Of a DNA stretch of 64,000 nt, positions 1-64,000 are shown in pieces. Position numbers and translations under genes: made by a program. Within the stretch, counting starts at the first letter, position 1. Each line of letters opens with the position of its first letter. This stretch comes from an uncultured Bacteroidia bacterium. Lineage in GTDB: Bacteria > Bacteroidota > Bacteroidia > Bacteroidales > UBA932. The notes below the pieces were generated by a model that was not told the DNA's origin, did no database searches, and worked only from the letters and a program-made list of their open reading frames with translations. The stretch lies in the NCBI GenBank assembly GCA_902794005.1, contig CADBFO010000006.1, positions 1 through 64,000 of the forward strand. The letters run 5' to 3'.

Positions 1-505
1 GCGGGATGGAATCCATCATATTGTAGAGGTTGCCGATGGCTCCGTAGAGGGCCGACCGGGTATCGTCCACCTCCTTCTCCGAATAACCCTCCGGATTGGT
101 GGGGGAGGTGGCACCGCCTGCCATCCTTTCCACTGCCGCGAGCGCCTTCCGGTAATAGACCATGGAACTGTCGAACTGCTCGGAAGACCAGAAACATTGC
201 CCCAGATATCGGTATGCATCGGCATTGGCCTCCTCCCAGCCCCTGGGTTCAGAGATGGAAAGCGCCTTGCGTGCATAGAACACGCATTTCTCGCTATTCA
301 AGGCACTGTAGCCCAACATAAGGTCCCGAAAGGCACGGTTCAGATTTACCAGTTCCTCTGTCGATGCCAAATCTATGGCATCGGGGACCCAGCGGGCGAC
401 AGCGCGCTCAAGCGAATCAAGGTTATGACCGCGGTGGTCATTATACGCGAAACCCCGTGCGCTCGTCAAAACTATCAGCAATAGAATGATACCGTTTTTT
501 CTCAT
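1..505 (-). CDS. TPR-containing secreted or sensor protein, 5' part only
   Basis: The reading frame is open from the ATG at 505 to the left edge, so only the first 168 residues are visible. It starts MRKNGIILLLIVLTS, a clear signal peptide or N-terminal anchor. Helical repeats follow in which residues about 55-130 look like tetratricopeptide repeats (NLNRAFRDLMLGYSAL, ADAYRYLGQCFWSSEQFDSS, VYYRKALAAVE). In Bacteroidota such N-termini usually belong to TPR sensor histidine kinases or TPR-LuxR/AraC regulators that continue with a membrane helix and an output domain, which here would lie outside the window. The gene is divergent from a small LuxR-type protein, which fits a regulatory role. The output domain cannot be seen, so the class is open. 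Confidence 0.7.
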   Translation of the reverse strand, partial: MRKNGIILLLIVLTSARGFAYNDHRGHNLDSLERAVARWVPDAIDLASTEELVNLNRAFRDLMLGYSALNSEKCVFYARKALSISEPRGWEEANADAYRYLGQCFWSSEQFDSSMVYYRKALAAVERMAGGATSPTNPEGYSEKEVDDTRSALYGAIGNLYNMMDSIP

Positions 506-510
506 AGTCG

Positions 511-518
511 CAAAGGTA
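511..518 (-). promoter_or_regulatory. Promoter -7 box of the TPR gene
   Basis: On the minus strand this reads TACCTTTG, a match to the Bacteroidota -7 consensus TAnnTTTG. Only five bases separate it from the ATG at 505, so the transcript would begin at or next to the start codon. Confidence 0.6.
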
Positions 519-542
519 CGAAATAAAAACCGACCGTTTTCA

Positions 543-578
543 ACCCCTTAGGGTGGAGTGCGCCACCCGAAAGGGTGG
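543..578. promoter_or_regulatory. Two tandem palindromes between divergent genes (candidate operator)
   Basis: ACCCCTTAGGGT (543-554) and CCACCCGAAAGGGTGG (563-578) are two palindromes built on the same ACCC/GGGT core, with centres 22 bp apart, about two helical turns. They sit between the TPR gene and the LuxR-type gene. CCACCC (563-568) can also pair with the upstream GGGTGG (551-556), so alternative RNA hairpins are possible. A short GTGTTTAACAC palindrome follows at 578-588. An autoregulatory binding site is an inference. Confidence 0.4.
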
Positions 579-628
579 TGTTTAACACAATGAAATAGCC
601 GAAATTTGCAAAAAAAGTAAAACCAATA

Positions 629-844
629 ATGGGCGAAACCACTGTAAATAACATCAAACTGACCCGGCGGGAGAAGTCCATCCTGCAGGAAGTTGCCATC
701 GGCCGAACCACTCCGCAGATTGCACAGAACCTGGGACTGAGTCCTGAAACTGTGAAATGGTATCGTAAGCAGCTTCTGGTCAAGTTTTCCGCGACTACCT
801 CCGCCGAGGTGGTGCGCAAAGCGATTATGAACAATATCCTATAA
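629..844 (+). CDS. Stand-alone LuxR/GerE-type helix-turn-helix protein
   Basis: This 71-residue protein consists almost entirely of a LuxR/GerE DNA-binding domain: KLTRREKSILQEVAIGRTTPQIAQ, then the recognition helix LSPETVKWYRKQLLVKF and a final helix ending KAIMNNIL. It has no receiver, autoinducer or TPR domain. Standing divergent to a TPR regulator, it could be an independent small regulator, or a part that works with the TPR protein. The next gene starts five bases downstream, so it probably leads the 629-3817 operon. The start was chosen because no other in-frame start keeps the whole domain. Confidence 0.8.
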   Translation: MGETTVNNIKLTRREKSILQEVAIGRTTPQIAQNLGLSPETVKWYRKQLLVKFSATTSAEVVRKAIMNNIL

Positions 845-848
845 TGCC

Positions 849-2144
849 ATGAAAAGAATAACTGCCATTATGATTGCCTCGCTGCTGGCGTCTTGCTATG
901 TTGCAAACGGCCAAAGTCTGCTGGAGCGGCTGGGGCAGCGTGCCAAGAATGCCGTAGAAAACAAACTTGGAGAGAAAGTGGAACAGGGAGTGAATGATGC
1001 CCTGGACGGAAAAATCGGCAAGAAGAAAAATAAGGACAAGGCCGATCAACAGACGGCCGATCCCGTCAGCCAGGACGTTGTCGCCATGCCTGACGCAAAA
1101 GTTCCTGCCCAGCCTAAGAAGCAGGTGGAGACCTCCTATGCCAAGTCCGACTTTGTGCCCGGCGACGAGATCTTCTTTGACGACCCGGTAGAGGGCGAGA
1201 AGGTCGGGGAATTCCCTTCCCATTGGGACTTTGTCAGCGGAGAGGAATGTGAGATCATCACGTTGAACGGAGAGCAGGTCATCAAACTCTCCGGCTGGTA
1301 TAGCATCATCAGCCCGCTGATGAAAGAGGCCGACTACCTTCCGGAGGATTTCACCATAGAGTTTGATGTCTGGTCCAACGACAGGTACGGTAGTTCGAAC
1401 AATGACCACATCGACCTGCTCCTGGGGTCGGCGGAAACGGAAGAGATCGTAGTCGTAACATTGAACCCGGCATTCAACGAAAACCCGGCGGAGGAGGGGG
1501 CACAGAGCGATATTTCCTATTCCTTCCGCTCTCCCGCCGGAGACATTCGCGGAGGGTCGGCCAAGGGTGAATCCCTGACCCCGCTCATCCAGCCCGACAG
1601 CTGGCTGCACGTAGCCGCCTCCTTCAACAAGCGCGCATTCAAGTATTACGTGAACGGCGTGCGGATGATCAACCTCCCGAATGTCATGCGTCCCACCCGG
1701 ATGGCCCTGCGCTCCGTGTCGAACTGTGAAGAAAAGGACCGCTTCTACCTGAAGAACATCCGCATGGCCAAGGGCGCCGTGCCGCTCTACGACCGCCTGA
1801 TGTCCGAGGGCAAGATTGTCACCTACGCCATCACCTTCGAGACCGGCAAGGCCGATCTCAAGCCCGAATCCATGGTGGAAATTCATCGGGTGGCCGGGCT
1901 CATGAAGGACAATCCCGGCCTTGAATTCGAGGTTCAGGGCCACTGCGACGCCACCGGCTCCGACAAAGTCAATGACCCGCTGAGTCAGAAGAGGGCCGAA
2001 GCCATCGTAGCCGCCCTGGTTGAAGAGGGCATCGCACAGGCCCGCCTGACGGCCGTCGGCAAGGGCTCCCACCAGCCCATCGCCTCTAACAGCACGGACG
2101 AAGGCCGCGCCAAGAACCGCAGGGTTGAGTTTGTAAAGAAATAA
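849..2144 (+). CDS. OmpA-domain protein with a LamG-like central domain
   Basis: 431 residues. The N-terminus is a signal sequence. LASC at 13-16 matches a lipobox, but cleavage after ANG is also possible. A lysine/alanine-rich helical stretch follows (about 25-60). The central part (about 105-315, for example FTIEFDVWSND and WLHVAASFNKRAFKYYVNG) has the concanavalin/LamG-like pattern. Residues about 325-431 are a C-terminal OmpA peptidoglycan-binding domain: FETGKADLKPES, GHCDATGSDKVN, LSQKRAEAI and final NRRVEF, retaining the Asp and Arg that hold diaminopimelate. It probably anchors the envelope to peptidoglycan while the LamG-like part binds something outside. It belongs to the 629-3817 unit; its ligand is unknown. 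Confidence 0.82.
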   Translation: MKRITAIMIASLLASCYVANGQSLLERLGQRAKNAVENKLGEKVEQGVNDALDGKIGKKKNKDKADQQTADPVSQDVVAMPDAKVPAQPKKQVETSYAKSDFVPGDEIFFDDPVEGEKVGEFPSHWDFVSGEECEIITLNGEQVIKLSGWYSIISPLMKEADYLPEDFTIEFDVWSNDRYGSSNNDHIDLLLGSAETEEIVVVTLNPAFNENPAEEGAQSDISYSFRSPAGDIRGGSAKGESLTPLIQPDSWLHVAASFNKRAFKYYVNGVRMINLPNVMRPTRMALRSVSNCEEKDRFYLKNIRMAKGAVPLYDRLMSEGKIVTYAITFETGKADLKPESMVEIHRVAGLMKDNPGLEFEVQGHCDATGSDKVNDPLSQKRAEAIVAALVEEGIAQARLTAVGKGSHQPIASNSTDEGRAKNRRVEFVKK

Positions 2145-2148
2145 AGCC

Positions 2149-3279
2149 ATGAAAAAGATAATCATTACCCTTTTTGCCCTGGCGATCATGCTTCCCGCGG
2201 GGGCCCAGATGACCCCCGAAGCCGTGATGGGCATGACGCCTGATTTGCCTTCCACCGCAGCCCTTCTCAATTACTGGAAAAATCATAACGACCCGTTTCA
2301 TAATGAATATCCCAATTCAGACCTCTTGAACGAGTTCATGGATGCTTGGAATGCCGCCAATGACCAGATTCAGGACATGCAGGCAAAGACCCTCGCTCCG
2401 GGCATGCAGAAAAATGCGATGGCCGGAAAAGTGGCAGGAACAAACAAGACGGCAGGCGAGGTTGCCCAGATGAGCGAGTCGGAGGCCAAAGCTCTAGCCA
2501 TGTCCTCCATGCAGGGACGCCTATCCAGCATGGGTCTCAGCCAGGCCGATTTCGCAAAACTCCAGAGCAGTAATCTTTCTGATGAAGAGGCCAAGGCGAT
2601 GGCCAGCAAAGTAATGGCCAAACAAACCGGCGGGCTCACGGCAAAGGACATCGAGGCCATGTCCCACATGACCGACGAGCAGCGAGCCGCCTTCATGCAG
2701 GAATCCGGCCTGGGAGAATCCATGACCGCCAAGATGAATGCCGACAAAGGCAAGCGCGCCTCCTCCCAGAAGCAGTATCAGCTGGTTACGGAATTGATTT
2801 CTCTTGGTCAAAAGGAGCATAGCCTCCAGCAGAAGGCCATCGGGATGATTGAATCGGCCAGGAAGGATGGCGTGGCTTTGTTTGACAGGAAGTACAGGGC
2901 GGCGGACAAGCAGCACCGCGAAGAAATCGATCGGGCTGCGGTGGTGTTGGAAGATGCTATTGGCGAAGCAGCGTATAAAGCCGCCCTGGCGCGCCTGCAT
3001 GCAGCCCAATCTGCATGGTTCAATAACATGAGCCGTTTCTACACAGAATACATCCCCCTGTACCGCGATGCCGTGGCCGGTGCCATGGACTGCTGCCGCG
3101 CCCAGCTACTCCCCGTCAAAAGGCAGCATAAGGAGGTGATGGAAAAGCTCTACGCACTCACCCGGAGTGCCGAATACGCCCTCTCCGCCTCCGTCCCCTT
3201 TGAAGCTTCATACATGTACTTTGAGCTCTCCGAAAAAATAACGGAATTCGAGCTGGAAGATGAACTGTATAAAGAATAG
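2149..3279 (+). CDS. Secreted helical protein of unknown function
   Basis: 376 residues with a clear type I signal peptide (MKKIIITLFALAIMLPAGAQ). The rest is rich in Ala, Met, Lys and Glu and should be largely helical or coiled-coil. One segment (about 110-190) repeats loosely similar blocks such as SEAKALAMSSMQ, DEEAKAMASKVMA and DEQRAAFMQE. I do not recognise a family. It starts five bases after the OmpA-domain gene and is followed at once by a lipoprotein gene, so the three products probably act together in the periplasm or outer membrane. Confidence 0.65.
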   Translation: MKKIIITLFALAIMLPAGAQMTPEAVMGMTPDLPSTAALLNYWKNHNDPFHNEYPNSDLLNEFMDAWNAANDQIQDMQAKTLAPGMQKNAMAGKVAGTNKTAGEVAQMSESEAKALAMSSMQGRLSSMGLSQADFAKLQSSNLSDEEAKAMASKVMAKQTGGLTAKDIEAMSHMTDEQRAAFMQESGLGESMTAKMNADKGKRASSQKQYQLVTELISLGQKEHSLQQKAIGMIESARKDGVALFDRKYRAADKQHREEIDRAAVVLEDAIGEAAYKAALARLHAAQSAWFNNMSRFYTEYIPLYRDAVAGAMDCCRAQLLPVKRQHKEVMEKLYALTRSAEYALSASVPFEASYMYFELSEKITEFELEDELYKE

Positions 3280-3283
3280 CAGC

Positions 3284-3817
3284 ATGAAAAAAGTATTCAC
3301 ACTCATCGCCGTGGCAGCTATGATGCTGTCTTGCGGCGGCAGCGGCGCAAAGATATCTATTGGCGACAAATTCGCCTTCGCCGGGCTGGAAAGCGACCAG
3401 TTGGTTCCGGATTTCGCAGTTGAACTGAGCGAACTTGAGACGGATCCCCGTTTTGAGAGCAAGCCCATGAAGGATGAAACCTTCTTCTACACCGGCCCGG
3501 ACATCACGGCTATCCCTGCCGCCAAAGTTCAGGCTTATCTGCAGAAGGTATATTCGGCAGTAAAGAAAGCCGCCGATAACGACCTGATTTACAAGGCAAA
3601 AGGCATTTCCGGAGATGAACTTGGCGAACAGATCACCACTCCTCCCACAACCGACAAACCGACCGCTACAATCATGTACCTCTATCAGCATGGCGGAACC
3701 TGGTTCAATATTACCGTCGGCCACAAAGCCTACTTCCGCAAGTTCAAGAAAGACTACGGCGAGAAATACATCGGCGTCGGCGTGAACGTCAAAGAGATGC
3801 TTGGAGAGGTGAATTAA
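3284..3817 (+). CDS. Small lipoprotein of unknown function
   Basis: 177 residues. The start at 3284 was preferred over an in-frame ATG at 3260 because it yields a perfect lipoprotein signal peptide, MKKVFTLIAVAAMMLSC, with the modified Cys at residue 17. The mature part has no motif I recognise; it contains FFYTGPDITAIPAAKVQAYLQ and YLYQHGGTWFNITVGHK. It is the last gene of the LuxR/OmpA unit and is followed by a hairpin. Its job is unknown. Confidence 0.65.
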   Translation: MKKVFTLIAVAAMMLSCGGSGAKISIGDKFAFAGLESDQLVPDFAVELSELETDPRFESKPMKDETFFYTGPDITAIPAAKVQAYLQKVYSAVKKAADNDLIYKAKGISGDELGEQITTPPTTDKPTATIMYLYQHGGTWFNITVGHKAYFRKFKKDYGEKYIGVGVNVKEMLGEVN

Positions 3818-3836
3818 CTGAATTTACGTACAACTT

Positions 3837-3873
3837 TTACGCACAGGCTTCGTAAGGTTGTGCGTAATTTCTT
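3837..3873 (+). terminator. Probable transcription terminator after the lipoprotein gene
   Basis: TACGCACA (3838-3845) and TGTGCGTA (3859-3866) form a perfect 8-bp stem with a 13-base loop, followed by AATTTCTTTC. The T tail is modest but the position just after the operon fits. Confidence 0.6.
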
Positions 3874-3984
3874 TCTATGAACTCCCCTATACTATGAGGT
3901 ATAATTGACATTCTCGGTTGGTGATTGTGACTTTTGTGGTTGGTGACGGCCGCCGAGCCCGGTAATGCGAGGCGACGTCACATT

Positions 3985-4117
3985 GCCGCGTTGACACAAA
4001 ATCGCCATTGTAAGCATTCTGTACGCCAACGCGGCTGCGTTTTCTGGTGAATCAGTCAATTTTATTGCCGCGTTGACAGAGGATATGCCTTCTACGCTTT
4101 TTAAGTGTCAACGCGGC
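3985..4117. repeat. Two 51-bp palindromic units with GCCGCGTTGACA arms
   Basis: Unit 1 spans 3985-4035 and unit 2 spans 4067-4117. Each begins GCCGCGTTGACA and ends with its inverse, TGTCAACGCGGC in unit 2 and GCCAACGCGGC in unit 1, where two bases differ. Both are exactly 51 bp, start 82 bp apart, and keep scattered identities in the 27-base interior. They can fold into long hairpins. They resemble extragenic palindromic repeats, but whether they recur elsewhere in the genome is not visible here. Confidence 0.6.
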
Positions 4118-4284
4118 GAATTAGCCTCACATTGAGGGCACCCCCATTGCCTCGTTACCTTATTACCATAAAAAAAAAGAGTGTCGGCCTGTCTCAGGCG
4201 GACGCTCTTACTAACCACATAATTAATAACACTAAAACTAATAACCAATAGAATGATTCCGCGAAGAGAACCTTGCTTTCTCAT
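4108..4284 (-). CDS. Possible small membrane peptide or decayed gene start
   Basis: A 58-codon frame starts at the ATG at 4284, eight bases from a good -7 box. Its first residues, MRKQGSLRGIILLVISFSV, are hydrophobic and resemble the MRKNGIILLLIVL start of the TPR gene at 505, at DNA level too. The frame runs through the terminator hairpin at 4177-4209 and ends in a repeat arm, which argues against a normal protein. It could be a leader peptide, a truncated paralogue of the TPR gene, or chance within a small RNA. Confidence 0.25.
   Translation of the reverse strand: MRKQGSLRGIILLVISFSVINYVVSKSVRLRQADTLFFYGNKVTRQWGCPQCEANSPR
4169..4209 (-). terminator. Strong intrinsic terminator of the candidate small RNA
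   Basis: The stem pairs 4177-4191 with 4195-4209 around a three-base loop, with two internal mismatches (AAGAG, GTC and GCCTG arms). On the minus strand it is followed by a run of eight T residues or more (plus-strand A at 4170-4178). Confidence 0.75.
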
Positions 4285-4288
4285 TCCG
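4169..4288 (-). ncRNA. Candidate small RNA, about 120 nt
   Basis: A well-formed promoter (4293-4323) points leftward, and a strong intrinsic terminator lies only about 80-110 bases downstream (4169-4209). The transcript would be about 110-120 nt and stand alone, with genes on both sides pointing away or ended by their own terminators. It may carry the 5' part of the small frame starting at 4284. The identity rests on promoter and terminator geometry only. Confidence 0.45.
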
Positions 4289-4500
4289 GATACAAAGGTA
4301 CGACAATATTTTTGATTTGCAAATTTTTTCAAAAGATTTTTTATATATTTTTTTATGATATCGCACAACTTATTGATTATCAGATGTTAATTTTTACACA
4401 CTGATCCTTTGATAAACTTTATAAAGTATTTAAATAAGTATTCCACGTGCTTATAGCACCGATTTCACTGTTCGCAATCTTCTACCAACAGAATGATTCC
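4245..4500. repeat. 16-mer CCAAYAGAATGATTCC, two copies 240 bp apart
   Basis: Copies lie at 4245-4260 (CCAATAGAATGATTCC) and 4485-4500 (CCAACAGAATGATTCC). A related form, GCAATAGAATGATACC, lies at 478-493 inside the signal-peptide codons of the TPR gene. On the minus strand the motif can encode GIILL. The copies may be remnants of duplicated gene starts. Confidence 0.45.
4293..4323 (-). promoter_or_regulatory. Promoter of the candidate small RNA
   Basis: On the minus strand TACCTTTG (4300-4293) matches TAnnTTTG, and TTTG (4323-4320) lies 19 bases upstream, the usual spacing of the Bacteroidota -33 and -7 elements. Confidence 0.65.
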
Positions 4501-4510
4501 TTCCAAAATG

Positions 4511-4552
4511 AAAGAAAAAAAGAAATAGCGCTTGCGAAATGCAAGCACTATT
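4511..4552 (-). terminator. Intrinsic terminator of the threonine dehydrogenase gene
   Basis: AATAG and GCTTGC (4524-4535) pair with GCAAGC and CTATT (4541-4552) around a five-base loop with one mismatch. On the minus strand a T-rich tail follows (plus-strand A-rich 4511-4523). Confidence 0.75.
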
Positions 4553-4593
4553 CCCAAATTTGTATCAAAAAGTTCCGTTACCGGACACGGAAC

Positions 4594-5550
4594 TTAAAAA
4601 CCGAGCTTTATCTTTAGATTCTTAATCATATCCACCGTCATGCTGTCCATATTGTAGCTGGGCTTCCAGTCCCATTCTTCACGGGCGCAGGAATCATCCA
4701 TGCTGTCCGGCCAGGACGTCGCGATGGCCTGACGGACCGGATCCACTTCGTAACGGACGCGAAGCGTGGGGATATACTCCCGAATCTTGGCGAAAAGCTG
4801 CTCCGGTTCAAAACTCATGGAGGCGATATTGAAGGAATTGCGGTGCTTGAGGCGTGAAGGATTGGCCTGCATGAGATTGACGGCAGCTTGGAGGGCATCC
4901 GGCATATACATCATATCCATAAAAGTACCGGGAGCGATAGGACAAGTGAACTCCTCCCCTTTCACCGCCGAATAATAGACCTCCACGGCATAGTCCGTAG
5001 TACCGCCGCCGGGAAGGGTGGTGTAGGAAATCAAACCCGGGAAGCGGACCGAGCGCGTGTCCACTCCATATTTATGGAAATAATAGTCGCTCAGAAGTTC
5101 CGTGGCCACCTTGGTGACACCGTACATGGAACGGGGGCGCTGGATGGTATCCTGCGGGGTGCCCACGTGCGGGGTTTCCGGGCCGAAGGACCCGATGGAT
5201 GAAGGGGTGAACACCGCCACACCCTTTTCACGGGCAATCTCCAGAATATTGAGAAGCCCGTTCATTTGGATATCCCAGGCCAGCAGGGGCTTTCTCTCCG
5301 CCACGGCCGACAGGAGAGCGGCCAGATTATAAATCGTATCGATCTGATATTGGTCCACAAGGGCAGCCAGTCCTGCGGCGTCCCGGACATCGGCAATGGC
5401 CGAAGGGCCGCTTTCCAGCAAATCGCCTTTGGGCTCTGCGCCGGGAATGTATCCGGCAACAACCGTACTGCCGTGGATTTCCCGGCGCAATTTCATAGTG
5501 AGTTCGGAGCCGATTTGTCCGGTGGAGCCGATTACGAGTATGTTTTTCAT
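4594..5550 (-). CDS. tdh: NAD-dependent L-threonine 3-dehydrogenase, epimerase (SDR) type
   Basis: 318 residues of the extended SDR fold. The NAD-binding motif GSTGQIGSEL is at residues 7-16 and the catalytic Tyr-Lys pair is in YGVTK, near residue 143. The family includes the GalE-like threonine dehydrogenases of Flavobacteria and other Bacteroidota, which oxidise L-threonine to 2-amino-3-ketobutyrate. The divergent neighbour is kbl, the next enzyme of that pathway, which strongly supports the substrate. It has its own promoter and a good terminator. A plain sugar epimerase is the alternative, but the kbl pairing makes it unlikely. Confidence 0.85.
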   Translation of the reverse strand: MKNILVIGSTGQIGSELTMKLRREIHGSTVVAGYIPGAEPKGDLLESGPSAIADVRDAAGLAALVDQYQIDTIYNLAALLSAVAERKPLLAWDIQMNGLLNILEIAREKGVAVFTPSSIGSFGPETPHVGTPQDTIQRPRSMYGVTKVATELLSDYYFHKYGVDTRSVRFPGLISYTTLPGGGTTDYAVEVYYSAVKGEEFTCPIAPGTFMDMMYMPDALQAAVNLMQANPSRLKHRNSFNIASMSFEPEQLFAKIREYIPTLRVRYEVDPVRQAIATSWPDSMDDSCAREEWDWKPSYNMDSMTVDMIKNLKIKLGF

Positions 5551-5582
5551 CTGTTTAAAATATCAGTTATCCGTTTCGAACG

Positions 5583-5632
5583 CAAATTTATGATATTTTA
5601 TGAACATTTTCAAGATAAAAAGACTAAATTTG
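5583..5632. promoter_or_regulatory. Back-to-back promoters of tdh and kbl
   Basis: The minus-strand TAAATTTG (5590-5583) serves tdh, whose ATG is at 5550. The plus-strand TAAATTTG (5625-5632) serves kbl, whose ATG is at 5664. Both match TAnnTTTG exactly, so the two pathway genes can share regulation. Confidence 0.7.
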
Positions 5633-5663
5633 AAAGCACGAAACCATTAAACTTACAATAACC

Positions 5664-6854
5664 ATGTACGGAAAATTTCAGAAGTATCTTCAGGACGAAC
5701 TGAAAGCCATTGAAGAAGCGGGACTTTACAAGAAAGAACGCAACATCGCCAGTCCCCAAAGTGCCGAAATTACGCTTGAGGACGGCAGCAAAGCACTCAA
5801 CTTTTGCGCAAACAACTACTTGGGCCTGGCCGACAGCCCCCGTCTTGCTGAAGCCGCCAAAAAGGCCATGGACCGGCGCGGATATGGCATGTCATCCGTC
5901 CGCTTCATCTGTGGCACCCAAGACATCCACAAAGAGCTCGAGAAAGCCATCGCCGACTATTTCCACACCGAGGACGCCATTCTCTACGCCGCATGCTTCG
6001 ATGCCAACGGCGGCGTGTTTGAACCGCTCCTTACCGCGGAAGACGCCATCATTTCGGATTCCCTCAACCACGCGTCCATTATTGACGGCGTGCGCCTGTG
6101 CAAGGCCCAGCGTTTCCGCTACGCCAACGCCGACATGGCGGACCTCGAAGAAAAGCTCAAGGAAGCCCAGGCCTGCCGCTTCCGCATCATCGTCACTGAC
6201 GGTGTGTTTTCCATGGACGGAAATGTCGCTCCGATGGACAAGATCTGTGAGCTTGCAGAGAAATATGACGCCATGGTGATGGTGGACGAAAGCCACAGTG
6301 CCGGCGTTGTCGGCCCTACCGGGCACGGTGTTGCGGAACAGTTCAACTGCTATGGCCGCATTGACATCTTCACCGGCACCCTGGGGAAAGCCTTCGGCGG
6401 CGCCGTGGGCGGATTCACCACCGGCCGCAAGGAGATTATCGACATGCTCCGTCAGCGCAGCCGCCCGTACCTGTTCTCCAATTCCATTCCGCCGATGATT
6501 GCCGGCGCAGCCCTGGAAACCTTCAAGATCCTGAAGGAGAGCAACGCCCTGCACGACAAGCTGCAGGCCAACGTGGATTATTTCCGCGAGCGGATGATGG
6601 CCGCCGGCTTTGACATCAAGCCTACCCAGAGCGCCATTTGCGCCGTCATGCTTTACGACGCGCCCCTCTCCCAGAAATTTGCCGCCAAGATGGCCGAAGA
6701 AGGAATCTTTGTGACCGGCTTTTATTATCCGGTGGTTCCCAAGGGACAGGCCCGCATACGCGTACAACTGAGCGCCGCCCACGAAAAAGAACATCTTGAC
6801 AAGGCCATTGCCGCCTTCGTGAAGGTGGGAAAGGAACTCGGCGTAATAAAATAA
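5664..6854 (+). CDS. kbl: Glycine C-acetyltransferase (2-amino-3-ketobutyrate CoA ligase)
   Basis: 396 residues, normal length for this PLP-dependent alpha-oxoamine synthase. It splits 2-amino-3-ketobutyrate with CoA into glycine and acetyl-CoA. Family signatures are NNYLGLADSP near residue 50, YGMSSVRFICGTQDIHKELE near 75, VMVDESHSAGVVG near 210 (PLP-ring Asp and His) and the PLP lysine in TGTLGKAFGGAVGG near 240. It lies divergent from the threonine dehydrogenase that makes its substrate, so the pair turns threonine into glycine and acetyl-CoA. Confidence 0.93.
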   Translation: MYGKFQKYLQDELKAIEEAGLYKKERNIASPQSAEITLEDGSKALNFCANNYLGLADSPRLAEAAKKAMDRRGYGMSSVRFICGTQDIHKELEKAIADYFHTEDAILYAACFDANGGVFEPLLTAEDAIISDSLNHASIIDGVRLCKAQRFRYANADMADLEEKLKEAQACRFRIIVTDGVFSMDGNVAPMDKICELAEKYDAMVMVDESHSAGVVGPTGHGVAEQFNCYGRIDIFTGTLGKAFGGAVGGFTTGRKEIIDMLRQRSRPYLFSNSIPPMIAGAALETFKILKESNALHDKLQANVDYFRERMMAAGFDIKPTQSAICAVMLYDAPLSQKFAAKMAEEGIFVTGFYYPVVPKGQARIRVQLSAAHEKEHLDKAIAAFVKVGKELGVIK

Positions 6855-6867
6855 TGATGGAAAAAGC

Positions 6868-7368
6868 TTAATCCTGGCTCCCGGGGTCATCCTCGGGAGT
6901 CTTTTCTTTTCCCTTTTTCCCAAAAACGACAAACTCGCTCATGAAGAAATTGAACGCCCCGCTGAAACACAGGCCCAGCAAGTTGCACAAGGCAGGTTCA
7001 ATCGTCCATTCCTGGAACCAGTTCTGGGCGACAAATAGGAAATGGACGCCCTGCATGGCGACGAATTTGATAAGATATGCGCCGACACACGCCGCATTAT
7101 AACCGGCAAAGTGCCGGAAGAAAGAACGGGCGGAATAATGGCTGATGCGCTCCTTCCACACAAAAAAATACGCGATGACAAAATTCACCAGCGAGGCGAC
7201 TTCAAAGGAGACGGTAGGAGCAATCCAGAAACTTCCCCAGTAATTGCCCCTGAAAGCAAACGTACTCAGCACCCAGTGCAATCCCAGATCCACGAGGGTT
7301 CCGGCACTGCTGGTGAGCGAGAAGAAGATGAATTTCCTCAATATTTCCTTCCAAGTTCTGGGTTGCAT
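6868..7368 (-). CDS. GtrA-family membrane protein
   Basis: 166 residues with four predicted membrane helices (about 11-35, 46-70, 85-107 and 120-145), and the conserved opening RKFIFFSLTSSAGTLVDLGLHWVL typical of GtrA proteins. Such proteins are thought to help move lipid-linked sugars across the inner membrane. The ATG at 7368 was chosen over a TTG at 7389 because that TTG lies inside the -7 box. It is convergent with kbl and divergent from the GlsB-like gene. The C-terminus is charged (KKGKEKTPEDDPG). Its sugar substrate is unknown. Confidence 0.85.
   Translation of the reverse strand: MQPRTWKEILRKFIFFSLTSSAGTLVDLGLHWVLSTFAFRGNYWGSFWIAPTVSFEVASLVNFVIAYFFVWKERISHYSARSFFRHFAGYNAACVGAYLIKFVAMQGVHFLFVAQNWFQEWTIEPALCNLLGLCFSGAFNFFMSEFVVFGKKGKEKTPEDDPGSQD
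6878..6910 (+). terminator. Terminator of kbl, inside the 3' end of the convergent gene
   Basis: CTCCCG (6878-6883) pairs with CGGGAG (6894-6899) over a ten-base loop, followed on the plus strand by TCTTTTCTTTT. It lies within the last codons of the GtrA gene on the other strand, so one sequence does two jobs. Confidence 0.65.
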
Positions 7369-7386
7369 AGCTTTTGGCGCGTTCTG

Positions 7387-7434
7387 CAAAGATATACAAT
7401 TTTTTGTATATCTCGCAAAATTGACCTATCTTCG
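7387..7434. promoter_or_regulatory. Overlapping divergent promoters of gtrA-like and glsB-like genes
   Basis: Minus strand: TATCTTTG (7394-7387) for the GtrA gene. Plus strand: TTTG (7403-7406) and TATCTTCG (7427-7434), 20 bases apart, for the GNAT gene at 7447. The second -7 box has one deviation (C for T). Confidence 0.55.
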
Positions 7435-7446
7435 CATAGTGTCATC

Positions 7447-8427
7447 ATGAACATGAAACCCATCATCGAACCGGTAGAACGGACTCTTTTGGAGGCTGAA
7501 CTCAATCAGGACCGTTTCCTTCGCACGACCAACCGCGCCGGGAATCAGTTGTTTGTGGTCGGACCGGAAGCGGTCCATGTGATCCGCGAAATCGGCCGTC
7601 TCCGGGAAATCGCTTTCCGCAACGACGGTGGTGGCACCGGAGAGCCGCTGGATCTGGACAAGTTCGACACGGACCCCGCCTACGGCTACCGCCAACTGGT
7701 TCTTTGGGATCCGGAGGCCCGGGAAATTATCGGCGGGTATCGTTTTTGCCTTTGCGACGAAGCGGTCTTTGACAAGAACGGCCAGCCCATCCTCACGTCC
7801 TCCCACATGTTCGAGTTTTCCAAGAAGTTCATCAAGGACTATCTCCCCTACACCATGGAACTGGGAAGAAGCTTCGTCTCCGTGGAATACCAGAGCTCCA
7901 AGGCCGGAGCCAAGAGCCTGTATGCCCTGGACAACCTTTTTGACGGGATTGCCGCCATTGGCATCCTGTATAAAAAGAAGATCAAGTATTTTTTCGGGAA
8001 GGCCACCATCTATCGCGAATATCCTGCCGAAGCCCGCGAAATCATCATGTGCTTCATGAAGAAGTATTTCGGAAAAGGCCGGCGGCTCATCCATATCCGG
8101 AAGGAAGTGACCGTGGATAAAGCCCAGCGCTACATGCGTCTGTTCAGGGGCTTGGAATACAAGGAGGCCTTCAGGGTCCTGAAAACGGAAGTGATGAAAT
8201 ACGGGGTGTCCATTCCCCCGCTTGTAAACACCTACATGAACCTGTCCCCCACCATGATTTTCTTCGGCACCGGCATCAACGACGAATTCGGGGACATCTA
8301 CGACTCCGGCATCTTGGTCACGTTCGAAGACATGTATCCGGAAAAGCGCAAGCGCCATGCCGATTCTTTCATGCAGCTGGGCTGGCAGAACCTTCGCAAA
8401 CTCGTCAAACGGCTTCAGCGCAGGTAA
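7447..8427 (+). CDS. GNAT-type N-acyltransferase, OlsB/GlsB-like (glycine or other amino-acid lipid synthesis)
   Basis: 326 residues. The family (hemolysin-like/OlsB acetyltransferases) uses acyl carrier protein to N-acylate an amino acid; in Bacteroides GlsB acylates glycine. Supporting blocks are RLREIAFR near residue 55, DPAYGYRQLVLWDPEAREIIGGYRFC near 78-103, ELGRSFVSVEYQ near 140 and the C-terminal IFFGTGINDEFGDIYDSGILV. The start at 7447 follows a good promoter; a second ATG lies at 7453. The region encodes threonine-to-glycine enzymes beside it, and a matching O-acyltransferase candidate lies at 9928. The amino acid acylated is inferred, not shown. Confidence 0.75.
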   Translation: MNMKPIIEPVERTLLEAELNQDRFLRTTNRAGNQLFVVGPEAVHVIREIGRLREIAFRNDGGGTGEPLDLDKFDTDPAYGYRQLVLWDPEAREIIGGYRFCLCDEAVFDKNGQPILTSSHMFEFSKKFIKDYLPYTMELGRSFVSVEYQSSKAGAKSLYALDNLFDGIAAIGILYKKKIKYFFGKATIYREYPAEAREIIMCFMKKYFGKGRRLIHIRKEVTVDKAQRYMRLFRGLEYKEAFRVLKTEVMKYGVSIPPLVNTYMNLSPTMIFFGTGINDEFGDIYDSGILVTFEDMYPEKRKRHADSFMQLGWQNLRKLVKRLQRR

Positions 8428-8428
8428 G

Positions 8429-9151
8429 TTATTTCCTCACGGTAATATGGAAGCAACTCTGCTTCCGCTCATACTTTATATAGCAAACCCCCGGCATGTC
8501 GTGAATGTCCTTGAGCACCTGGCTCAAGGTGGCCCGCAGGTATTCCGGCGGCACATCTTCGTAGGGGCGGCCGCGCAGTTCCGGCACCTTCACATAATTC
8601 CAGTAGGACAAGTCGAAAGTGGTGCCGTAGCGGTGCGTGGAATTATCCGAGGCATTCAGGTTGCGGCGGCGGAGACGGGATACGTCGGCCTCCGTGCGAA
8701 GAACGGATGTTACCACCAGTTTGTTGGGATTGAGCCCTTTGGAGGCAAGGGAATCCTGAAAATTCCGGCCGATCATATCCAGAAGTTCCTTGGCCGTCGG
8801 AATCAGATACGGAATGGAGTGCGTGAGGGAATCTACCACATAGGTGTCCGTATCCTCCAGTTTCACCAGACGGGTCTTCAGTTGTTCTGCAGCCTCCCGG
8901 TCCGCCACCGGAGGAACGCCGATGGCCTGTGCCACCTGAAGCTGGACGTCATTCATATCGTTGAATTCGCGGGAGAACTTGACGTCATAAATTCTCACGG
9001 GGGCGTTCTTGATGGGGCCCAGAGCCAGCCAGGCCTGCTCCTCCTTACGGAGCCTGCGCTGTTTCACGCAGCTCCTCACAGAGAAGAAAAGGAGAAAAAA
9101 AAGTCCTGACAGGACAACGAAAACAGCAATCTGAAGATTCTTTTTGTTCAT
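8429..9151 (-). CDS. DUF5715 protein, M15 D,D-peptidase-like
   Basis: 240 residues. One N-terminal membrane helix (about 7-28), then a basic linker and a periplasmic domain. The C-terminal third contains STHRYGTTFDLSYWN, which fits the SxHxxGxxxD zinc-site pattern of VanY/M15 peptidases, and CFHITVR near the end, which could supply the last ligand. This matches what is known of DUF5715. It may trim peptidoglycan peptides. The start at 9151 is favoured because a -7 box lies just upstream, inside the longer TTG-started frame. The gene is inserted between the GlsB-like and GlsA-like genes, on the opposite strand. Confidence 0.7.
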   Translation of the reverse strand: MNKKNLQIAVFVVLSGLFFLLFFSVRSCVKQRRLRKEEQAWLALGPIKNAPVRIYDVKFSREFNDMNDVQLQVAQAIGVPPVADREAAEQLKTRLVKLEDTDTYVVDSLTHSIPYLIPTAKELLDMIGRNFQDSLASKGLNPNKLVVTSVLRTEADVSRLRRRNLNASDNSTHRYGTTFDLSYWNYVKVPELRGRPYEDVPPEYLRATLSQVLKDIHDMPGVCYIKYERKQSCFHITVRK

Positions 9152-9155
9152 AAGA

Positions 9156-9186
9156 CAAATATAGTAAAAAATAATTCGTAAATTTG
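9156..9186. promoter_or_regulatory. Divergent promoters for the DUF5715 gene and the lipid operon
   Basis: Minus strand: TATATTTG (9163-9156), four bases from the ATG at 9151. Plus strand: TAAATTTG (9179-9186), ahead of the CDP-alcohol phosphatidyltransferase ATG at 9213. Confidence 0.6.
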
Positions 9187-9212
9187 CAAGTATATAAATA
9201 CTGATTGAGATA

Positions 9213-9923
9213 ATGAGTGAAGAGAACAAACAGGCTGCAAGAATTCAGACTTCTATCCTGAACAAATACGAAAAAAAAGCACTGGTCTGGATGGCCGAAA
9301 GGATGCCGTCATGGGTTAATTCCGACATGCTCACTTTTGTCGGATTTCTGGGCGCCTGCGTCATGGCCACCGGTTATGCCTTGTCCAATGTGAACCTCAT
9401 GTGGCTGTGGCTGTCCAATCTGGGCCTTTTCATCAACTGGTTCGGTGATTCGATGGACGGAAGCCTGGCCCGCGTCCGCGGGATCCAGCGAAAAACCTAC
9501 GGTTTCTTCATCGATCACAATGTCGATGTCATCAATGAAACCATCATGTTTATCGGCGTCGGAGCCAGTCCGCTCGTCAACATGAGTTTTGCCATGATGG
9601 CGCTGGTGGCTTATTTCATGCTCAGCGTTTATGTCTATATCGACTGTCACCTCAAAGGGGAGATGCGGCTTACCTACGGAGGTCTGGGACCTACCGAATT
9701 CCGGCTTCTTCTGGTTATCGTGAACACGCTGTTCATGTATATTCCGTGGTTCAGTGAATGGAAACGCCCCGTCACCCTCTTCCACAACGACTTCATGGTA
9801 GGCATTTTTGACTACATCACCGTAGCCGCCGCCCTTCTGCTGATTTTCTTCTATCTGATCAGTTTTTTCAGGGACATCAAGTATTTCGCAAAGATAGACC
9901 CGGTCAAGAAAAAAGAGGAATAG
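9213..9923 (+). CDS. CDP-alcohol phosphatidyltransferase family enzyme
   Basis: 236 residues with about six membrane helices. The catalytic signature is intact at about residues 75-105: GDSMDGSLAR then GFFIDHNVD, giving D-x2-DG-x2-AR-x9-G-x3-D-x3-D. The family joins a CDP-linked lipid to an alcohol such as glycerol phosphate, inositol or serine. It is the first gene of an operon with an acyltransferase (five-base gap), an SDR and an outer-membrane protein, which suggests a polar-lipid modification pathway. The alcohol acceptor cannot be read from the sequence. Confidence 0.88.
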   Translation: MSEENKQAARIQTSILNKYEKKALVWMAERMPSWVNSDMLTFVGFLGACVMATGYALSNVNLMWLWLSNLGLFINWFGDSMDGSLARVRGIQRKTYGFFIDHNVDVINETIMFIGVGASPLVNMSFAMMALVAYFMLSVYVYIDCHLKGEMRLTYGGLGPTEFRLLLVIVNTLFMYIPWFSEWKRPVTLFHNDFMVGIFDYITVAAALLLIFFYLISFFRDIKYFAKIDPVKKKEE

Positions 9924-9927
9924 AAGA

Positions 9928-10785
9928 ATGGTTTTCAGCGCTGAACAAGCCGCAGAATTATCCCCCATTTTCAAAGGAAGACTGGGGAAGGTGTTGTATA
10001 AAGCCGCCATGCGGGCTACCGGCATCTACCATATCAACGAGATTCATGACTACGTAGAGAAACAAGGAATCGCTCCCGGACCGGATTTCGCAAAGGGAAT
10101 CCTGGACCGGATCGGGACGGATTTCCTGATCGGGAATCCCGAGCGCCTCCAATTCCCCGAAGGGCCCTTCATCACCATTTCCAACCATGTGTACGGCCAT
10201 ATGGACGGCATCTGCCTGGTGGATATCATCGGCCATGTACGCCCGAAGATAAAAGTGATGGTGAATGAACTGCTCATGTACATCTACGGCCTCTCCCCCA
10301 ATTTCATTTCGGTGAATCCGACGATCTCCAAGAGGGAGACTACCGAAACCAGCATTAACGGGGTGAAAGCGGCTTTGCTGCAGATACGCGGCGGAGAGCC
10401 CCTGGCCCTGTTCCCCTCCGGCGCCGTGGCCGATCTCAAGCCCCGGGAAGGATGGACCCTGAACGAGCGGGAATGGCAGGATGCCGCCATCAAGCTCATC
10501 CGGAAGGCGCATGTTCCCGTTGTGCCCATCCGTTTTTTTGACCACAACTCCTGGTTCTACTATGCCTTGGGGCTTATCGATTACCGCGTGCGCTTTGTCC
10601 GCCTTTTTCATGAAGTCGGCAACAAGAAAGGAACACATCCCCGCCTGGGGATCGGTGAAACCATTTCCGTAGAGCAGCAGGATGCCCTTTCCGAGGAAGA
10701 CTTCAAGACCTTCCTCCGGAGCAGTGTCTATGATATGCCCCTCCCGGACCATTTTGTAAAAAGATCCGAATTATGGAAAAAGTAA
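9928..10785 (+). CDS. Lysophospholipid/O-acyltransferase family protein, GlsA/OlsA-like
   Basis: 285 residues of the PlsC-type fold. The catalytic block is ISNHVYGHMDG (near residue 78), an HX5D arrangement like the NHPYGGLDG of hemolysin/OlsA-type enzymes rather than the classical HX4D. LALFPSGAV near 163 is the second acyltransferase motif. In Bacteroides the partner of GlsB is an O-acyltransferase of this kind. Here the GlsB-like gene lies 1.5 kb upstream, separated by two genes. It overlaps the following SDR start by 13 bases, so the two are translated together. Assignment to glycine lipids is inference. Confidence 0.75.
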   Translation: MVFSAEQAAELSPIFKGRLGKVLYKAAMRATGIYHINEIHDYVEKQGIAPGPDFAKGILDRIGTDFLIGNPERLQFPEGPFITISNHVYGHMDGICLVDIIGHVRPKIKVMVNELLMYIYGLSPNFISVNPTISKRETTETSINGVKAALLQIRGGEPLALFPSGAVADLKPREGWTLNEREWQDAAIKLIRKAHVPVVPIRFFDHNSWFYYALGLIDYRVRFVRLFHEVGNKKGTHPRLGIGETISVEQQDALSEEDFKTFLRSSVYDMPLPDHFVKRSELWKK

Positions 10786-11585
10786 AAGTTGTCCTGATAA
10801 CCGGAGGCAGCAGCGGTATCGGTGCCGCCACCGCCCATCTGCTGGCCGATGCCGGAATGAAAGTATATGCCGGAAGCCGCCGGGGTACCATCGAGCACCC
10901 CCGCGAAGGCATCATCCCAGTTGTGCTGGATGTCAATGACAGCGCGGGTACCGAAGCCGTCGTCGCCCGGATCGTCGAGAGCGAGGGGCGCCTGGATGCG
11001 GTGGTCTGTAATGCCGGCAACGGGATCTACGGTCCGGTGGAAGGCACGTTGGAGGAGGAGGCGCGTGCGCAGTTTGAAACCACTTACTTCGGCTCCTTCA
11101 AAACCATCCGGGCCTGTCTGCCGGTATTCCGGAAACAACATTTCGGCCGCATCATCACCGTTACGTCCGTCATGGCGGTCCTGCAACTCCCCTATCAGGG
11201 ATTCTACGCATCGGCCAAGGCGGCCCTGATGTCCCTGTCCCAGTCTCTCTCCATGGAACTGAAGGGAACGGGAATCGAGTGCTGCAGCATCCTTCCCGGA
11301 GATGTGGCCACCGGTTTTACGGCAGCGAGGAAGGTCACCAAAGCCGGAACGGATCCCGCCTCTCCCTACAAGGAGAGCATGGAAAGAAACTTGAAGAAAA
11401 TCGAACACGATGAACTTGGCGGAATGGCTCCGGAAGTAATCGGGCGTGCCATCCTGAAGCAATTGCAGCGCAGGCATATGGCTGTCCGCGTCATTCCCAG
11501 GATAGATTACAAACTTGTCGGAATGCTGGTGCGCCTTCTACCGGCCAAAACCGTCCTTTCCGTCGTTTCACGCATGTACAATTGA
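10773..11585 (+). CDS. Short-chain dehydrogenase/reductase
   Basis: 270 residues, classical SDR. The cofactor site is TGGSSGIGAATA at residues 9-20, followed by CNAGNG near 84, the catalytic Ser in TSVMAV near 131 and YASAK near 148. The arginines in GSRRG after strand 2 favour NADP(H). Because it sits in the acyltransferase/CDP-alcohol transferase operon with overlapping frames, a role in lipid head-group or acyl-chain reduction is plausible. The substrate is unknown. Confidence 0.85.
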   Translation: MEKVKVVLITGGSSGIGAATAHLLADAGMKVYAGSRRGTIEHPREGIIPVVLDVNDSAGTEAVVARIVESEGRLDAVVCNAGNGIYGPVEGTLEEEARAQFETTYFGSFKTIRACLPVFRKQHFGRIITVTSVMAVLQLPYQGFYASAKAALMSLSQSLSMELKGTGIECCSILPGDVATGFTAARKVTKAGTDPASPYKESMERNLKKIEHDELGGMAPEVIGRAILKQLQRRHMAVRVIPRIDYKLVGMLVRLLPAKTVLSVVSRMYN

Positions 11586-11599
11586 TAACTACTGTATTG

Positions 11600-14083
11600 A
11601 TGTTCCGAAAAGTCTGGCTCTCCCTGATGCTGCTGGGAGTGGTGGTCTGCGCCGCTGCTCAGAGTACGCGTATCCGGGGCATCGTCCGTGATGCGGAAAC
11701 GGGAGAAGTTCTCCCGTTCGTGAGCGTATATTTTGACGGAACCACCATCGGCATTTCTTCCGATTTGGACGGCCGGTACAGTCTGGAAACCCGATCCAAA
11801 GAAATCAGGACCCTCACGGCTTCCCTCATCGGCTATGAGAGCAAGACCGTGGATATTACGCCCGGCGTGTTTTCCGAGGTAAATTTCAGCCTCAAGCCGG
11901 ATCCCAGACAATTGCAGGCCTCCCTTGTCAAGCCGGACAACCGCTACATCAAATCCATTCTCCGAAAACTGGACCAGAGCCGGGAAATCAACGACCCGGA
12001 CAATGCGCCGGACTGGAATTCACGCCTGTACACGAAAATCGAATTCGATGTCCAGAACATGGAAGATCTGCTGCGGCTGAAGGCGCTGAATCGAAACCTC
12101 GGTTTCATCCGGGAGTATTCGGATACATCGGCCATCACCGGAAAGGCCTATATTCCGGCCCTTATTTCCGAAAATGTGTCGGATGTCTATCACTCGCAGA
12201 AACCGTATTTCCTCCGGGAAGTGATGAGGGCCAGCCGCATTTCCGGTCTGGAAGAAGACAATTTCCTCCGACAGTTTACCGGATCATACCTCCTCAAGAC
12301 CAATTTCTACAAATCCAGCATCGGCGTTTTCAACCTGGTCATCCCCAATCCTGCAGCCGCGTCTTCACAGATGTTCTACAACTATTTCCTGGTGGACAGC
12401 CTGCAGGTGGAAGGCCGCAAGACATACGTCCTGCGCTTCCATCCCAAGAAACTGGTTACCTCTCCTACCCTGGACGGGGAAATGCAGATAGATGCACAGG
12501 ATTTCGGCATCCGGTCGGTCCACGCGTCCCTCTCAGGAGAGTCCAACGTGAACTGGATCCGCAACATCCATGTGGAAATCCTGAACCGGAGGCTGCCCAA
12601 TGGACGCTGGTTTTATGGTGAAGAGCATCTTTTCATCGATTTCTCCCTCACCCTGAACAACGAATCGCGCCTTTTGTCCCTGATGGGAAACCGGCACATG
12701 GTGTACGAACTTCCCAAGTTTGAACCCGTCACGGACCACGACGCACTTACGTCCAAGGAGACGGTGGTCATGCGCGACGTAGAGACGGGAGACCAGGCAT
12801 ATTGGGAAAATGCCCGCCCCTATCCCCTCACCCGCCGGGAGCAGGGAATCTACGATATGGTGGACCATATCCAGCAGCAGCGCTTCTACAAGTGGACGTA
12901 CGGCATTGTCCGTACCATCGTCGGCAATTACTTTGAGGTGAAGCCCTGGAAAGTGGAATTCGGCCGATATGCACAGACCTTCGCCTACAACGACATGGAA
13001 GGCTTCCGGATGCAGGTGGGTGCGCGGACACTCAAGGAATTCTCCAAGAAAGTTCGGCTCGGCGGGCGTTTTGCCTTCGGCTTCAAGGACTTGAAGCCCA
13101 AAGGAGAGGTCATGGCGGAAATCATGTTCAAACGGGAGCAGACCCGGAAACTCACCCTGGATTTCAAGCATGACTATGTCCAGTTCGGCGGCGGAAGCGT
13201 CTTCACCGTTCAGAACATGTTCTCTTCTTTCCTGGCGCGCAGGCAGAGTGAAAAGCTGAGCATGGTACGCTCCTTCCAGGCCCTGTACGAACATGAGTTT
13301 GCCAACTGGTTCAATACAAGCGTAGAATGGAACACCCAGCGTATCTGGAGCAACCGACACGTGCCCTTCATCCGCAATTCCGACGGCCTTCTGCAGGACA
13401 GTTTCTCTATGAACCAACTGCATGTGGGACTCCGCTTCTCGGCCCCCGACGAACGGGTGAACCGAAATTTCTTTGTCAAGACCTACCTTTTCTCCAAATA
13501 TCCGTCATTGGAGCTCCACTTCACCAAGGGCTTCAAAGGCATCACTTCCGACGATTTCGACTTCACCAAAGCGACGGCCACCCTGCGCTGGAATGTACCC
13601 TCCTCCGCCATCGGCTTCGGACATCTTTTTCTGGAGGGCGGTGCCATCTGGGGCAGCGTACCCTATCCCATGCTGAAGCTTTACGACGCCAACCAGACCT
13701 TCTTCCTTGATCGCAGCACCTACACTTGCATGGATTACTATGAGTTCGTATCGGACCGCTGGCTCACAGGTTTTTACGAGCACAACTTCAACGGTTTCTT
13801 CCTGGGAAAGATACCTCTGATCAAGAAACTGGACCTGAGAGAGGTGGCAACCGTTCGCTTTGCCTGGGGCAGCCTTTCACCCGCCAATCACGAACAAGCT
13901 CCTTACAAGCTGATGAACATAACCAATGTGGAAACGATTGACAAAATACCCTACGTAGAAGCCGGCGTTGGCATTTCCAACATTTTCCGGATTCTCCGGG
14001 TCGATGCTTTCTGGCGCCTGACGCACCGCAGACCCGACAGCAGGAATTTTGCCGTAACCGTAGGACTGGACGTGGAATTTTAA
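11600..14083 (+). CDS. DUF5686 outer-membrane protein with carboxypeptidase-regulatory-like domain
   Basis: 827 residues. A signal peptide (MFRKVWLSLMLLGVVVCAAAQ) is followed by a CarboxypepD-reg-like Ig domain (about 22-105: RIRGIVRDAETGEVLPFVSV, IGISSDLDGRYSLE). A long region rich in alternating aromatic strands follows and ends in an outer-membrane beta-barrel type C-terminus (NFAVTVGLDVEF, terminal Phe). This is the DUF5686 architecture of Bacteroidota. The ATG at 11600 is preferred over a TTG at 11582 because it begins the signal peptide directly. It closes the lipid operon, so it may handle the lipid product at the outer membrane, but its function is not established. Confidence 0.82.
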   Translation: MFRKVWLSLMLLGVVVCAAAQSTRIRGIVRDAETGEVLPFVSVYFDGTTIGISSDLDGRYSLETRSKEIRTLTASLIGYESKTVDITPGVFSEVNFSLKPDPRQLQASLVKPDNRYIKSILRKLDQSREINDPDNAPDWNSRLYTKIEFDVQNMEDLLRLKALNRNLGFIREYSDTSAITGKAYIPALISENVSDVYHSQKPYFLREVMRASRISGLEEDNFLRQFTGSYLLKTNFYKSSIGVFNLVIPNPAAASSQMFYNYFLVDSLQVEGRKTYVLRFHPKKLVTSPTLDGEMQIDAQDFGIRSVHASLSGESNVNWIRNIHVEILNRRLPNGRWFYGEEHLFIDFSLTLNNESRLLSLMGNRHMVYELPKFEPVTDHDALTSKETVVMRDVETGDQAYWENARPYPLTRREQGIYDMVDHIQQQRFYKWTYGIVRTIVGNYFEVKPWKVEFGRYAQTFAYNDMEGFRMQVGARTLKEFSKKVRLGGRFAFGFKDLKPKGEVMAEIMFKREQTRKLTLDFKHDYVQFGGGSVFTVQNMFSSFLARRQSEKLSMVRSFQALYEHEFANWFNTSVEWNTQRIWSNRHVPFIRNSDGLLQDSFSMNQLHVGLRFSAPDERVNRNFFVKTYLFSKYPSLELHFTKGFKGITSDDFDFTKATATLRWNVPSSAIGFGHLFLEGGAIWGSVPYPMLKLYDANQTFFLDRSTYTCMDYYEFVSDRWLTGFYEHNFNGFFLGKIPLIKKLDLREVATVRFAWGSLSPANHEQAPYKLMNITNVETIDKIPYVEAGVGISNIFRILRVDAFWRLTHRRPDSRNFAVTVGLDVEF

Positions 14084-14091
14084 GCAGAATT

Positions 14092-14871
14092 ATGAAACAA
14101 TCACCGAATCATAGCCCGTTTTTCAGAATTGAGCCCATCGAGGAAGCGAACCAGACGGAGATCTGTTACATGCGGCTCACCAACCACGCGATTTCTACAT
14201 TTTTCTTTGCCTATTTTATGGAGGGAGAGGCACTGATTGAAATTGACAGCAAAAAATTTCTGCTGGGTGCCGGACAACTGATCCTGGTTCCGGAAAACCA
14301 AAGAATCTACATTCACCATTTAACGAACTGTGTGGGATTTAACGGGAGCTTTACCATCGATTTTCTCAAGGACGCTTCCTATCCTGTCCTTCGCGCCCCG
14401 AACCCCATTGTACAGAGTTTCTGGTTTGACGATGGCGTTTTTATCGGTTCACTCATGAAGCGGATGCTGGTGGCTTATGACGACAAGGACAAGGATTTTC
14501 TCAAAAGCGGGATCGACATGATTCTCGGGCAGCTTCGCCCCAACAGCAAAATTGCCGTGGTCCCGGAGAAGTTCCTGCAACTGGTCTTCGACCGCAATCA
14601 GACGCCTCTGACCGTATCGGAATATGCAAGCATCCTGAATGTTACGGCCAATTACTTGAACAAGACCGTCAAGAACCATACGCACCGTACAGCCATCGAC
14701 TGGATTGAAATTGCCCGCCTGAATCTTGCCAAACAACTGCTGAAAGATTCCAGTATTCCCATCGTGGATGTCGCGGCAAGGGCAGGTTTGGCCGACCAGT
14801 CCTATTTCTCACGTTTTTTCAAGAAAAAAACAGGGATGAGCCCGTCTCAGTTCCGGAACGAGCAGCAATAA
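14092..14871 (+). CDS. AraC-family transcriptional regulator
   Basis: 259 residues. The N-terminal half is cupin-like (FFAYFMEGEALIEIDSKKFLLGAGQLILVPE), suited to ligand sensing. The C-terminal 90 residues hold two helix-turn-helix motifs ending in VDVAARAGLADQSYFSRFFKKKTGMSPSQFR, the AraC signature. It starts eight bases after the DUF5686 gene and its last 25 bases overlap the convergent trmO gene. It may control the operon in front of it; the ligand is unknown. Confidence 0.9.
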   Translation: MKQSPNHSPFFRIEPIEEANQTEICYMRLTNHAISTFFFAYFMEGEALIEIDSKKFLLGAGQLILVPENQRIYIHHLTNCVGFNGSFTIDFLKDASYPVLRAPNPIVQSFWFDDGVFIGSLMKRMLVAYDDKDKDFLKSGIDMILGQLRPNSKIAVVPEKFLQLVFDRNQTPLTVSEYASILNVTANYLNKTVKNHTHRTAIDWIEIARLNLAKQLLKDSSIPIVDVAARAGLADQSYFSRFFKKKTGMSPSQFRNEQQ

Positions 14872-15533
14872 TCCGTAACCGTCAATACACCGTTTTCTAC
14901 CCGGAAGCGGACATCTGCCCCGTCGAAAGACATGGCGTATTCCCTGTCGGGACTGTCTTGATAGGCCGGCCTGGGGTCCAATGAAAGGACCTCCAGCAGT
15001 TGTCGGCGCTGCTGGTCGGTAAAAGGAAGATTTTCGGGAATAACCACTTTCAGGCGCAATTCCGGGGCCGACTGTGCAAAACCGGATCGGGCCTGGGGAT
15101 GGCTGTCGGCGTAAACGACATAAGGCTTGATATCGTAAATCGGGGTTCCGTCCATGAGGTCTGCCCCGCGAACGATGATTTCCATTCCCTCGATGGCTTC
15201 CACTTCCACGCAGGAGAGTCCCAGCGGATTGGGACGGAAAGGAGAACGCGTGGCCCAAACCCCCACGGCCGTATTGCCGCCAAGACGGGGTGGACGTACG
15301 GTAGGCTGCCACTCCCCTTTGCTTGCTTTGTTGGCCGAAAAGCCCCACACAAGCCAGATATGGTCGAAGCCTTCGAGGCCCCGCAGGGCTTCAGGAACCC
15401 GGTAAGGCTTGGTAAAAACAATCCGGCCCCGGATATCGCGGGCCAGAGAACTTTGGCGGGGAATGCCGAACTTGGAACCGAATGGCCCCCTGTAATAAGC
15501 CACCGGCCTGATCTGCAATTCGTCGGAAGACAT
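14847..15533 (-). CDS. trmO: tRNA (N6-threonylcarbamoyladenosine37-N6)-methyltransferase, TrmO/TsaA family
   Basis: 228 residues. It would methylate t6A37 of tRNA(Thr) with S-adenosylmethionine. Family motifs seen are FGIPRQSSLA near residue 21, FDHIWLVWGF near 56, TRSPFRPNPLGLS near 99 and DIKPYVVYADS near 138. The C-terminal extension, ending TVTDYCCSFRN, is typical. ATG 15533 lies one base after the stop of the upstream SEC-C gene; an in-frame ATG at 15554 would overlap that gene by 20 bases and is an alternative start. The 3' end overlaps the araC-type gene on the other strand. Confidence 0.85.
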   Translation of the reverse strand: MSSDELQIRPVAYYRGPFGSKFGIPRQSSLARDIRGRIVFTKPYRVPEALRGLEGFDHIWLVWGFSANKASKGEWQPTVRPPRLGGNTAVGVWATRSPFRPNPLGLSCVEVEAIEGMEIIVRGADLMDGTPIYDIKPYVVYADSHPQARSGFAQSAPELRLKVVIPENLPFTDQQRRQLLEVLSLDPRPAYQDSPDREYAMSFDGADVRFRVENGVLTVTDYCCSFRN

Positions 15534-15534
15534 A

Positions 15535-16764
15535 TCAGGAAAGGAATTTTCCATGACAACGACAGTAGCGAAGCCCGCTTCCACAGGGACAGGGATCATT
15601 CGGAGCCACATGCGGAATGGCAAATCCGATCGGGTATTCCTTCGAAGCCATTTCTGCGGCAAATCCATCGGAAATCGTAGGCTCGGGCATCGTCCATCTG
15701 GGGTAATCCCCTTCCCCTGCCTTTGACTCCGATTGTGGAAGTTGAGACCAGGCCTCCCAGTCTGCCTTGCACAGATTCGTCTCATCGGCACTGAACCCCT
15801 TCAGGAACCACTTGGGAACGCTATCGGCATACTCGCGAACCATCCGGCAACATTCAAGCCAGCTTTCGTCGTCGAGTTCGGGATAGAGAGGACTGTCAGC
15901 AAGAGGCTGGAAAAGAGCGTCGTTCTGCGCCGCCGTGTACTGGGCCTCCATCCAGGTATCGTGCTCGGCCTTTACAAGGTCGAAACCTTCGTAGCCCAAG
16001 CGACGGTACAATTGCTCCAGACGCATCCCCTCCGGCGTTTTCATGCCCACCGTGAAATAGGGGGCGCCGGCACCGGCTTCACGGGCCTCGGCCAGCGTGA
16101 AAGCCTTGAATTCCCGTCGGCGCAACTGTTCCCGAAGTGAAAAGACTTCGTCCACATTGTCCACACAGGGAGAGCACAGATAGTCGCCCCAGCCGTCCTG
16201 GTAGCGGTACATCTTTACCAGCGGACTCATGTGCAGCATATGCGTCAGCTGCCCATAATCCGGACCATATACTTCCTTGTACCAGTCTATCAGCAAATCC
16301 ACGAACTTGTCCGTCGGCAGGATGCCGTACAGATTGAGATAGCCCAGCCCGATGCGTTCCAGCTCGTACTGGCCGCTTTTCTCACCGGAGCGGATGACTT
16401 TTTCCACTTCGGGAGCGACAATCTCGTACAATTCCCGGCCGATCCATACTTTGTGGAAATTCTCATCGGAGTCGTCATACTCCACGAGACCGGTTACCTC
16501 CAACAAAGATGGGTAATCCGCAAAATCCTGATACTGAATTTTTCCGGGACCGGCGTGGACCAGGTCGCGAAGAAGACGGACATCCCTTTCCATCAGATGC
16601 GACATCCACCTGCGCGGTTCTCCGCGCAGGTAGGTGTGCAACTGATCCACCAGCTGGGACTTCCGCATCTTGGGGCTCAAGTCGTTCCCCAGGATGTTCC
16701 CGAGGTCTTGAAGCTCCATCTTCTGGAAGCCGTCCAGAATGGTATGAAGGGTCCGTTCTTTCAT
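15535..16764 (-). CDS. SEC-C motif protein of unknown function
   Basis: 409 residues, mostly helical and acidic with no catalytic motif I recognise. The C-terminus is a SEC-C zinc-binding motif, DPCPCGSGLRYCRCHG, like that of SecA and YecA-type proteins, where it binds zinc and often ribosomes or SecB. It is co-oriented with trmO and probably co-transcribed. The start at 16764 was chosen over a TTG at 16776 because the latter falls inside the promoter -7 box. Confidence 0.7.
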   Translation of the reverse strand: MKERTLHTILDGFQKMELQDLGNILGNDLSPKMRKSQLVDQLHTYLRGEPRRWMSHLMERDVRLLRDLVHAGPGKIQYQDFADYPSLLEVTGLVEYDDSDENFHKVWIGRELYEIVAPEVEKVIRSGEKSGQYELERIGLGYLNLYGILPTDKFVDLLIDWYKEVYGPDYGQLTHMLHMSPLVKMYRYQDGWGDYLCSPCVDNVDEVFSLREQLRRREFKAFTLAEAREAGAGAPYFTVGMKTPEGMRLEQLYRRLGYEGFDLVKAEHDTWMEAQYTAAQNDALFQPLADSPLYPELDDESWLECCRMVREYADSVPKWFLKGFSADETNLCKADWEAWSQLPQSESKAGEGDYPRWTMPEPTISDGFAAEMASKEYPIGFAIPHVAPNDPCPCGSGLRYCRCHGKFLS

Positions 16765-16773
16765 GAGAGGGCG

Positions 16774-16781
16774 CAAAGATA
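16774..16781 (-). promoter_or_regulatory. Promoter -7 box of the SEC-C gene
   Basis: Minus strand TATCTTTG, nine bases from the ATG at 16764, so the leader would be only a few bases long. Confidence 0.5.
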
Positions 16782-16782
16782 C

Positions 16783-18186
16783 CTAATTTTCCTGATATTT
16801 CAGAATCGGGTTTCTGGCAGCCGCAGTCTCATCGGGACGGGTGATGGGGGCGTTGTGCGGAGCAGCGTGGAGAATCTCGGGATCCTGAGCCGCTTCTCCG
16901 GCAATCTTGCGCATCGCATCGATAAAAGCATCGATGGTTTCCTTGGACTCGGTTTCAGTAGGTTCTATCATCAGCGCCTGATGGAACAGGAGCGGGAAAT
17001 AGATGGTAGGCGCATGGAAACCATAGTCCAGCAGCCGCTTGGCGACATCCAGGGTGGTGGCACCGGGCACGTCGTCATGGGCACCGTCGTTGATGAGCCC
17101 GTCAAAGACGAATTCATGCTTGCAGACACCATCGATGGGAAGTTTGTACAGGTCCTTGAGGCATTCCTTGATATAGTTGGCGCTGAGAACCGAATACTGT
17201 CCCACCTTGCGGAGGTGCTGCTTGCCCAACGAGAGAATATAAGCATAGGCCCGGAGGATGACGCCGAAATTGCCGTGGAAACCGGATACCTTCAGGTCCG
17301 GGATGCAGTCTTCCAGGCGCTGGCAAACCCCCACGGGGCCCGAGCCGGGACCGCCGCCGCCGTGCGGCGTGGAGAAAGTCTTGTGCAGGTTCAGATGCAT
17401 GATATCGAAACCCATGTCTCCGGGACGGACCACACCCATAAGCGGATTCATGTTGGCACCGTCATAATAGAGCAGACCGCCGATTCCATGAACCAGTTCC
17501 GCAATGGTTTTGATTTCCGTTTCGAACAGACCCAGCGTATTGGGATTGGTCATCATGATGCCGGCCACCTCTTCCGTCAGCAGCGGTTTGAGGGCCTCGA
17601 CATCAATGCGGCCGTTCTCCAGGGACTTCACTTCCACAACTTCCAGTCCGCAGACGGCGGCCGATGCAGGATTGGTGCCGTGGGCGCTGTCGGGAACGAT
17701 GACCTTGGTGCGCCTGAGGTCTCCCCTCTTCATGTGGTACTGGCGCATGATCATGAGGCCGGTCAGTTCGCCGTGGGCGCCTGCGCAGGGATCGAAAGTG
17801 AAGCAGTACATGCCGGTAATGGAGGCAAGGGCCTTGTTCATTTCCTGATACACCTTGAGGGCGCCTTTGGTGAGGCCGGCGTGCATGAGCGGATGCAAGC
17901 CGGCAAAACCGGCAAGGCCCGCCATCTCCTCGTTGATTTTGGGGTTGTACTTCATGGTACAGGAGCCCAGCGGATAAAAGCCGGTATCCACACCAAAGTT
18001 CATCTGGGAAAGGTTGGTGTAATGACGCACCACATCCGGTTCGCTCACCTCGGGAAGACGGAGCGGAACCTCCCTGCGGAGGGCCGACGGCACCTCGGGG
18101 CCTGCCGGATACGGATTCGAAGGCAAGGAATAGCCGGTACGGCCTTCCTTGGAAAGTTCAAAAACGAGTTTGTCGTAGTATTTCAT
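16783..18186 (-). CDS. gcvPB: Glycine dehydrogenase (decarboxylating) subunit 2
   Basis: 467 residues, the PLP-carrying half of the split P-protein of the glycine cleavage system, which decarboxylates glycine onto the lipoyl arm of GcvH. The PLP lysine is in LNLHKTFSTPHGGGGPG near residue 265, and SAHGTNPASAAV near 172 is conserved. Last gene of the operon; its start is three bases from the gcvPA stop. P-protein is often one chain of about 950 residues, so the split form is notable in this phylum. Confidence 0.95.
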   Translation of the reverse strand: MKYYDKLVFELSKEGRTGYSLPSNPYPAGPEVPSALRREVPLRLPEVSEPDVVRHYTNLSQMNFGVDTGFYPLGSCTMKYNPKINEEMAGLAGFAGLHPLMHAGLTKGALKVYQEMNKALASITGMYCFTFDPCAGAHGELTGLMIMRQYHMKRGDLRRTKVIVPDSAHGTNPASAAVCGLEVVEVKSLENGRIDVEALKPLLTEEVAGIMMTNPNTLGLFETEIKTIAELVHGIGGLLYYDGANMNPLMGVVRPGDMGFDIMHLNLHKTFSTPHGGGGPGSGPVGVCQRLEDCIPDLKVSGFHGNFGVILRAYAYILSLGKQHLRKVGQYSVLSANYIKECLKDLYKLPIDGVCKHEFVFDGLINDGAHDDVPGATTLDVAKRLLDYGFHAPTIYFPLLFHQALMIEPTETESKETIDAFIDAMRKIAGEAAQDPEILHAAPHNAPITRPDETAAARNPILKYQEN

Positions 18187-18189
18187 GGC

Positions 18190-19518
18190 CTATCCCTCCT
18201 TGATTACTTGCACCAGGCGGTCGATTTCGGCCTTGGTACGTTTTTCAGTAACGCAGAAACTCACGTAGCCCTCTTCGGTATCCAGGGCAGCGAAGAAGCC
18301 GGCTTCTTCCAAGCGCTTCTGCATCTGACCCGGGAAATGTTTGGGTTTGAGGACGAATTCCTTCAGGAACGGCTTTCCGGGGAACACCTCTTCGAACTGC
18401 CCGGTCTTGAGAAGTTCTCCGTACAGGTAATGGGCCCCGTCGCTGCTGAGCCGATTCACCTCGCGGAGGCCTTCCGGCCCCATCAGGGAGAGGTAAATCG
18501 TAACCCAAAGTGCCATCAGGCTCTCGTTGGAACAGATGTTGGAAGTGGCTTTCTCCCGCTTGATGTGCTGTTCACGAGCCTGCAGGGTAAGGACAAAGGC
18601 ACGGCGGCCTTCCTTGTCCACGGTCTGGCCGACGATTCGGCCCGGCATCTTGCGCATGTGTTCCTTCTTTACGGCCATGAAACCCACGTAAGGGCCTCCG
18701 TAGCAGAGCGGAAGCCCCAGGGACTGACCGTCGCCCACGGCAATATCGGCATCCCACTCTCCGGGAGTCTTCACAACGGCCAGGGCCGAAGGGTCGCAGT
18801 ACTCGATGAGAATGCCCTTCCGGTCATGGACGGCCTCGGCGAAACCGCTGTGGTCCTCGATAATGCCATAACGGTTGACGGAAGGAACGATGACACCGGC
18901 GACATCGTCCTTGTCCAGTTCGGCCTTGAGACAGTTGATACACGTCTGGCCGTCCGTGACAGGAACGTAAGCGATTTCCACGCCATTGAACCTGGCATAG
19001 GTCTCCACCACCTGAATCACATGAGGAAGAAGACCTTTCGAGAGCAATACCCGGTTCTTTTTGCGGGTACAGGCAACGGCCATTTTCATGGCTTCGGCCG
19101 CCGCGGTAGGCCCGTCGTACATGGACGCATTGGAGACATCCATGCCCGTGAGTTCACAGATCATGCTCTGGTATTCGAAAATATAGCGCAGCGTACCCTG
19201 CGAAATCTCACACTGGTACGGAGTATATGCCGTAAGGAATTCCGAACGGGAACACAGATAAGGAATCACCGCTGGGGTATAATGGTCGTAGGCACCGGCC
19301 CCGACGAACACCTTCAGTCGTGCATTCATCGCCTCCAGAGAGGCGAAATAGTCTCGGATTTCCTGCTCCGACAGGGCATCCGGCAGGGCGTAGGCCCCCT
19401 TTTTCAGGAACTCGGAAGGAACATCGCTGTAGAGGTCTTCCAGTTTCTGAACACCGATACGGTCCAGCATCGCGCGGATATCCGAATCGGTATGAGGAAG
19501 ATAAGGTAGCCGGGCCAT
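18190..19518 (-). CDS. gcvPA: Glycine dehydrogenase (decarboxylating) subunit 1
   Basis: 442 residues, the N-terminal half-equivalent of P-protein. It starts with the conserved YLPHTDSDIRAML and has YTPYQCEISQGTLRYIFEYQ near 95 and NASMYDGPTAAAEA near 130. It lacks the PLP lysine, as expected, and forms the active P-protein with gcvPB, which follows it in the operon. Three bases separate it from gcvH upstream. Confidence 0.95.
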   Translation of the reverse strand: MARLPYLPHTDSDIRAMLDRIGVQKLEDLYSDVPSEFLKKGAYALPDALSEQEIRDYFASLEAMNARLKVFVGAGAYDHYTPAVIPYLCSRSEFLTAYTPYQCEISQGTLRYIFEYQSMICELTGMDVSNASMYDGPTAAAEAMKMAVACTRKKNRVLLSKGLLPHVIQVVETYARFNGVEIAYVPVTDGQTCINCLKAELDKDDVAGVIVPSVNRYGIIEDHSGFAEAVHDRKGILIEYCDPSALAVVKTPGEWDADIAVGDGQSLGLPLCYGGPYVGFMAVKKEHMRKMPGRIVGQTVDKEGRRAFVLTLQAREQHIKREKATSNICSNESLMALWVTIYLSLMGPEGLREVNRLSSDGAHYLYGELLKTGQFEEVFPGKPFLKEFVLKPKHFPGQMQKRLEEAGFFAALDTEEGYVSFCVTEKRTKAEIDRLVQVIKEG

Positions 19519-19521
19519 CGC

Positions 19522-19902
19522 TTACTCGCCGATTTGAGCCTTGTAAGCGGCGGCGTCCATCAGGGCGTCCAGCTGTGCGGGATCCGACATCTCCACCTTG
19601 ATGATCCAGGCGGCGTAGGCATCCTCGTTCACTTTTTCGGGAGCATCTTCCAACAGGGCATTCACTTCCACGACAGTACCCGAAACAGGGCAGATGAGCT
19701 CGGAGGAGGCTTTCACGCTCTCCAGGGCACCGAATTCTTCGCCGGCTTCGACGGTATCATCGGCTTCGGGCATATCCACATAAGTGATGTCACCCATTTC
19801 TGCCTGGGCAAAATCGGAAACGCCGATGATGGCGATGTTGCCCTCTACTTTCACCCATTCGTGCGACTCGGAATACTTGAGTCCTTCAATAATCTTAGAC
19901 AT
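19522..19902 (-). CDS. gcvH: Glycine cleavage system H protein
   Basis: 126 residues, full length. The lipoylated lysine lies in GALESVKASSELICPVSG near residue 63, and the flanking SHEWVKVEGN and SDFAQAEMGDITYVDMPE blocks are typical. It shuttles the aminomethyl group between P-, T- and L-proteins. A dihydrolipoyl dehydrogenase for the cycle is not in this operon; the Lpd gene at 59904 belongs to another complex but might be shared. Confidence 0.96.
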   Translation of the reverse strand: MSKIIEGLKYSESHEWVKVEGNIAIIGVSDFAQAEMGDITYVDMPEADDTVEAGEEFGALESVKASSELICPVSGTVVEVNALLEDAPEKVNEDAYAAWIIKVEMSDPAQLDALMDAAAYKAQIGE

Positions 19903-19910
19903 AGTTGCGT

Positions 19911-21029
19911 TTATTTTTTGTAGTTAGTTTGATAAAATCTCTTTTTGACGACCTTGCCGGGGAATACTTTCTTGCGGATACGGATGCAGAGCGGGGTATC
20001 CAATGCACTGCACGCCTTGTCCACCAGGGCAAAGCAAATGCTCTTGTCGAGGGAAATGGAATGGTAACCGGTGGTAACCACGCCCACTTCCTGTCCTTCC
20101 GGGGTTTCCACAGGATAACCGGCACGCGGGATGGCCTTGTCCTCAATTTCGATGCCGACGATTTTGCGGCTGAGATTGCCGGCCTTCTGATCCAGAAGAG
20201 CCTCCTTGCCGACAAAATCCTTCTCGTATTTGCAGAACATGCCAAGACCCGCCATCACGGGGCTGATTTCCGGGCTGAGTTCATCTCCATACAGCGGGAG
20301 GCCTGCTTCGAAACGGAGGGTATCGCGGCAGCCAAGACCGCAGGGCTGGACGCCGGCCGCAATGAAACGGTCCCAGATTTCCACGATATTGGCGTTCGAA
20401 GTATAGATTTCAAAACCGTCCTCTCCCGTGTAACCGGTGCGGCTGAGGATAAGTCTCTCTCCGTTATAGAGCTCATCGCGGAACTCGTAAAAACCAAGCG
20501 AAGAGGCATCTCCATAACCGAGGACCTTGATAAGGGTCTCTTCGGCCTTGGGACCCTGCAGGGCAATCTGTCCCCAGGAAGGGGATGCGTTGGTGACCTT
20601 GCAGTCGAAGCCTTTGGCATGTTCCTCTATCCAGGCAAAATCCTTGTCGATGTTGGCGGCATTGACCACCAGGAGGAAATGCTCCGGCTGGAACTCGCGA
20701 TAGACCAGAAGGTCGTCCACAGTGCCTCCGTCGGGATAGCACATCATTCCATAAAGGACCTTTCCGGGCTGGAAGCCGCGGATTTCGTTGGTGAAGATAT
20801 AGTTCACAAAATCTTCTGCCTGAGGGCCTTCCACGAAGATTTCTCCCATGTGGGAAACATCGAACATCCCCACATTCTCACGGACGGCGAGATGTTCCAC
20901 GGTGATGTTGTTGTACTGAATGGGCATCATGAAGCCCGCAAAGGGGCTCATTTTGGCCTGGAGGGCCACATGAGCCGGGTAAAGGCAGGTTTTCTGAAGC
21001 TGCTCCAGCGGAATTTGAACTTCTGACAT
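19911..21029 (-). CDS. gcvT: Aminomethyltransferase (glycine cleavage T protein)
   Basis: 372 residues. It transfers the methylene group from aminomethyl-lipoyl-GcvH to tetrahydrofolate and releases ammonia. Family blocks include GFMMPIQYNNITVEHLAVRE, MFDVSHMGEI with the catalytic Asp-containing segment near residue 98, SRTGYTGEDGFEIY near 195 and CRDTLRFEAGLPLYG near 232. It lies eight bases upstream of gcvH and is preceded by the arginase-like gene with a two-base gap. I saw no glycine riboswitch ahead of it. Confidence 0.95.
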   Translation of the reverse strand: MSEVQIPLEQLQKTCLYPAHVALQAKMSPFAGFMMPIQYNNITVEHLAVRENVGMFDVSHMGEIFVEGPQAEDFVNYIFTNEIRGFQPGKVLYGMMCYPDGGTVDDLLVYREFQPEHFLLVVNAANIDKDFAWIEEHAKGFDCKVTNASPSWGQIALQGPKAEETLIKVLGYGDASSLGFYEFRDELYNGERLILSRTGYTGEDGFEIYTSNANIVEIWDRFIAAGVQPCGLGCRDTLRFEAGLPLYGDELSPEISPVMAGLGMFCKYEKDFVGKEALLDQKAGNLSRKIVGIEIEDKAIPRAGYPVETPEGQEVGVVTTGYHSISLDKSICFALVDKACSALDTPLCIRIRKKVFPGKVVKKRFYQTNYKK

Positions 21030-21031
21030 AG

Positions 21032-21727
21032 TTATTGGTTTAAATGTTTGTTTATGTGATTATATAAATCGTCGTTCGTATTCAGGTTAATCCTCAAATC
21101 TTCCTCCCTAGCTCCTTTTGAAACCGGGAGTTCGCCGCAGACATCCACGGCAGCCACTTCCATTCCTCCCTCCAACAGGCGCCGGAGCGTTTCTTTCACC
21201 TGCCCGAGCGTATGCTCTCCCTGCGTCCAGTCTGTCCGGGCCCAGCTGCGGCCCATGATGTCCTTGTCCAGCGAGACATACAGGCGCTCTCCCCTCCTTT
21301 CGTCCATCCATCCTTCCGGAATGTCCTGCGGACAACCTTCCGGCCCCAGCATGAGGACACTCCTCAATAAGGGGTTCCCGTCCTGCATGGCTTTTACCCA
21401 GCTTCCGCAACTGAGGACACCGCCGAAGGCCGGTTCCTGGTTGTCGGGATGGTGGTCCATGAGAACCAGATGGAAGGGCTCCGTTTCCCGCAGGGCCAGA
21501 AGATGGCTCATGTAATGATAGTCCCCGCTGTCCAGGAAACGAAGCCGCGGCAAGGTTTCCGGAAGGGCAGCCGTGATAAAGGCCGAAGCCGGCTCGTCAC
21601 AATAGCAGCAGCACCCTTCCAAGCGAGTGAAATCCAACACCGTGGCGCTCCCTTCCTGCAAAACCGGCAGGAAGCCCTCCGCTTCATACACTCCGGAGAA
21701 ATCACACACAAGGATACTTCCGTTCAT
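21032..21727 (-). CDS. Arginase/ureohydrolase-fold protein leading the gcv operon
   Basis: 231 residues, shorter than true arginases (about 300). It keeps the manganese-site style motifs FLDSGDYHYMSHLL, VLMDHHPDNQ (D-x-H-x-D) and YVSLDKDIMG (S-x-D-x-D). It is joined to gcvT by a two-base gap, so it is probably co-transcribed with the glycine cleavage genes. Whether it hydrolyses a guanidino compound is unknown; several usual substrate residues cannot be matched by eye. A distinct metal-dependent hydrolase serving one-carbon or nitrogen metabolism is another reading. Confidence 0.65.
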   Translation of the reverse strand: MNGSILVCDFSGVYEAEGFLPVLQEGSATVLDFTRLEGCCCYCDEPASAFITAALPETLPRLRFLDSGDYHYMSHLLALRETEPFHLVLMDHHPDNQEPAFGGVLSCGSWVKAMQDGNPLLRSVLMLGPEGCPQDIPEGWMDERRGERLYVSLDKDIMGRSWARTDWTQGEHTLGQVKETLRRLLEGGMEVAAVDVCGELPVSKGAREEDLRINLNTNDDLYNHINKHLNQ

Positions 21728-21731
21728 TTTT

Positions 21732-21739
21732 CAAAGATA
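21732..21739 (-). promoter_or_regulatory. Promoter -7 box of the glycine cleavage operon
   Basis: Minus strand TATCTTTG, only four bases from the ATG at 21727, predicting a leaderless operon transcript. Confidence 0.55.
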
Positions 21740-21890
21740 GCGCTTTTTGCTGAATTGGGCAAGAGAAAAGCAACGCGAATCCGAAAAGAAAATAATTTTC
21801 TGATAATCAACTGTAGTAACAATATTGTTCTGTATAATAACAAAAAAGTTAATACCGTAATTCGATAAATTTAATATTCAAAAAAAGTAT

Positions 21891-21898
21891 TAACTTTG
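21891..21898 (+). promoter_or_regulatory. Promoter -7 box of the channel-like gene
   Basis: TAACTTTG matches TAnnTTTG. It overlaps an in-frame TTG at 21896, which is therefore not the start; ATG codons follow at 21917 and 21920. Confidence 0.55.
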
Positions 21899-21916
21899 CA
21901 TAGTAAAGATTCCGTT

Positions 21917-24016
21917 ATGATGCATACAGCCATTCCTGACTTTCCGGTTTCCGTTCCCGTCATGATTGCCTGGGCAGTCGTCCTGCTCATTGCGGTGAGC
22001 GTTTTTGTACAGATGCTTCTTCATCTGAACCGTCGCGGACACCGCCGAATCATCGGCCTTATTTTCATGGTCCTGCTGATGGCGGGAACGGCTGTCCATG
22101 TGGTCCTTCTCGCCCGCTCGTCACACACGGTAACGGACGGTAACTGGATCCAACTGGTTCTGGTGTCTTTGATAGCCGGCCTGGAAATGTTCATCGGCCA
22201 CACGGTCGTATTTGATGATATCATTGCTGCGGTCATTTTCCGCGAGCCCGCACTGATGATTGCCTATATCACCGTTTTCCTCTTCATCATCGTCTATACG
22301 CTGTCGATGGTCATCCTCATCATGCCCAGGACGCTGAGGGACAAGACGTGGATGTTGATGAACGAGAGAAAAAGCAGGAGAAAAGACCGCAAAAACCATA
22401 TTTTCCTGGGTGTGACCCCCCATACCAAGAGACTTATCCAGAGCATTCTTGCCCAGAGAAAAGAAGAGGGTACCCAAAGCGGCGAAATTATCCTGGTAGA
22501 GTTTCCCGACAAGGAAAGCCATCACACCGAAATCTCCATCGGAGAGCTTTTCTCCAACATTTTCGGCCGGGAAAAAGAGCGTACGCTGGAAGATGAACTG
22601 GGCTGCCATGATTTTGTCCTCCTCAAAGGAAAACGCCCCCATTTTGAAAACGGCTTCACGCTGGGCCATGCCATCGGCCTGGACAGGCTGCAGCCATGGC
22701 TCATGAATCCCCGCAGCAGCCTGTACATGCTCACCGAAGAGGAAGATCAGAGTTTCCAATTGCTCCAGCTCCTTTCCGAGGACAGCAGCATCAAGGCCAA
22801 GACCATCTGTTACACGCCCCGTGCAAACAGCTATAACTCTCTGTTCGCCACGCAGTTGGACCGCGTGCATCTCCTGAATCCGGAAGAACTGTCCTTCATG
22901 GAACTGAAACAGCAGAAACCCCAGTTGCATCCCATCCATTTCGTGGACATCGCCCGCGACGAGGACGGCCATTCCCTGGGCTATGTGAATTCGGGCATAT
23001 CGGCCCTGTTGCTGGGCTTCCGGGATGCCGGACAGGAGGCGCTGCGCTTCCTGTACGAGTTCGGTTCCTTTGCCGGGAAAGACCTGGAACCGGTTTCCAA
23101 CACCTTCAACGTATATGACACGCAGATTGAATCGCTGAAGGGAGACTTCCTCAACCGCACGCCAGCCTTTCGCTACGACGCGTCCATCAACTGGTCGGAC
23201 GTCGGTGTCGGCTCGTCCCGCTTCTGGCTGGAGTTCGCCATGATGCTTCCCAGCCTCAATTATGTGGTCATCACGGAGGACAAAGGGCATCGCAACGTAG
23301 AAATCGCCGTCCGACTGCTGCAGGAAGCCGCCCGCTACGGAAAAGATCTCTCAAAGTTCTGCATTCTCGTAAACGCCTGGGAGGCAGATCCTCACATGCT
23401 CGAGCTCATTGAATTCTACAACCGGAGCTACTGTCCGGAAGGAATCTCGGTCATTCATCCTTTCGGCCTGCCCCGGAATATCTGGAACCTGGATGTGGTC
23501 ACCGGAAAGAAGCTCAAGCAGCAATCCGAGGAATATGCCGAAATCCTCTGTGCGCAGGGTGGCGGCATCGGGGAAACCTGGTCCGAGAGAAGCGCGCGCC
23601 TGAAGGAAGAAGGACGACAGCCCGGCAATTTCCTCAGGAAACACAAGGAACTGATGCGGAAACAGGCCGGCGACATCAGCCGGAGCCTGTTCGCCCACAC
23701 GCTTATGCAACTGGCCGGCGAAACTTTGCCAGAGGTGGCAGACAGGATTCCGGTGGAACTGGACGCGGAGCATCCGGACCACTACCCCGTCCGCGACAAA
23801 AACTACGAACTTCTGGAGCATCTGGCAGCGGGAGAGCATCTGCATTGGATGACCTCCTTCATGGCCGCGGGGTATATCGACGGCAACGGCACGCAGGACG
23901 AGCTCAACATGAAAATCAAGAACCTCGTGTCCTACAAGCTGTTACCGGATGAAAAGGCCCGCCACATCTCCTGGGTGGCCACAAAGGCGGTCCTGCTGTG
24001 GTCCCGCAAACCTTAA
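21917..24016 (+). CDS. Membrane protein with RCK-like cytosolic region and RyR-like C-terminus
   Basis: 699 residues. Four hydrophobic segments (about 10-35, 45-65, 75-97, 105-135) precede a basic linker and a large cytosolic part. [19 protein letters not shown] near residue 163 looks like the first strand and turn of a TrkA-N/RCK nucleotide-binding fold, as does [25 protein letters not shown] further on. The last 70 residues ([42 protein letters not shown]) resemble the ryanodine-receptor (RyR) repeat domain known from some bacterial proteins. A ligand-gated ion channel or transporter is possible. No selectivity filter was found, so the function is unassigned. Two start codons (21917, 21920) are possible. 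Confidence 0.6.
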
Positions 24017-24027
24017 ACATCAGAATC

Positions 24028-25020
24028 ATGGCTGAAAGCAATTTCATAGACTACGTACGCATCTTCTGCGCCAGCGGGCACGGAGGAGCAGGAAGCGCCC
24101 ACCTGCACAGGGCAAAATATGTCCCCAAGGGCGGTCCCGACGGCGGTGACGGCGGGCGCGGCGGACACATCATCCTTCGGGTGAACCCTCAGCTTTGGAC
24201 GCTCATTCATCTGCGCTACCGTAAAGTGGTGCGTGCCGAGAACGGAGGGAACGGCGCCGAAGCCCTCAAAAGGGGCAAAAACGGGACCGACATCATCCTG
24301 GAAGTGCCCCAGGGCGTCGTTGTGAAAGATGCCGAAACCGAAGAAGTCATCACCGAACTGGTCGAAAAAGACCAGGAATTCATCCTTTGCCGCGGCGGCA
24401 AGGGCGGCTGGGGAAACGACCATTTCAAGAGTGCCACCAACCAGACGCCCCGCTACGCCCAACCCGGCGAGGACGGAGAAGAAGGCTGGTTCATCCTGGA
24501 ACTGAAAGTGCTGGCCGACGTCGGCCTCGTGGGCTTCCCCAACGCTGGCAAATCCACGCTGCTGGCCGCCATCACATCGGCCAAACCCAAAATCGCGAAT
24601 TACGCGTTTACCACGCTGGAACCCAACTTGGGCATCGTCCGCTATTATGACGACCGTTCCTTCGTGATGGCCGACATCCCCGGCATCATCGAAGGCGCCC
24701 ATGAAGGAAAAGGCATCGGCATGCGCTTCCTCAGGCATATCGAACGCAACTCCGTCCTCCTGTTCATGGTGGCCGCCGATGAAGCGGACGTCACAAAAGC
24801 TTACAAGGTGCTCCTGAGCGAACTGGAGGAATACAATCCCGAACTGCTGGTGAAAGACCGTGTGCTGGCCGTCACCAAAACGGACCTCATCGACGAAAAA
24901 AAGCGGGCAAAGATTGAAAAGAAACTTCCGGCCGATATTCCGCACGTCTTTATCTCTTCGGTGGCCCAGACAGGCCTGAATGAACTGAAGGAAGAACTCT
25001 GGAAAGCCCTTACCCGATGA
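24028..25020 (+). CDS. obg: GTPase Obg
   Basis: 330 residues. The glycine-rich Obg domain (about 1-155: [40 protein letters not shown]) precedes a GTPase domain with GFPNAGKST (G1), FTTLEPNLG (G2), DIPGIIEGA (G3) and TKTDL (G4). It acts in large-subunit ribosome assembly and growth control. The ATG at 24028 gives the standard MAESNFIDY start. The next gene overlaps it by four bases (ATGA). Confidence 0.96.
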
Positions 25021-25607
25021 GCCTCGAAGGCCTCATACAACTGGATCAGCAGGCCACCCTATGGATCAACAACCTGGGGACGCCTGCCTGGGATCCGTTC
25101 TGGCTCATGCTGTCGGACATCAAATTCTGGTTTCCGGCCTATGGCATCGTCATGGTATTCATGCTATGGAAACTGGGCTGGAAAAAAGGGCTGGTCGTGG
25201 TGCTCTCCCTGATTCTTACCGTAATGGCCATCGACCAGAGCTGCAACCTGGTAAAAGCGGGGTTCGAGAGACTGCGGCCCTGCTACAATTCTTGGATGCT
25301 CGCAAACGGAGTACGCACCCCATACGGGCTCACAGGCCATCTGTACGGCTTTTTCAGCGCCCATGCAGCCAATACCTTTGGCTTTGCCTGTACCTCCTAT
25401 CTGGGTTTTCGGCTCAACGACCCCAATCATCGCTACCGCACATACGGATGGGGCGTCTTTCTCTGGGCCACACTGGTTTCGTGCAGCCGCATCATGATGG
25501 CCGCCCACTTCCTGGGCGACGTGATGGTGGGGATCTGTTATGGCCTGGCCATGGGCTGCGCCATAGCCTGGACCACGCGTCTGGTCATTATCAAAGCGAA
25601 GCTATGA
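25017..25607 (+). CDS. PAP2-family phosphatase
   Basis: 196 residues, five or six membrane helices. The three PAP2 motifs are present: KAGFERLRP near residue 81, FSAHAAN near 115 (SAH in place of the usual PSGH) and [16 protein letters not shown] near 157. Such enzymes remove phosphate from lipids such as undecaprenyl pyrophosphate or lipid A. It is translationally coupled to obg and convergent with murF, overlapping it by 17 bases. The exact lipid substrate is open. Confidence 0.9.
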
Positions 25608-26856
25608 CCTTTTCCATCCGGGTGCTGCGGGATCCTTTGACAAGCACCACGCATCCCTGCAGCGGATGTTCCTGCAGATAGGCGGCCAATTCCTCCGAAG
25701 TGGCAAAGACTTGGATTCCGGAGCCGGCTGCGGCCCCGACGAATTCCTCGCCTACCAGGTAAGCCTCCGTACCGGTCAAGCGGGATACCAGCTTGCGATG
25801 CTCCGCTTCCGACTCTGCACCCAGTTCACGCATCGCCCCCAGAAGCGCCACTTTGCGGCCTTCCGCGAGCGCCAGGTTGTCCAGGGCGACCGCCATGGAA
25901 GAAGGGTTGGCGTTATACGCATCAACAATAACAGTATTTCGCTCTGTTTTAACAAGTTGAGAGCGGTTATTAGAAGGAACGTATGAGGCAACGGCAGCAC
26001 GGGCAGCGGCCTCAGGGACACCAAAGAACCAGCCCAGTTTAAGAGCTGCCAGAATATTGGCGGCGTTGTAGGCTCCTACCAGATGCGTCTCCAGTATTCC
26101 GTCCGGAAAAGCCATCCGCAGAAAAGGATGCTCCTGTGAAGAGGACAGTACTTCCACACCCTTCCGGCCGTAGGCAATGCAGGTCATTTCGCGCTCCCAC
26201 AACATCTCCTGCAGCACGGAATCGTCTCCGTTGGCAAAGGCAATGCCTTCATGTTCCTTGAGCCAGTCGTACAGAAGGCCCTTGGCGTGCTTGACGCCCT
26301 CGAAACTTCCGAATCCTTCCAGATGGGCCTTGCCCACGTTGGTGATGAGGCCGTGGGTGGGTTGGGCCACCGCCAGAAGCGGACGGAGGTCTTCAGGATG
26401 GCTGGCGCCCATTTCGATGATGGCGATTTGCGCATCCGGACCAATCTTCAGAACGGAGAGCGGCACACCGATATCGTTATTGAGGTTCCCTTCCGTAGCC
26501 ACAACGCGGTATTTGGCCGCCAGGACCGTGCGGATCAGTTCCTTGGTGGTGGTCTTGCCATTGGTTCCCGTCAGGCCGATGACCGGGATATCCAGCTGCC
26601 GGCGGTGCCAGGAAGCCAGTTCCTGAAGGGCCGCCAGCGTGTCGGGGACTTTCACCAGACGGGGATCCTCCGCCTCGACGCTGTCATTCACCACCGCGCA
26701 GCAGGCTCCCGCCTCCAGGGCTTGGAGAGCAAAGGCGTTCCCGTCGAAATTCTCCCCTTTCAGGGCCACAAAAAGCTGGTTTTCCCGGATGGTACGGGTA
26801 TCGGTATTGACACCGGAAGAAGCTTGGTAGATTTTATATAATTCGCTGATGTTCAT
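25591..26856 (-). CDS. murF: UDP-N-acetylmuramoyl-tripeptide--D-alanyl-D-alanine ligase
   Basis: 421 residues. It adds D-Ala-D-Ala to the UDP-MurNAc-tripeptide in cytoplasmic peptidoglycan synthesis. The Mur-ligase ATP site is GLTGTNGKTTTKE near residue 95; NNDIGVPLSVL near 127, IIEMGASHPEDL near 147 and NPSSMAVALDNL near 315 are family blocks. It is the last gene of the tgt-lptG/F-dut-murF run. Its start codon is embedded in a 33-base element resembling a widespread genomic repeat. Confidence 0.95.
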   Translation of the reverse strand: MNISELYKIYQASSGVNTDTRTIRENQLFVALKGENFDGNAFALQALEAGACCAVVNDSVEAEDPRLVKVPDTLAALQELASWHRRQLDIPVIGLTGTNGKTTTKELIRTVLAAKYRVVATEGNLNNDIGVPLSVLKIGPDAQIAIIEMGASHPEDLRPLLAVAQPTHGLITNVGKAHLEGFGSFEGVKHAKGLLYDWLKEHEGIAFANGDDSVLQEMLWEREMTCIAYGRKGVEVLSSSQEHPFLRMAFPDGILETHLVGAYNAANILAALKLGWFFGVPEAAARAAVASYVPSNNRSQLVKTERNTVIVDAYNANPSSMAVALDNLALAEGRKVALLGAMRELGAESEAEHRKLVSRLTGTEAYLVGEEFVGAAAGSGIQVFATSEELAAYLQEHPLQGCVVLVKGSRSTRMEKVIASL

Positions 26857-26886
26857 AGATTCTTCACTTCGTTCAGAATGACAGGG
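26854..26886 (-). repeat. Repeat-like element filling the dut-murF gap
   Basis: Read on the minus strand the whole 30-base gap plus the murF ATG is CCCTGTCATTCTGAAC followed by GAAGTGAAGAATCTATG. This matches, as I recall it, a sequence family (CATTCTGARC...GAAGAATCT) found dispersed in many unrelated bacterial genomes. Only one copy is present in this window. Confidence 0.5.
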
Positions 26887-27318
26887 CTATTTTCCCGTGG
26901 AGCCGAATCCGCCCGCTCCGCGTTCCGTTTCGTCCAGCTGGTCCACTTCTTCCCATTCCACCTGCTCGTGGCGTGCGATCACCATCTGTGCAATGCGTTC
27001 GCCGGGGACGATTTCAAAAGGTTCATTGCTCAGGTTCACCAGAATAGTACGAAGTTCTCCCCGATAATCGGCATCCACCGTACCGGGCGAATTCAGCACC
27101 GTAATGCCGTGCTTGATGGCCAGGCCGCTGCGGGGCCGTACCTGCGCTTCATATCCCTTGGGAAGGGCGATGTAGAGACCAGTAGGCACCAACGTGCGCT
27201 GAAGAGGCTGAAGAATGACGGGAGCATCCAGGTTGGCCCTCAGGTCCACGCCGGCACTCTGCTCGGTGGCATAGGCGGGACAGGGATAGGGAGAATGGTT
27301 GACAATCTTGACTTTCAT
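26887..27318 (-). CDS. dut: dUTP diphosphatase
   Basis: 143 residues, the length of trimeric dUTPases. It hydrolyses dUTP to dUMP and pyrophosphate. Motifs I to V are visible: AGVDLRAN (24-31), PRSGLA (62-67), [11 protein letters not shown] (79-89), GERIAQMVI (104-112) and the C-terminal GAGGFGSTG (134-142). It directly abuts the stop of the LptF/LptG gene upstream. Confidence 0.96.
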
Positions 27319-28413
27319 CTATTTGGGAGCTTTGATATACAGGACGATGGCGATGATGGTGTACAGGCAGTTGGGCAGCCAGATGGCAATGCCCGCCGGC
27401 AGCGTATCGGTTGTCACGAACATCTCGCTGAATTGCATGAAAAGGATGTAAGAGAAGCCCAGCGCCGTTCCGGCAGCCAGGTTCCAGCCCATTCCGCCAC
27501 GCTTTTTCTTGGTACAGAGGGCAACGCCGATAATGGTCAGGATGATGGTGCTGAAGGGCAAGGAGACACGGTTGTTCTTCTCGATGAGAGACATGTTTAC
27601 CGAAGCGTCTCCCCGCATCTTCTGGACTTCGATCAGCTGGTCCAGTTCGCGGGCGTTGAGTTCCTGAATGGTGTATCGGTTGCGGAAAAAATCTTCCCGG
27701 GTGAGGCTGAGCGTGGTATCCAGCTGCCTCCCCGATCGGACATGGTCCCCCATGCCCTCGTCATAATCCCGGATGAACCAGTTGCGAAGCTTCCACACAC
27801 CGGTCACCGTGTCGTACTGGGCGCTCTCGGCCGTAATCTTGGAGCGAAGCTGGCCACCGGAAAGGTCTTCCAGGGTGAAATTGTAGGCCGTATTGTTATA
27901 AGCGCTGAAACTCTCCAGATACACGAAATGGTCGTCTTCCAGTTTATAATGCATGTCATGACCCATTTTCACCTTTCGCCAGGGATTGTACTTTTGCTCG
28001 AATTCCACGCGCGTCGCATTGGCATGAGGAAGAACCCATTGGCCCAGCATCAGAGAAAGGAGGGCGATGAACACGGCCGACAGCATATACGGGACCATGA
28101 GCCGATGATAACTGATACCGCTGGAAAGAATGGCCACCACCTCCGAATCCTGCGTCATCTTGGAGGTGAAGAAAATCACCGTCAGGAACACGAACATGGG
28201 CGAATACTGGTTCAGGAAATAGGGCACGAAATTGAGGTAATAATCGAAGACGATTTCCTTCAATGGGGCTTCCTTGCGGACGAAATCCTCGATTTTCTCG
28301 CTGATGTCGAAAATGACGATGATAACGGACAGGAAAGCCAGGGCCACGAAGAACGTTACCAGGAATTTCCGGATGATATACCAGTCCAGCCTTTGGGGTA
28401 CTCGTAGGTTCAT
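27319..28413 (-). CDS. LptF/LptG-family lipopolysaccharide export permease
   Basis: 364 residues with the YjgP/YjgQ layout: two or three N-terminal membrane helices (WYIIRKFLVTFFVALAFLSVIIVIFDISEKIEDF), a periplasmic beta-jellyroll (about 115-260) and three C-terminal helices. With LptB and LptC it extracts LPS from the inner membrane. Bacteroidota carry two such permeases, and sequence alone does not tell F from G here. It overlaps tgt by four bases. Confidence 0.9.
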   Translation of the reverse strand: MNLRVPQRLDWYIIRKFLVTFFVALAFLSVIIVIFDISEKIEDFVRKEAPLKEIVFDYYLNFVPYFLNQYSPMFVFLTVIFFTSKMTQDSEVVAILSSGISYHRLMVPYMLSAVFIALLSLMLGQWVLPHANATRVEFEQKYNPWRKVKMGHDMHYKLEDDHFVYLESFSAYNNTAYNFTLEDLSGGQLRSKITAESAQYDTVTGVWKLRNWFIRDYDEGMGDHVRSGRQLDTTLSLTREDFFRNRYTIQELNARELDQLIEVQKMRGDASVNMSLIEKNNRVSLPFSTIILTIIGVALCTKKKRGGMGWNLAAGTALGFSYILFMQFSEMFVTTDTLPAGIAIWLPNCLYTIIAIVLYIKAPK

Positions 28414-29552
28414 AAGCGCTGCGAAAGTTTGGGAAGGACAGCCTGTTTCCAGGCAGAAAAATCACCGGCGACGATATGTTCCCTGGCAACGCGGACCAAA
28501 TCCAGATAGAACGCCAGGTTGTGCTCCGTAGCCACCATGGCCGCGAACATTTCCTTGGCAATAAACAGGTGATGGATATAGGCCCGGGTGTAGTACCGGT
28601 CCACAAAAGAGGTACCGAGCGGATCCAAGGGGCCGAAATCGTCCGTCCACTTGGCATTGCGCATGTTCATAATGCCGTCCCAGGTGAAAAGCATGCCGTT
28701 ACGTCCGTTGCGGGTGGGCATCACGCAGTCGAACATGTCGATTCCGCGGGCGATGCCTTCGAGGATATTGGCCGGAGTGCCCACGCCCATCAGGTAACGG
28801 GGTTTTTCCTGCGGCAGAAGCGGACAGGTGACCTCCAGCATCTCGTACATCTTCTCCGTCGGCTCCCCTACCGCCAAGCCGCCCACGGCATAGCCGCCGC
28901 GGTTGTCATTGTCCAGCCGGAGAGCGTGTTCCACCGCCCGCCTGCGAAGATCCGGATAAACGCAGCCCTGGATGATGGGAAACATCACCTGGGTGTAGCC
29001 GTACAGCGGTTCCGTCCGGTCAAAGTGGCTGGCAAAGCGCTCCAGCCATCCTTGCGTGAGCCGAAGGGACTTGGCGGCATAGCGCTCGTCGGCATCTCCG
29101 GGACAGCATTCATCCAAGGCCATGACGATATCGGCCCCGATGATGCGCTGGGTGTCCACGTTGTTCTCCGGAGTGAAGATGTGCTTGCTGCCGTCAATGT
29201 GCGAGGAAAACTTGCACCCCTCCTCCGTCAGTTTGCGGATGGGCGCCAGGGAGAATATCTGGAAACCGCCGCTGTCCGTAAGGATGGGACGGTCCCAATG
29301 CTCGAAGCGGTGAAGCCCGCCCGCCTTCCGAAGGGTATCCAGACCGGGACGGAGATACAGGTGATAGGTATTGCCCAGGATGATTTGGGCCTTGATATCC
29401 TGCTCTAAGTCTCTGTGATAAACACCCTTGACCGACCCGACTGTCCCAACCGGCATGAAGATGGGAGTCTGGATTTCACCGTGGTCCGTGCTGATGACGC
29501 CGGCACGTGCCTGGGAGGCAGGGTCTGTGGCGGTGCGTTTGAAATGGAACAT
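28410..29552 (-). CDS. tgt: Queuine tRNA-ribosyltransferase, lacking the zinc cysteines
   Basis: 380 residues, full length. It exchanges guanine 34 for a queuine precursor in certain tRNAs. DSGGFQIFSL near residue 92 carries the general base and DCVMPTRNGRNG near 267 the nucleophilic Asp. The usual zinc site (C-x-C-x2-C ... H) is replaced by LGTSFVDRYYTRAY, with no cysteine, while the later HNL is kept. I recall this substitution in other Bacteroidota Tgt proteins. It heads the tgt-lptG/F-dut-murF run and is divergent from a nucleoside permease. Confidence 0.92.
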   Translation of the reverse strand: MFHFKRTATDPASQARAGVISTDHGEIQTPIFMPVGTVGSVKGVYHRDLEQDIKAQIILGNTYHLYLRPGLDTLRKAGGLHRFEHWDRPILTDSGGFQIFSLAPIRKLTEEGCKFSSHIDGSKHIFTPENNVDTQRIIGADIVMALDECCPGDADERYAAKSLRLTQGWLERFASHFDRTEPLYGYTQVMFPIIQGCVYPDLRRRAVEHALRLDNDNRGGYAVGGLAVGEPTEKMYEMLEVTCPLLPQEKPRYLMGVGTPANILEGIARGIDMFDCVMPTRNGRNGMLFTWDGIMNMRNAKWTDDFGPLDPLGTSFVDRYYTRAYIHHLFIAKEMFAAMVATEHNLAFYLDLVRVAREHIVAGDFSAWKQAVLPKLSQRL

Positions 29553-29571
29553 CTAATTACTATTCTTACTG

Positions 29572-29604
29572 CAAAAATACGGAAAATTTCGTACATTTGT
29601 ACGA
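29572..29604. promoter_or_regulatory. Divergent promoters with a 16-bp palindrome
   Basis: Minus strand TATTTTTG (29579-29572) serves tgt. Plus strand TACATTTG (29592-29599) serves the permease gene at 29632. TCGTACATTTGTACGA (29589-29604) is a perfect palindrome around the permease -7 box and could be an operator. Confidence 0.5.
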
Positions 29605-29631
29605 TATGATAACAATTACACTACAATAACT

Positions 29632-30915
29632 ATGCAGATTAAGATCAAACCCATCACATGGAAGCTCATTTTGATGAACTTCCTGGAATTTGCTGTCTGG
29701 GGTGCCTACCTCACCTCCCTGGGCCGTTATCTCGGGAACATCGGCCTGGGCTCCCAGATCAAGTGGTTCTTCGCCATGCAAGGCATTGTTTCCATCTTCA
29801 TGCCCACCCTCATGGGCATCCTGGCCGACAAGAAGATGGAAGCCCAGAAAGTGCTGTCCCTGTGCCATGGCCTGGCCGGACTGTTCATGACCGGAGCAGG
29901 GGTTTATTGCATGAGTGCGGGAAGTTCCGTTCAGTTCGCTCCCCTGTTCATCCTCTACAGCTTCAGCGTAGCCTTCTTCATGCCCACCATCGCCCTGGTG
30001 AACTCCGTGGCCTACAACGCGCTGGGCAAGGAAGGCATGGACCCGGTGAAAGATTTCCCGCCCATCCGCGTGTTCGGTACCGTGGGCTTCATCTGCAGTA
30101 TGCTCCTGACCAATTTCCTGCACATCGGCGGCATCGCCATGCAGGACAGCTATACCCAGCTCATCTCGTCCGGCATCCTGTCGCTCATACTCGGCGGATA
30201 CGCCCTTTCCATGCCGGCCTGTCCCGTGGACAAAAGCAAGAAGGACGAAACCCTCTCCGAAGCTTTCGGGCTCAAGGCATTCACCCTTTTCAAGGACGGC
30301 CAGTTTGCCATCTTTTTCATTTTCTCGATGCTGCTGGGGGCTTCCCTCCAAATCACCAACGGCTACGCCAACACCTTCCTGGGCTCTTTCGCTTCAAATC
30401 CGGACCTGGCCGACACTTTTGCCGTCAAGAACTCCAACGCTCTCATCTCCATCTCCCAGGCATCTGAAACCCTGTGTATCCTGCTCATTCCCTTCTTCAT
30501 GAAGCGCTTCGGCATCAAGAAGGTCATGCTCATCTCCATGTTTTCCTGGGTGCTGCGCTTTGCCTTCTTCGGCGCCGGCAACCCTGCCATGCCCGGTGTG
30601 CTGCTGTTCATCCTCAGCTGCATCGTGTACGGCATGGCCTTCGATTTCTTCAACATCTCCGGATCCCTTTACGTAGAGCAGAATGTACAGAAGAACATCC
30701 GTTCCAGTGCCCAGGGCCTGTTCATGATGATGACCAACGGCTTTGGCGCCACGATCGGCACCCTGGCCGCCGGTGCGGTCGTAGATGCCTGCGACGTCTT
30801 CAACACGCCGGCCAACTGGCCCACGGCATGGTACATCTTCGCCGGCTACTCCCTTGTGGTAGCCATCCTTTTCTGGATTCTGTTCAAAGAGCCGCAGAAG
30901 AAGCCGGCCCAATAG
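29632..30915 (+). CDS. Nucleoside:H+ symporter family permease (MFS)
   Basis: 427 residues with about 12 membrane helices. The N-terminus MNFLEFAVWGAYLTSLGRYL and PTLMGILADKKM near residue 60 match the NupG/XapB nucleoside symporter family. YVEQNVQKNIRSSAQGLFMMMTNGFG near 345 is another family block. It imports nucleosides with protons across the inner membrane. It faces tgt across a shared promoter region, and its last 32 bases overlap the convergent zinc-ribbon gene. Specificity is not readable. Confidence 0.88.
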   Translation: MQIKIKPITWKLILMNFLEFAVWGAYLTSLGRYLGNIGLGSQIKWFFAMQGIVSIFMPTLMGILADKKMEAQKVLSLCHGLAGLFMTGAGVYCMSAGSSVQFAPLFILYSFSVAFFMPTIALVNSVAYNALGKEGMDPVKDFPPIRVFGTVGFICSMLLTNFLHIGGIAMQDSYTQLISSGILSLILGGYALSMPACPVDKSKKDETLSEAFGLKAFTLFKDGQFAIFFIFSMLLGASLQITNGYANTFLGSFASNPDLADTFAVKNSNALISISQASETLCILLIPFFMKRFGIKKVMLISMFSWVLRFAFFGAGNPAMPGVLLFILSCIVYGMAFDFFNISGSLYVEQNVQKNIRSSAQGLFMMMTNGFGATIGTLAAGAVVDACDVFNTPANWPTAWYIFAGYSLVVAILFWILFKEPQKKPAQ

Positions 30916-31333
30916 CATCCTCATCCTCCGTAAAATCATTGTCCGCAGGGTCCTCGATGACATTGCGGACAATTTTTTTAATGCGGGTGGGCGTCAGTTC
31001 ATACCGGATGTCAAAGCAGGCGTATTCGTGATGGACGCCCGCTTTTTTGTAGGATGTGGCATATCCCAGATTGAAACCCAGGCTCAGCAGCGTCAGACGG
31101 TCCAAAGACTGGATGTCCAGTTTCAGCAGCTTGTCCAGGATACTGTGATTCCGGTCCAGGATGCGCAGGACGCGTCGGATGGCCGGGCGAGAATCAGCGT
31201 TCTTTCGCCTGTTGTGATAACGGTTTTTGCACAAGGCCGAACAAAATTTCTTGTCTGACCGCCCATAAGGTATGATCCGACCGCAGCAAAGGCAGCACAC
31301 CCGGTGATCCATATCTTCAATTCTATAAGCCAT
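30884..31333 (-). CDS. Small zinc-ribbon protein of unknown function
   Basis: 149 residues. The N-terminal 45 residues form a treble-clef or zinc-ribbon: CCLCCGRIIPYGRSDKKFCSALCKNRYHNRRK, resembling DUF2116-type domains. The rest is helical with an acidic tail (DFTEDEDAIGP). It may bind nucleic acid. Its last 32 bases overlap the permease gene on the other strand. A second ATG eight codons in is an alternative start. Confidence 0.65.
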   Translation of the reverse strand: MAYRIEDMDHRVCCLCCGRIIPYGRSDKKFCSALCKNRYHNRRKNADSRPAIRRVLRILDRNHSILDKLLKLDIQSLDRLTLLSLGFNLGYATSYKKAGVHHEYACFDIRYELTPTRIKKIVRNVIEDPADNDFTEDEDAIGPASSAAL

Positions 31334-31411
31334 GGCCGTCTATCATTTGGGACAAAAATGCTAAGGAGAAACGTCATCTCCAAGCATCGTAAAAAATATT
31401 TCCCGAAAAAC

Positions 31412-31442
31412 GGACGTTTCGCTGGTACAACAAGAAACGTCC
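31412..31442. repeat. Inverted repeat GGACGTTTC / GAAACGTCC
   Basis: A perfect 9-bp inverted repeat with a 13-base spacer between divergent genes. No gene ends here from either side, so an operator is more likely than a terminator. Confidence 0.45.
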
Positions 31443-31573
31443 ATCGTAAAAATCTTTTTTAATGTTTGCGTTTTTTCTTCTGAAACAACGTTCGAAAGAA
31501 GGAAAAATCGTAAAAAACATCAATACTTGCACCCGTAACGGCTTTTTTCAATTCCGGACAGGACCTTATGTCT

Positions 31574-31625
31574 TTACTTTGCACCCGGACCGGAGCGGAA
31601 ACGGCACGCACCGCCAGGCCGGTCC
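31574..31625 (+). promoter_or_regulatory. Promoter and structured leader of the fimbrial operon
   Basis: TTACTTTG (31574-31581) differs from TAnnTTTG at one base. Just downstream GGACCGG (31587-31593) pairs with CCGGTCC (31619-31625), enclosing a second GCGG/CCGC stem (31595-31598 and 31611-31614). The mRNA would start with a stable hairpin. Confidence 0.5.
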
Positions 31626-31653
31626 ACGACAATCATTCTAAAAACAAAGTAGC

Positions 31654-32016
31654 ATGGAATTCATGAACAGAATCCAGTTGCGGGGAGTCGTCGGCAGAGC
31701 TGAAGTGAGCACCTTCCCCAACGAAAGCCGAGTTTGCAATTTTTCCGTGGTTACCGAATACGGAGGAGTTGACAAGGATGGCAATTCCGTATCCGAGCCA
31801 ACCTGGTTCAATGTTTCTCTCTGGAGCAGAGACGGAGGCCAAGTGAATTTGTATGACCTTCAGAAAGGACTGTGGGTAGAAGTAAGCGGGCGGCTCCGCC
31901 TGAGACGCTATATCACCCAGTCTGGAGAAGAAAGGGTCTCGCCGGATGTGATTGCCCGGACCGTCAAGATTCTCCCCCGGGAAGAGGAAAGAATGCAGGC
32001 CCAAAGAGATTATTAG
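31654..32016 (+). CDS. Short single-stranded DNA-binding protein paralogue
   Basis: 120 residues with an SSB OB-fold: MNRIQLRGVVGRAEVS, CNFSVVTEYGG, TWFNVSLWS, VSGRLRLRRYITQSG. It ends REEERMQAQRDY and lacks the flexible linker and acidic DDDIPF-like tip by which housekeeping SSB recruits partners. It is therefore probably a paralogue and not the replication SSB. It is the first gene of the fimbrial operon, two bases ahead of the DUF3575 gene. An ATG at 31663 is an alternative start. Confidence 0.85.
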   Translation: MEFMNRIQLRGVVGRAEVSTFPNESRVCNFSVVTEYGGVDKDGNSVSEPTWFNVSLWSRDGGQVNLYDLQKGLWVEVSGRLRLRRYITQSGEERVSPDVIARTVKILPREEERMQAQRDY

Positions 32017-32018
32017 CC

Positions 32019-32579
32019 ATGAGAACCGTCGGGAGAACCCTTTTGGCCCTTTTACTGGCCACACTGACCTTGCCGGCCGCCGGACAGCGCTTCTCCGTCA
32101 GCACGGACGGCCTGGACTGGCTCACCCTGGGCGCCGTGAATGCCGATGCCTCCGTTGCCGTCAGCCAGAATGTGTCATTGCACGCAGGCGGAGCCCTGAA
32201 TCCATGGACCTTCCGGAAGGAAGATCCCGAAAAGCAGTTTCAGGCCCGTCTGATGACCATCTGGGGCGGCGCACGCTGGTGGCCCTGGCATGTCTATTCC
32301 GGGTGGTGGGCCGGAATGGATGCCATCTATCGGGTTTACAACGTGGGAGGTGTCGTCAAACGGCAGACGGAAGAGGCCGATGCCTACGGCGGAAGACTGT
32401 GGGGCGGTTATTCCGTGATGCTGTCCGGTCACTGGAACCTGGATATCGGCGCAGGCATCTGGGGAGGCTGGAAAGACTATACCGTCTATTCATGCCCCTC
32501 CTGCGGCGTCATTCAGGAGAAAGGGGGAAAAGTGTTCGTCCTTCCCGACGCACGGGTCGCCATACAATTGATATTCTGA
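32019..32579 (+). CDS. DUF3575 outer-membrane protein of the fimbrial operon
   Basis: 186 residues with a signal peptide (MRTVGRTLLALLLATLTLPAAGQ). The mature chain has amphipathic strands, WPWHVYSGWWAGMDAIYRVYNVGG and YGGRLWGGYSVMLSGHWNLDIGAGIWGGW, and ends ARVAIQLIF, all suggesting a small outer-membrane beta-barrel. DUF3575 proteins recur next to Fim/Mfa fimbrial genes in Bacteroidales. Start 32019 was selected because it opens the signal peptide. Exact role unknown. Confidence 0.75.
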   Translation: MRTVGRTLLALLLATLTLPAAGQRFSVSTDGLDWLTLGAVNADASVAVSQNVSLHAGGALNPWTFRKEDPEKQFQARLMTIWGGARWWPWHVYSGWWAGMDAIYRVYNVGGVVKRQTEEADAYGGRLWGGYSVMLSGHWNLDIGAGIWGGWKDYTVYSCPSCGVIQEKGGKVFVLPDARVAIQLIF

Positions 32580-32589
32580 AGAGAGAGAC

Positions 32590-34590
32590 ATGAGCAGAAA
32601 GCACGGCATCAACATTTGTCTGGCATCCGTGGCGGTGACCTCAGCGTTCCTCCTCTCTTGCGGGCCCGGCAGAAAAATCGAGGCGGTACGTCGGCAGGAG
32701 CTGTCGGCCGTCCTCGCCCTGTCCCGCAACGAGATCCGGGAGGAACGCAAAGTCATCGCGGAAACCCGCCGGGATACCCTCACCGTACACGACTTTGACG
32801 GAAGGAAAGTCCTCATCATGAACGCTGTCAGAGATGAAGAAACCGGCGAAATGGTGGCCACCGACGTTCTGAACGCCGCCGTGGTCACGGCCCGCTTCCG
32901 GAACGTGGCCGAGCGTCATGGCAGGATTGATCTCCGTTTCGAGGTCATCGTGCCCGCATCCATGCAGGACAGCAAGTGGCAGCTGCGTTTCTACCCCGAT
33001 ATGTTCGTGTTGGAAGACTCCCTGCGCCTGGAGAGTGTATTGATCACCGGCGACGAATACCGGAGAAAACAGATTCGGGGGTACGAACTGTACAAGCGTT
33101 ACCTGTCCGGCATCATTACCGACTCCCTTGCTTTTTTAAACATGCGGAATGTCGAAATCTTCATACAAAGGAACCTGCCCGACCTGTATCGATTCAAATG
33201 TGATTCCACGGTGGTAAGCGAAGAGGAGGCAGCCGCTTTCGAATCCCGCTGGGGCCTGCATGAACCGGAGATTATCGAACACTACACCAACCGCTTTGCA
33301 TGGCGGTACAACGAAAGGAAGAAAGAGAGAAAAGGCATTATGTATGCACGCTATGTGAAAGCTCCCATTGTTACGGAAGGCATCCGGCTGGATACCGTTC
33401 TGCGCAATACGGACGGAGACTTCGTGTACCATTATACCCAAACCATCAAAACCCGTCCCCGCCTCCGGAAGGTGGACATTGTCCTGTCCGGAGACATCTA
33501 CGAGGCCGATCAGCGGATCTATTCCATGCAGCGCACACCGCCGCTGACATTTTACATCAGTTCCCTGTCGGCCTTCGTGGACGGGACCGAGCGCTACCTG
33601 TCCCGAGTCGTGGAGCGCCAGGTGTCGGCCAATACGGCCTGCTATGTCGATTTCGAAACCGGGAAAGCCGACATCAAGCCGGAGATGGGGCACAACCGCA
33701 CCGAGCTGGGCAGAATCCGCCGGAATCTCTGCGAACTGCTGGACAACCGGCAACTGGAGATGGACTCCATCGTCATTGCGGCATCAGCTTCGCCGGAAGG
33801 AGCGGAAAAGGCGAACTACGCCCTGTCCGCGAAACGGGCGGCTTCCGTAGCGGACTACTTCGGCCAGTACATCCGCCACTACCGCGATTCCGTCAGGCGC
33901 AGCGAAGGGCTGGTGATGACGGTGGATGATAAGGGACGGGAAAGCCTGTCAAGGCAGCAGACCGCCTTCCCGGACATCCGTTTCCTGTCACGCTCCAACG
34001 GGGAAAACTGGGACATGCTTTCCCTGCTGATAGACCAGGATACGCTGCTCTCCCCTTCCGACGTGCGTTCCTACATGCGCCATCTTCAGGAGAACGACCC
34101 GGACCGGAGGGAAGCCGCCCTTCAGGCTGAACCATACTACAGATACCTCCGGGAAAAGCTTTATCCACGCCTGAGGACGGTCCGTTTCGATTTTTACCTG
34201 CATCGGAAAGGAATGGTCAAGGACACGGTCCATACTACCGTGCCGGACACCGTCTATATGAAAGGAATCGCCGCACTCAAGGACAGGGATTACCGGAAAG
34301 CGCTCGATTATCTGCGGGATTACAAAGATTTCAACACGGCCATCGCCTATGTCTCCCTGGACTACAATGCATCGGCCATGTCCATCCTGCAGAAACTGGA
34401 GCGAACCCCTCAGGTAAATTACATGCTGGCCCTGCTGTACGCACGGAACAATGACGACCAGAACGCAGTCCAATGCTATCTGGATGCCTGCCGTGAAGAC
34501 CCTTCCTTTGTATTCCGAGGAAATCTTGATCCTGAAATCTACACACTTGTCCAACGCTATGGACTCAACAGAAACGAAGAAGAAATATAA
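32590..34590 (+). CDS. DUF3868/OmpA-like lipoprotein of the fimbrial operon
   Basis: 666 residues. The lipobox LLSC places the lipidated Cys at residue 24. The N-terminal part (about 50-310) looks like the DUF3868 region, with repeated beta segments (VVTARFRNVAERHGRIDLRFEVIVP). An OmpA-like stretch follows near 355 (VDFETGKADIKPEM) and continues with ASASPEGAEKANYALSAKRAASVADYF. The C-terminal 110 residues are TPR-like (YMKGIAALKDRDYRKALDYLRDY, YMLALLYARNNDDQNAVQCYLDA). Related proteins lie in Mfa/Fim loci and are thought to help display or anchor fimbriae. Confidence 0.75.
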   Translation: MSRKHGINICLASVAVTSAFLLSCGPGRKIEAVRRQELSAVLALSRNEIREERKVIAETRRDTLTVHDFDGRKVLIMNAVRDEETGEMVATDVLNAAVVTARFRNVAERHGRIDLRFEVIVPASMQDSKWQLRFYPDMFVLEDSLRLESVLITGDEYRRKQIRGYELYKRYLSGIITDSLAFLNMRNVEIFIQRNLPDLYRFKCDSTVVSEEEAAAFESRWGLHEPEIIEHYTNRFAWRYNERKKERKGIMYARYVKAPIVTEGIRLDTVLRNTDGDFVYHYTQTIKTRPRLRKVDIVLSGDIYEADQRIYSMQRTPPLTFYISSLSAFVDGTERYLSRVVERQVSANTACYVDFETGKADIKPEMGHNRTELGRIRRNLCELLDNRQLEMDSIVIAASASPEGAEKANYALSAKRAASVADYFGQYIRHYRDSVRRSEGLVMTVDDKGRESLSRQQTAFPDIRFLSRSNGENWDMLSLLIDQDTLLSPSDVRSYMRHLQENDPDRREAALQAEPYYRYLREKLYPRLRTVRFDFYLHRKGMVKDTVHTTVPDTVYMKGIAALKDRDYRKALDYLRDYKDFNTAIAYVSLDYNASAMSILQKLERTPQVNYMLALLYARNNDDQNAVQCYLDACREDPSFVFRGNLDPEIYTLVQRYGLNRNEEEI

Positions 34591-34633
34591 CTAACTATCA
34601 ACAAATTACAAGAAACAATTAAAGCAAAGTATC

Positions 34634-35755
34634 ATGAAAAGCGTTTTTTCTTTCCTGCTGTCGGCAAGTCTCCTTGCCAGCTTGTTTTCCTGCCAGAAAA
34701 ACCCTGCAGCTGAAGTCGGCGAAGAAGTTCTCTCGCCCGACGGGCCGACGGGCATAATTTCAGTCTCCATCAAAACACCGGTAACGGAAACCAAATCCCC
34801 GACAACGGAGGACAATGCCGTCAAATCCGTCCAGTTGTTTGTCTTCACCCCTGACGGAAAACTGGAAACGTCCAAATATGTCGATAATTATACGCCTTCC
34901 ACCGAACTCCGAATCACGGCCAAAACGGGTGAAAAGACCTTGTATGCAATCCTGAACAGCAAACGGCTCCATTTTACGAAAGTCTCCAGCTTCGAGCAGC
35001 CGCTGGAAGCGGAGTTGAACGACCTGGCGGAGAACACCCGGGAGAAACTGATCATGGTGGGCAAAAACCAGGTAAAAGTGGAAGAATACAACAGCCTCAC
35101 CCATACGGAAAGCAAAGTGACGGTGCCTGTCAAACGCCTGGTTTCCAAGATTGTCTTGCAGAAAGTGACCGTCGATTTCCAGGGGACCACGCTGGAAAAC
35201 GGCAGTTTCTCCATCCAGGACGTCTATCTGGTCAATGTCGTGGGCAAGGCTCCTTACGGCGTAAAAGACAGCGGAAGCCCCATTGCGCTTTATGAAACCG
35301 GCTTTTTCGGGACAATGGCCCATTGGTACAGCAAAGCCACTTACTCCGGAACCGCCCCGGATATGACGTATGACCTGAACTACAACAAAATCTGCAGCAA
35401 TGTCAACGGTGGGCAGACCGATATCGGCCTTTCCTATCTGGCCTATCCCAACAATGCGACCCAGCCGCAAAACGGGACCCGAGAAACGGACATTACACAG
35501 CCGGTCATGACCGCCCTCGTCATCAAAGCGCACGTCAAAAGCGGCACTTATTCCGATGCCGCCATCGACCAGGATACCTACTACACCTTCGATCTTCCTC
35601 AACTGGAGCCCGACAAACAATATCTGATTACCAATATTACCATCACCATGCTGGGCGCAGACAAGCCCGGAGAAAGGGTGACCAGCGGGAAAATCACGCC
35701 CGTAATCGAAGTAGATCCCTGGACGGAAGACATCAACATCAGTTACGATTTTTAA
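34634..35755 (+). CDS. Fimbrillin-family lipoprotein, probable main shaft subunit
   Basis: 373 residues. Signal peptide with lipobox LFSC, Cys at residue 20. Type V pilins are exported as lipoproteins and assembled by strand exchange after proteolysis. The N-terminal domain has VKSVQLFVFTPDGKLE and ELRITAKTGEKTLYAILN. A basic site, VPVKRLVSKIVLQKVTV, precedes the second domain, and the end (ITPVIEVDPWTEDINISYDF) is the usual Fim/Mfa C-terminal strand. A 43-base A-rich gap precedes it, larger than its neighbours', which could allow separate high expression. It overlaps the next gene by one base. Confidence 0.8.
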   Translation: MKSVFSFLLSASLLASLFSCQKNPAAEVGEEVLSPDGPTGIISVSIKTPVTETKSPTTEDNAVKSVQLFVFTPDGKLETSKYVDNYTPSTELRITAKTGEKTLYAILNSKRLHFTKVSSFEQPLEAELNDLAENTREKLIMVGKNQVKVEEYNSLTHTESKVTVPVKRLVSKIVLQKVTVDFQGTTLENGSFSIQDVYLVNVVGKAPYGVKDSGSPIALYETGFFGTMAHWYSKATYSGTAPDMTYDLNYNKICSNVNGGQTDIGLSYLAYPNNATQPQNGTRETDITQPVMTALVIKAHVKSGTYSDAAIDQDTYYTFDLPQLEPDKQYLITNITITMLGADKPGERVTSGKITPVIEVDPWTEDINISYDF

Positions 35756-36600
35756 TGCGTACCCCTTTCCGGCTGGCTGTATTGGGATCTGTAATTCTCC
35801 CGCTCGTCTCCTGCAGGGCTCTTGTCCTGGAGGACCGCCTCCCCTGTCCCCGTTTCATGTTTTTCGATCTCCTGAACAGCGAACAGTTCGACTCCTATGA
35901 AAAGATCACCATTTCCGCGTACAGTTACCCGGAGGGGGTGCTGCTGGGAACGGATACCACCGATGTGCGCTCCTTGAGCCGGCAGGAGTTCTACATGCCT
36001 ATCCGGGGACAGGAAGCGGTCATGGGACACGGCGTCCTGGGAATCAGGCAGAATAAGTTGGAGAACAACTCCCAATGGATCATTCCAACAGGGATGGAAA
36101 GTGATCCGCTCTTCCGTTTCACCTACCAGGCTCCCACCGAGCAGGAGTCATTCCTGGTTCCTGTAGAAATGGTGAAAGACTACGCTCGGCTGACTGTACG
36201 CTTTGTCGGTGTAGAGAGTTATACCTCCACCGGCGGACAGTTCCCTTTTGACATCCTGATCACCGGAAATACCCGCGGAATCGAGGTGCTTACCGGCACC
36301 CCGATCCGGGGGTATTTCGAATTCGCGCCGACAGAAACACAAATCGGCATTTTCACTTTCCGCCTCCCCCGTCAGGCCGACCACGCTCTGCGGATGGAAC
36401 TGCATGGACGTCCCGACGTCTATGAAAAGAGCGGTCTCGTCCAGACCATCGACCTCTGGGCCGTCTTATATGAACAGGGCGGCGTCACATGGGAAGAAAA
36501 AAACCTCCCGGACCTGGAAGTTGTCATTGATTATAAGGAAATGGAAGTGGACGTAAAAGTGAGCGAATGGGATCGGGAAACCCTGAATTATCATTTTTAA
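35755..36600 (+). CDS. FimB/Mfa2-type fimbrial anchor lipoprotein
   Basis: 281 residues, lipobox PLVSC with Cys at 20. The opening LPCPRFMFFDLLNSEQF and the two-domain beta pattern match the FimB/Mfa2 family, which anchors the fimbria to the outer membrane and sets its length. The C-terminus ends DRETLNYHF. It overlaps the fimbrillin gene by one base (TAATG), as is common for shaft-anchor pairs. Confidence 0.78.
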   Translation: MRTPFRLAVLGSVILPLVSCRALVLEDRLPCPRFMFFDLLNSEQFDSYEKITISAYSYPEGVLLGTDTTDVRSLSRQEFYMPIRGQEAVMGHGVLGIRQNKLENNSQWIIPTGMESDPLFRFTYQAPTEQESFLVPVEMVKDYARLTVRFVGVESYTSTGGQFPFDILITGNTRGIEVLTGTPIRGYFEFAPTETQIGIFTFRLPRQADHALRMELHGRPDVYEKSGLVQTIDLWAVLYEQGGVTWEEKNLPDLEVVIDYKEMEVDVKVSEWDRETLNYHF

Positions 36601-36611
36601 CAAGCAGAACC

Positions 36612-37706
36612 ATGAGAAAACTGATTCCTCTGATGACGGCGGCCATTTTGTTTGCCGCCTGTGGAAAAGACGGCACCGGTTCTCCGGGACCAAGCCCTTC
36701 CGATCTTGCCGTCATCCACCTCTCTGTCGCCGGAAGCGACGGACCACCCACAAAACTGAGCGGGCTGGAATATGAGCTCCATGAAAAACCCGTCAATCAC
36801 TGGGCCTGGTTCTTTTTTGAAAGAAGCAGCGGAAGCCTGGCAGCCATGGGGACGGTCGGAGGTGACGGGAAGATTACCAAAACCCTTCGGACCGGCGTAT
36901 ATGAGGTATGGGTCATTGCCAATTACCCGGAAAGCGTCAACCTCGCTTCCATCCGCACGAAAAACAACTTCCTGGCCTTGAAAGCCCGCCTCTCCGACAA
37001 CGGAGCAGGTTCCATGCTGATGGCCGGAAGTACGCCGGGCGGAAAACCGGTCACCCTCTCGGATGAGAACCCCGAAGCGGAGATCACCATTCATCTCAAA
37101 CGTTTGGTTTCCAAGCTAACGGTAAGCAGTATCACCCGCCGGTTCGAGAGCCCTGCCCTTGGCGCAAAGCCACTGGTGCTCAAGCACATCTACATGACAA
37201 ACGTGTATCCGGAGACTTTTTATGCGCGGGATCTCAAGGCCGAAGAACTGCCATCCCGGCAAGCCTTCTGGTACAACGCCATGGGCTGGCACCATCCAGA
37301 AGGTCTGGCCGCCGACAGGAGCACGGACCGCTTCCTCGCCGAACGGGAACTGGACCGGAATCTGTCCCAGAACGAAACGGCGGAGCTGGACCTTTCCTTC
37401 TATTTCTTCCCCAACCCCCTCCCTCTCCAGGACGATTCGCACACGCCTCTATGGAGCGGTCCCCGCTGCACCAGGCTGATTCTGGAAACGGAGTTTGAAG
37501 GACACACGTACTATTATCAGGCGACACTGCCCAAGGAAGAAGAACAAACTTCCATCGGTCGAAATATGGCCTTCCAGTTGCGCTGTACCCTCACCCGCCT
37601 CGGATCGAAAGACCCGGAGCAGATTATTCCCGGAAGCGTGGAAGTGGTGTTCTCGGCCGTGACAGGCAACTGGCAAGGGAACTATGAAGTGAACGAAAAA
37701 TCATAA
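36612..37706 (+). CDS. Accessory fimbrillin-family lipoprotein
   Basis: 364 residues. The ATG at 36612 gives the signal peptide MRKLIPLMTAAILFAAC with the lipidated Cys at 17. Beta-rich throughout, with IHLKRLVSKLTVSSITRRFE, very like the VKRLVSK segment of the shaft subunit, and a C-terminal IPGSVEVVFSAVTGNWQGNYEV strand. It is most likely a minor subunit between shaft and tip. It lies 11 bases after the anchor gene and four bases before the large adhesin. Confidence 0.72.
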   Translation: MRKLIPLMTAAILFAACGKDGTGSPGPSPSDLAVIHLSVAGSDGPPTKLSGLEYELHEKPVNHWAWFFFERSSGSLAAMGTVGGDGKITKTLRTGVYEVWVIANYPESVNLASIRTKNNFLALKARLSDNGAGSMLMAGSTPGGKPVTLSDENPEAEITIHLKRLVSKLTVSSITRRFESPALGAKPLVLKHIYMTNVYPETFYARDLKAEELPSRQAFWYNAMGWHHPEGLAADRSTDRFLAERELDRNLSQNETAELDLSFYFFPNPLPLQDDSHTPLWSGPRCTRLILETEFEGHTYYYQATLPKEEEQTSIGRNMAFQLRCTLTRLGSKDPEQIIPGSVEVVFSAVTGNWQGNYEVNEKS

Positions 37707-37710
37707 AAAA

Positions 37711-40700
37711 ATGAGAGCATCGGCAAAACACATACTATTGCTGGGGATGAGCGCATTCCTGGCAGGAAGCGCACCCTCCTGCACCCGGGAGGTCATCCGG
37801 GACGAGCGGCCTGACGGCAATCACAGGGGCATCCCGGTCTCGCTGAGCATCGACGATTTAAAAACATCCGGCACGAAGTCGGTACTCAACGACCCGGATA
37901 TCGAGACCAAGGTGACAAGCGTCACGCTGGCCGCCTATTCCTCATCCGACGGGGCGCTGATTGCGTCCGAGTATTATTCCGACGCAAACGGAATGCGCCT
38001 GGATTTGGGCGAACATACGCAGGCTCGCATTTGTGCCCTGGTCAACATGGGAGATTTACGGGCTTCCTTACCGGCGAATGCCTCCGGCCTTTCCACCATG
38101 AGCTATGACATACCCTCCTATACGGGCAGTCCGGAAAGTGTCAATGAAGCCGGCATTCCCATGGCCGGCTGGCTGGATTACGACACAAGCGCTTCAGCCG
38201 GAACAGACGTCTCTGTAAAAAGGCTGATGGCCAAACTGGTCGTGGACCTGAAGGTTCATTGGGACGGATCCATTTCTTCTGTCCGGATTCGCAACATGAA
38301 CCGGCATCTCACCCCCTTCGGCGAAAGCAGGGCTCGCACGGAGGCCGATACCTTCGACGAAGAACTGGAGGCCGGAGGCGGCGTCCGTCAAGGTACTTTC
38401 GTATTTTATATTCCCGAGAACGAGCAAGGGACGGTTCCCTCCATCACTGCCTCCTCCGGCAAAAGCGGAGATAACAGTTCACTGTCGGCCATCAAAGAGC
38501 GGCTCACCTACCTGGAAGTGACGGTCAGCGGAGAGAACAAGTATGACGGGGAAATCACTTACCGCAGTTATCTGGGCAAAAACGACAGCTCGGACTTCTC
38601 CATTTCAGGAAACTGCAGGTACACCTGGAAAGTGGACTATCTTCCGGACGGAACGGTTCTCGATGACTGGAAACACGAAAATGCGCTGTCCTGGTCTGAT
38701 TTCAGATACCAGGTTTTCGCTCCCGAAATAGCGGGGTACACAGGAGACAATCTCTATGTTTACCTTCGGGAGGCGGAAGACAAATATGAGAAAGGCAAAC
38801 TGAAAACAAAGGGCAGCTTCCGGGATATCGATACGCGGCTCGCCGACTGGACACACGAAGCATGGGAGCCTTCCAATTTCCTCACCTTCAAAGAAATCGG
38901 TGAAACCTCGGGCGCTTTTTTCCGCCGATACGTCGCCAAGCAGGAAGGCAGCGGCTATGTTCAAGCCAACATAGAGCTTGAAAGCGGCATCTTTACCGAC
39001 AAAGTCCTGCTTTCCTGCCATGGCCCCGAACCCATTCTGGCCCTGGATGTCCAGCCGACCGCCATCAAATTGGGAGAAACGCTCCAGTTTTCCCTAACCT
39101 TAGACGGCAACGATCTCATGGGAGAGATTTTTACCTACTACTTCTTGCGGAAAGGCCGATTCGGGGTGAGCGCGTACGGAGGTTTCGACATAACCGCAGA
39201 TTATCATTATCACATCATCGGCAAAGACGGAAAATGGACGCCTACCGAAACCGGAACTTATGAGATGTATGCCGTCTGCAGCGCCGCCTGGGTGATTAGA
39301 CCCGTCAGTTCAAATACAGTCTCCTTTACCGTTACGGAAGCGGACAAGACATCCTACACACTCACCATCGAGCCGGGCAACCCGACTCCGAAACTCGTCG
39401 GGGAAAGCATCGGCCTCCGGGCCTATCTCAATACTTTTGTCAATGGCATGCGTTCCGGACACGAGGATATTACCGAGGCTGTCTCATGGGAGTGCGAAGA
39501 TGCGGAAGTCACCACCGATGCCGGCCAGATTGTTTCCACCAAGGAAGGAACGTTCAGCATCCGGGCCGAATACGGGGCTCCGGACGGAGAAGAATTGAGC
39601 GCCTCGGTCAACATCAGCTTTACCGGGGATCCCAATTACATTACCCTGTCGGCCAAGCCGACGTCCATTTCCGTTGGTGAGACCAGTACGGCAAGCGTCC
39701 TTTTCAACGGAAGCGGCCCTGTAACCGCATCGTCAACCATCTCGGCCTATACAAGCGAAACCGGCTCCGCCACATCGGACATCGTTCGCATCTCCGGCAG
39801 CACCATTACCGGCTCTCGTGCAGGCACATGCTACCTCGAGGCAATGTATGTCACCGGCGGCAAAACCTATCAGTCTTCTCGCGTAAAACTTATCGTGACC
39901 GACGCCGCTCCCGCTGATCCTGTGACAGTCATCTGGGAGTCTGAACCCACCTATGTTGCCCAGCGCGGAAAACTGTCCATCGGCGGGCTGCAAAGCGGCG
40001 AGACCGTCACGGGCGTCACTGCGACCTCCGGCTCAAATGTCGTGCGCATCGCTCAGTCCGGCCCCTCCTATTACGTAGGTCTGCTGAAGGCTGGCAGCTA
40101 CACCCTCACCGTCACCACATCGAAGGGGCGCACCAAGACCCTTTCGGGCACGGCTGCGGCGCCGGTGATGACTCTCTCGCAGACAACCCTGTACGCGAAT
40201 CCGGACGGCACCGTGGCCCACACGGGAACGGACGGCCTGACGGGCGGCACCCAGGGGGTGTCCTATAAGACCACGGGCGGTATAGCGTTCTCGGTGGAGA
40301 GTGCCGAGACGGCCACGGGGACGAAACTCCAGCGGGGGCTCTATGACGAGCTGCTGGATCCGACCCCGAGCACGACGGCCGGTATCCTGGGCCTCGACGG
40401 CATGGACGTCTATGCGAACGACGTGTACGAGTACACGGGAACCAACGGCCTTTCCGCCACCGAGCTTGGCACCGTGACGGTCTCCCCGAAGGCAAGCTCT
40501 GCGGGGGTCGCTTCCAAGAGCTACACCGTCAAGCGGGTGAACCCGTTTGTCTTGTGGGCGAGCACGGTCATCAGCAAGCCTGACGAGGAAGACTACGGTC
40601 TGATCAACCAGTACCACACGTACAAGTTCCACAATTACACGCAGAAGACCGTGGAACTCCCGAAGATTCTTGCCTCCGACGGCCGGTGCGGCATCGAGGT

Positions 40701-41421
40701 CCTCCGGAACGGCAGCGCCGTCTCCGGCATCTTCGCCGCGGCGTTCAACACCGCCTACATCGCCTCGGACTCCAAGTGGAACACCTCCTACACCCTCTCC
40801 GACGCGGTCCTGACCGAGCATATCGGCGGTTTCGTGGAGTTGAAGGGATACGTGAAGAACCGCCACAGCGGAAGCTGCCTGCGGCGCGCCGGCGCCCGGT
40901 TCGGCCTCTATGTCAACGGTGCCATCGGCGCCAAGATGACGGGCATCGGGACAAGCACCGTCGTGATATCGACGGCCTTCTGCGGCGACGAGGCTGACTA
41001 CGGGTTCGATCTTCTCGCAAACGGAGTCTATCTGAACAGCGTCAAACTCATCGGCACATCGTATTCCGAGAACCAGATCTTCAGTTATATCCCGAACACG
41101 AGGGTCAACAACATTCTCGTCGATGGTTCCACGCTGAACGCCCGTGTCTATCAGCTGCATCGCGATGGCGCGCCCCTTGACAGCGCAGCGCAGATCATGG
41201 AAGCCGAAAAGCCCAGATTCGAGTTCCGCTCCGTCGCCAGCATCGGCACCTTCGTCCAAAACAGCGACCTGCCAAACGCCGGTTACTATCTCCTGCAGCC
41301 GTATGGGACGCCGACGGTGCGTGACGGTTATGGTGAACACGGCTTCTACAAACTCTGGCTTCTGGAATCCATCGACGAAAGACCGGACCCCGGGCCGAAA
41401 GCCGGATGGCTCATCGACTAG
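37711..41421 (+). CDS. Large fimbrial tip adhesin-like lipoprotein
   Basis: 1236 residues. Signal peptide with Cys at 24 (APSC). Residues about 40-330 are fimbrillin-like (VSVKRLMAKLVVDLKVHWDG, CRYTWKVDYLPDGTVLDDW). Residues about 430-730 hold Ig-like repeats, including EPGNPTPKLVGESIGLRAYLN and LSAKPTSISVGETSTASVLF in BIG2 style. The last 490 residues contain no domain I recognise; WASTVISKPDEEDYGLINQYHTYKF and CGDEADYGFDLLANGVYL are typical stretches. From about 39,950 the coding sequence becomes more GC-rich. As last and largest gene of the operon it is probably the tip adhesin. Confidence 0.7.
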   Translation: MRASAKHILLLGMSAFLAGSAPSCTREVIRDERPDGNHRGIPVSLSIDDLKTSGTKSVLNDPDIETKVTSVTLAAYSSSDGALIASEYYSDANGMRLDLGEHTQARICALVNMGDLRASLPANASGLSTMSYDIPSYTGSPESVNEAGIPMAGWLDYDTSASAGTDVSVKRLMAKLVVDLKVHWDGSISSVRIRNMNRHLTPFGESRARTEADTFDEELEAGGGVRQGTFVFYIPENEQGTVPSITASSGKSGDNSSLSAIKERLTYLEVTVSGENKYDGEITYRSYLGKNDSSDFSISGNCRYTWKVDYLPDGTVLDDWKHENALSWSDFRYQVFAPEIAGYTGDNLYVYLREAEDKYEKGKLKTKGSFRDIDTRLADWTHEAWEPSNFLTFKEIGETSGAFFRRYVAKQEGSGYVQANIELESGIFTDKVLLSCHGPEPILALDVQPTAIKLGETLQFSLTLDGNDLMGEIFTYYFLRKGRFGVSAYGGFDITADYHYHIIGKDGKWTPTETGTYEMYAVCSAAWVIRPVSSNTVSFTVTEADKTSYTLTIEPGNPTPKLVGESIGLRAYLNTFVNGMRSGHEDITEAVSWECEDAEVTTDAGQIVSTKEGTFSIRAEYGAPDGEELSASVNISFTGDPNYITLSAKPTSISVGETSTASVLFNGSGPVTASSTISAYTSETGSATSDIVRISGSTITGSRAGTCYLEAMYVTGGKTYQSSRVKLIVTDAAPADPVTVIWESEPTYVAQRGKLSIGGLQSGETVTGVTATSGSNVVRIAQSGPSYYVGLLKAGSYTLTVTTSKGRTKTLSGTAAAPVMTLSQTTLYANPDGTVAHTGTDGLTGGTQGVSYKTTGGIAFSVESAETATGTKLQRGLYDELLDPTPSTTAGILGLDGMDVYANDVYEYTGTNGLSATELGTVTVSPKASSAGVASKSYTVKRVNPFVLWASTVISKPDEEDYGLINQYHTYKFHNYTQKTVELPKILASDGRCGIEVLRNGSAVSGIFAAAFNTAYIASDSKWNTSYTLSDAVLTEHIGGFVELKGYVKNRHSGSCLRRAGARFGLYVNGAIGAKMTGIGTSTVVISTAFCGDEADYGFDLLANGVYLNSVKLIGTSYSENQIFSYIPNTRVNNILVDGSTLNARVYQLHRDGAPLDSAAQIMEAEKPRFEFRSVASIGTFVQNSDLPNAGYYLLQPYGTPTVRDGYGEHGFYKLWLLESIDERPDPGPKAGWLID

Positions 41422-41431
41422 TAAACTCCTT

Positions 41432-41462
41432 GTTCTCCTGCCCGGTATCCGGGCGGGAGAAC
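41432..41462 (+). terminator. Terminator of the fimbrial operon
   Basis: GTTCTCC-T-GCCCGG (41432-41445) pairs with CCGGGC-G-GGAGAAC (41449-41462), 14 continuous pairs counting one G-T, over a three-base loop. The following T tail is weak, but the hairpin is very stable. Confidence 0.7.
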
Positions 41463-41487
41463 TTGGTTCTATGTCACGATTTTTGCA

Positions 41488-41495
41488 TATCTTTG
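41488..41495 (+). promoter_or_regulatory. Promoter -7 box of the NlpC/P60 gene
   Basis: TATCTTTG, four bases ahead of the GTG start at 41500; TTGG at 41463-41466 may be the -33 element. A leaderless GTG-started message is predicted. Confidence 0.55.
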
Positions 41496-41499
41496 CATC

Positions 41500-42153
41500 G
41501 TGAAAAAAATAGTCACATATTTTCTGGCCGTACTGGCATGGGCTTCCTGCGGAACGCTTCGTCAGAGCGGGACGGTCAACCCTTCTTCTTCTGAACCCCT
41601 GCTCACCCGCGAGGTGGGCATCGTGGATACGCCCCAAAACAAAGCGGAGAAACCGAAGGACGTCTCGTCCGAAGAGGCCGCTTCCCAAAAGCCTTCCACG
41701 ACCCAATCGGCCCAGGAAAATGCCCAGGAAGGAGAAGGCACCCTGAGCGACCAGATCATCGCATTCGCGCGCACCTTCCTTGGAACGCCCTACAAGCTGG
41801 GGGCTTCCGGTCCCAAACTTTTCGACTGCTCCGGCTTCACCCGCTATGTTTACAAGCATTTCGGATACAACCTTACACAGTATTCGGGAGCCCAGTTCAC
41901 CGAAGGAAGAGAGGTCGCCAGTTACGCTGACCTTCAAAAAGGAGACCTGGTGTTTTTCGGGAAGCGTGGGAGCGTCCGCAACATCGGCCATGTTGGCATC
42001 GTCGTATCCATCAACGAGGAAAGGGGGTCCTTCCGTTTTATCCACGCTTCCACCTCCGGCGGTGTCGTGGAGAGCGAATCCACCCAGGCCTATTATATGA
42101 TGCGCTACATCGGTGCACGTCGCATTTTGCCCGACGAGGATAGAAAAGACTGA
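41500..42153 (+). CDS. NlpC/P60 (C40) peptidoglycan peptidase lipoprotein
   Basis: 217 residues from a GTG start. Lipobox WASC places the lipidated Cys at residue 17. A Ser/Gln/Glu-rich linker (about 25-80) precedes the C40 domain. The catalytic Cys is in FDCSGFTRYVY near 109 and the His in NIGHVGIVV near 167; the third polar residue is probably in RFIHAS near 184. It would cut peptide cross-bridges or stem peptides in the wall. No ATG fits better, and the promoter lies immediately upstream. Confidence 0.88.
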   Translation: MKKIVTYFLAVLAWASCGTLRQSGTVNPSSSEPLLTREVGIVDTPQNKAEKPKDVSSEEAASQKPSTTQSAQENAQEGEGTLSDQIIAFARTFLGTPYKLGASGPKLFDCSGFTRYVYKHFGYNLTQYSGAQFTEGREVASYADLQKGDLVFFGKRGSVRNIGHVGIVVSINEERGSFRFIHASTSGGVVESESTQAYYMMRYIGARRILPDEDRKD

Positions 42154-42162
42154 TTTTTTTCT

Positions 42163-42170
42163 TATCTTTG
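42163..42170 (+). promoter_or_regulatory. Promoter -7 box of the tmRNA gene
   Basis: TATCTTTG, 18 bases before the predicted mature 5' end at 42189, leaving a short leader for RNase P to remove. Confidence 0.55.
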
Positions 42171-42188
42171 CAGCCACGTTCAGTCATT

Positions 42189-42566
42189 GGGGGTGTTTTG
42201 GTTTTGACAGCGCTGATGCTGGACGGTAAGCATGTCGGGCCTCGGAACCTGTCCCGTAAAACGCAGATTCCAAAAAATCAGTTGCTCGCTGCTTAATTTG
42301 CCAAGCAAATTAGCTTAATCCGCGACGCCAAGGCTGCGCCGCCGACGAGTATCCCTCGGACCTTCCGCCTCTTAAGGGCCGATCAAGGGGTATCATCCAT
42401 TTGAGGCTGCTCCGGTGGACGCCTTTAAAGCCGGCTAAGCCTTAAAGGCTAAGGGATGCTTCGCCCGCCTTCCGGCAGGGCCTCCTCGAAAACCAAAGGA
42501 AGGATAAGCATGTAGAAAGCCGCCTGGTGCGACGTTTGGACAGCGGTTCGAGTCCGCTCACCTCCA
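42189..42566 (+). ncRNA. ssrA: Transfer-messenger RNA
   Basis: The 5' end GGGGGTG pairs with CACCTCC (42559-42565) to form the acceptor stem; GTTTTGACAGCG near the 5' end and GGTTCGAGTCC (T arm) at 42545-42555 are diagnostic. The CCA end is not encoded after the discriminator A at 42566. A tag frame ends CTC GCT GCT TAA (42285-42296), giving Leu-Ala-Ala-stop; read backwards it is TQIPKNQLLAA, so the tag ends LLAA, not the usual ALAA. The resume codon is uncertain. It rescues stalled ribosomes with SmpB. Confidence 0.93.
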
Positions 42567-42618
42567 CTTGAAATGGGTCTGACTAAAAAGATCCTTCGAT
42601 GACGGTTTCGGCACCTTG

Positions 42619-42948
42619 CTATTTGAGGATGAGTTCCTGAATGAAGCCGACGGTGCGGTTATCGGCCGTAAAAAGAGTGTCTTCCGACAGGAAGGCATTC
42701 ATTTTTTCAATGAGGGCATCTTTTTGAAAATACAGCTGGTTCCGGATGACGGACGATTTGAGGGTGATGTAAAGCTTGCCCCCACGGTAGAAACGCTTGA
42801 TGGTGAAAGGGCCGGCGCCGGAACAGGCGTCCCAGGCGGCGAAAACACGCTGAGTATTGAGTCCCGCGCTCAGTTTCATGGACTTGATGAATTCTTCCAC
42901 CACCTTGTCCATGCCGATGGCCTCTTTCCTGTGAATCTGAACCGCCAT
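42619..42948 (-). CDS. DUF721/DciA-type protein
   Basis: 109 residues of the DUF721 family: FIKSMKLSAGLNTQRVFAAWDACSG and LYITLKSSVIRNQLYFQKDALIEKMNAFL. DciA members help load the replicative helicase DnaB. It follows recF by three bases on the same strand, the arrangement seen near replication genes in many bacteria. Bacteroidota DUF721 proteins are short like this one, and a true helicase-loading role is inferred from the family. Confidence 0.82.
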   Translation of the reverse strand: MAVQIHRKEAIGMDKVVEEFIKSMKLSAGLNTQRVFAAWDACSGAGPFTIKRFYRGGKLYITLKSSVIRNQLYFQKDALIEKMNAFLSEDTLFTADNRTVGFIQELILK

Positions 42949-42951
42949 GCC

Positions 42952-44046
42952 CTACATCTTCGTAAATTCACCGGCCGAAGCCTTGAAATAGGCCCGGTCG
43001 TCCGTCATGCGGTCCACAATGCCCGACAGGCGGGCCGAGTCCGTATCCGTGATGAAAATCTGCCCGAAGTCCGCTCCGGCCACCATGCCGATGAGATTGG
43101 AAATACGGTCCAAGTCCAGTTTGTCAAAAACATCGTCCAGCAGCAGCATGGGGGCAAAACCGTAAGAGCGCTTCATGATTTCATACTGCGCAAACTTGAG
43201 GGCCACCAGGAAAGACTTCTGCTGTCCCTGGGAACCGGCGCGTCGGATGGGATGGCCGTTCATCGCGAAGAGGAAATCGTCCCTCTGGACGCCGGAGGAA
43301 GTATAACGCAACCTGAAGTCTTGCTCCCGGTGAGCTGCAAAAACATCTATCAACGAAGCGTTTGACAAATCAGACTTATACTCTATTGACACCTCTTCCC
43401 CACCTCCTGAAATGAGCCGGTAGTAGTCTGCCACCACAGGCCTGAGTTCCTCTGCAAGCCGGGCGCGGGCCTCATGGATGGAGGCAGCCGGGGCAAGCAT
43501 GCGCTCGTCGATGACAGCCAGAAGGGCCTGATCAGGAGCGGCCTCTTTAAGCATCCGGTTGCGCTGCGCCAGAAGACGGTTGTAGCACTGGACGGCGGCA
43601 AGATACTCGCGGTCCATCTGCGAAAGAACGGCATTGGACAGGCGGCGACGCTCCTCGCCAGACTCGCTCACAAGGGCGATATCCCCCGGAGAAACCATTA
43701 CGACGGGCAGCGTGCCGATATGTTCTCCCATGCGGGTATAAGGCTTCTCGTCCCTTACCAGTTTCTTGCCCTCCCGGGAGACCTTCAAGGCGAAACGGGA
43801 CTCCAGTCCGTTCTCCATCAAGTAGTTGCCGCCCAGGGTGAAGCCGTCCGTCCCATAGCGGAAATTGACGGCATCCGGGGCCGGAAAAGCGCTTTTGGTC
43901 ATGGAAAGATAGTAGATGGCGTCCAGCAGATTGGTCTTCCCTTCCCCGTTGTTTCCACTGATACAGTTTACGTTGGGACTGAAGCCAAGTTCCTGAAAAG
44001 AGATGTTCCGGAAGTCCTGTACTACTATTTTCTTCAAAGAAGGCAT
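42952..44046 (-). CDS. recF: DNA replication and repair protein RecF
   Basis: 364 residues. Walker A is GNNGEGKTNLLDAIYYL near residue 30, the ABC-type signature is GSQGQQKSFLVALKFAQ near 271 and Walker B is MLLLDDVFDKLD near 300. It binds single/double-strand DNA junctions and helps load RecA at gaps. It is followed by the DUF721 gene and divergent from the TPR membrane protein. Confidence 0.95.
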   Translation of the reverse strand: MPSLKKIVVQDFRNISFQELGFSPNVNCISGNNGEGKTNLLDAIYYLSMTKSAFPAPDAVNFRYGTDGFTLGGNYLMENGLESRFALKVSREGKKLVRDEKPYTRMGEHIGTLPVVMVSPGDIALVSESGEERRRLSNAVLSQMDREYLAAVQCYNRLLAQRNRMLKEAAPDQALLAVIDERMLAPAASIHEARARLAEELRPVVADYYRLISGGGEEVSIEYKSDLSNASLIDVFAAHREQDFRLRYTSSGVQRDDFLFAMNGHPIRRAGSQGQQKSFLVALKFAQYEIMKRSYGFAPMLLLDDVFDKLDLDRISNLIGMVAGADFGQIFITDTDSARLSGIVDRMTDDRAYFKASAGEFTKM

Positions 44047-44065
44047 GAGAGAAGCTTTATATGGA

Positions 44066-44096
44066 TTGCAAATATATAATATTTTTTGTAAATTTG
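44066..44096. promoter_or_regulatory. Overlapping divergent promoters of recF and the TPR gene
   Basis: Minus strand TATATTTG (44076-44069) serves recF (ATG 44046). Plus strand TTG (44066-44068) and TAAATTTG (44089-44096) serve the TPR gene (ATG 44131). The plus -33 element abuts the minus -7 element, so the two may compete. Confidence 0.6.
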
Positions 44097-44130
44097 CAGG
44101 CTCAAAAGCTAATTAAAATCAACAAATATT

Positions 44131-44811
44131 ATGGCAAAAGTTACCAAAACCGAGGAAGAGGTGCGTCAGCAGAACATGGCTGAGGCCGTTTCCAAAACAG
44201 AAGCTTTTTTCAAGAAGTATGGCAATATCCTCTATGGCTGCATCATCGCCGTCCTGCTGATTGCCCTGGCCATCCTGGCCTACAACCGTTTCATCCTGCA
44301 GCCCAAGAAGCAGCAGGCCATGGACCAGATGGTTCGTGCGGAACGTTGGTTCGATGCCGGCGAATATGAACTCGCCCTCACCGGAGACAGCAACGACCTG
44401 GGTCTCGAAGACATCATCGCCCAGTACGGCTCCAAGGCTCCCGAGGCCGTTTATATGTATGCCGGTGTCGCAAAACTCCGCACCGGAGCCTATGAGGAGG
44501 CCATCAGCTACCTCAAGAAATACAACGGTAAGGATCCCATGATGCTGGCCCGCGCACAGGCCTGTATCGGAGACTGCTACGTGGAGCTCCAGGACTACGC
44601 TTCCGCCATCGACTATTTCACCAAGGCCGCCAAGACCACGGACAATGCATTTGCCGCCGCTTATCTCCTGAAGGCCGGTACCGCCGCCGAAGCCGCCGGC
44701 AACAAGCAGCAGGCCCTTTCCTTCTACAAGGAAATCAAGGACAAGTGGGGCGCCGCTCCGGAGGCCATGGAAATTGACAAGTACATCAACCGTATCGAAA
44801 TCGCCGAATAA
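44131..44811 (+). CDS. Membrane-anchored TPR protein (YfgM-like)
   Basis: 226 residues. A cytoplasmic N-terminus (MAKVTKTEEEVRQQNM) is followed by one membrane helix (about 31-52, ILYGCIIAVLLIALAILAY) and three or four TPRs (EAVYMYAGVAKLRTGAYEEAISYLKKY, ARAQACIGDCYVELQDYASAIDYFTKA, AAYLLKAGTAAEAAGNKQQALSFYKE). The topology matches YfgM, a periplasmic chaperone partner of the Sec translocon. Two bases separate it from yebC. Confidence 0.82.
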   Translation: MAKVTKTEEEVRQQNMAEAVSKTEAFFKKYGNILYGCIIAVLLIALAILAYNRFILQPKKQQAMDQMVRAERWFDAGEYELALTGDSNDLGLEDIIAQYGSKAPEAVYMYAGVAKLRTGAYEEAISYLKKYNGKDPMMLARAQACIGDCYVELQDYASAIDYFTKAAKTTDNAFAAAYLLKAGTAAEAAGNKQQALSFYKEIKDKWGAAPEAMEIDKYINRIEIAE

Positions 44812-44813
44812 TT

Positions 44814-45569
44814 ATGGGAAGAGCGTTTGAATTCCGCAAGGAGCGCAAGATGAAGCGCTGGGGCCACATGGCCAAGACCTTTACCAAACTGGGCAAGGAA
44901 ATCACCATCGCCGTCAAACAGGGCGGTGCGGAAGTCACCGGCAATCCCCGCCTCCGCGCCCTCATCGCCGAGGCCAAGGCCGAGCAGATGCCCAAGGAAA
45001 ATATCGAGCGCGCCATCAAAAAAGCCACCGAGGCCAAGACCGGAGATTTCAAGGAAATCATCTACGAAGGCTTCGGGCCCTTCGGTATCGCCTGCCTGGT
45101 AGAGGCCGCCACGGACAACAACACCCGTACCGTGGCCAATGTCCGCAGCTATTTCACCAAATGCGGCGGTTCTCTCCAGACCAGCGGCAGCGTGGCTTTC
45201 ATGTTCGACCACAAATGCGTGTTCCGCATCAAGGAAGATCCTGCCAAACCCATCGACGTGGATGAATTGGAACTTGAGCTCATCGACTTCGGTGCAGAAG
45301 AAGTTTTCAAGCAGGAAGTGGAAGACGAGAACGAGAATGTGACGGTGGAAATCTCCATTTATGGAGACTACTCCGCCTACGGCCAAATCCAGAAATTCAT
45401 TGAGGAGAAAGGCTTTGAACTCGTTTCCGGCGGTTTCGAACAGATACCAAACGTTGAACTGAAGGAAGTGAACGCCGAACAGCGTGCCACCCTCGAAAAA
45501 CTCATCGGCCTTTTGGAGGATGACGATGACGTTACCAACGTCTACACCACCATGGCTCCCGAGGCCTGA
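44814..45569 (+). CDS. yebC: YebC/PmpR-family protein
   Basis: 251 residues, full length. It starts MGRAFEFRKERKMKRWGHMAKTFTKLGKEITIA, close to the family's GHSKW...RK opening, and has NPRLRALIAEAKAEQMPKENIERAIKKA and YEGFGPFGIACLVEAATDNNTRTVANVRSYF. YebC proteins have been described as transcription regulators and, more recently, as ribosome-associated factors that relieve stalling. It is between the TPR gene and an esterase, with gaps of two bases each side. Confidence 0.93.
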   Translation: MGRAFEFRKERKMKRWGHMAKTFTKLGKEITIAVKQGGAEVTGNPRLRALIAEAKAEQMPKENIERAIKKATEAKTGDFKEIIYEGFGPFGIACLVEAATDNNTRTVANVRSYFTKCGGSLQTSGSVAFMFDHKCVFRIKEDPAKPIDVDELELELIDFGAEEVFKQEVEDENENVTVEISIYGDYSAYGQIQKFIEEKGFELVSGGFEQIPNVELKEVNAEQRATLEKLIGLLEDDDDVTNVYTTMAPEA

Positions 45570-45571
45570 AA

Positions 45572-46483
45572 ATGCGACGAAGTCAGTTAATTGTTCCATT
45601 ACTTATGATTCTCACTGTGTCGTCCTGCGGCATAGTGAGATTTCGTAATGCTCCCACTTATCATGCGGGTCCTCCCTATCAGAAGGGCTACGAGCAAAAA
45701 GGATTCGTGGAAGAGATTGTTTACGACTGCAGCGTTCCCGGACCGTCGCAACGGCGCATGATTGTCTATCTCCCCCACGACTACTATCAGACGTCGAAAA
45801 GGTATCCGGTTTTCTACCTGCTTCATGGAGCCCGCGGTTATGAAACCTCGTGGATCAGGAAGGGACGCGTGTATGAATCCACGGACAGCCTGGTGGCTGC
45901 CGGCCTGGCCGTTCCCTGCATCGTGGTAATGCCCAACGTGAACCAGTACAACGATGATGAGGATTTTGAAAACAGCCGGTTCAAGGATGCGTTCGAATCC
46001 ATCTTCGAAGTGGACGGGACGGTGGAATACGCATTTGTCAAAGATGTGGTAATGCGGGTGGACAGCCTGTACCGGACCATACCGGACCGGAAACACAGAG
46101 CCATTGCAGGCCTCTCTATCGGCGGATACCAGAGCATCTATTTCGGAGCCAACCATCCGGACGTATTCGGCTTTATCGGCGCGTTTTCTCCGTATATGTG
46201 GAGCATCGGCAAAGCCACCCCCTATCGCAGGGAGTTCTACGGAAAGCTTCACGAAAGGATGGGGCTTCAATACGGGAACCTCCCCCCGGAAGGCTATTAT
46301 CTCTATGCCGGCAAGTGGGACATCATGCGTCCTTCCACCCTCAAACTGCATTACTACATGACCCGCAAAGGGTATCGGCACGAATATACCCGCTTTCCGG
46401 GCTCGCACGACTGGAAGAACGGATGGATAGAGGAATACCAGGATATGCTGCAACGTGTTTTCAAACCCCAGGATCGACAATGA
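45572..46483 (+). CDS. Esterase D-type alpha/beta hydrolase, lipoprotein
   Basis: 303 residues. Signal peptide with lipobox VSSC, Cys at 19. The fold is that of feruloyl/putative esterases: YPVFYLLHGARGYETSW near 70, nucleophile in GLSIGGYQS near 181 and catalytic His in FPGSHDWKNGW near 278. It probably removes acyl groups from a carbohydrate at the cell surface. It overlaps the following glycosyltransferase start by four bases, linking it to the downstream cassette. Substrate unknown. Confidence 0.82.
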   Translation: MRRSQLIVPLLMILTVSSCGIVRFRNAPTYHAGPPYQKGYEQKGFVEEIVYDCSVPGPSQRRMIVYLPHDYYQTSKRYPVFYLLHGARGYETSWIRKGRVYESTDSLVAAGLAVPCIVVMPNVNQYNDDEDFENSRFKDAFESIFEVDGTVEYAFVKDVVMRVDSLYRTIPDRKHRAIAGLSIGGYQSIYFGANHPDVFGFIGAFSPYMWSIGKATPYRREFYGKLHERMGLQYGNLPPEGYYLYAGKWDIMRPSTLKLHYYMTRKGYRHEYTRFPGSHDWKNGWIEEYQDMLQRVFKPQDRQ

Positions 46484-47664
46484 AAATATTATTTGTACTC
46501 AATAGTTTTTTCGCAAGCGGAAATGGACTGTCCTCCTCGGCAAGAAGGACGGTGGCCTATCTCAAGCAGGCCGGGCACGATGTCCGTGTCATGTCCGGTC
46601 CCCATCCGAATGACCCGAAAACAGAGCCGGATTATCTCCTGAAAGAATACATCTTCCCCATTGTTCATCCCATCATCAAGGCCCAGGGCTATCATTTTGC
46701 CCAAAGCAATCTTCCCCTGATGGAAGAGGCCGCCCGCTGGGCCGATATCGTCCATCTTGAAGAGCCGTTCGTGATTGAGGACCGGATGCTGCACATCTGT
46801 GAGAGACTGGGAAAACCCGTCACGGCCACTTATCACCTGCATCCGGAAAACATCACCCATTCCCTGGGACCGCTGCGTCACTGGAAAGGCCTCAACCGGA
46901 TCATTCTCCGTGCCTGGAGAAACCACACGTTCAACCACTGTGAATACGTACAGTGTCCCTCGGAGAATGTTCTGGACCGTCTGCGCCGCTATCATATCCA
47001 TGCCAAACTGGAGCTTATCTCCAACGGGATCGTCCCGGACAAGTGCATCCGGGAAGAGAATCCTCCCGAGGATTATGAAAAACCGGACCGTCCGCTGAAG
47101 CTGGTCTATATCGGCCGGCTCTCCAAGGAAAAAGATCAGACGACGCTGCTGGAAGCCATGCGGCACAGCCATTTTGCAAAACGTATCCAGCTGCATTTTG
47201 CGGGCAAGGGCCCCTCGGAAAAAGCCCTCCGTCGCAAAGCCCGCAGGCTCGTCGAAGACGGTGTTCTCACCTACGAACCGGTCTTCACTTTCGAAAACAG
47301 CGACGGGCTGCGCGAACTGGCCGCCGGTGCCGACCTCTGCATCCACTGCGCCACTATCGAAGTGGAAGGGCTGTCCATCATGGAAGCCATGCAGCAGGGT
47401 GCCGTTCCCATCATCGCCCAAGGCCGATACAGCGGCACCGCACAGTTTGCCATCGACCGCCACTGTGTTTTCCCGGAAAGAAATCCGGAGGCGCTTGCCC
47501 ACCGCATCGACTACTGGCTGTCCCATCCCGGCAAACGCTGGAAAACGGGCTGGGAATACGTCGAACACATGGAGAACTACGACATCCGGAAATCCGTCGA
47601 AAAACTGGTACAAATGTTCCGGAAGGCCATTGAACAGAAAAAAGGAAGCCAAGCAAGCATATAA
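46480..47664 (+). CDS. Glycosyltransferase family 4
   Basis: 394 residues, GT-B fold. The ATG at 46480 gives MKILFVLNSFFASGNGLSSSARRTVAYL, with the glycine-rich acceptor loop; YIGRLSKEKDQTTLLEAM near 205 opens the donor domain and EVEGLSIMEAMQQGAVP near 300 is the EX7E donor-binding motif. It transfers an activated sugar with retention. It sits between the esterase (ATGA overlap) and the HprK-like kinase (two-base gap). The sugar and acceptor are unknown. Confidence 0.88.
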   Translation: MKILFVLNSFFASGNGLSSSARRTVAYLKQAGHDVRVMSGPHPNDPKTEPDYLLKEYIFPIVHPIIKAQGYHFAQSNLPLMEEAARWADIVHLEEPFVIEDRMLHICERLGKPVTATYHLHPENITHSLGPLRHWKGLNRIILRAWRNHTFNHCEYVQCPSENVLDRLRRYHIHAKLELISNGIVPDKCIREENPPEDYEKPDRPLKLVYIGRLSKEKDQTTLLEAMRHSHFAKRIQLHFAGKGPSEKALRRKARRLVEDGVLTYEPVFTFENSDGLRELAAGADLCIHCATIEVEGLSIMEAMQQGAVPIIAQGRYSGTAQFAIDRHCVFPERNPEALAHRIDYWLSHPGKRWKTGWEYVEHMENYDIRKSVEKLVQMFRKAIEQKKGSQASI

Positions 47665-47666
47665 TC

Positions 47667-48527
47667 ATGCACGACATTCACTCATATCAAGTGGCCGGGT
47701 TCCGCTTCACCATAGAGGGGCCCCTGCCCTCCGTACCCAACCTGACGCCGTTCCTGTCCGAAGAGGGGGAAAACCTCTTCCGTCTGGAACTGGTTTCCAG
47801 CATGGCCCCCGCCGTTTCCTCGCCCGTTTTCAAGACGGAAGACGGCCCCGGTTTCCCCGAGATTGCCATCGACACGCTGGAGGAAGGAGGATACCGCTTC
47901 CGCATGCGTCCCCTCCCCGGGAAACCCCTGGCGGCGGAACTCCGCACCAGCCCCGATTTCACCCGGGCGCAGCTGCTCTTTCTGGGAGAAGACCATTCCT
48001 TCGCCCTGAATAATTCGCTCATGCTGCTGTTCGCTTTTGCATCGGCCTGTCACGGAGCGCTGGAAATGCATTCTTCCGTTGTCATGAACGAGGGAAAGGG
48101 ATACCTTTTCCTGGGCAAGAGCGGAACCGGAAAGAGTACCCACAGCAGCCTCTGGCTCAAGCACATCCCGGGAACGGAACTCCTGAACGACGACAATCCC
48201 ATCCTCCGTCTGATGCCGGACGGGACCGCCCGCGTTTACGGCTCTCCCTGGAGCGGAAAAACGCCCTGCTACAAAAATATGGAGGTTCCTGCGGGAGCCG
48301 TCGTGCGCATCCGCCAGGCTCCTTACAACAAAATAGAGCGTCTTTCCGGTATCCAGGCATACGCCTCCCTGATGGCGTCGGCCTCCTCCTTCCGCCCGTT
48401 CAAAGAACTGGCCGAAGGCTGGCACCGGACACTGGAGGGACTGGTTGCGGTCCTCCCCTGCTATGTATTGGATTGCCTGCCCGATCAGGCCGCCGCAGAA
48501 CTTTGTTACAAAACGGTCCATGGATAA
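47667..48527 (+). CDS. HPr kinase-like P-loop kinase of a RiPP-type cassette
   Basis: 286 residues. The C-terminal two thirds resemble the HprK/PckA kinase core: FLGKSGTGKSTHSSLW (Walker A near 149-157), LLNDDNPILRL near 170 and YGSPWSGKTPCY near 188. The N-terminal part (about 1-100) is unlike true HprK, so this belongs to the HprK-related kinases found beside PqqD and S24/S26 genes in peptide clusters, some of which phosphorylate a peptide. It overlaps the peptidase gene by eight bases. The target is unknown. Confidence 0.78.
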   Translation: MHDIHSYQVAGFRFTIEGPLPSVPNLTPFLSEEGENLFRLELVSSMAPAVSSPVFKTEDGPGFPEIAIDTLEEGGYRFRMRPLPGKPLAAELRTSPDFTRAQLLFLGEDHSFALNNSLMLLFAFASACHGALEMHSSVVMNEGKGYLFLGKSGTGKSTHSSLWLKHIPGTELLNDDNPILRLMPDGTARVYGSPWSGKTPCYKNMEVPAGAVVRIRQAPYNKIERLSGIQAYASLMASASSFRPFKELAEGWHRTLEGLVAVLPCYVLDCLPDQAAAELCYKTVHG

Positions 48528-48939
48528 ACGAACCATCGCCAACGAGGTGTTGCTGGAAGACGCCGCAACCCTGATGAATGAAGGACGCGAGATTACGCTC
48601 ACGCCCCTTGGCAACAGCATGCTTCCCTTTATCCGTGGCGGCAAGGATGCCGTGCGCCTGCGCAAGAACCCTTCCGTCTCCGTCGGAGACATCATCCTGG
48701 TCCGCCTCCCGGGCCGATATGTCCTGCACCGGCTCATCCGCATGGAAGGAGACCGTCTTACCCTCATGGGAGACGGGAACATCGCAGGAACGGAATCCTG
48801 CACGTCGGAAGACGTCCTGGGCACGGTGACGGCCATCCTGCGGGGAGGAAAAGAAATCAAGCCCGGGGACGGACGCCTATGGCGACGCCTCCTGCCTGTC
48901 AGAAGATATATTTTAGCCATTTACAGAAGACTGATATGA
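48520..48939 (+). CDS. S24/S26-type (signal-peptidase-like) peptidase
   Basis: 139 residues. LTPLGNSMLPFIRGGKDAVRL near 29-49 carries the catalytic Ser in the G-x-S-M-x-P box. RYVLHRLIRMEGDRLTLMGDGN near 72 has HR at the place of the general base, as in SipW-type (S26B) peptidases that use His in place of Lys. It has no clear N-terminal membrane anchor; a C-terminal RRYILAIYRRLI segment may touch the membrane. It lies between the kinase (eight-base overlap) and PqqD (ATGA overlap), suggesting leader cleavage of a peptide substrate. Confidence 0.78.
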   Translation: MDKRTIANEVLLEDAATLMNEGREITLTPLGNSMLPFIRGGKDAVRLRKNPSVSVGDIILVRLPGRYVLHRLIRMEGDRLTLMGDGNIAGTESCTSEDVLGTVTAILRGGKEIKPGDGRLWRRLLPVRRYILAIYRRLI

Positions 48940-49205
48940 AAATCAAAGAAGGTTTTATTCTGCGCACCATCTGCGGAGAACATGTAGTTGTGGGCGAAGG
49001 CATCGCCCAGGTGAATTTCAACAAGATGCTGTCCCTGAACGAATCCGCCGCCTATCTCTGGAAAGAGGCGGAGGGAAAGGAATTTACCCGCGAAACGCTT
49101 ATCACGCTCCTGCTGGACAAGTATGACGTATCCCGGGAGCAAGCCGCCGAGGACGTAGATAAACTGGTCTGCACCTGGATTAAGGAAGGCGTAGTCTGCG
49201 AGTAA
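48936..49205 (+). CDS. PqqD-family peptide-recognition protein
   Basis: 89 residues, standard for PqqD/RRE proteins, which bind the leader of a ribosomal peptide and present it to enzymes. The family pattern is visible in MLSLNESAAYLWKEAEGKEFTRETLITLLLDKYDVSREQAAEDVDKLVCTW, an N-terminal beta sheet then three helices. The start at 48936 overlaps the peptidase stop (ATGA). The ABC exporter begins two bases after it. No precursor peptide frame is seen in the tightly packed cassette. Confidence 0.88.
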   Translation: MKIKEGFILRTICGEHVVVGEGIAQVNFNKMLSLNESAAYLWKEAEGKEFTRETLITLLLDKYDVSREQAAEDVDKLVCTWIKEGVVCE

Positions 49206-49207
49206 AC

Positions 49208-50827
49208 ATGAAGAGTTTCAAGGCATGCGTCAGGACCGTCTGGTCCCTTTCCCGCCCCGTGAGGTGGCGGGTGGCCGTCACCATCCTGGTGGGGGTGGTC
49301 CGCATCGCCGTATCCCTGAGTTTCGTCTGGGCGAGCAAATACCTGGTCGATATCGCCACGCACGTCAAAACCGATCCGCTGGGTCCGGCCATCGGCCTTT
49401 TTATCGGAATCCTTGCCACCCAGCTGGCCGCCATCATCTTCGCCGGCTGGTGGGACAGTTACAACCAGGTGAAGGCACAGAATCTCTTCCGGAAAAGCCT
49501 CTTCGGCCATGTGCTCAAGAGCCGCTGGGACGGACGGGAGCGCTTCCTTTCCGGAGACACCGTCAACCGGCTGGAGGAAGACATCCGCGTGGTATCGGAC
49601 CTTATCTGCGAACGCATCCCCGGGCTGGCCATCACCGTCGTGCAGCTGCTGGCCGCATCGGCCTACTTGCTGGTGCTGGCACCCAATCTGCTGTGGGTGC
49701 TCGTCATCCTGATGGGCGCCGCCGTCCTCGGATCCAAGATGTTCTTTCGCCAGATTCGGAAACTCATGTCCCACATCCGCGCCCGGGAGAGTGAAATGCA
49801 GCAGCTCATGCAGGAAAGCCTGCAGCACCGGGTACTGGTCCTTACGCTCACCCATGTCGATCGCGTCCTGGAGAAATTCGGCTGGTTACAGGCCGATGTC
49901 GAGGGGAACACCCGCAAACGGCTCAACTACAACGCCGTCGCCCGCGGGCTCATGTTCCTCGGCTTCCAGGCAGGCCATGCCGCCGCCTTCCTATGGGGCA
50001 TTTTCGGCATCCTGCACGGAACCGTCACCTACGGAACCATGACGGCCTTCCTGCAGCTGGTTTCCCAGGTGCAGCGGCCCATTGCGGAATTCGGCCGGCA
50101 GATTCCGGCCTTCATCACAGCCCTCACCTCGGTGGAAAGGCTCATGGAACTGCTGGAACTGGAAGAGGAGCCCGTTTCTGACGCCATCCGGCTCAGCGGC
50201 GCCCCGGAAGTGACGGTCAGCCACCTTTCCTACCGCTATCCGGACACTTCGGAGGAGGTGATCAAGGACTTCTCCTGCACCTTCCCCGCCGGCAGCCTCA
50301 CTGCCATCGCCGGGCCTACCGGTATCGGGAAAAGCACCCTCATCCGCTTGGTTCTGGGTCTGCTGAAACCCTCGGAAGGCAGTGTCACCATTGGTGGGAT
50401 TCCCGCTGGAAGCGCCCTGAGGGGCAATTTCATGTATATTCCGCAAGGCAACTCTCTCCTGAGCGGCACCATCCGGAGCAATCTTCAGCTGGCAGCCCCG
50501 CAGGCCACCGAGCAGCAGATGTACGAAGCCCTCGAAACCGCCATGGCCGGCTTTGTACGTGATCTCCCCTCCGCTTTGGACACCCCCTGCGGAGAAATCG
50601 GAAGCGGACTCAGCGAGGGGCAGGCACAGCGCATCGCCATCGCCCGGGCCCTCCTCCGCCCCGGCGGCATCCTCATCCTGGATGAAAGCACGTCGGCCCT
50701 GGACCCGTCCACCGAGCAAAGCCTGCTGGAGAACCTCCACAGCCGTTATCACGGAAAGAAAACCATCCTCTTCATCTCCCACAGGGAGGCCGTGACAAAA
50801 TATGCCGATCATATCGTCAACTTATAA
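49208..50827 (+). CDS. ABC-type exporter, fused membrane and ATPase domains
   Basis: 539 residues, a half-transporter. The membrane domain (about 1-310) has six helices; the nucleotide-binding domain has GPTGIGKST (Walker A, near 369), SGLSEGQAQR (signature, near 468), LILDEST (Walker B) and ISHRE (H-loop). It lacks an N-terminal C39 peptidase domain, which would fit a leader being cut by the separate S26-type peptidase. It would export the product of the kinase-peptidase-PqqD cassette. The signature is LSEGQ, not LSGGQ. Confidence 0.9.
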   Translation: MKSFKACVRTVWSLSRPVRWRVAVTILVGVVRIAVSLSFVWASKYLVDIATHVKTDPLGPAIGLFIGILATQLAAIIFAGWWDSYNQVKAQNLFRKSLFGHVLKSRWDGRERFLSGDTVNRLEEDIRVVSDLICERIPGLAITVVQLLAASAYLLVLAPNLLWVLVILMGAAVLGSKMFFRQIRKLMSHIRARESEMQQLMQESLQHRVLVLTLTHVDRVLEKFGWLQADVEGNTRKRLNYNAVARGLMFLGFQAGHAAAFLWGIFGILHGTVTYGTMTAFLQLVSQVQRPIAEFGRQIPAFITALTSVERLMELLELEEEPVSDAIRLSGAPEVTVSHLSYRYPDTSEEVIKDFSCTFPAGSLTAIAGPTGIGKSTLIRLVLGLLKPSEGSVTIGGIPAGSALRGNFMYIPQGNSLLSGTIRSNLQLAAPQATEQQMYEALETAMAGFVRDLPSALDTPCGEIGSGLSEGQAQRIAIARALLRPGGILILDESTSALDPSTEQSLLENLHSRYHGKKTILFISHREAVTKYADHIVNL

Positions 50828-50841
50828 CCAAACGTCTCATT

Positions 50842-51849
50842 ATGAATCTAAAAGACAACAAGTACGCACAGTATCACCTCTGCCGCGAGATGATGGACAC
50901 CGTGGAAGTAATCCGCAAGTTCAATCCCGCCACGGCCGATTTTATCGTGGATTCTGCCCGCAAGACCGGCCACATCATGTTCTCCGGCGAAGGCTCCAGC
51001 CGCATCATGCCGGCCAAGAACGCCATTCGCAAGGCGCTGCGCTTCGGCATTCCTACCGTCGTGCACACCGAAGGCTCTCACCAGGCCGCCGAGTATAAGC
51101 TGGACGGCTACACCGTTCTTCTGGATTCCAACTCCGGCCGCACCAAGGAAACACTCATGCTGGCGGGCCAGCTCAAGGCTGCCGGCCATCAGGGTTTCTT
51201 CGGTGTCACCGCCAATGCCGGCACCCCCCTCGAGGAAGTCTGCAAGAAAACCGTCGTATTGAGTTGCGGATGGGAAAACGCCGTCGCCGCTACCAAGAGC
51301 GTCGTAGAGCAGACCCTTCTGTTCGAGTCCCTCATCTGGAAACTGGCCGGAAAAGACATCGCCAAGGAACTGGACTCCCTGGCCGACAAGGTGGAGAAGG
51401 CCCTCACCCTGGACATTCCTTCCGAAATCGTGGACTGGGTGCGCAGCGCCAAGACCATCTACTTCGCCGGCATGAACGACGGCGTCACCGAGGAACTTAC
51501 CCTCAAGACCAACGAAATCACCCGCCGCAAAAGCGACTTCCTGGAGGGCACATACGCCCTGCACGGTCCCGAAGAAGTGATGGAAGACGGTGATATCGTG
51601 TTCGTTGTAAACCCTATCGAGAGCGAGTATGAGAAGTATCAGACCGTCTTCGGCGGCGCCAACGTGCACGTAGTGGCCATCGACACCAAAAAGACCCCCT
51701 TCACCACCATCGTTGTGCCCGAAGCCGGAGATCTGCAGGCCTATGTCTATCTCGCCGCCGGCTGGAACGCCCTGGTAGAAATTGCCCAGGCCGACGGAAT
51801 CAACCTGGACAAACCCAAACGTGCCCGCAAGGTGGGCAACGAGATGTAA
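50842..51849 (+). CDS. SIS-domain sugar-phosphate isomerase/deaminase-like protein
   Basis: 335 residues with two SIS domains (about 35-165 and 195-325). IMFSGEGSSRIMPAKNAIRKAL, LLDSNSGRTKETLMLAGQLKAAG and GWENAVAATKSVVEQTLLFES resemble the isomerase half of GlmS and AgaS-type enzymes acting on amino-sugar or keto-sugar phosphates. It starts 14 bases after the ABC gene and may be read through from it. It also faces the carbohydrate cluster that begins nine bases after its end, and may belong functionally to that. Confidence 0.82.
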   Translation: MNLKDNKYAQYHLCREMMDTVEVIRKFNPATADFIVDSARKTGHIMFSGEGSSRIMPAKNAIRKALRFGIPTVVHTEGSHQAAEYKLDGYTVLLDSNSGRTKETLMLAGQLKAAGHQGFFGVTANAGTPLEEVCKKTVVLSCGWENAVAATKSVVEQTLLFESLIWKLAGKDIAKELDSLADKVEKALTLDIPSEIVDWVRSAKTIYFAGMNDGVTEELTLKTNEITRRKSDFLEGTYALHGPEEVMEDGDIVFVVNPIESEYEKYQTVFGGANVHVVAIDTKKTPFTTIVVPEAGDLQAYVYLAAGWNALVEIAQADGINLDKPKRARKVGNEM

Positions 51850-51858
51850 GGAAAACGC

Positions 51859-53163
51859 TTACTTGCCCACGTGGAAAGCCACGCGGAGATCTTCAATTTC
51901 AGCGTCTGTGATCGGATTCAGCTTGCCCACCGGGGCGGCCATAATCAGAGAGCGGGCGCTGAAATCTGCTACCTCCAGCTTGTCGAAGGTATTGATGAGC
52001 TTGTCGCCCGTCACCAGGATGGAATCGTTGGACAGCAGCGCACAAGGCAGTTTCCGGAAGCCCTCGGCCATCTTTTCGATGTCATGGTACTGGCTGCCGA
52101 AGGGATACTGCGGCACGTCCTGCAGGAAAATCCAGCTCTCGGGAATGGTACGTACGTCAAACTTGACACCCGTAGTGGCATATCCCATCAGATAGGGCGT
52201 CTGCGTGAGGATGATGCTGTTGATTTTGGGATTTCGCTTGTAAATTTCATAATGCAGGGCCACCGAGCGGCTGGCATTCTTGCCCGCTTCCACCCGGCCG
52301 TCTTTCACCTGTACGATGTCGTGCGGCTCAAGGTCCCAGCGCTGCTTGTCGGAGGGCGTAATGAGGAAATCGCTCCCTCTCCAGCGGACCGAAGCGGTGC
52401 CATACGAACTGCACATCAGTCCCTGGGCGCAGGCACGGTGCACAATCTCACAGATCTCCGTACGGATGGCGCGCTCGTCAGAAGGGTGTTCCACATTCAT
52501 GAAATGCTCAAAATCGATGTGAATAGCCTTCTCGTGCCGAAGAATCTGCTCTTCGGTGAGATAGACCGGCTTTCCAAGCGTCCGGGCATTCAGGATGGTA
52601 CGGGCGCACAGTTCCAGGGTTTCCAGGCGCTGATAGGCGTCGGCAATATCATCGCCCATGAGCACCACGCCGTGATTTTCCATAATCACGGCCTTGTATT
52701 CGGGATTCGTGGCGAATTCCGCCGCGATCTTCTCTCCCAGGAGTTCACTGCCGGGAAGGGCATACGGGGCGAAACCGACCGGCCCGCACACCCCGCGGGC
52801 CTGCGGGATGATGCTGGTGTCGGGCACCTGGTGCACGATGGAGAAGGTCACCAGCCCCGGAGGATGCGCATGAATGACGCTCTTCATCTTGGGGCGCATC
52901 TTGTACAGCGCCCGGTGGAAGGGATATTCCGAAGAAGGCCTGTGCGGGCCCACGATGGTGCCGTCGGCCTTCACGCACATGATATCGGCCGGGGTAAGGG
53001 AACCCTTGTCGATTCCGGCAGGCGTAATCCACATGTCCCCGTTGTCGTCCATGATGGACAGGTTTCCGCCGGAAGTGGTCGTCATCTTCCGGCGATAGAT
53101 GCGGCCGATGATAAGGGCAATCTGCTCGGCCGGATGCATCAGTGAAGTATCAATTTTTCTCAT
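51859..53163 (-). CDS. Double class II aldolase-domain protein, second domain degenerate
   Basis: 434 residues carrying two class II aldolase/adducin domains. Domain 1 (about 8-205) keeps the metal site: Glu79 (SSEYP), His98 and His100 (VIHAHPPG) and His164 (ENHGVVLMG). Domain 2 (about 225-425) has the same layout, but the three histidine positions are Leu319, Gln321 and Asp, in IILTQTPYLMG and LLSNDSILVTGD, so it cannot hold the zinc. Start 53163 overlaps the dehydrogenase gene by 14 bases. Domain 1 probably splits or epimerises a sugar phosphate; domain 2 may be structural. Confidence 0.82.
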   Translation of the reverse strand: MRKIDTSLMHPAEQIALIIGRIYRRKMTTTSGGNLSIMDDNGDMWITPAGIDKGSLTPADIMCVKADGTIVGPHRPSSEYPFHRALYKMRPKMKSVIHAHPPGLVTFSIVHQVPDTSIIPQARGVCGPVGFAPYALPGSELLGEKIAAEFATNPEYKAVIMENHGVVLMGDDIADAYQRLETLELCARTILNARTLGKPVYLTEEQILRHEKAIHIDFEHFMNVEHPSDERAIRTEICEIVHRACAQGLMCSSYGTASVRWRGSDFLITPSDKQRWDLEPHDIVQVKDGRVEAGKNASRSVALHYEIYKRNPKINSIILTQTPYLMGYATTGVKFDVRTIPESWIFLQDVPQYPFGSQYHDIEKMAEGFRKLPCALLSNDSILVTGDKLINTFDKLEVADFSARSLIMAAPVGKLNPITDAEIEDLRVAFHVGK

Positions 53164-54415
53164 AGTGCTCCAATAAATATTTTTCCGCCTCCACATTCCA
53201 TAAACCCTTGTGCGCCTGACAGATACGGTCCAGTTCATCGAACAGCGGCGTGCCGATGGTGCCGAAATCGGCAATGGCCGTGAGCGGCATTTCGATGTGC
53301 GTGTATATGAGCTTTTTCCCGCCGGGGATGGAGGGCAGGTTCTTCGTGGTCTCAATCACGGCGTTGAGACCGCCGATATGGGTCACCAGACCGGCCGGGT
53401 CCATGCCCTTGCCCATGTAGTGCAGGGCCTCTTTCATGTCGTCGGTATTGCCGCCGGAAGTGCCTACCACATGCGTGTTGTTGTAATGCACGTTGTAGAA
53501 ATTGAACGGTGCCTTGAACGGCGCCTTGGAAGGCCCCGCAAAGAAGTTGAGACAGCCGTCAAAGGCCAGGATATCATCGGCCTGCTCCACTACGGCCGGA
53601 ACGGGGGCGAAGCAGAACACATCGTCATAGCCGGAGCCGCCGGAGAGTTCCATCAGGAGCTCCACAGGGTTCTCCACGCCCGTATTCACATACTTCAGAG
53701 CGATCCCGCGGGAAGCGGCGAATTCCACCGTGTACAGGGCGGCGGCGCGGTCCAGCCGCTCCTGGTTGATATCGGTCACGACCAACAGGGACGGCTTGCG
53801 GTCTTCGCGATGGAGGACATAGTTGATGGCGGCAAGGCCCATCGGCCCTACGCTGGCCAGAAGAGCCATCCTTCCGCCCTCTTTGATTTCCATGGTATGG
53901 ACGTACTTGCCCGGCGTTCCGTGGTAATTGGCATGCATGGCGCCGATTACGCAGGAGAGCGGTTCGCTCAGCGAAGCCGGATAAAAGCCATCTCCCTTGA
54001 ACGGAAGCAGGCAGCCGCACTCCATCACCTCGTTGGGAATAATCACGTACGTGGCATCCCCGCCGATATACGGATAGGAGTAACCCGGAGCACTGTAAAT
54101 ACCGACAGGGCCGCCAGGATAGTTCATGGCCGGCTGGATGGAGAACTTGTCACCGGGCTTGAACTGCCCCTGCCATTTCTCCCCCACCTGTACAATTTCT
54201 CCGGCAAATTCATGACCGATAATGGTAGGATGCTCTGCCACGTCATCCGGGACCCGCTTGTGCGCAGACCCCTGATTCACAGCCTTGTACGAAGACATGC
54301 AAATGCTGTCACTCACCACCTTCGCCAGAATCTCATCTGCTTTCAGTGCCGGAAGTTCAAACTCCTCCAGCCGTAAATCGCCTTGTCCATAAAGACGAAC
54401 TGCTTTTGTTTTCAT
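53150..54415 (-). CDS. Zinc-type alcohol dehydrogenase, sorbitol/sorbose-1-phosphate reductase-like
   Basis: 421 residues of the medium-chain dehydrogenase superfamily, longer than usual. DSICMSSYKAV near 36 supplies the first zinc ligand and IIGHEFAGEIVQVG near 66 the His-Glu pair. GPMGLAAINYVLHRED near 190 is the nucleotide-binding turn. Its length and sequence resemble L-sorbose-1-phosphate reductases (SorE). Its start lies 40 bases after the aldolase-SDR gene, and its 3' end overlaps the double aldolase gene. The substrate is inferred only as a polyol or keto-sugar phosphate. Confidence 0.78.
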   Translation of the reverse strand: MKTKAVRLYGQGDLRLEEFELPALKADEILAKVVSDSICMSSYKAVNQGSAHKRVPDDVAEHPTIIGHEFAGEIVQVGEKWQGQFKPGDKFSIQPAMNYPGGPVGIYSAPGYSYPYIGGDATYVIIPNEVMECGCLLPFKGDGFYPASLSEPLSCVIGAMHANYHGTPGKYVHTMEIKEGGRMALLASVGPMGLAAINYVLHREDRKPSLLVVTDINQERLDRAAALYTVEFAASRGIALKYVNTGVENPVELLMELSGGSGYDDVFCFAPVPAVVEQADDILAFDGCLNFFAGPSKAPFKAPFNFYNVHYNNTHVVGTSGGNTDDMKEALHYMGKGMDPAGLVTHIGGLNAVIETTKNLPSIPGGKKLIYTHIEMPLTAIADFGTIGTPLFDELDRICQAHKGLWNVEAEKYLLEHYEKN

Positions 54416-54455
54416 GCTATTTTGTATTTATAATCCTTCAAGAGATGTCCTCCGG

Positions 54456-56390
54456 TCACGCCAGCATGACCTGTCCGCCCGTTACCGGGATGGCCTGTCC
54501 GGTCTCGCCGGTCTGCTCGATGGCATAGAGGATGGCTTTGGTGACATCGGCCGGGTTGCAGCCCTTGCGCATGGGCACCTGCGCCAGATAATAGTCCTTC
54601 ACATCCTGAACCGTCTTGGCACCGGGCACCTTTCCCGCGGCCAGATACTGTACGAACAGGCCGTTCTCGGGATTGCTCCACAGCGGCCCGTCGTAGAAGT
54701 TGCCCGGACAGATGCTGTTCACCTTCACCCGGAACGGAGCCAGTTCCAGGGCAAAGCTCTGCGTGAGGCCAATTCCGCCGAACTTGCCGCCGGCATAAGC
54801 AAAATTGGCCTTGGAGCCGCGCAGGCCGCTCTTGGAATTCACCTGAACGATATCGGCAAAATAGTCCGGATCCATCTGCGTCTCCACCTTCATGATATGG
54901 CTGGCCACCTTGGCACAGAAGAAATAGGCCTTGTAATTGATGTTCGTGACAAACTCGAAGTTCTCCGGTGTCATGGCTTCCAGACCGCCGGCACGGAGCA
55001 CGCCCGCGTTGGAGACAAACACATCCAGCGCGCCGAAGCGGCACACCGTCTCCTTCATCAGGTTCTGAAGGCTCTTCATATCGGCCACGTTGGTCTTCAC
55101 GAAGATGGAACGATTATTCTTTCCGATGGAATTGAGGTTCTCCGCCGTGGCGGCGCCCACCAGGTCGTTCAGGTCGGCGACGACGATGTTGGCCCCCTGG
55201 CCCATGAGTTCGCGGGCAATGCCCTCGCCGAAGCCCTGAGCAGCCCCCGTGACAATGATGGTCTTGCCCTCTACCCTGCCCTGCGACGCGCCGGAAGCCA
55301 CCTTGCGGCGGTAATTTTCCACCTCCCAGTTGTCGATGAAATCGATCCAGGCAGGCTCCATTCCATGCTCGCCGCCGAAAGACTGGGCATAGAAAGCCAC
55401 CTTTGCGGCATCCAGAAACACCTCGCTGATGATATCGGCATTTTTTGCGTGGTCTCCCACCGCCACCAGGCCCACTCCCTTGATGAGCAGCACCTTGGGC
55501 GTATAGCCGCGACGGGCGGTGAACGCCTCGATTTTCTCCTCGGCCTCCTGCACATCGGCATTCAGGACCAGGTATTCGCTCTTGCAATAGACGATGATGT
55601 CGGGCGTGAAAGGGCGTTTCACTTTGTCGGCATTCTCCAGAACCCAGTCAACGAGGGCATTGGAGGTAATCTTCAGGGTCTTGAGGCCGCGCCCGCCACG
55701 GGAAAGGATCTGCCGGATGGCGGGAATCAGCTCTGTCACACAGTCACATACGGGGCTCTCCCCTTCCGGGAGCGGCTTCACGCAGGCTTCGAGTTTTTCC
55801 ATCATCCCCGCATAGATGGCATCGATTTCCTCCGTCGTGCCGGCCCCTACGAAAACGCCGTGATTCTGCAGGAAAATCACCTGAGGCTGACGTCCCGTGG
55901 CCTTCTTGCACTCCTGAAGCCGGTCATATACTTTTCTGAACAGCGTGTATCCGGGGTCGGTGTACTCGATGTACAGGGCATCCGGGAACAGTTCCCGGCA
56001 GCATTCCTGCGCCTTATTCGAACACATCAGGGCATTCACCAGCGTAGGATGGAGGTGCACCACATAGGCATAGTCCATGCAGTCGTGGAGCGACGTTTCA
56101 ACCGACGGCCTGCGGTCGCGGGTCAGGTTGGCCAGTGCCAGGTCTTCCTTCACCCGGGCCTCCCGTTCATTCACATCGGCGCTGTACTGCCGGGTGCCCA
56201 TGGGGGCAAGAAGGCTGCGGTCCAACACGGCGAAGCCATTTTCGTCGATGGTGGCCAGCGCATGACCGCTGGCTTTCACCCACAGATGTTTCTCATCTTT
56301 ATAGGATGTATTGCCGCCGCCGGCGATGACAAAGCGGCTGTCGGCCCCGTACTTGCGTGAGACGGCTACGAGATTTTCAAGTTCCTTCAT
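54456..56390 (-). CDS. Bifunctional class II aldolase / short-chain dehydrogenase
   Basis: 644 residues. Residues about 5-365 are a class II aldolase like RhaD: FVIAGGGNTSYKD, VVHLHPTLVNAL (zinc His pair) and FLQNHGVFVGA. Residues about 375-644 are an SDR: TGAAQGFGEGIA, SNAGVLRAGG, NSKSGL and the catalytic YAGGK. This matches the bifunctional rhamnulose-1-phosphate aldolase/lactaldehyde dehydrogenase type (YuxG/RhaEW). With rhamnose isomerase and permease in the same cluster, it probably yields dihydroxyacetone phosphate and lactaldehyde, then oxidises the latter to lactate. Its start overlaps the PHP gene by four bases. Confidence 0.82.
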   Translation of the reverse strand: MKELENLVAVSRKYGADSRFVIAGGGNTSYKDEKHLWVKASGHALATIDENGFAVLDRSLLAPMGTRQYSADVNEREARVKEDLALANLTRDRRPSVETSLHDCMDYAYVVHLHPTLVNALMCSNKAQECCRELFPDALYIEYTDPGYTLFRKVYDRLQECKKATGRQPQVIFLQNHGVFVGAGTTEEIDAIYAGMMEKLEACVKPLPEGESPVCDCVTELIPAIRQILSRGGRGLKTLKITSNALVDWVLENADKVKRPFTPDIIVYCKSEYLVLNADVQEAEEKIEAFTARRGYTPKVLLIKGVGLVAVGDHAKNADIISEVFLDAAKVAFYAQSFGGEHGMEPAWIDFIDNWEVENYRRKVASGASQGRVEGKTIIVTGAAQGFGEGIARELMGQGANIVVADLNDLVGAATAENLNSIGKNNRSIFVKTNVADMKSLQNLMKETVCRFGALDVFVSNAGVLRAGGLEAMTPENFEFVTNINYKAYFFCAKVASHIMKVETQMDPDYFADIVQVNSKSGLRGSKANFAYAGGKFGGIGLTQSFALELAPFRVKVNSICPGNFYDGPLWSNPENGLFVQYLAAGKVPGAKTVQDVKDYYLAQVPMRKGCNPADVTKAILYAIEQTGETGQAIPVTGGQVMLA

Positions 56391-57415
56391 GATTGTAACG
56401 TTTTCTGTATCAATTCATCCCCGGCGGCGATGCTGTCCAGGCCCGCCTGATGGGCCGCCACGGCGCAGGCGCCCCGGTAGTTGATGGCCTTGAGTTTGTC
56501 CGACAGTTCCGATGCATCGCGGGTGCGAAGCCGCACCGGCTCCATGGCCGGGGTATTGTGCTCGGAACCGAAGGTTACGATAAAGCCCTCGTCCTCCAGG
56601 TAAGCGGCATACTGCTCCAGCACGGCCGTGGTGTTGCGCGTCGTGATGAACTCCACGCTGCGGAAACCGCGCTTCGCCAGTGTATCGGCCGCCTTCTGCA
56701 AGTCGCCCTCAAAGTCCGTGAAATGGCCCTTGGCGTCATCGCCGAGGAAGGGATAGGTGGGAATGCCGCCCGCCGCCTCGATGATGCGCCGGACCGTCTC
56801 CATGGGCAGGAAGGCCTCCGGAGATTCCGGGACAAAAGCTGCACCGCCGGCCTTCAGAAGTTTTGAACGAAGGTCGTTCTCCACCTTGGCCGGCTCCGGC
56901 GTATCCGGGTACAGGGCCAGGCGAAGCGCCTTGGCCAGATGGCGTTCCCGCACCAGGCCGCAGGTAAGGCGGGACTTGATCTCCTCGAAATCCAGGACGA
57001 TGTCACGGCCTTCGGCCTTCAGCCACTCGTTGAGTTTGGCGCACATCTCCCGGCACTGGTCATTGGAGTAGGCCCTCACGGAGGCCAGCATTCCGGCCTC
57101 TTTCCCTGCGAGTCTCACGGGATAGGCCAGCCCCTTGCCGCTGATATAGGTGCGGCCGGGGTTGTTGGGGTCGTTCACCCGCAGTCCGGCCGCCTGATCC
57201 TCGGCGTTCAGGGAAATAAATTCGATGCCGAGAAGCGGAAACAGGCCCCGGGCGGCACAGCCGTCCTTCCAGGCGCCATATCCGTCCATGGAGTAGAAAT
57301 CATTGATTCCCACCACTTTCACGCCCTCGGCCGACGCCCTGTCCAGCGCCTCGCCTATACTGGAGAAGGCGCTGAACGAATACGGCGTATGTAAATGCGC
57401 ATTGACGTCTATCAT
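56387..57415 (-). CDS. PHP-domain metal-dependent hydrolase
   Basis: 342 residues. NAHLHTPYSFSAF at residues 5-17 is the PHP H-x-H motif; GINDFYSMDGYGAW, GIEFIS near 63, ITTRNT near 255 and FGSEHNTPAME near 282 supply further ligand positions. PHP proteins are usually phosphoesterases. Placed between the E1 subunit gene (one-base gap) and the aldolase-SDR gene (four-base overlap), it may remove phosphate from a sugar or keto-acid intermediate. It is not a polymerase or HisK-type PHP by context. Confidence 0.78.
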   Translation of the reverse strand: MIDVNAHLHTPYSFSAFSSIGEALDRASAEGVKVVGINDFYSMDGYGAWKDGCAARGLFPLLGIEFISLNAEDQAAGLRVNDPNNPGRTYISGKGLAYPVRLAGKEAGMLASVRAYSNDQCREMCAKLNEWLKAEGRDIVLDFEEIKSRLTCGLVRERHLAKALRLALYPDTPEPAKVENDLRSKLLKAGGAAFVPESPEAFLPMETVRRIIEAAGGIPTYPFLGDDAKGHFTDFEGDLQKAADTLAKRGFRSVEFITTRNTTAVLEQYAAYLEDEGFIVTFGSEHNTPAMEPVRLRTRDASELSDKLKAINYRGACAVAAHQAGLDSIAAGDELIQKTLQS

Positions 57416-57416
57416 A

Positions 57417-59900
57417 TTATATACCTTTCTTGGCCCTGAGAATCTGCTGCGCCGCAGTCTGGTTGCTTACGGGAACATAGCCCGGAAGCGGCATCATCTT
57501 CTCGTGGATGGCATCCAGAAACCAGCCGGGCTGCGGGAAGAAGGCTTCCTCCAGCTCGTGGCTCGGGGTAATCCAGTTGCGGGAACCCAGCACCGCCGGA
57601 GCGGCATCCAGATAATCGAAACACAGTTCGGTGATATTAGCGGCAAGGTCGTTGAGATAGCTTCCGCGGGCCGATGCATCGCCGGCGATGATGATGCGTC
57701 CGGTTTTCTTCACGGAAGCGATTACCTTCTCGTAATTGAACGGCACCAGCGTACGGGCGTCAATGACTTCGGCCTCCAGGCCATACTTCTCCTTGAGTTC
57801 ATCGGCCGCCTTGAGGGCACGGTACAACGTTGCGCCGATGGTGAGGAACGTGACATCCTTGCCTTCACGCTTGACGTCCGGCTCCCCGAGCGGAATCTCG
57901 TAATAGCCTTCGGGAACGCCGCCCTCGTGGAACTGCTCGCCCACGCCGTACAGACGCTGGCTCTCGAAGAAAATCACCGGATCCGTCCCCTGCAGGGCGC
58001 TGTTCATGAGGCCCTTGGCATCGTAAGGCGTTACCGGGAACACCACCTTGAGACCCGGGATATGCGTGCACAGGGACGTCCAGTCCTGGCTGTGCTGGGC
58101 ACCGTACTTGGACCCCACGGAAACGCGCACCACCACCGGCATCTTGAGGATGTTTCCGCTCATGGCCTGCCACTTGGGCAGTTGGTTGAAAATCTCGTCG
58201 CCGCAGCATCCCAGGAAGTCGCAGTACATGATTTCCGGAATCACTCGGCCGCCGCACATGGCATAACCGATGGCCGTGCCGATGATGGCCGCCTCCGCGA
58301 TGGGACTGTTGAACAGGCGATGGTACGGAAGCGCCTCCGTGAGACCGCGGTACACGGCGAAAGCGCCGCCCCATTCGCGATTCTCCTCACCATAGGCAAC
58401 CAGGGTGGAATCCTTGTAGAAACGGTCCACGATGGCCTCGAACACACCGTCCCTGAAATTATACATCTTCATGGAACTCACGGGTTTGCCGTCCTTGTCC
58501 AGGTAGAAGCGCGTCTTGCCGGCAATCTGCTTCACCCGCGGGTTCTCCTCCATGGGATGGTTCACCTCCGGCTTGGCATCACCGAGGGAGTCCACGCTGC
58601 TGTTGGAGAACATCATCTCACCCAGCAGTTCGTTGTCCTTCACGAGGTCCATGCGGGGAGAAAGCGTTTCGTCGATGGCCAGTTTGTACATCTCGAAGAT
58701 GACATCCTTCACATAGGCCTGGATAGCGTCCAGTTCCTCCTGGGTGGCGACGCCGGCTTCCACCAGTTTGCGGCCATATCCGAGGATGCAGTCTTCGGCC
58801 TGCCAGGCTTCCATTTCCTCCTTGGTGCGGTAGCTGGACTGGTCGGACGGCGAGTGGCCGCTGTAGCGATAAGTGACCACATCGATGAGGGCCGGACCCT
58901 CCTTCTTCTCCAGAAGGGCCTTCTTGCGGCGGAACGCATCAATCACGGCCAGCGGATTGTAGCCATCCACGCGCTCCGCGTGCCAGGCTTCCGGGTTGAA
59001 TCCGGCGCCCAGGCGGGCGGGATAGGTGTAGCCCATCGTCTCGCCTCGGGTCTGTCCGCCCATGGCGTACTGGTTGTCCATGACGCTGATCAGGATGGGG
59101 AGCCCACCTTTCATGTCGCCCTCCCAAAGAGTCTTGTACTGGTCCATGGAAGCGAAGGTCATACCTTCCAGCACCGGTCCGCGGGCCATGGCACCGTCGC
59201 CAAGGTTGGCCACCACGATACCCTTCTTGCGGTTCACCTTCTTGTAGAGGGCGGCCCCCACGGCGATGGAGCCGGAACCGCCCACGATGGCGTTGTTGGG
59301 ATAAATGCCGAAGGGCGTGAAGAAGGTATGCATACTGCCGCCAAGGCCCTTGTTGAAACCCGTCGTACGGGCAAAAATCTCCGCAATGGCGCCGTACACC
59401 AGGAAGCGGATGCCCAGTTCCTTGGTGTTGCCGCCCTTGTAGTCCTTACCGGCGACGGCCAGGGTGGCACCGCCCCAGAACTCCTCCATCACCTTCTTCA
59501 GTTCGGCCTCGGGAAGAATCTCGATGGAACGCAGGCCCTTGGCCAGGATTTCGCCATGCGAGCGGTGGCTGCCGAAGATGAAGTCATCCGTGGTAAGGTT
59601 ATAGGCCATGCCGACAGCGGCCGCCTCCTGACCGGCGCTCAAGTGGGCCGGACCGGGATTGTTGTATGCCACACCGTTGTAAGCGCCCGTGGTCTTCACC
59701 AGATTGAGCATGGTTTCGAATTCGCGGATGACAGCCATGTCCCGGTAGATATGCTTGAGGTCTTCCGGGGTAAAATTCCCTTCCTTGAGCTCCTCTTTCA
59801 CCGTCTTGGCATACTGCATGACAGGAATCTCAGGGAACTTGATTTCGTGCTCCTTGGGACGGAGCACCTCGTTGGGGTCGATATATAATGATTTAGGCAT
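57417..59900 (-). CDS. 2-oxoacid dehydrogenase E1, fused alpha and beta subunits
   Basis: 827 residues in one chain. The alpha-like half (about 40-410) has FGSHRSHGEILAKG, the thiamine-diphosphate motif GDGAMARG near 233 and VMDNQYAMGGQTRG; the usual NN is DN. The beta-like half (about 480-827) has AIIGTAIGYAMCGGRVIPEIMY and GSKYGAQHSQDWTSL. It decarboxylates a 2-oxoacid onto the lipoyl arm of E2. Fused E1 of this kind occurs in Bacteroidota. Substrate could be pyruvate, a branched-chain oxoacid or acetoin; the rhamnose context does not decide it. Three bases from lpd. Confidence 0.88.
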   Translation of the reverse strand: MPKSLYIDPNEVLRPKEHEIKFPEIPVMQYAKTVKEELKEGNFTPEDLKHIYRDMAVIREFETMLNLVKTTGAYNGVAYNNPGPAHLSAGQEAAAVGMAYNLTTDDFIFGSHRSHGEILAKGLRSIEILPEAELKKVMEEFWGGATLAVAGKDYKGGNTKELGIRFLVYGAIAEIFARTTGFNKGLGGSMHTFFTPFGIYPNNAIVGGSGSIAVGAALYKKVNRKKGIVVANLGDGAMARGPVLEGMTFASMDQYKTLWEGDMKGGLPILISVMDNQYAMGGQTRGETMGYTYPARLGAGFNPEAWHAERVDGYNPLAVIDAFRRKKALLEKKEGPALIDVVTYRYSGHSPSDQSSYRTKEEMEAWQAEDCILGYGRKLVEAGVATQEELDAIQAYVKDVIFEMYKLAIDETLSPRMDLVKDNELLGEMMFSNSSVDSLGDAKPEVNHPMEENPRVKQIAGKTRFYLDKDGKPVSSMKMYNFRDGVFEAIVDRFYKDSTLVAYGEENREWGGAFAVYRGLTEALPYHRLFNSPIAEAAIIGTAIGYAMCGGRVIPEIMYCDFLGCCGDEIFNQLPKWQAMSGNILKMPVVVRVSVGSKYGAQHSQDWTSLCTHIPGLKVVFPVTPYDAKGLMNSALQGTDPVIFFESQRLYGVGEQFHEGGVPEGYYEIPLGEPDVKREGKDVTFLTIGATLYRALKAADELKEKYGLEAEVIDARTLVPFNYEKVIASVKKTGRIIIAGDASARGSYLNDLAANITELCFDYLDAAPAVLGSRNWITPSHELEEAFFPQPGWFLDAIHEKMMPLPGYVPVSNQTAAQQILRAKKGI

Positions 59901-59903
59901 GGT

Positions 59904-61286
59904 TTATTTCAAGGTAAAAACGGTTTCTTTCAGAATTTCGGATACGGTCGGATGCGGGAACACCACTTCCTTGAGCTGCTCCACGGTCATTTCCTGTTCA
60001 ATGGCCATGCAGGCACTGTGAATCATCTCGGAGCAGGGGTTGCCCAGCATGTGGACACCCAGCACCTCGTGGTACTGCCTGCCCACGATCACTTTGCAGA
60101 GGCCCTCTCCCCGCTCGTTCTCAGCCACGAAGCGGCCCGAATAGGCCATGGGAAGCTTGAGGACGGTGTAGTCCAGTCCTCTCTGGGCGGCCTCGGCCTC
60201 GGTGACACCGACACCCGCCACCTCCGGATTGGTGTAAACCACACCCGGAATGGCATTGTAGCGCATGTGGTCTTCGTGTCCCAGAATGGTATTCACGGCC
60301 ACTTCTCCCTCGCGGCTGGCAGTATGGGCCAGCATGGAGAAACCCGTCACATCACCCGCGGCATAGACGCCCGGGATATTGGTGCGCATCTTTTCGTCCA
60401 CCTTGATGCCGCAGGGACGTCCGGCGGGATTCAGGGCCAGTTCCACGCCGATATTCTCCAGGCCGATGCCCTGGAAGGAGGCCCGGCGGCCCACGGAGAC
60501 CAGGATCTTGTCTCCATAGGCCCGGCAGGTCTTGCCTTCCGGATCTTCATAAACCACCTCATTCCCTTCCACGGCCACCACCTTGCAGCTGAGGTGGAAT
60601 TCCACCCCCTTCTTGGCGTACTGGGCCTGCAGCATGGCCGAAATCTCGTCGTCCAGGGGACCCAGAATCTTGGGCAGCATCTCCACCACCGTCACCTTGG
60701 TGCCGATGGAATGGAAGAAACTGGCGAACTCCATGCCGATGACGCCGCCGCCGATCACCACCAATTCCTTGGGCTGCTCGGAGAGCGAAAGAATCTCGCG
60801 GTTGGTAACAACCACGCCGCCCAATCCTTCGCGAAGACCGGGAATAGGAGGAACTGCGGCCTCGGAACCCGTACAAATGAGGAGATTGCGGGCGCTATAG
60901 GAAGCATCGCCGCAAGTGATGGAGATGCCTTCAGCACCCCGGCCGGTAATGACGGCCTCGCCTTTCACCACTTCCACCTTGGCGCCCTTCATCTGGGCCT
61001 TCACGCCACCCACGAGTTTCTTGACCACCTTCTCCTTGCGCTTGAAGACAGCCCCGAAATCAACGGCGGAACCTTCCACCTCCACGCCATACTGGTCTGC
61101 GTGCTTGGTGTAGTCGTAAACCTTGGCGCTGTACAGCAGCGTCTTGGTGGGGACGCAGCCCTCGTTGAGGCATACGCCGCCCAATTCCCTTTTCTCGAAC
61201 AGGACCACGGAGAGTCCTGCCGCGCCGGCGCGTCCCGCAGCCACGTAGCCGCCGGGACCTCCGCCCAATATTGCAAGATCGTACAT
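59904..61286 (-). CDS. lpdA: Dihydrolipoyl dehydrogenase (E3)
   Basis: 460 residues. It starts MYDLAILGGGPGGYVAAGRAG (FAD site), the redox disulfide is in GGVCLNEGCVPTKTLL near 40, GGGVIGMEFASFF near 175 binds NAD and the C-terminal HPTVSE supplies the active His. It reoxidises the lipoyl arm of E2. It lies between E2 and E1, three bases from each. It may also serve the glycine cleavage system, for which no other Lpd is seen in this window. Confidence 0.94.
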   Translation of the reverse strand: MYDLAILGGGPGGYVAAGRAGAAGLSVVLFEKRELGGVCLNEGCVPTKTLLYSAKVYDYTKHADQYGVEVEGSAVDFGAVFKRKEKVVKKLVGGVKAQMKGAKVEVVKGEAVITGRGAEGISITCGDASYSARNLLICTGSEAAVPPIPGLREGLGGVVVTNREILSLSEQPKELVVIGGGVIGMEFASFFHSIGTKVTVVEMLPKILGPLDDEISAMLQAQYAKKGVEFHLSCKVVAVEGNEVVYEDPEGKTCRAYGDKILVSVGRRASFQGIGLENIGVELALNPAGRPCGIKVDEKMRTNIPGVYAAGDVTGFSMLAHTASREGEVAVNTILGHEDHMRYNAIPGVVYTNPEVAGVGVTEAEAAQRGLDYTVLKLPMAYSGRFVAENERGEGLCKVIVGRQYHEVLGVHMLGNPCSEMIHSACMAIEQEMTVEQLKEVVFPHPTVSEILKETVFTLK

Positions 61287-61289
61287 ATT

Positions 61290-62663
61290 TTAAAAGTCTA
61301 AATCCAAATTTTCAATTTCCTCGGCCACTTTTTTCAGGAAGCGGGTGGCCTCTCCGCCGTCAATGGACCTGTGGTCATAGGTGAAACTCAGCGCCATATA
61401 AGGCACGAACTTGTATTCCCCGTCCACCAGTTTGGGACGCGGGACAATGGTGCCGACGCCCAGAATGCCGCTCTGCGGCAGGTTGATGATGGGCGTGAAC
61501 CATTCCACCCCGAAACCACCCAGGTTGGAGACCGTGAAGGATGCGGCTTCCGGAGACAGAAGGTCAGGATTGATGCTGCCCTTCTTGCTGTCGTCGGCCA
61601 CCTTCTTCAGGCTGCGGGAGAGGGTCACGATGTCCATCTGGTCGGCATGAGCCACGGCGGGAACCATCAGACCGCGCTCCGTATCCACGGCAAGTCCCAG
61701 GTTCACGCAGCTGAACAGGCGCATGGCGTCTCCCAGGCAGTGCGAGTTCACGTTGGGGAATGCCTGCAGGGCCTTGATTACCGCGAAGCACACGAAATCG
61801 TTGATGGTGATGTTCACATCCAGCCGGCCCTCTTCCAGGGCCTTCTTGGCCTTTTTGCGGAGTGCCTGCACCTGGCGGGCATCGGCCCCCAGCATGTGGG
61901 TGAGCTGGGCCGAATTCTGCAGGGAGTTGTACATGCTCCTGGCAATGAGCTTGCGCATGTTGGAGAGTTTGACCAGCTCATAGTCTGTTCCTTCGCCGGG
62001 GAGGCCATCGGTATGGGCCGGTTCCCAGACTTTGAGGTCGGAGCCCTTCACGGCGCCCGCCAGGCCCGAACCGAAGCCCGGAGATACCACGCCGCCCTCT
62101 GCCATGCGGGCCTTCGCCAGACCCGTGAGAGGGCCCTGCGCGGCTGCGGCCGCCAGCACATCCCTTTCAATGATGCGTCCACCGGGGCCGCTTCCCGCCA
62201 CCTGCTCCGGATTCACCCCTTTCTGAACCGCCAGCCGGCGAGCGCGGGGAGAGACTGGAGCGCCTTTATTCTCGACGGCCGCAAAGGGAACACCTTCCGC
62301 ATCGCGACCCGTCCCGCCGACTCCGCCGGCGGCTCCCTCCTGATCCGAAGTGCCGGAAGCTTCAGAGGGCCCTGCAGCGGCATCGGACGCCGCCTTGGAA
62401 GGAGCGAATTCCGCGAAGGATTCGCCCGGCTCGCCAATCACCATCACATTCTGAAGGACGGGGATCTCGTCGCCATCGGCCCAGAAAATGGCCAGGACGG
62501 TGCCTTCCACCTGGGACTCTTCTTCGAAGGTAGCCTTGTCGGTTTCGTAACCGAACAGGACATCGCCCACCTTGACGCTGTCCCCCACCTTCTTCTTGAA
62601 TTCGGAGACTATGCAGCTCTCCACGGACTGGCCCTGTTTGGGCATGATGATTACATGTGCCAT
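61290..62663 (-). CDS. 2-oxoacid dehydrogenase E2 (dihydrolipoamide acyltransferase)
   Basis: 457 residues. Lipoyl domain at about 1-80 with the modified Lys in GYETDKATFEEE near 44; an Ala/Gly/Ser-rich linker; E3/E1-binding domain with VSPRARRLAVQKGVNPEQVAGSGPGGRIIERDV near 135; catalytic domain from about 225 with YDHRSIDGGEATRFL near the C-terminus. The visible lipoyl domain is single. First of the E2-E3-E1 trio after rhaT, 15 bases downstream of it. Confidence 0.93.
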   Translation of the reverse strand: MAHVIIMPKQGQSVESCIVSEFKKKVGDSVKVGDVLFGYETDKATFEEESQVEGTVLAIFWADGDEIPVLQNVMVIGEPGESFAEFAPSKAASDAAAGPSEASGTSDQEGAAGGVGGTGRDAEGVPFAAVENKGAPVSPRARRLAVQKGVNPEQVAGSGPGGRIIERDVLAAAAAQGPLTGLAKARMAEGGVVSPGFGSGLAGAVKGSDLKVWEPAHTDGLPGEGTDYELVKLSNMRKLIARSMYNSLQNSAQLTHMLGADARQVQALRKKAKKALEEGRLDVNITINDFVCFAVIKALQAFPNVNSHCLGDAMRLFSCVNLGLAVDTERGLMVPAVAHADQMDIVTLSRSLKKVADDSKKGSINPDLLSPEAASFTVSNLGGFGVEWFTPIINLPQSGILGVGTIVPRPKLVDGEYKFVPYMALSFTYDHRSIDGGEATRFLKKVAEEIENLDLDF

Positions 62664-62678
62664 GTAACTACTACGATT

Positions 62679-63701
62679 TTATGCCAGCAACTGCGGCAGG
62701 AATGTACTGATAATCAGAACGACGATTCCCACGACAAGGACCGAGAGGGTCTTGCGGGATACGCCTTTCCACTCTTTGAGGATAATGCCCCAGACATTGG
62801 AGAACACCACGTTCAGGCTCATCAGGATGCACCAGCTGAAGGTAATGAGCACAGGATACTCCGTGAGGAAACCTTTTCCCAGGGACAGGCCGAAGAACTG
62901 GCTGTACCAAAGAAGGCCTGCCAGGCAGCAGAACACGATGTTGTTGCCCCACAGGCGGCCTTTTCCATAGTCTCCCCACGTCTTGTTCCTGCTGTTCTGG
63001 AAGAAGCAGTAGCAGGCATTGGTGAGAAAACCGCCGAAGGTGACCAGCATGGTGGCGGGAAGTGTCTGGAAAATGGGCTTGGTGCCCTCCAGATACAGAT
63101 CCTGCCCGAAGTTGAGGCCGATATTGAAGCAGGCGCTCATGAAACCGGCCAGGACGGCCACGAAGATGCCCTTCCCGAAGTTGAAGTCCTTGACGGCCTT
63201 CTTTTTCTCTTCTTCCGGGAGGGCGCTGGACTTCATGGCACCGGCGACACCGATGATGGCGATGCCCGCGAGGGTGACCACCACGCCGATGATCACGGCG
63301 CTGGTGAGGTCATGGGCATGTCCGGTAAAAACCGGGCCCAGGATGGCTCCGAGAGCCGAGCAGGTACCCAGGGCTATGCTCTGGCCAAGGGCCACTCCCA
63401 GATAGCGCATGCTGAGGCCGAAGGTAAGGCCACCGACGCCCCACAGGACGCCGAACAGGATGGTGAGCCAGGTGGCCTTGGGATTCGCCTGCATCAGGGC
63501 AAGCAGGTCTCCGAAGCCGCCGCCGGTACCGGACACCGACAGAAGGGCGCCCAGAAGCGGAAAAAGCAGCCACGCGAAGCCCCCCTGCACGATCCAGTAA
63601 CTCTCCCAGCTCCAATCCTTGATCTTGTTGATGGGAACATAGCTGCTGGACTGGCAGAAGGCTCCGATGGCTATGATGAGTAAACCGATGACCAGATTCA
63701 T
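62679..63701 (-). CDS. rhaT: L-rhamnose/H+ symporter
   Basis: 340 residues with about ten membrane helices in the RhaT pattern. It starts MNLVIGLLIIAIGAFCQSSSYVPINKIKDWSWESYW, and has GLTFGLSMRYLGVALGQSIALGTCSALG near 90 and NACYCFFQNSRNKTWGDY near 230, both typical. It imports L-rhamnose. It lies six bases after the rhamnose isomerase stop, supporting the identity. Confidence 0.92.
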   Translation of the reverse strand: MNLVIGLLIIAIGAFCQSSSYVPINKIKDWSWESYWIVQGGFAWLLFPLLGALLSVSGTGGGFGDLLALMQANPKATWLTILFGVLWGVGGLTFGLSMRYLGVALGQSIALGTCSALGAILGPVFTGHAHDLTSAVIIGVVVTLAGIAIIGVAGAMKSSALPEEEKKKAVKDFNFGKGIFVAVLAGFMSACFNIGLNFGQDLYLEGTKPIFQTLPATMLVTFGGFLTNACYCFFQNSRNKTWGDYGKGRLWGNNIVFCCLAGLLWYSQFFGLSLGKGFLTEYPVLITFSWCILMSLNVVFSNVWGIILKEWKGVSRKTLSVLVVGIVVLIISTFLPQLLA

Positions 63702-63707
63702 AAGGCC

Positions 63708-64000
63708 TTATCTCTTGGACGTCACTTCCTGTTCGTATTTTTCGATGGCCGGAATGAAAGCGGCGCCTACGGGAACGTTGTTCTTGTAGTTGAAGTAATC
63801 GAACACGGCGCCGAACGGGAGCGTCTTGGCCTCTTCGAGGAGGGCGAGGCGTTGGAAGCCCTTGCCGGCATCCTCGTACTCGCGCAGTTTGCCCAGCGGC
63901 TCCAGAAGGGCGCTCAGGAGGCATTTCTGCGTAGCACGGGTACCGATTACATAGGCACCGATACGGTTGATGGCGGCGTCAAAGTAATCCAGGCCGATAT
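63708..64000 (-). CDS. rhaA: L-rhamnose isomerase, 3' part only
   Basis: The last 96 codons are visible; the gene runs off the right edge. The segment includes GLDYFDAAINRIGAYVIGTR, ATQKCLLSALLEPLGKLREY, LPFGAVFDYFNYKNNVPVG and the end IEKYEQEVTSKR, which match the C-terminus of Bacteroidota-type rhamnose isomerases. It converts L-rhamnose to L-rhamnulose. The catalytic metal site is outside the window, so the call rests on the tail and on the adjacent rhaT. Confidence 0.78.
   Translation of the reverse strand, partial: IGLDYFDAAINRIGAYVIGTRATQKCLLSALLEPLGKLREYEDAGKGFQRLALLEEAKTLPFGAVFDYFNYKNNVPVGAAFIPAIEKYEQEVTSKR

What the first reader, a model, noticed from the sequence alone, without database searches (positions are those of the whole stretch)
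46480..50827. Kinase, S26 peptidase, PqqD and exporter cassette with no visible precursor
Five genes are packed with overlaps or two-base gaps: glycosyltransferase, HprK-like kinase, S24/S26 peptidase with a SipW-like Ser-His pair, PqqD and a half ABC exporter without a C39 domain. An HPr-kinase-like enzyme, PqqD and an exporter also occur together in some lasso-peptide clusters, where the kinase can phosphorylate the peptide. Here there is no lasso cyclase, no transglutaminase-like B2 protease, no radical SAM enzyme and no small precursor frame. The set could mature a peptide encoded elsewhere, with phosphate and sugar as the modifications, or act on a protein. The upstream esterase gene overlaps the glycosyltransferase.
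Basis: partly seen in the sequence, partly recalled or inferred. Interest (0 to 1): 0.78.

Follow-up and report, generated by a model that had tools for sequence, protein, structure and literature searches.

The report
Peptide-phosphorylating cassette with scattered precursors
This bacterium, whose closest relatives come from rumens, carries one set of genes that looks built to phosphorylate, trim and export small peptides, and the likely peptides are encoded elsewhere in its genome beside genes for predicted surface lipoproteins.

Summary
The cassette is real: HprK-like kinase, SipW-like S24/S26 peptidase, PqqD and half ABC exporter, overlapping or 2 nt apart. Except for an NTP transferase it matches the LPP (linear polyphosphorylated peptide) RiPP enzyme set of Popov et al. 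2026 (PMC13381572), described as restricted to Bacillota. Catalytic and leader-binding residues are conserved. The glycosyltransferase and esterase are neighbours only (3 and 4 of 120 related loci). Likely precursors lie in trans: small acidic peptides, M..Y..P..EVVE...EG.[ILF][CA].S, six in this genome, all on other contigs. In a Bacteroidia sample they occur in 5 of 5 genomes with a strong kinase match and 0 of 290 others; in the family sample, 49 of 59 kinase-positive against 4 of 90 kinase-negative. Of 70 distinct peptide genes with enough flank, 58 have a lipoprotein gene within 150 nt downstream. Best reading: an LPP-like system in Bacteroidota in which one cassette serves dispersed precursors. 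Binding, phosphorylation and cleavage are inferred, not shown.

The parts
47667..48527 (+). HprK-like Ser kinase (LppK-like); H135, K156, D175, D176
   Evidence: the four residues are identical in 116 of 116 aligned sequences (window plus 115 loci; frames outside 240-480 aa left out); they fit the His-Lys-Asp-Asp set reported for lasso-peptide kinases (PMC9266682 passage)
48520..48939 (+). S24/S26 (SipW/SpI-like) peptidase without obvious membrane segment, LppS-like; S33, H70, D85
   Evidence: triad identical in 105 of 105 aligned Bacteroidales sequences, window included; maximum 19-residue hydropathy 0.94 in the window protein. In the Butyrivibrio relative the Asp position is Glu
48936..49205 (+). 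PqqD-family discrete RRE (LppB-like); N35 and D73
   Evidence: N35 and D73 identical in 114 of 114 aligned sequences, window included; they align with a Gly and a Gln of PbaB1 (9x90) whose spacing fits G42 and Q79, the positions of LppB N33 and D70
49208..50827 (+). Half ABC exporter without C39 domain (LppD-like)
46480..47664 (+). GT4 glycosyltransferase: neighbour, not conserved with the cassette
   Evidence: near the kinase in 3 of 120 loci (L072-L074, the closest relatives)
45572..46483 (+). Esterase (PF00756): neighbour, not part of the cassette
   Evidence: 4 of 120 loci

Best explanation
The four genes 47667-50827 are the maturation and export machinery of an LPP-like RiPP system. PqqD binds the leader of small peptides through a Y-x-x-P motif, the kinase phosphorylates a conserved Ser 18-20 residues after that Tyr, the SipW-like peptidase removes the leader just before it (predicted cut after Tyr+16, leaving [C/A/M]-x-S at the new N terminus), and the ABC exporter sends the acidic core across the inner membrane. 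The precursors are not in the cassette: at least six are scattered on other contigs, each beside a lipoprotein gene. Shown here: gene content, conserved catalytic and motif residues, the precursor family, its co-occurrence with the kinase and its lipoprotein neighbours. Inferred: binding, phosphorylation, cleavage site, export, and any role with the lipoproteins.
For: Same enzyme set as LPP: kinase LppK, RRE LppB, SpI-like LppS, exporter LppD (PMC13381572 sections 6-8 and 10-12). PqqD N35/D73 identical in 114 of 114 and aligned to the positions that hold YxxP. S/H/D triad 105 of 105. Model A2, built without any sequence of this genome, finds 6 genes in it, E 6e-8 to 0.004. Class sample, 295 genomes besides the window's own: precursors in 5 of 5 genomes with kinase E below 1e-70 and in 0 of 290 others (Fisher 5.6e-11). 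Family sample of 149: 49 of 59 kinase-positive against 4 of 90 kinase-negative (Fisher 1.8e-24; 40 of 50 against 4 of 90 without nine genomes known to have given rows to the model). A model of the 33 A4 rows absent from the cassette loci finds 25 precursors in 23 of 120 loci, 10 of the 25 within 250 nt of a cassette gene. A Prevotella MAG (L110) has precursor, NTP transferase, kinase, S24, PqqD and ABC in a row. A Butyrivibrio plasmid has kinase, 57-aa ORF MKKAYVKPEL..., PqqD and S24 adjacent. Ser at Tyr+18..20 in 70 of 74 distinct precursors; the first regex did not ask for Ser, though later model searches favour it.
Against: Not one step is shown biochemically. Eight kinase-positive family genomes still lack a precursor with the wider model, one of nine genomes reached by locus lacks one (G451), and four genomes have precursors without kinase or PqqD. 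Six class-sample genomes with weak kinase matches have no precursor. The exact LPP motif (HQ, FET) is not matched. The NTP transferase was not found in this genome. Linkage is 25 hits against 5.4 expected at this genome's density, but 15 at the density of the richest relative. The Butyrivibrio ORF has no Ser at Tyr+18..20. Genomes in these counts are related, so the Fisher values overstate independence.
Confidence: 0.8

Rival explanations
1. The cassette matures other substrates (an unrelated peptide or a protein), and the YxxP peptides co-occur only because both are common in the same lineages.
For: 8 kinase-positive family genomes without a detected precursor; 4 precursor-positive genomes without the cassette; no precursor in the window.
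Against: 5 of 5 against 0 of 290 across three genera and two families; 10 precursors within 250 nt of a cassette gene among 120 loci; a linked full cluster (L110); RRE residues that hold YxxP are invariant.
Confidence: 0.12
2. The small ORFs are regulatory leader ORFs controlling translation of the downstream lipoprotein, not RiPP precursors.
For: 58 of 70 have a lipoprotein gene within 150 nt downstream.
Against: A leader ORF would need no kinase/PqqD cassette, yet presence follows the cassette. Protein-level motif and Ser spacing are conserved. dN is below dS in 7 of 9 aligned pairs; in L173/L226 it is above (5.5 against 0.5 changes) and in L212/L220 there are only 2 changes, both nonsynonymous. 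Twelve of 70 precursors have no lipoprotein within 150 nt.
Confidence: 0.06
3. Remnant of a lasso-peptide (paeninodin or pseudomycoidin type) cluster that lost cyclase and B2 peptidase.
For: HprK-like kinase, PqqD and NTP transferase also occur in paeninodin-like clusters.
Against: PqqD carries Asn where paeninodin RREs carry Gly; the S24/S26 peptidase is present in 104 of 120 loci, so the set is stable, not decaying.
Confidence: 0.04

Closest known systems
LPP (linear polyphosphorylated peptide) RiPPs, lppA/K/B/S/D/N of Paenibacillus alginolyticus (PMC13381572, Nat Commun 2026; abstract and sections 6-8, 10-12 read)
   Same: HprK-like kinase, discrete PqqD RRE with the N/D pair, SipW-like leader peptidase with S/H/D, MsbA-like exporter, Y-x-x-P leader, Ser three residues after the (here predicted) cut
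   Different: Bacteroidota, while the paper calls LPPs restricted to Bacillota; no NTP transferase found in this genome; precursors dispersed and multi-copy rather than one to three in the cluster; leader body is EVVE...EG instead of VLxHQxIxFET; short acidic cores; lipoprotein neighbours
Paeninodin and pseudomycoidin lasso peptides (PMC9266682, passages read)
   Same: HprK-like peptide kinase, PqqD B1; NTP transferase in relatives
   Different: no cyclase or B2 among the genes scanned; RRE has Asn, not Gly; Ser near the N terminus of the predicted core rather than at the C terminus
HPr-rel-A system (NCBIfam TIGR04352; its partner genes are recalled, no call)
   Same: distantly related kinase beside a PqqD protein
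   Different: kinase scores 18.9 bits against a cut-off of 200

Membership tests
LPP RiPP family (PMC13381572) | HprK-like kinase | tested here: met
   H135/K156/D175/D176 identical in 116 of 116; overall match to HprK models weak; LppK itself was not compared
LPP RiPP family (PMC13381572) | discrete RRE with Asn and Asp that hold YxxP (LppB N33, D70) | tested here: met
   N35/D73 identical in 114 of 114; aligned through TfuB1 (E 8.5e-5) and PbaB1 (E 0.1); LppB itself (9x8z) matches at E 0.74 only and its alignment was not shown
LPP RiPP family (PMC13381572) | SpI-like leader peptidase with Ser/His/Asp | tested here: met
   S33/H70/D85 in 105 of 105
LPP RiPP family (PMC13381572) | MsbA-like exporter | tested here: met
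LPP RiPP family (PMC13381572) | NTP transferase (LppN) | tested here: not met
   not found in the G000 assembly; present in 35 of 120 related loci, PF14907 E 1.9e-31 in one
LPP RiPP family (PMC13381572) | precursor in the cluster with YxxPxVLxHQxIxFETxxS | tested here: not met
   no precursor in the window; trans-encoded peptides share Y-x-x-P and nearly the same Tyr-Ser spacing but not HQ or FET
LPP RiPP family (PMC13381572) | polyphosphorylated Ser at core position 3 | not testable with these tools
   needs expression and mass spectrometry
Lasso peptides | macrolactam synthetase (C) and B2 protease | tested here: not met
   not among the cassette or adjoining genes scanned; the rest of the genome was not searched for them
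HPr-rel-A system | kinase over the TIGR04352 cut-off | tested here: not met
   18.9 bits against 200

The most novel reading that the evidence does not exclude
Bacteroidota run a genome-wide phosphopeptide display system: one LPP-like cassette in trans matures a repertoire of peptides, each encoded beside its own surface lipoprotein (fimbrillin-like, BspA-LRR, glycosidase or lectin type), so that each lipoprotein receives or works with its own phosphorylated peptide.
Probability: 0.4. Interest if true: 0.88.

Novelty: new variant of a known kind. Interest (0 to 1): 0.75.

Why it matters
It carries a RiPP class described in 2026 as restricted to Bacillota into Bacteroidales of the rumen and gut, and explains a puzzling kind of cluster, maturation genes without a precursor, by precursors in trans. 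It gives a candidate role to a family of small proteins that matches no Pfam or NCBIfam model beyond chance (best E 0.014 among 50 members) and ties them to lipoproteins, making a direct genetic and mass-spectrometry test possible.

Tried and rejected
Precursor next to the cassette: rejected for the window. In 20 of 40 family loci an ORF of 150 aa or more lies within 100 nt on either side of the cassette, though 23 of 120 loci do hold a precursor somewhere in the fetched stretch.

Glycosyltransferase as a tailoring enzyme: rejected as core, 3 of 120 loci. NTP transferase elsewhere in the genome: none found.

A strict YxxP regex gave 14 hits, mostly chance. A looser one (ORFs of 30-150 aa among 21641 listed) gave 51 hits, of which 19 picked by eye made A2; most of the rest looked like chance. 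A wide regex over loci without a precursor was too noisy to use, apart from the Butyrivibrio locus.

Sequence search of solved structures with the single PqqD gave nothing; the kinase profile gave mainly P-loop matches to ABC transporters and PEP carboxykinases.

The lipobox regex found 46 of the 58 lipoproteins; I added 12 by eye from the 13 rows printed as 'orf' (L168 left out). Base rate of a slightly narrower regex: 199 of 1359 ORFs of 150 aa or more. Three of 84 loci gave no precursor assignment and one assignment (L206) looks wrong.
Full report
What is there. Six genes run 45572-50827 with 2-nt gaps or short overlaps: esterase, GT4 glycosyltransferase, HprK-like kinase, S24/S26 peptidase, PqqD, half ABC exporter. 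The exporter has no C39 match and there is no room for a precursor gene.

What is conserved. A kinase search over 149 genomes of the window's family found it in 59 (the same 59 with a profile). I fetched loci from 40 of those 59 and 80 more from genome contigs with titles (the best 80 of 544 confirmed). Within 7 kb of the kinase, S24 was found in 104, PqqD in 114, ABC in 92, an NTP transferase in 35, the glycosyltransferase in 3 and the esterase in 4 of 120. The commonest order is kinase-S24-PqqD-ABC, with the NTP transferase sometimes between PqqD and ABC. One such NTP transferase scanned is PF14907 (E 1.9e-31). In L058 kinase and S24 are one open frame, which would fit joint action. The glycosyltransferase belongs to the neighbourhood only in the closest relatives L072-L074.

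What it matches. Popov et al. 2026 (PMC13381572; abstract, sections 6-8 and 10-12 read, passages elsewhere) describe LPPs: LppA precursor, LppK HprK-like kinase, LppB RRE, LppS SipW-like peptidase, LppD exporter, LppN NTP transferase. LppK puts phosphates on Ser 3 of the core; LppS with LppB removes the leader; LppB N33 and D70 hold Pro-13 and Tyr-16 of the YxxP leader; deleting lppN changed no detectable product. The authors state that LPPs are restricted to Bacillota, and the word stem 'bacteroid' does not occur in the main text. In the Bacteroidales set the kinase His-Lys-Asp-Asp set is identical in 116 of 116, the peptidase Ser-His-Asp in 105 of 105, and PqqD N35/D73 in 114 of 114 aligned sequences, the window included and frames of odd length left out. 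N35 and D73 align with a Gly and a Gln of PbaB1 whose spacing fits G42 and Q79, which the paper equates with LppB N33 and D70, and with Asn and Asp of TfuB1. The peptidase has no obvious membrane segment.

The candidate precursors. A regex for Y-x-x-P followed by Glu and a hydrophobic residue, not asking for Ser, gave 51 hits in the 120 loci and the window; the single window hit does not resemble the family. Nineteen picked by eye made model A2. In the window's own genome, which gave A2 no row, A2 found six small genes on six other contigs, for example MKKEKYEAPTVIAVEMKQEGVICTSGDVTATMDGIFSEETI. Over the 50 sequences of A4 the pattern is Y0, P3, E6 (25), V/I7 (38), E9 (38), E13 (32), G14 (20), I/L/F16 (45), C/A/M17 (46), S19 (35). 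Over 74 distinct precursors of 32-72 aa, Ser lies at Tyr+18 to +20 in 70; predicted cores have median length 21 and median net charge -4. In LPP, Tyr-16 to Ser+3 spans 18. A cut after position 16 would put Ser at core position 3; this is inference. The 50 match no Pfam or NCBIfam family beyond chance.

Co-occurrence. Class sample: 296 genomes including G000. Kinase at E below 1e-70 in G000, G277, G303, G327, G186, G374; six more genomes have weak kinase matches (E 1e-13 to 1e-26). Precursors at E 0.01 or better occur in exactly the first six genomes. Without G000: 5 of 5 against 0 of 290, or 5 of 11 against 0 of 284 if weak kinases count. The precursors found in these five genomes are not rows of the model used, A3 (compare). 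Family sample of 149: both 49, kinase only 10, precursor only 4, neither 86; without nine genomes known to have given rows to the model, 40, 10, 4 and 86. With the wider model A4 two of the ten become positive, and the 18 kinase-negative genomes retested stay negative. The four precursor-only genomes have no PqqD either; two are under 83% complete, two are 96-99% complete and are exceptions so far. Of ten genomes named by locus, nine were held and eight had precursors, 1 to 17 copies; one of these, G449, holds a row of the model. Relatedness among genomes was not corrected for.

Linkage. A model made only from the 33 rows of A4 absent from the cassette loci found 25 precursors in 23 of 120 loci, 19 of 25 on the kinase strand and 10 within 250 nt of a cassette gene. 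Expected by density: 5.4 at that of G000, 15 at that of the richest relative, G447, so the nearness to the cassette tells more than the count. In L110, a Prevotella MAG, the precursor stands directly before NTP transferase, kinase, S24, PqqD and ABC. On a Butyrivibrio plasmid a 57-aa ORF with the same start motif lies between kinase and PqqD-S24; it has no Ser at Tyr+18 to +20, and its peptidase has Glu at the Asp position.

Lipoprotein neighbours. In G000 all six precursors lie beside a lipoprotein-like gene, five before it and one (L157, at a contig end) after it. Of 70 distinct precursors with at least 300 nt downstream, 58 are followed within 150 nt on the same strand by a lipoprotein gene (46 by regex, 12 by eye), against a regex base rate of 199 of 1359 ORFs. 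Of the 12 exceptions, eight (L190, L192, L194, L216, L218, L225, L236, L237) come from genomes outside the window's family: two unnamed ones of another family and three Segatella or Prevotellaceae ones. The 37 partners aligned share the lipobox Cys, and most a T-K...W..GD.I.V pattern. Pfam finds fimbrillin-like in 5, BspA-type LRR in 3, Lcl_C in 2, and single glycosidase, laminin G and other domains among the 37. What the pairing means is open.

Reading. One cassette in trans appears to phosphorylate, trim and export a dispersed set of peptides. I do not file it as an LPP in the strict sense, because two published features were tested and not met here: a precursor in the cluster with the full motif, and the NTP transferase. 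It works like an LPP system. Seven literature searches listed no paper whose title or abstract start reports such a system in Bacteroidota. I opened only three papers (PMC13381572; passages of PMC9266682 and of PMC10352776, a RiPP survey of Bacteroidales); the ruminal lasso-peptide survey PMC7533575 was listed but not opened, and most subscription papers are not in the library.

Noticed in passing
L155 (G000) and L232 (G447): Two precursors from different genomes have the same core-coding DNA except the last base, but different leader-coding DNA, as if the 3' part had been exchanged.
   Followed up: partly
L046:8390-10567, L050:6556-8742, L136: The kinase is in one open frame of over 720 aa with an upstream protein; in L046 the upstream part looks like IspG (recalled, not searched).
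   Followed up: no
L058:7437-8948: Kinase and S24/S26 peptidase form one 503-aa open frame.
   Followed up: no
L062, L065, L117, L132, L144: Cassette genes sit beside what look by eye like glycosyltransferases or a sugar transferase, hinting at a link with surface polysaccharide as reported for Bacillota LPP loci.
   Followed up: no
G447 (genome of L072): Seventeen precursor matches in one close relative of the window's genome, the most seen among the nine genomes.
   Followed up: no
window 37711-41421: A 1236-aa DUF4906 lipoprotein-like protein with no YxxP small gene directly before it.
   Followed up: partly
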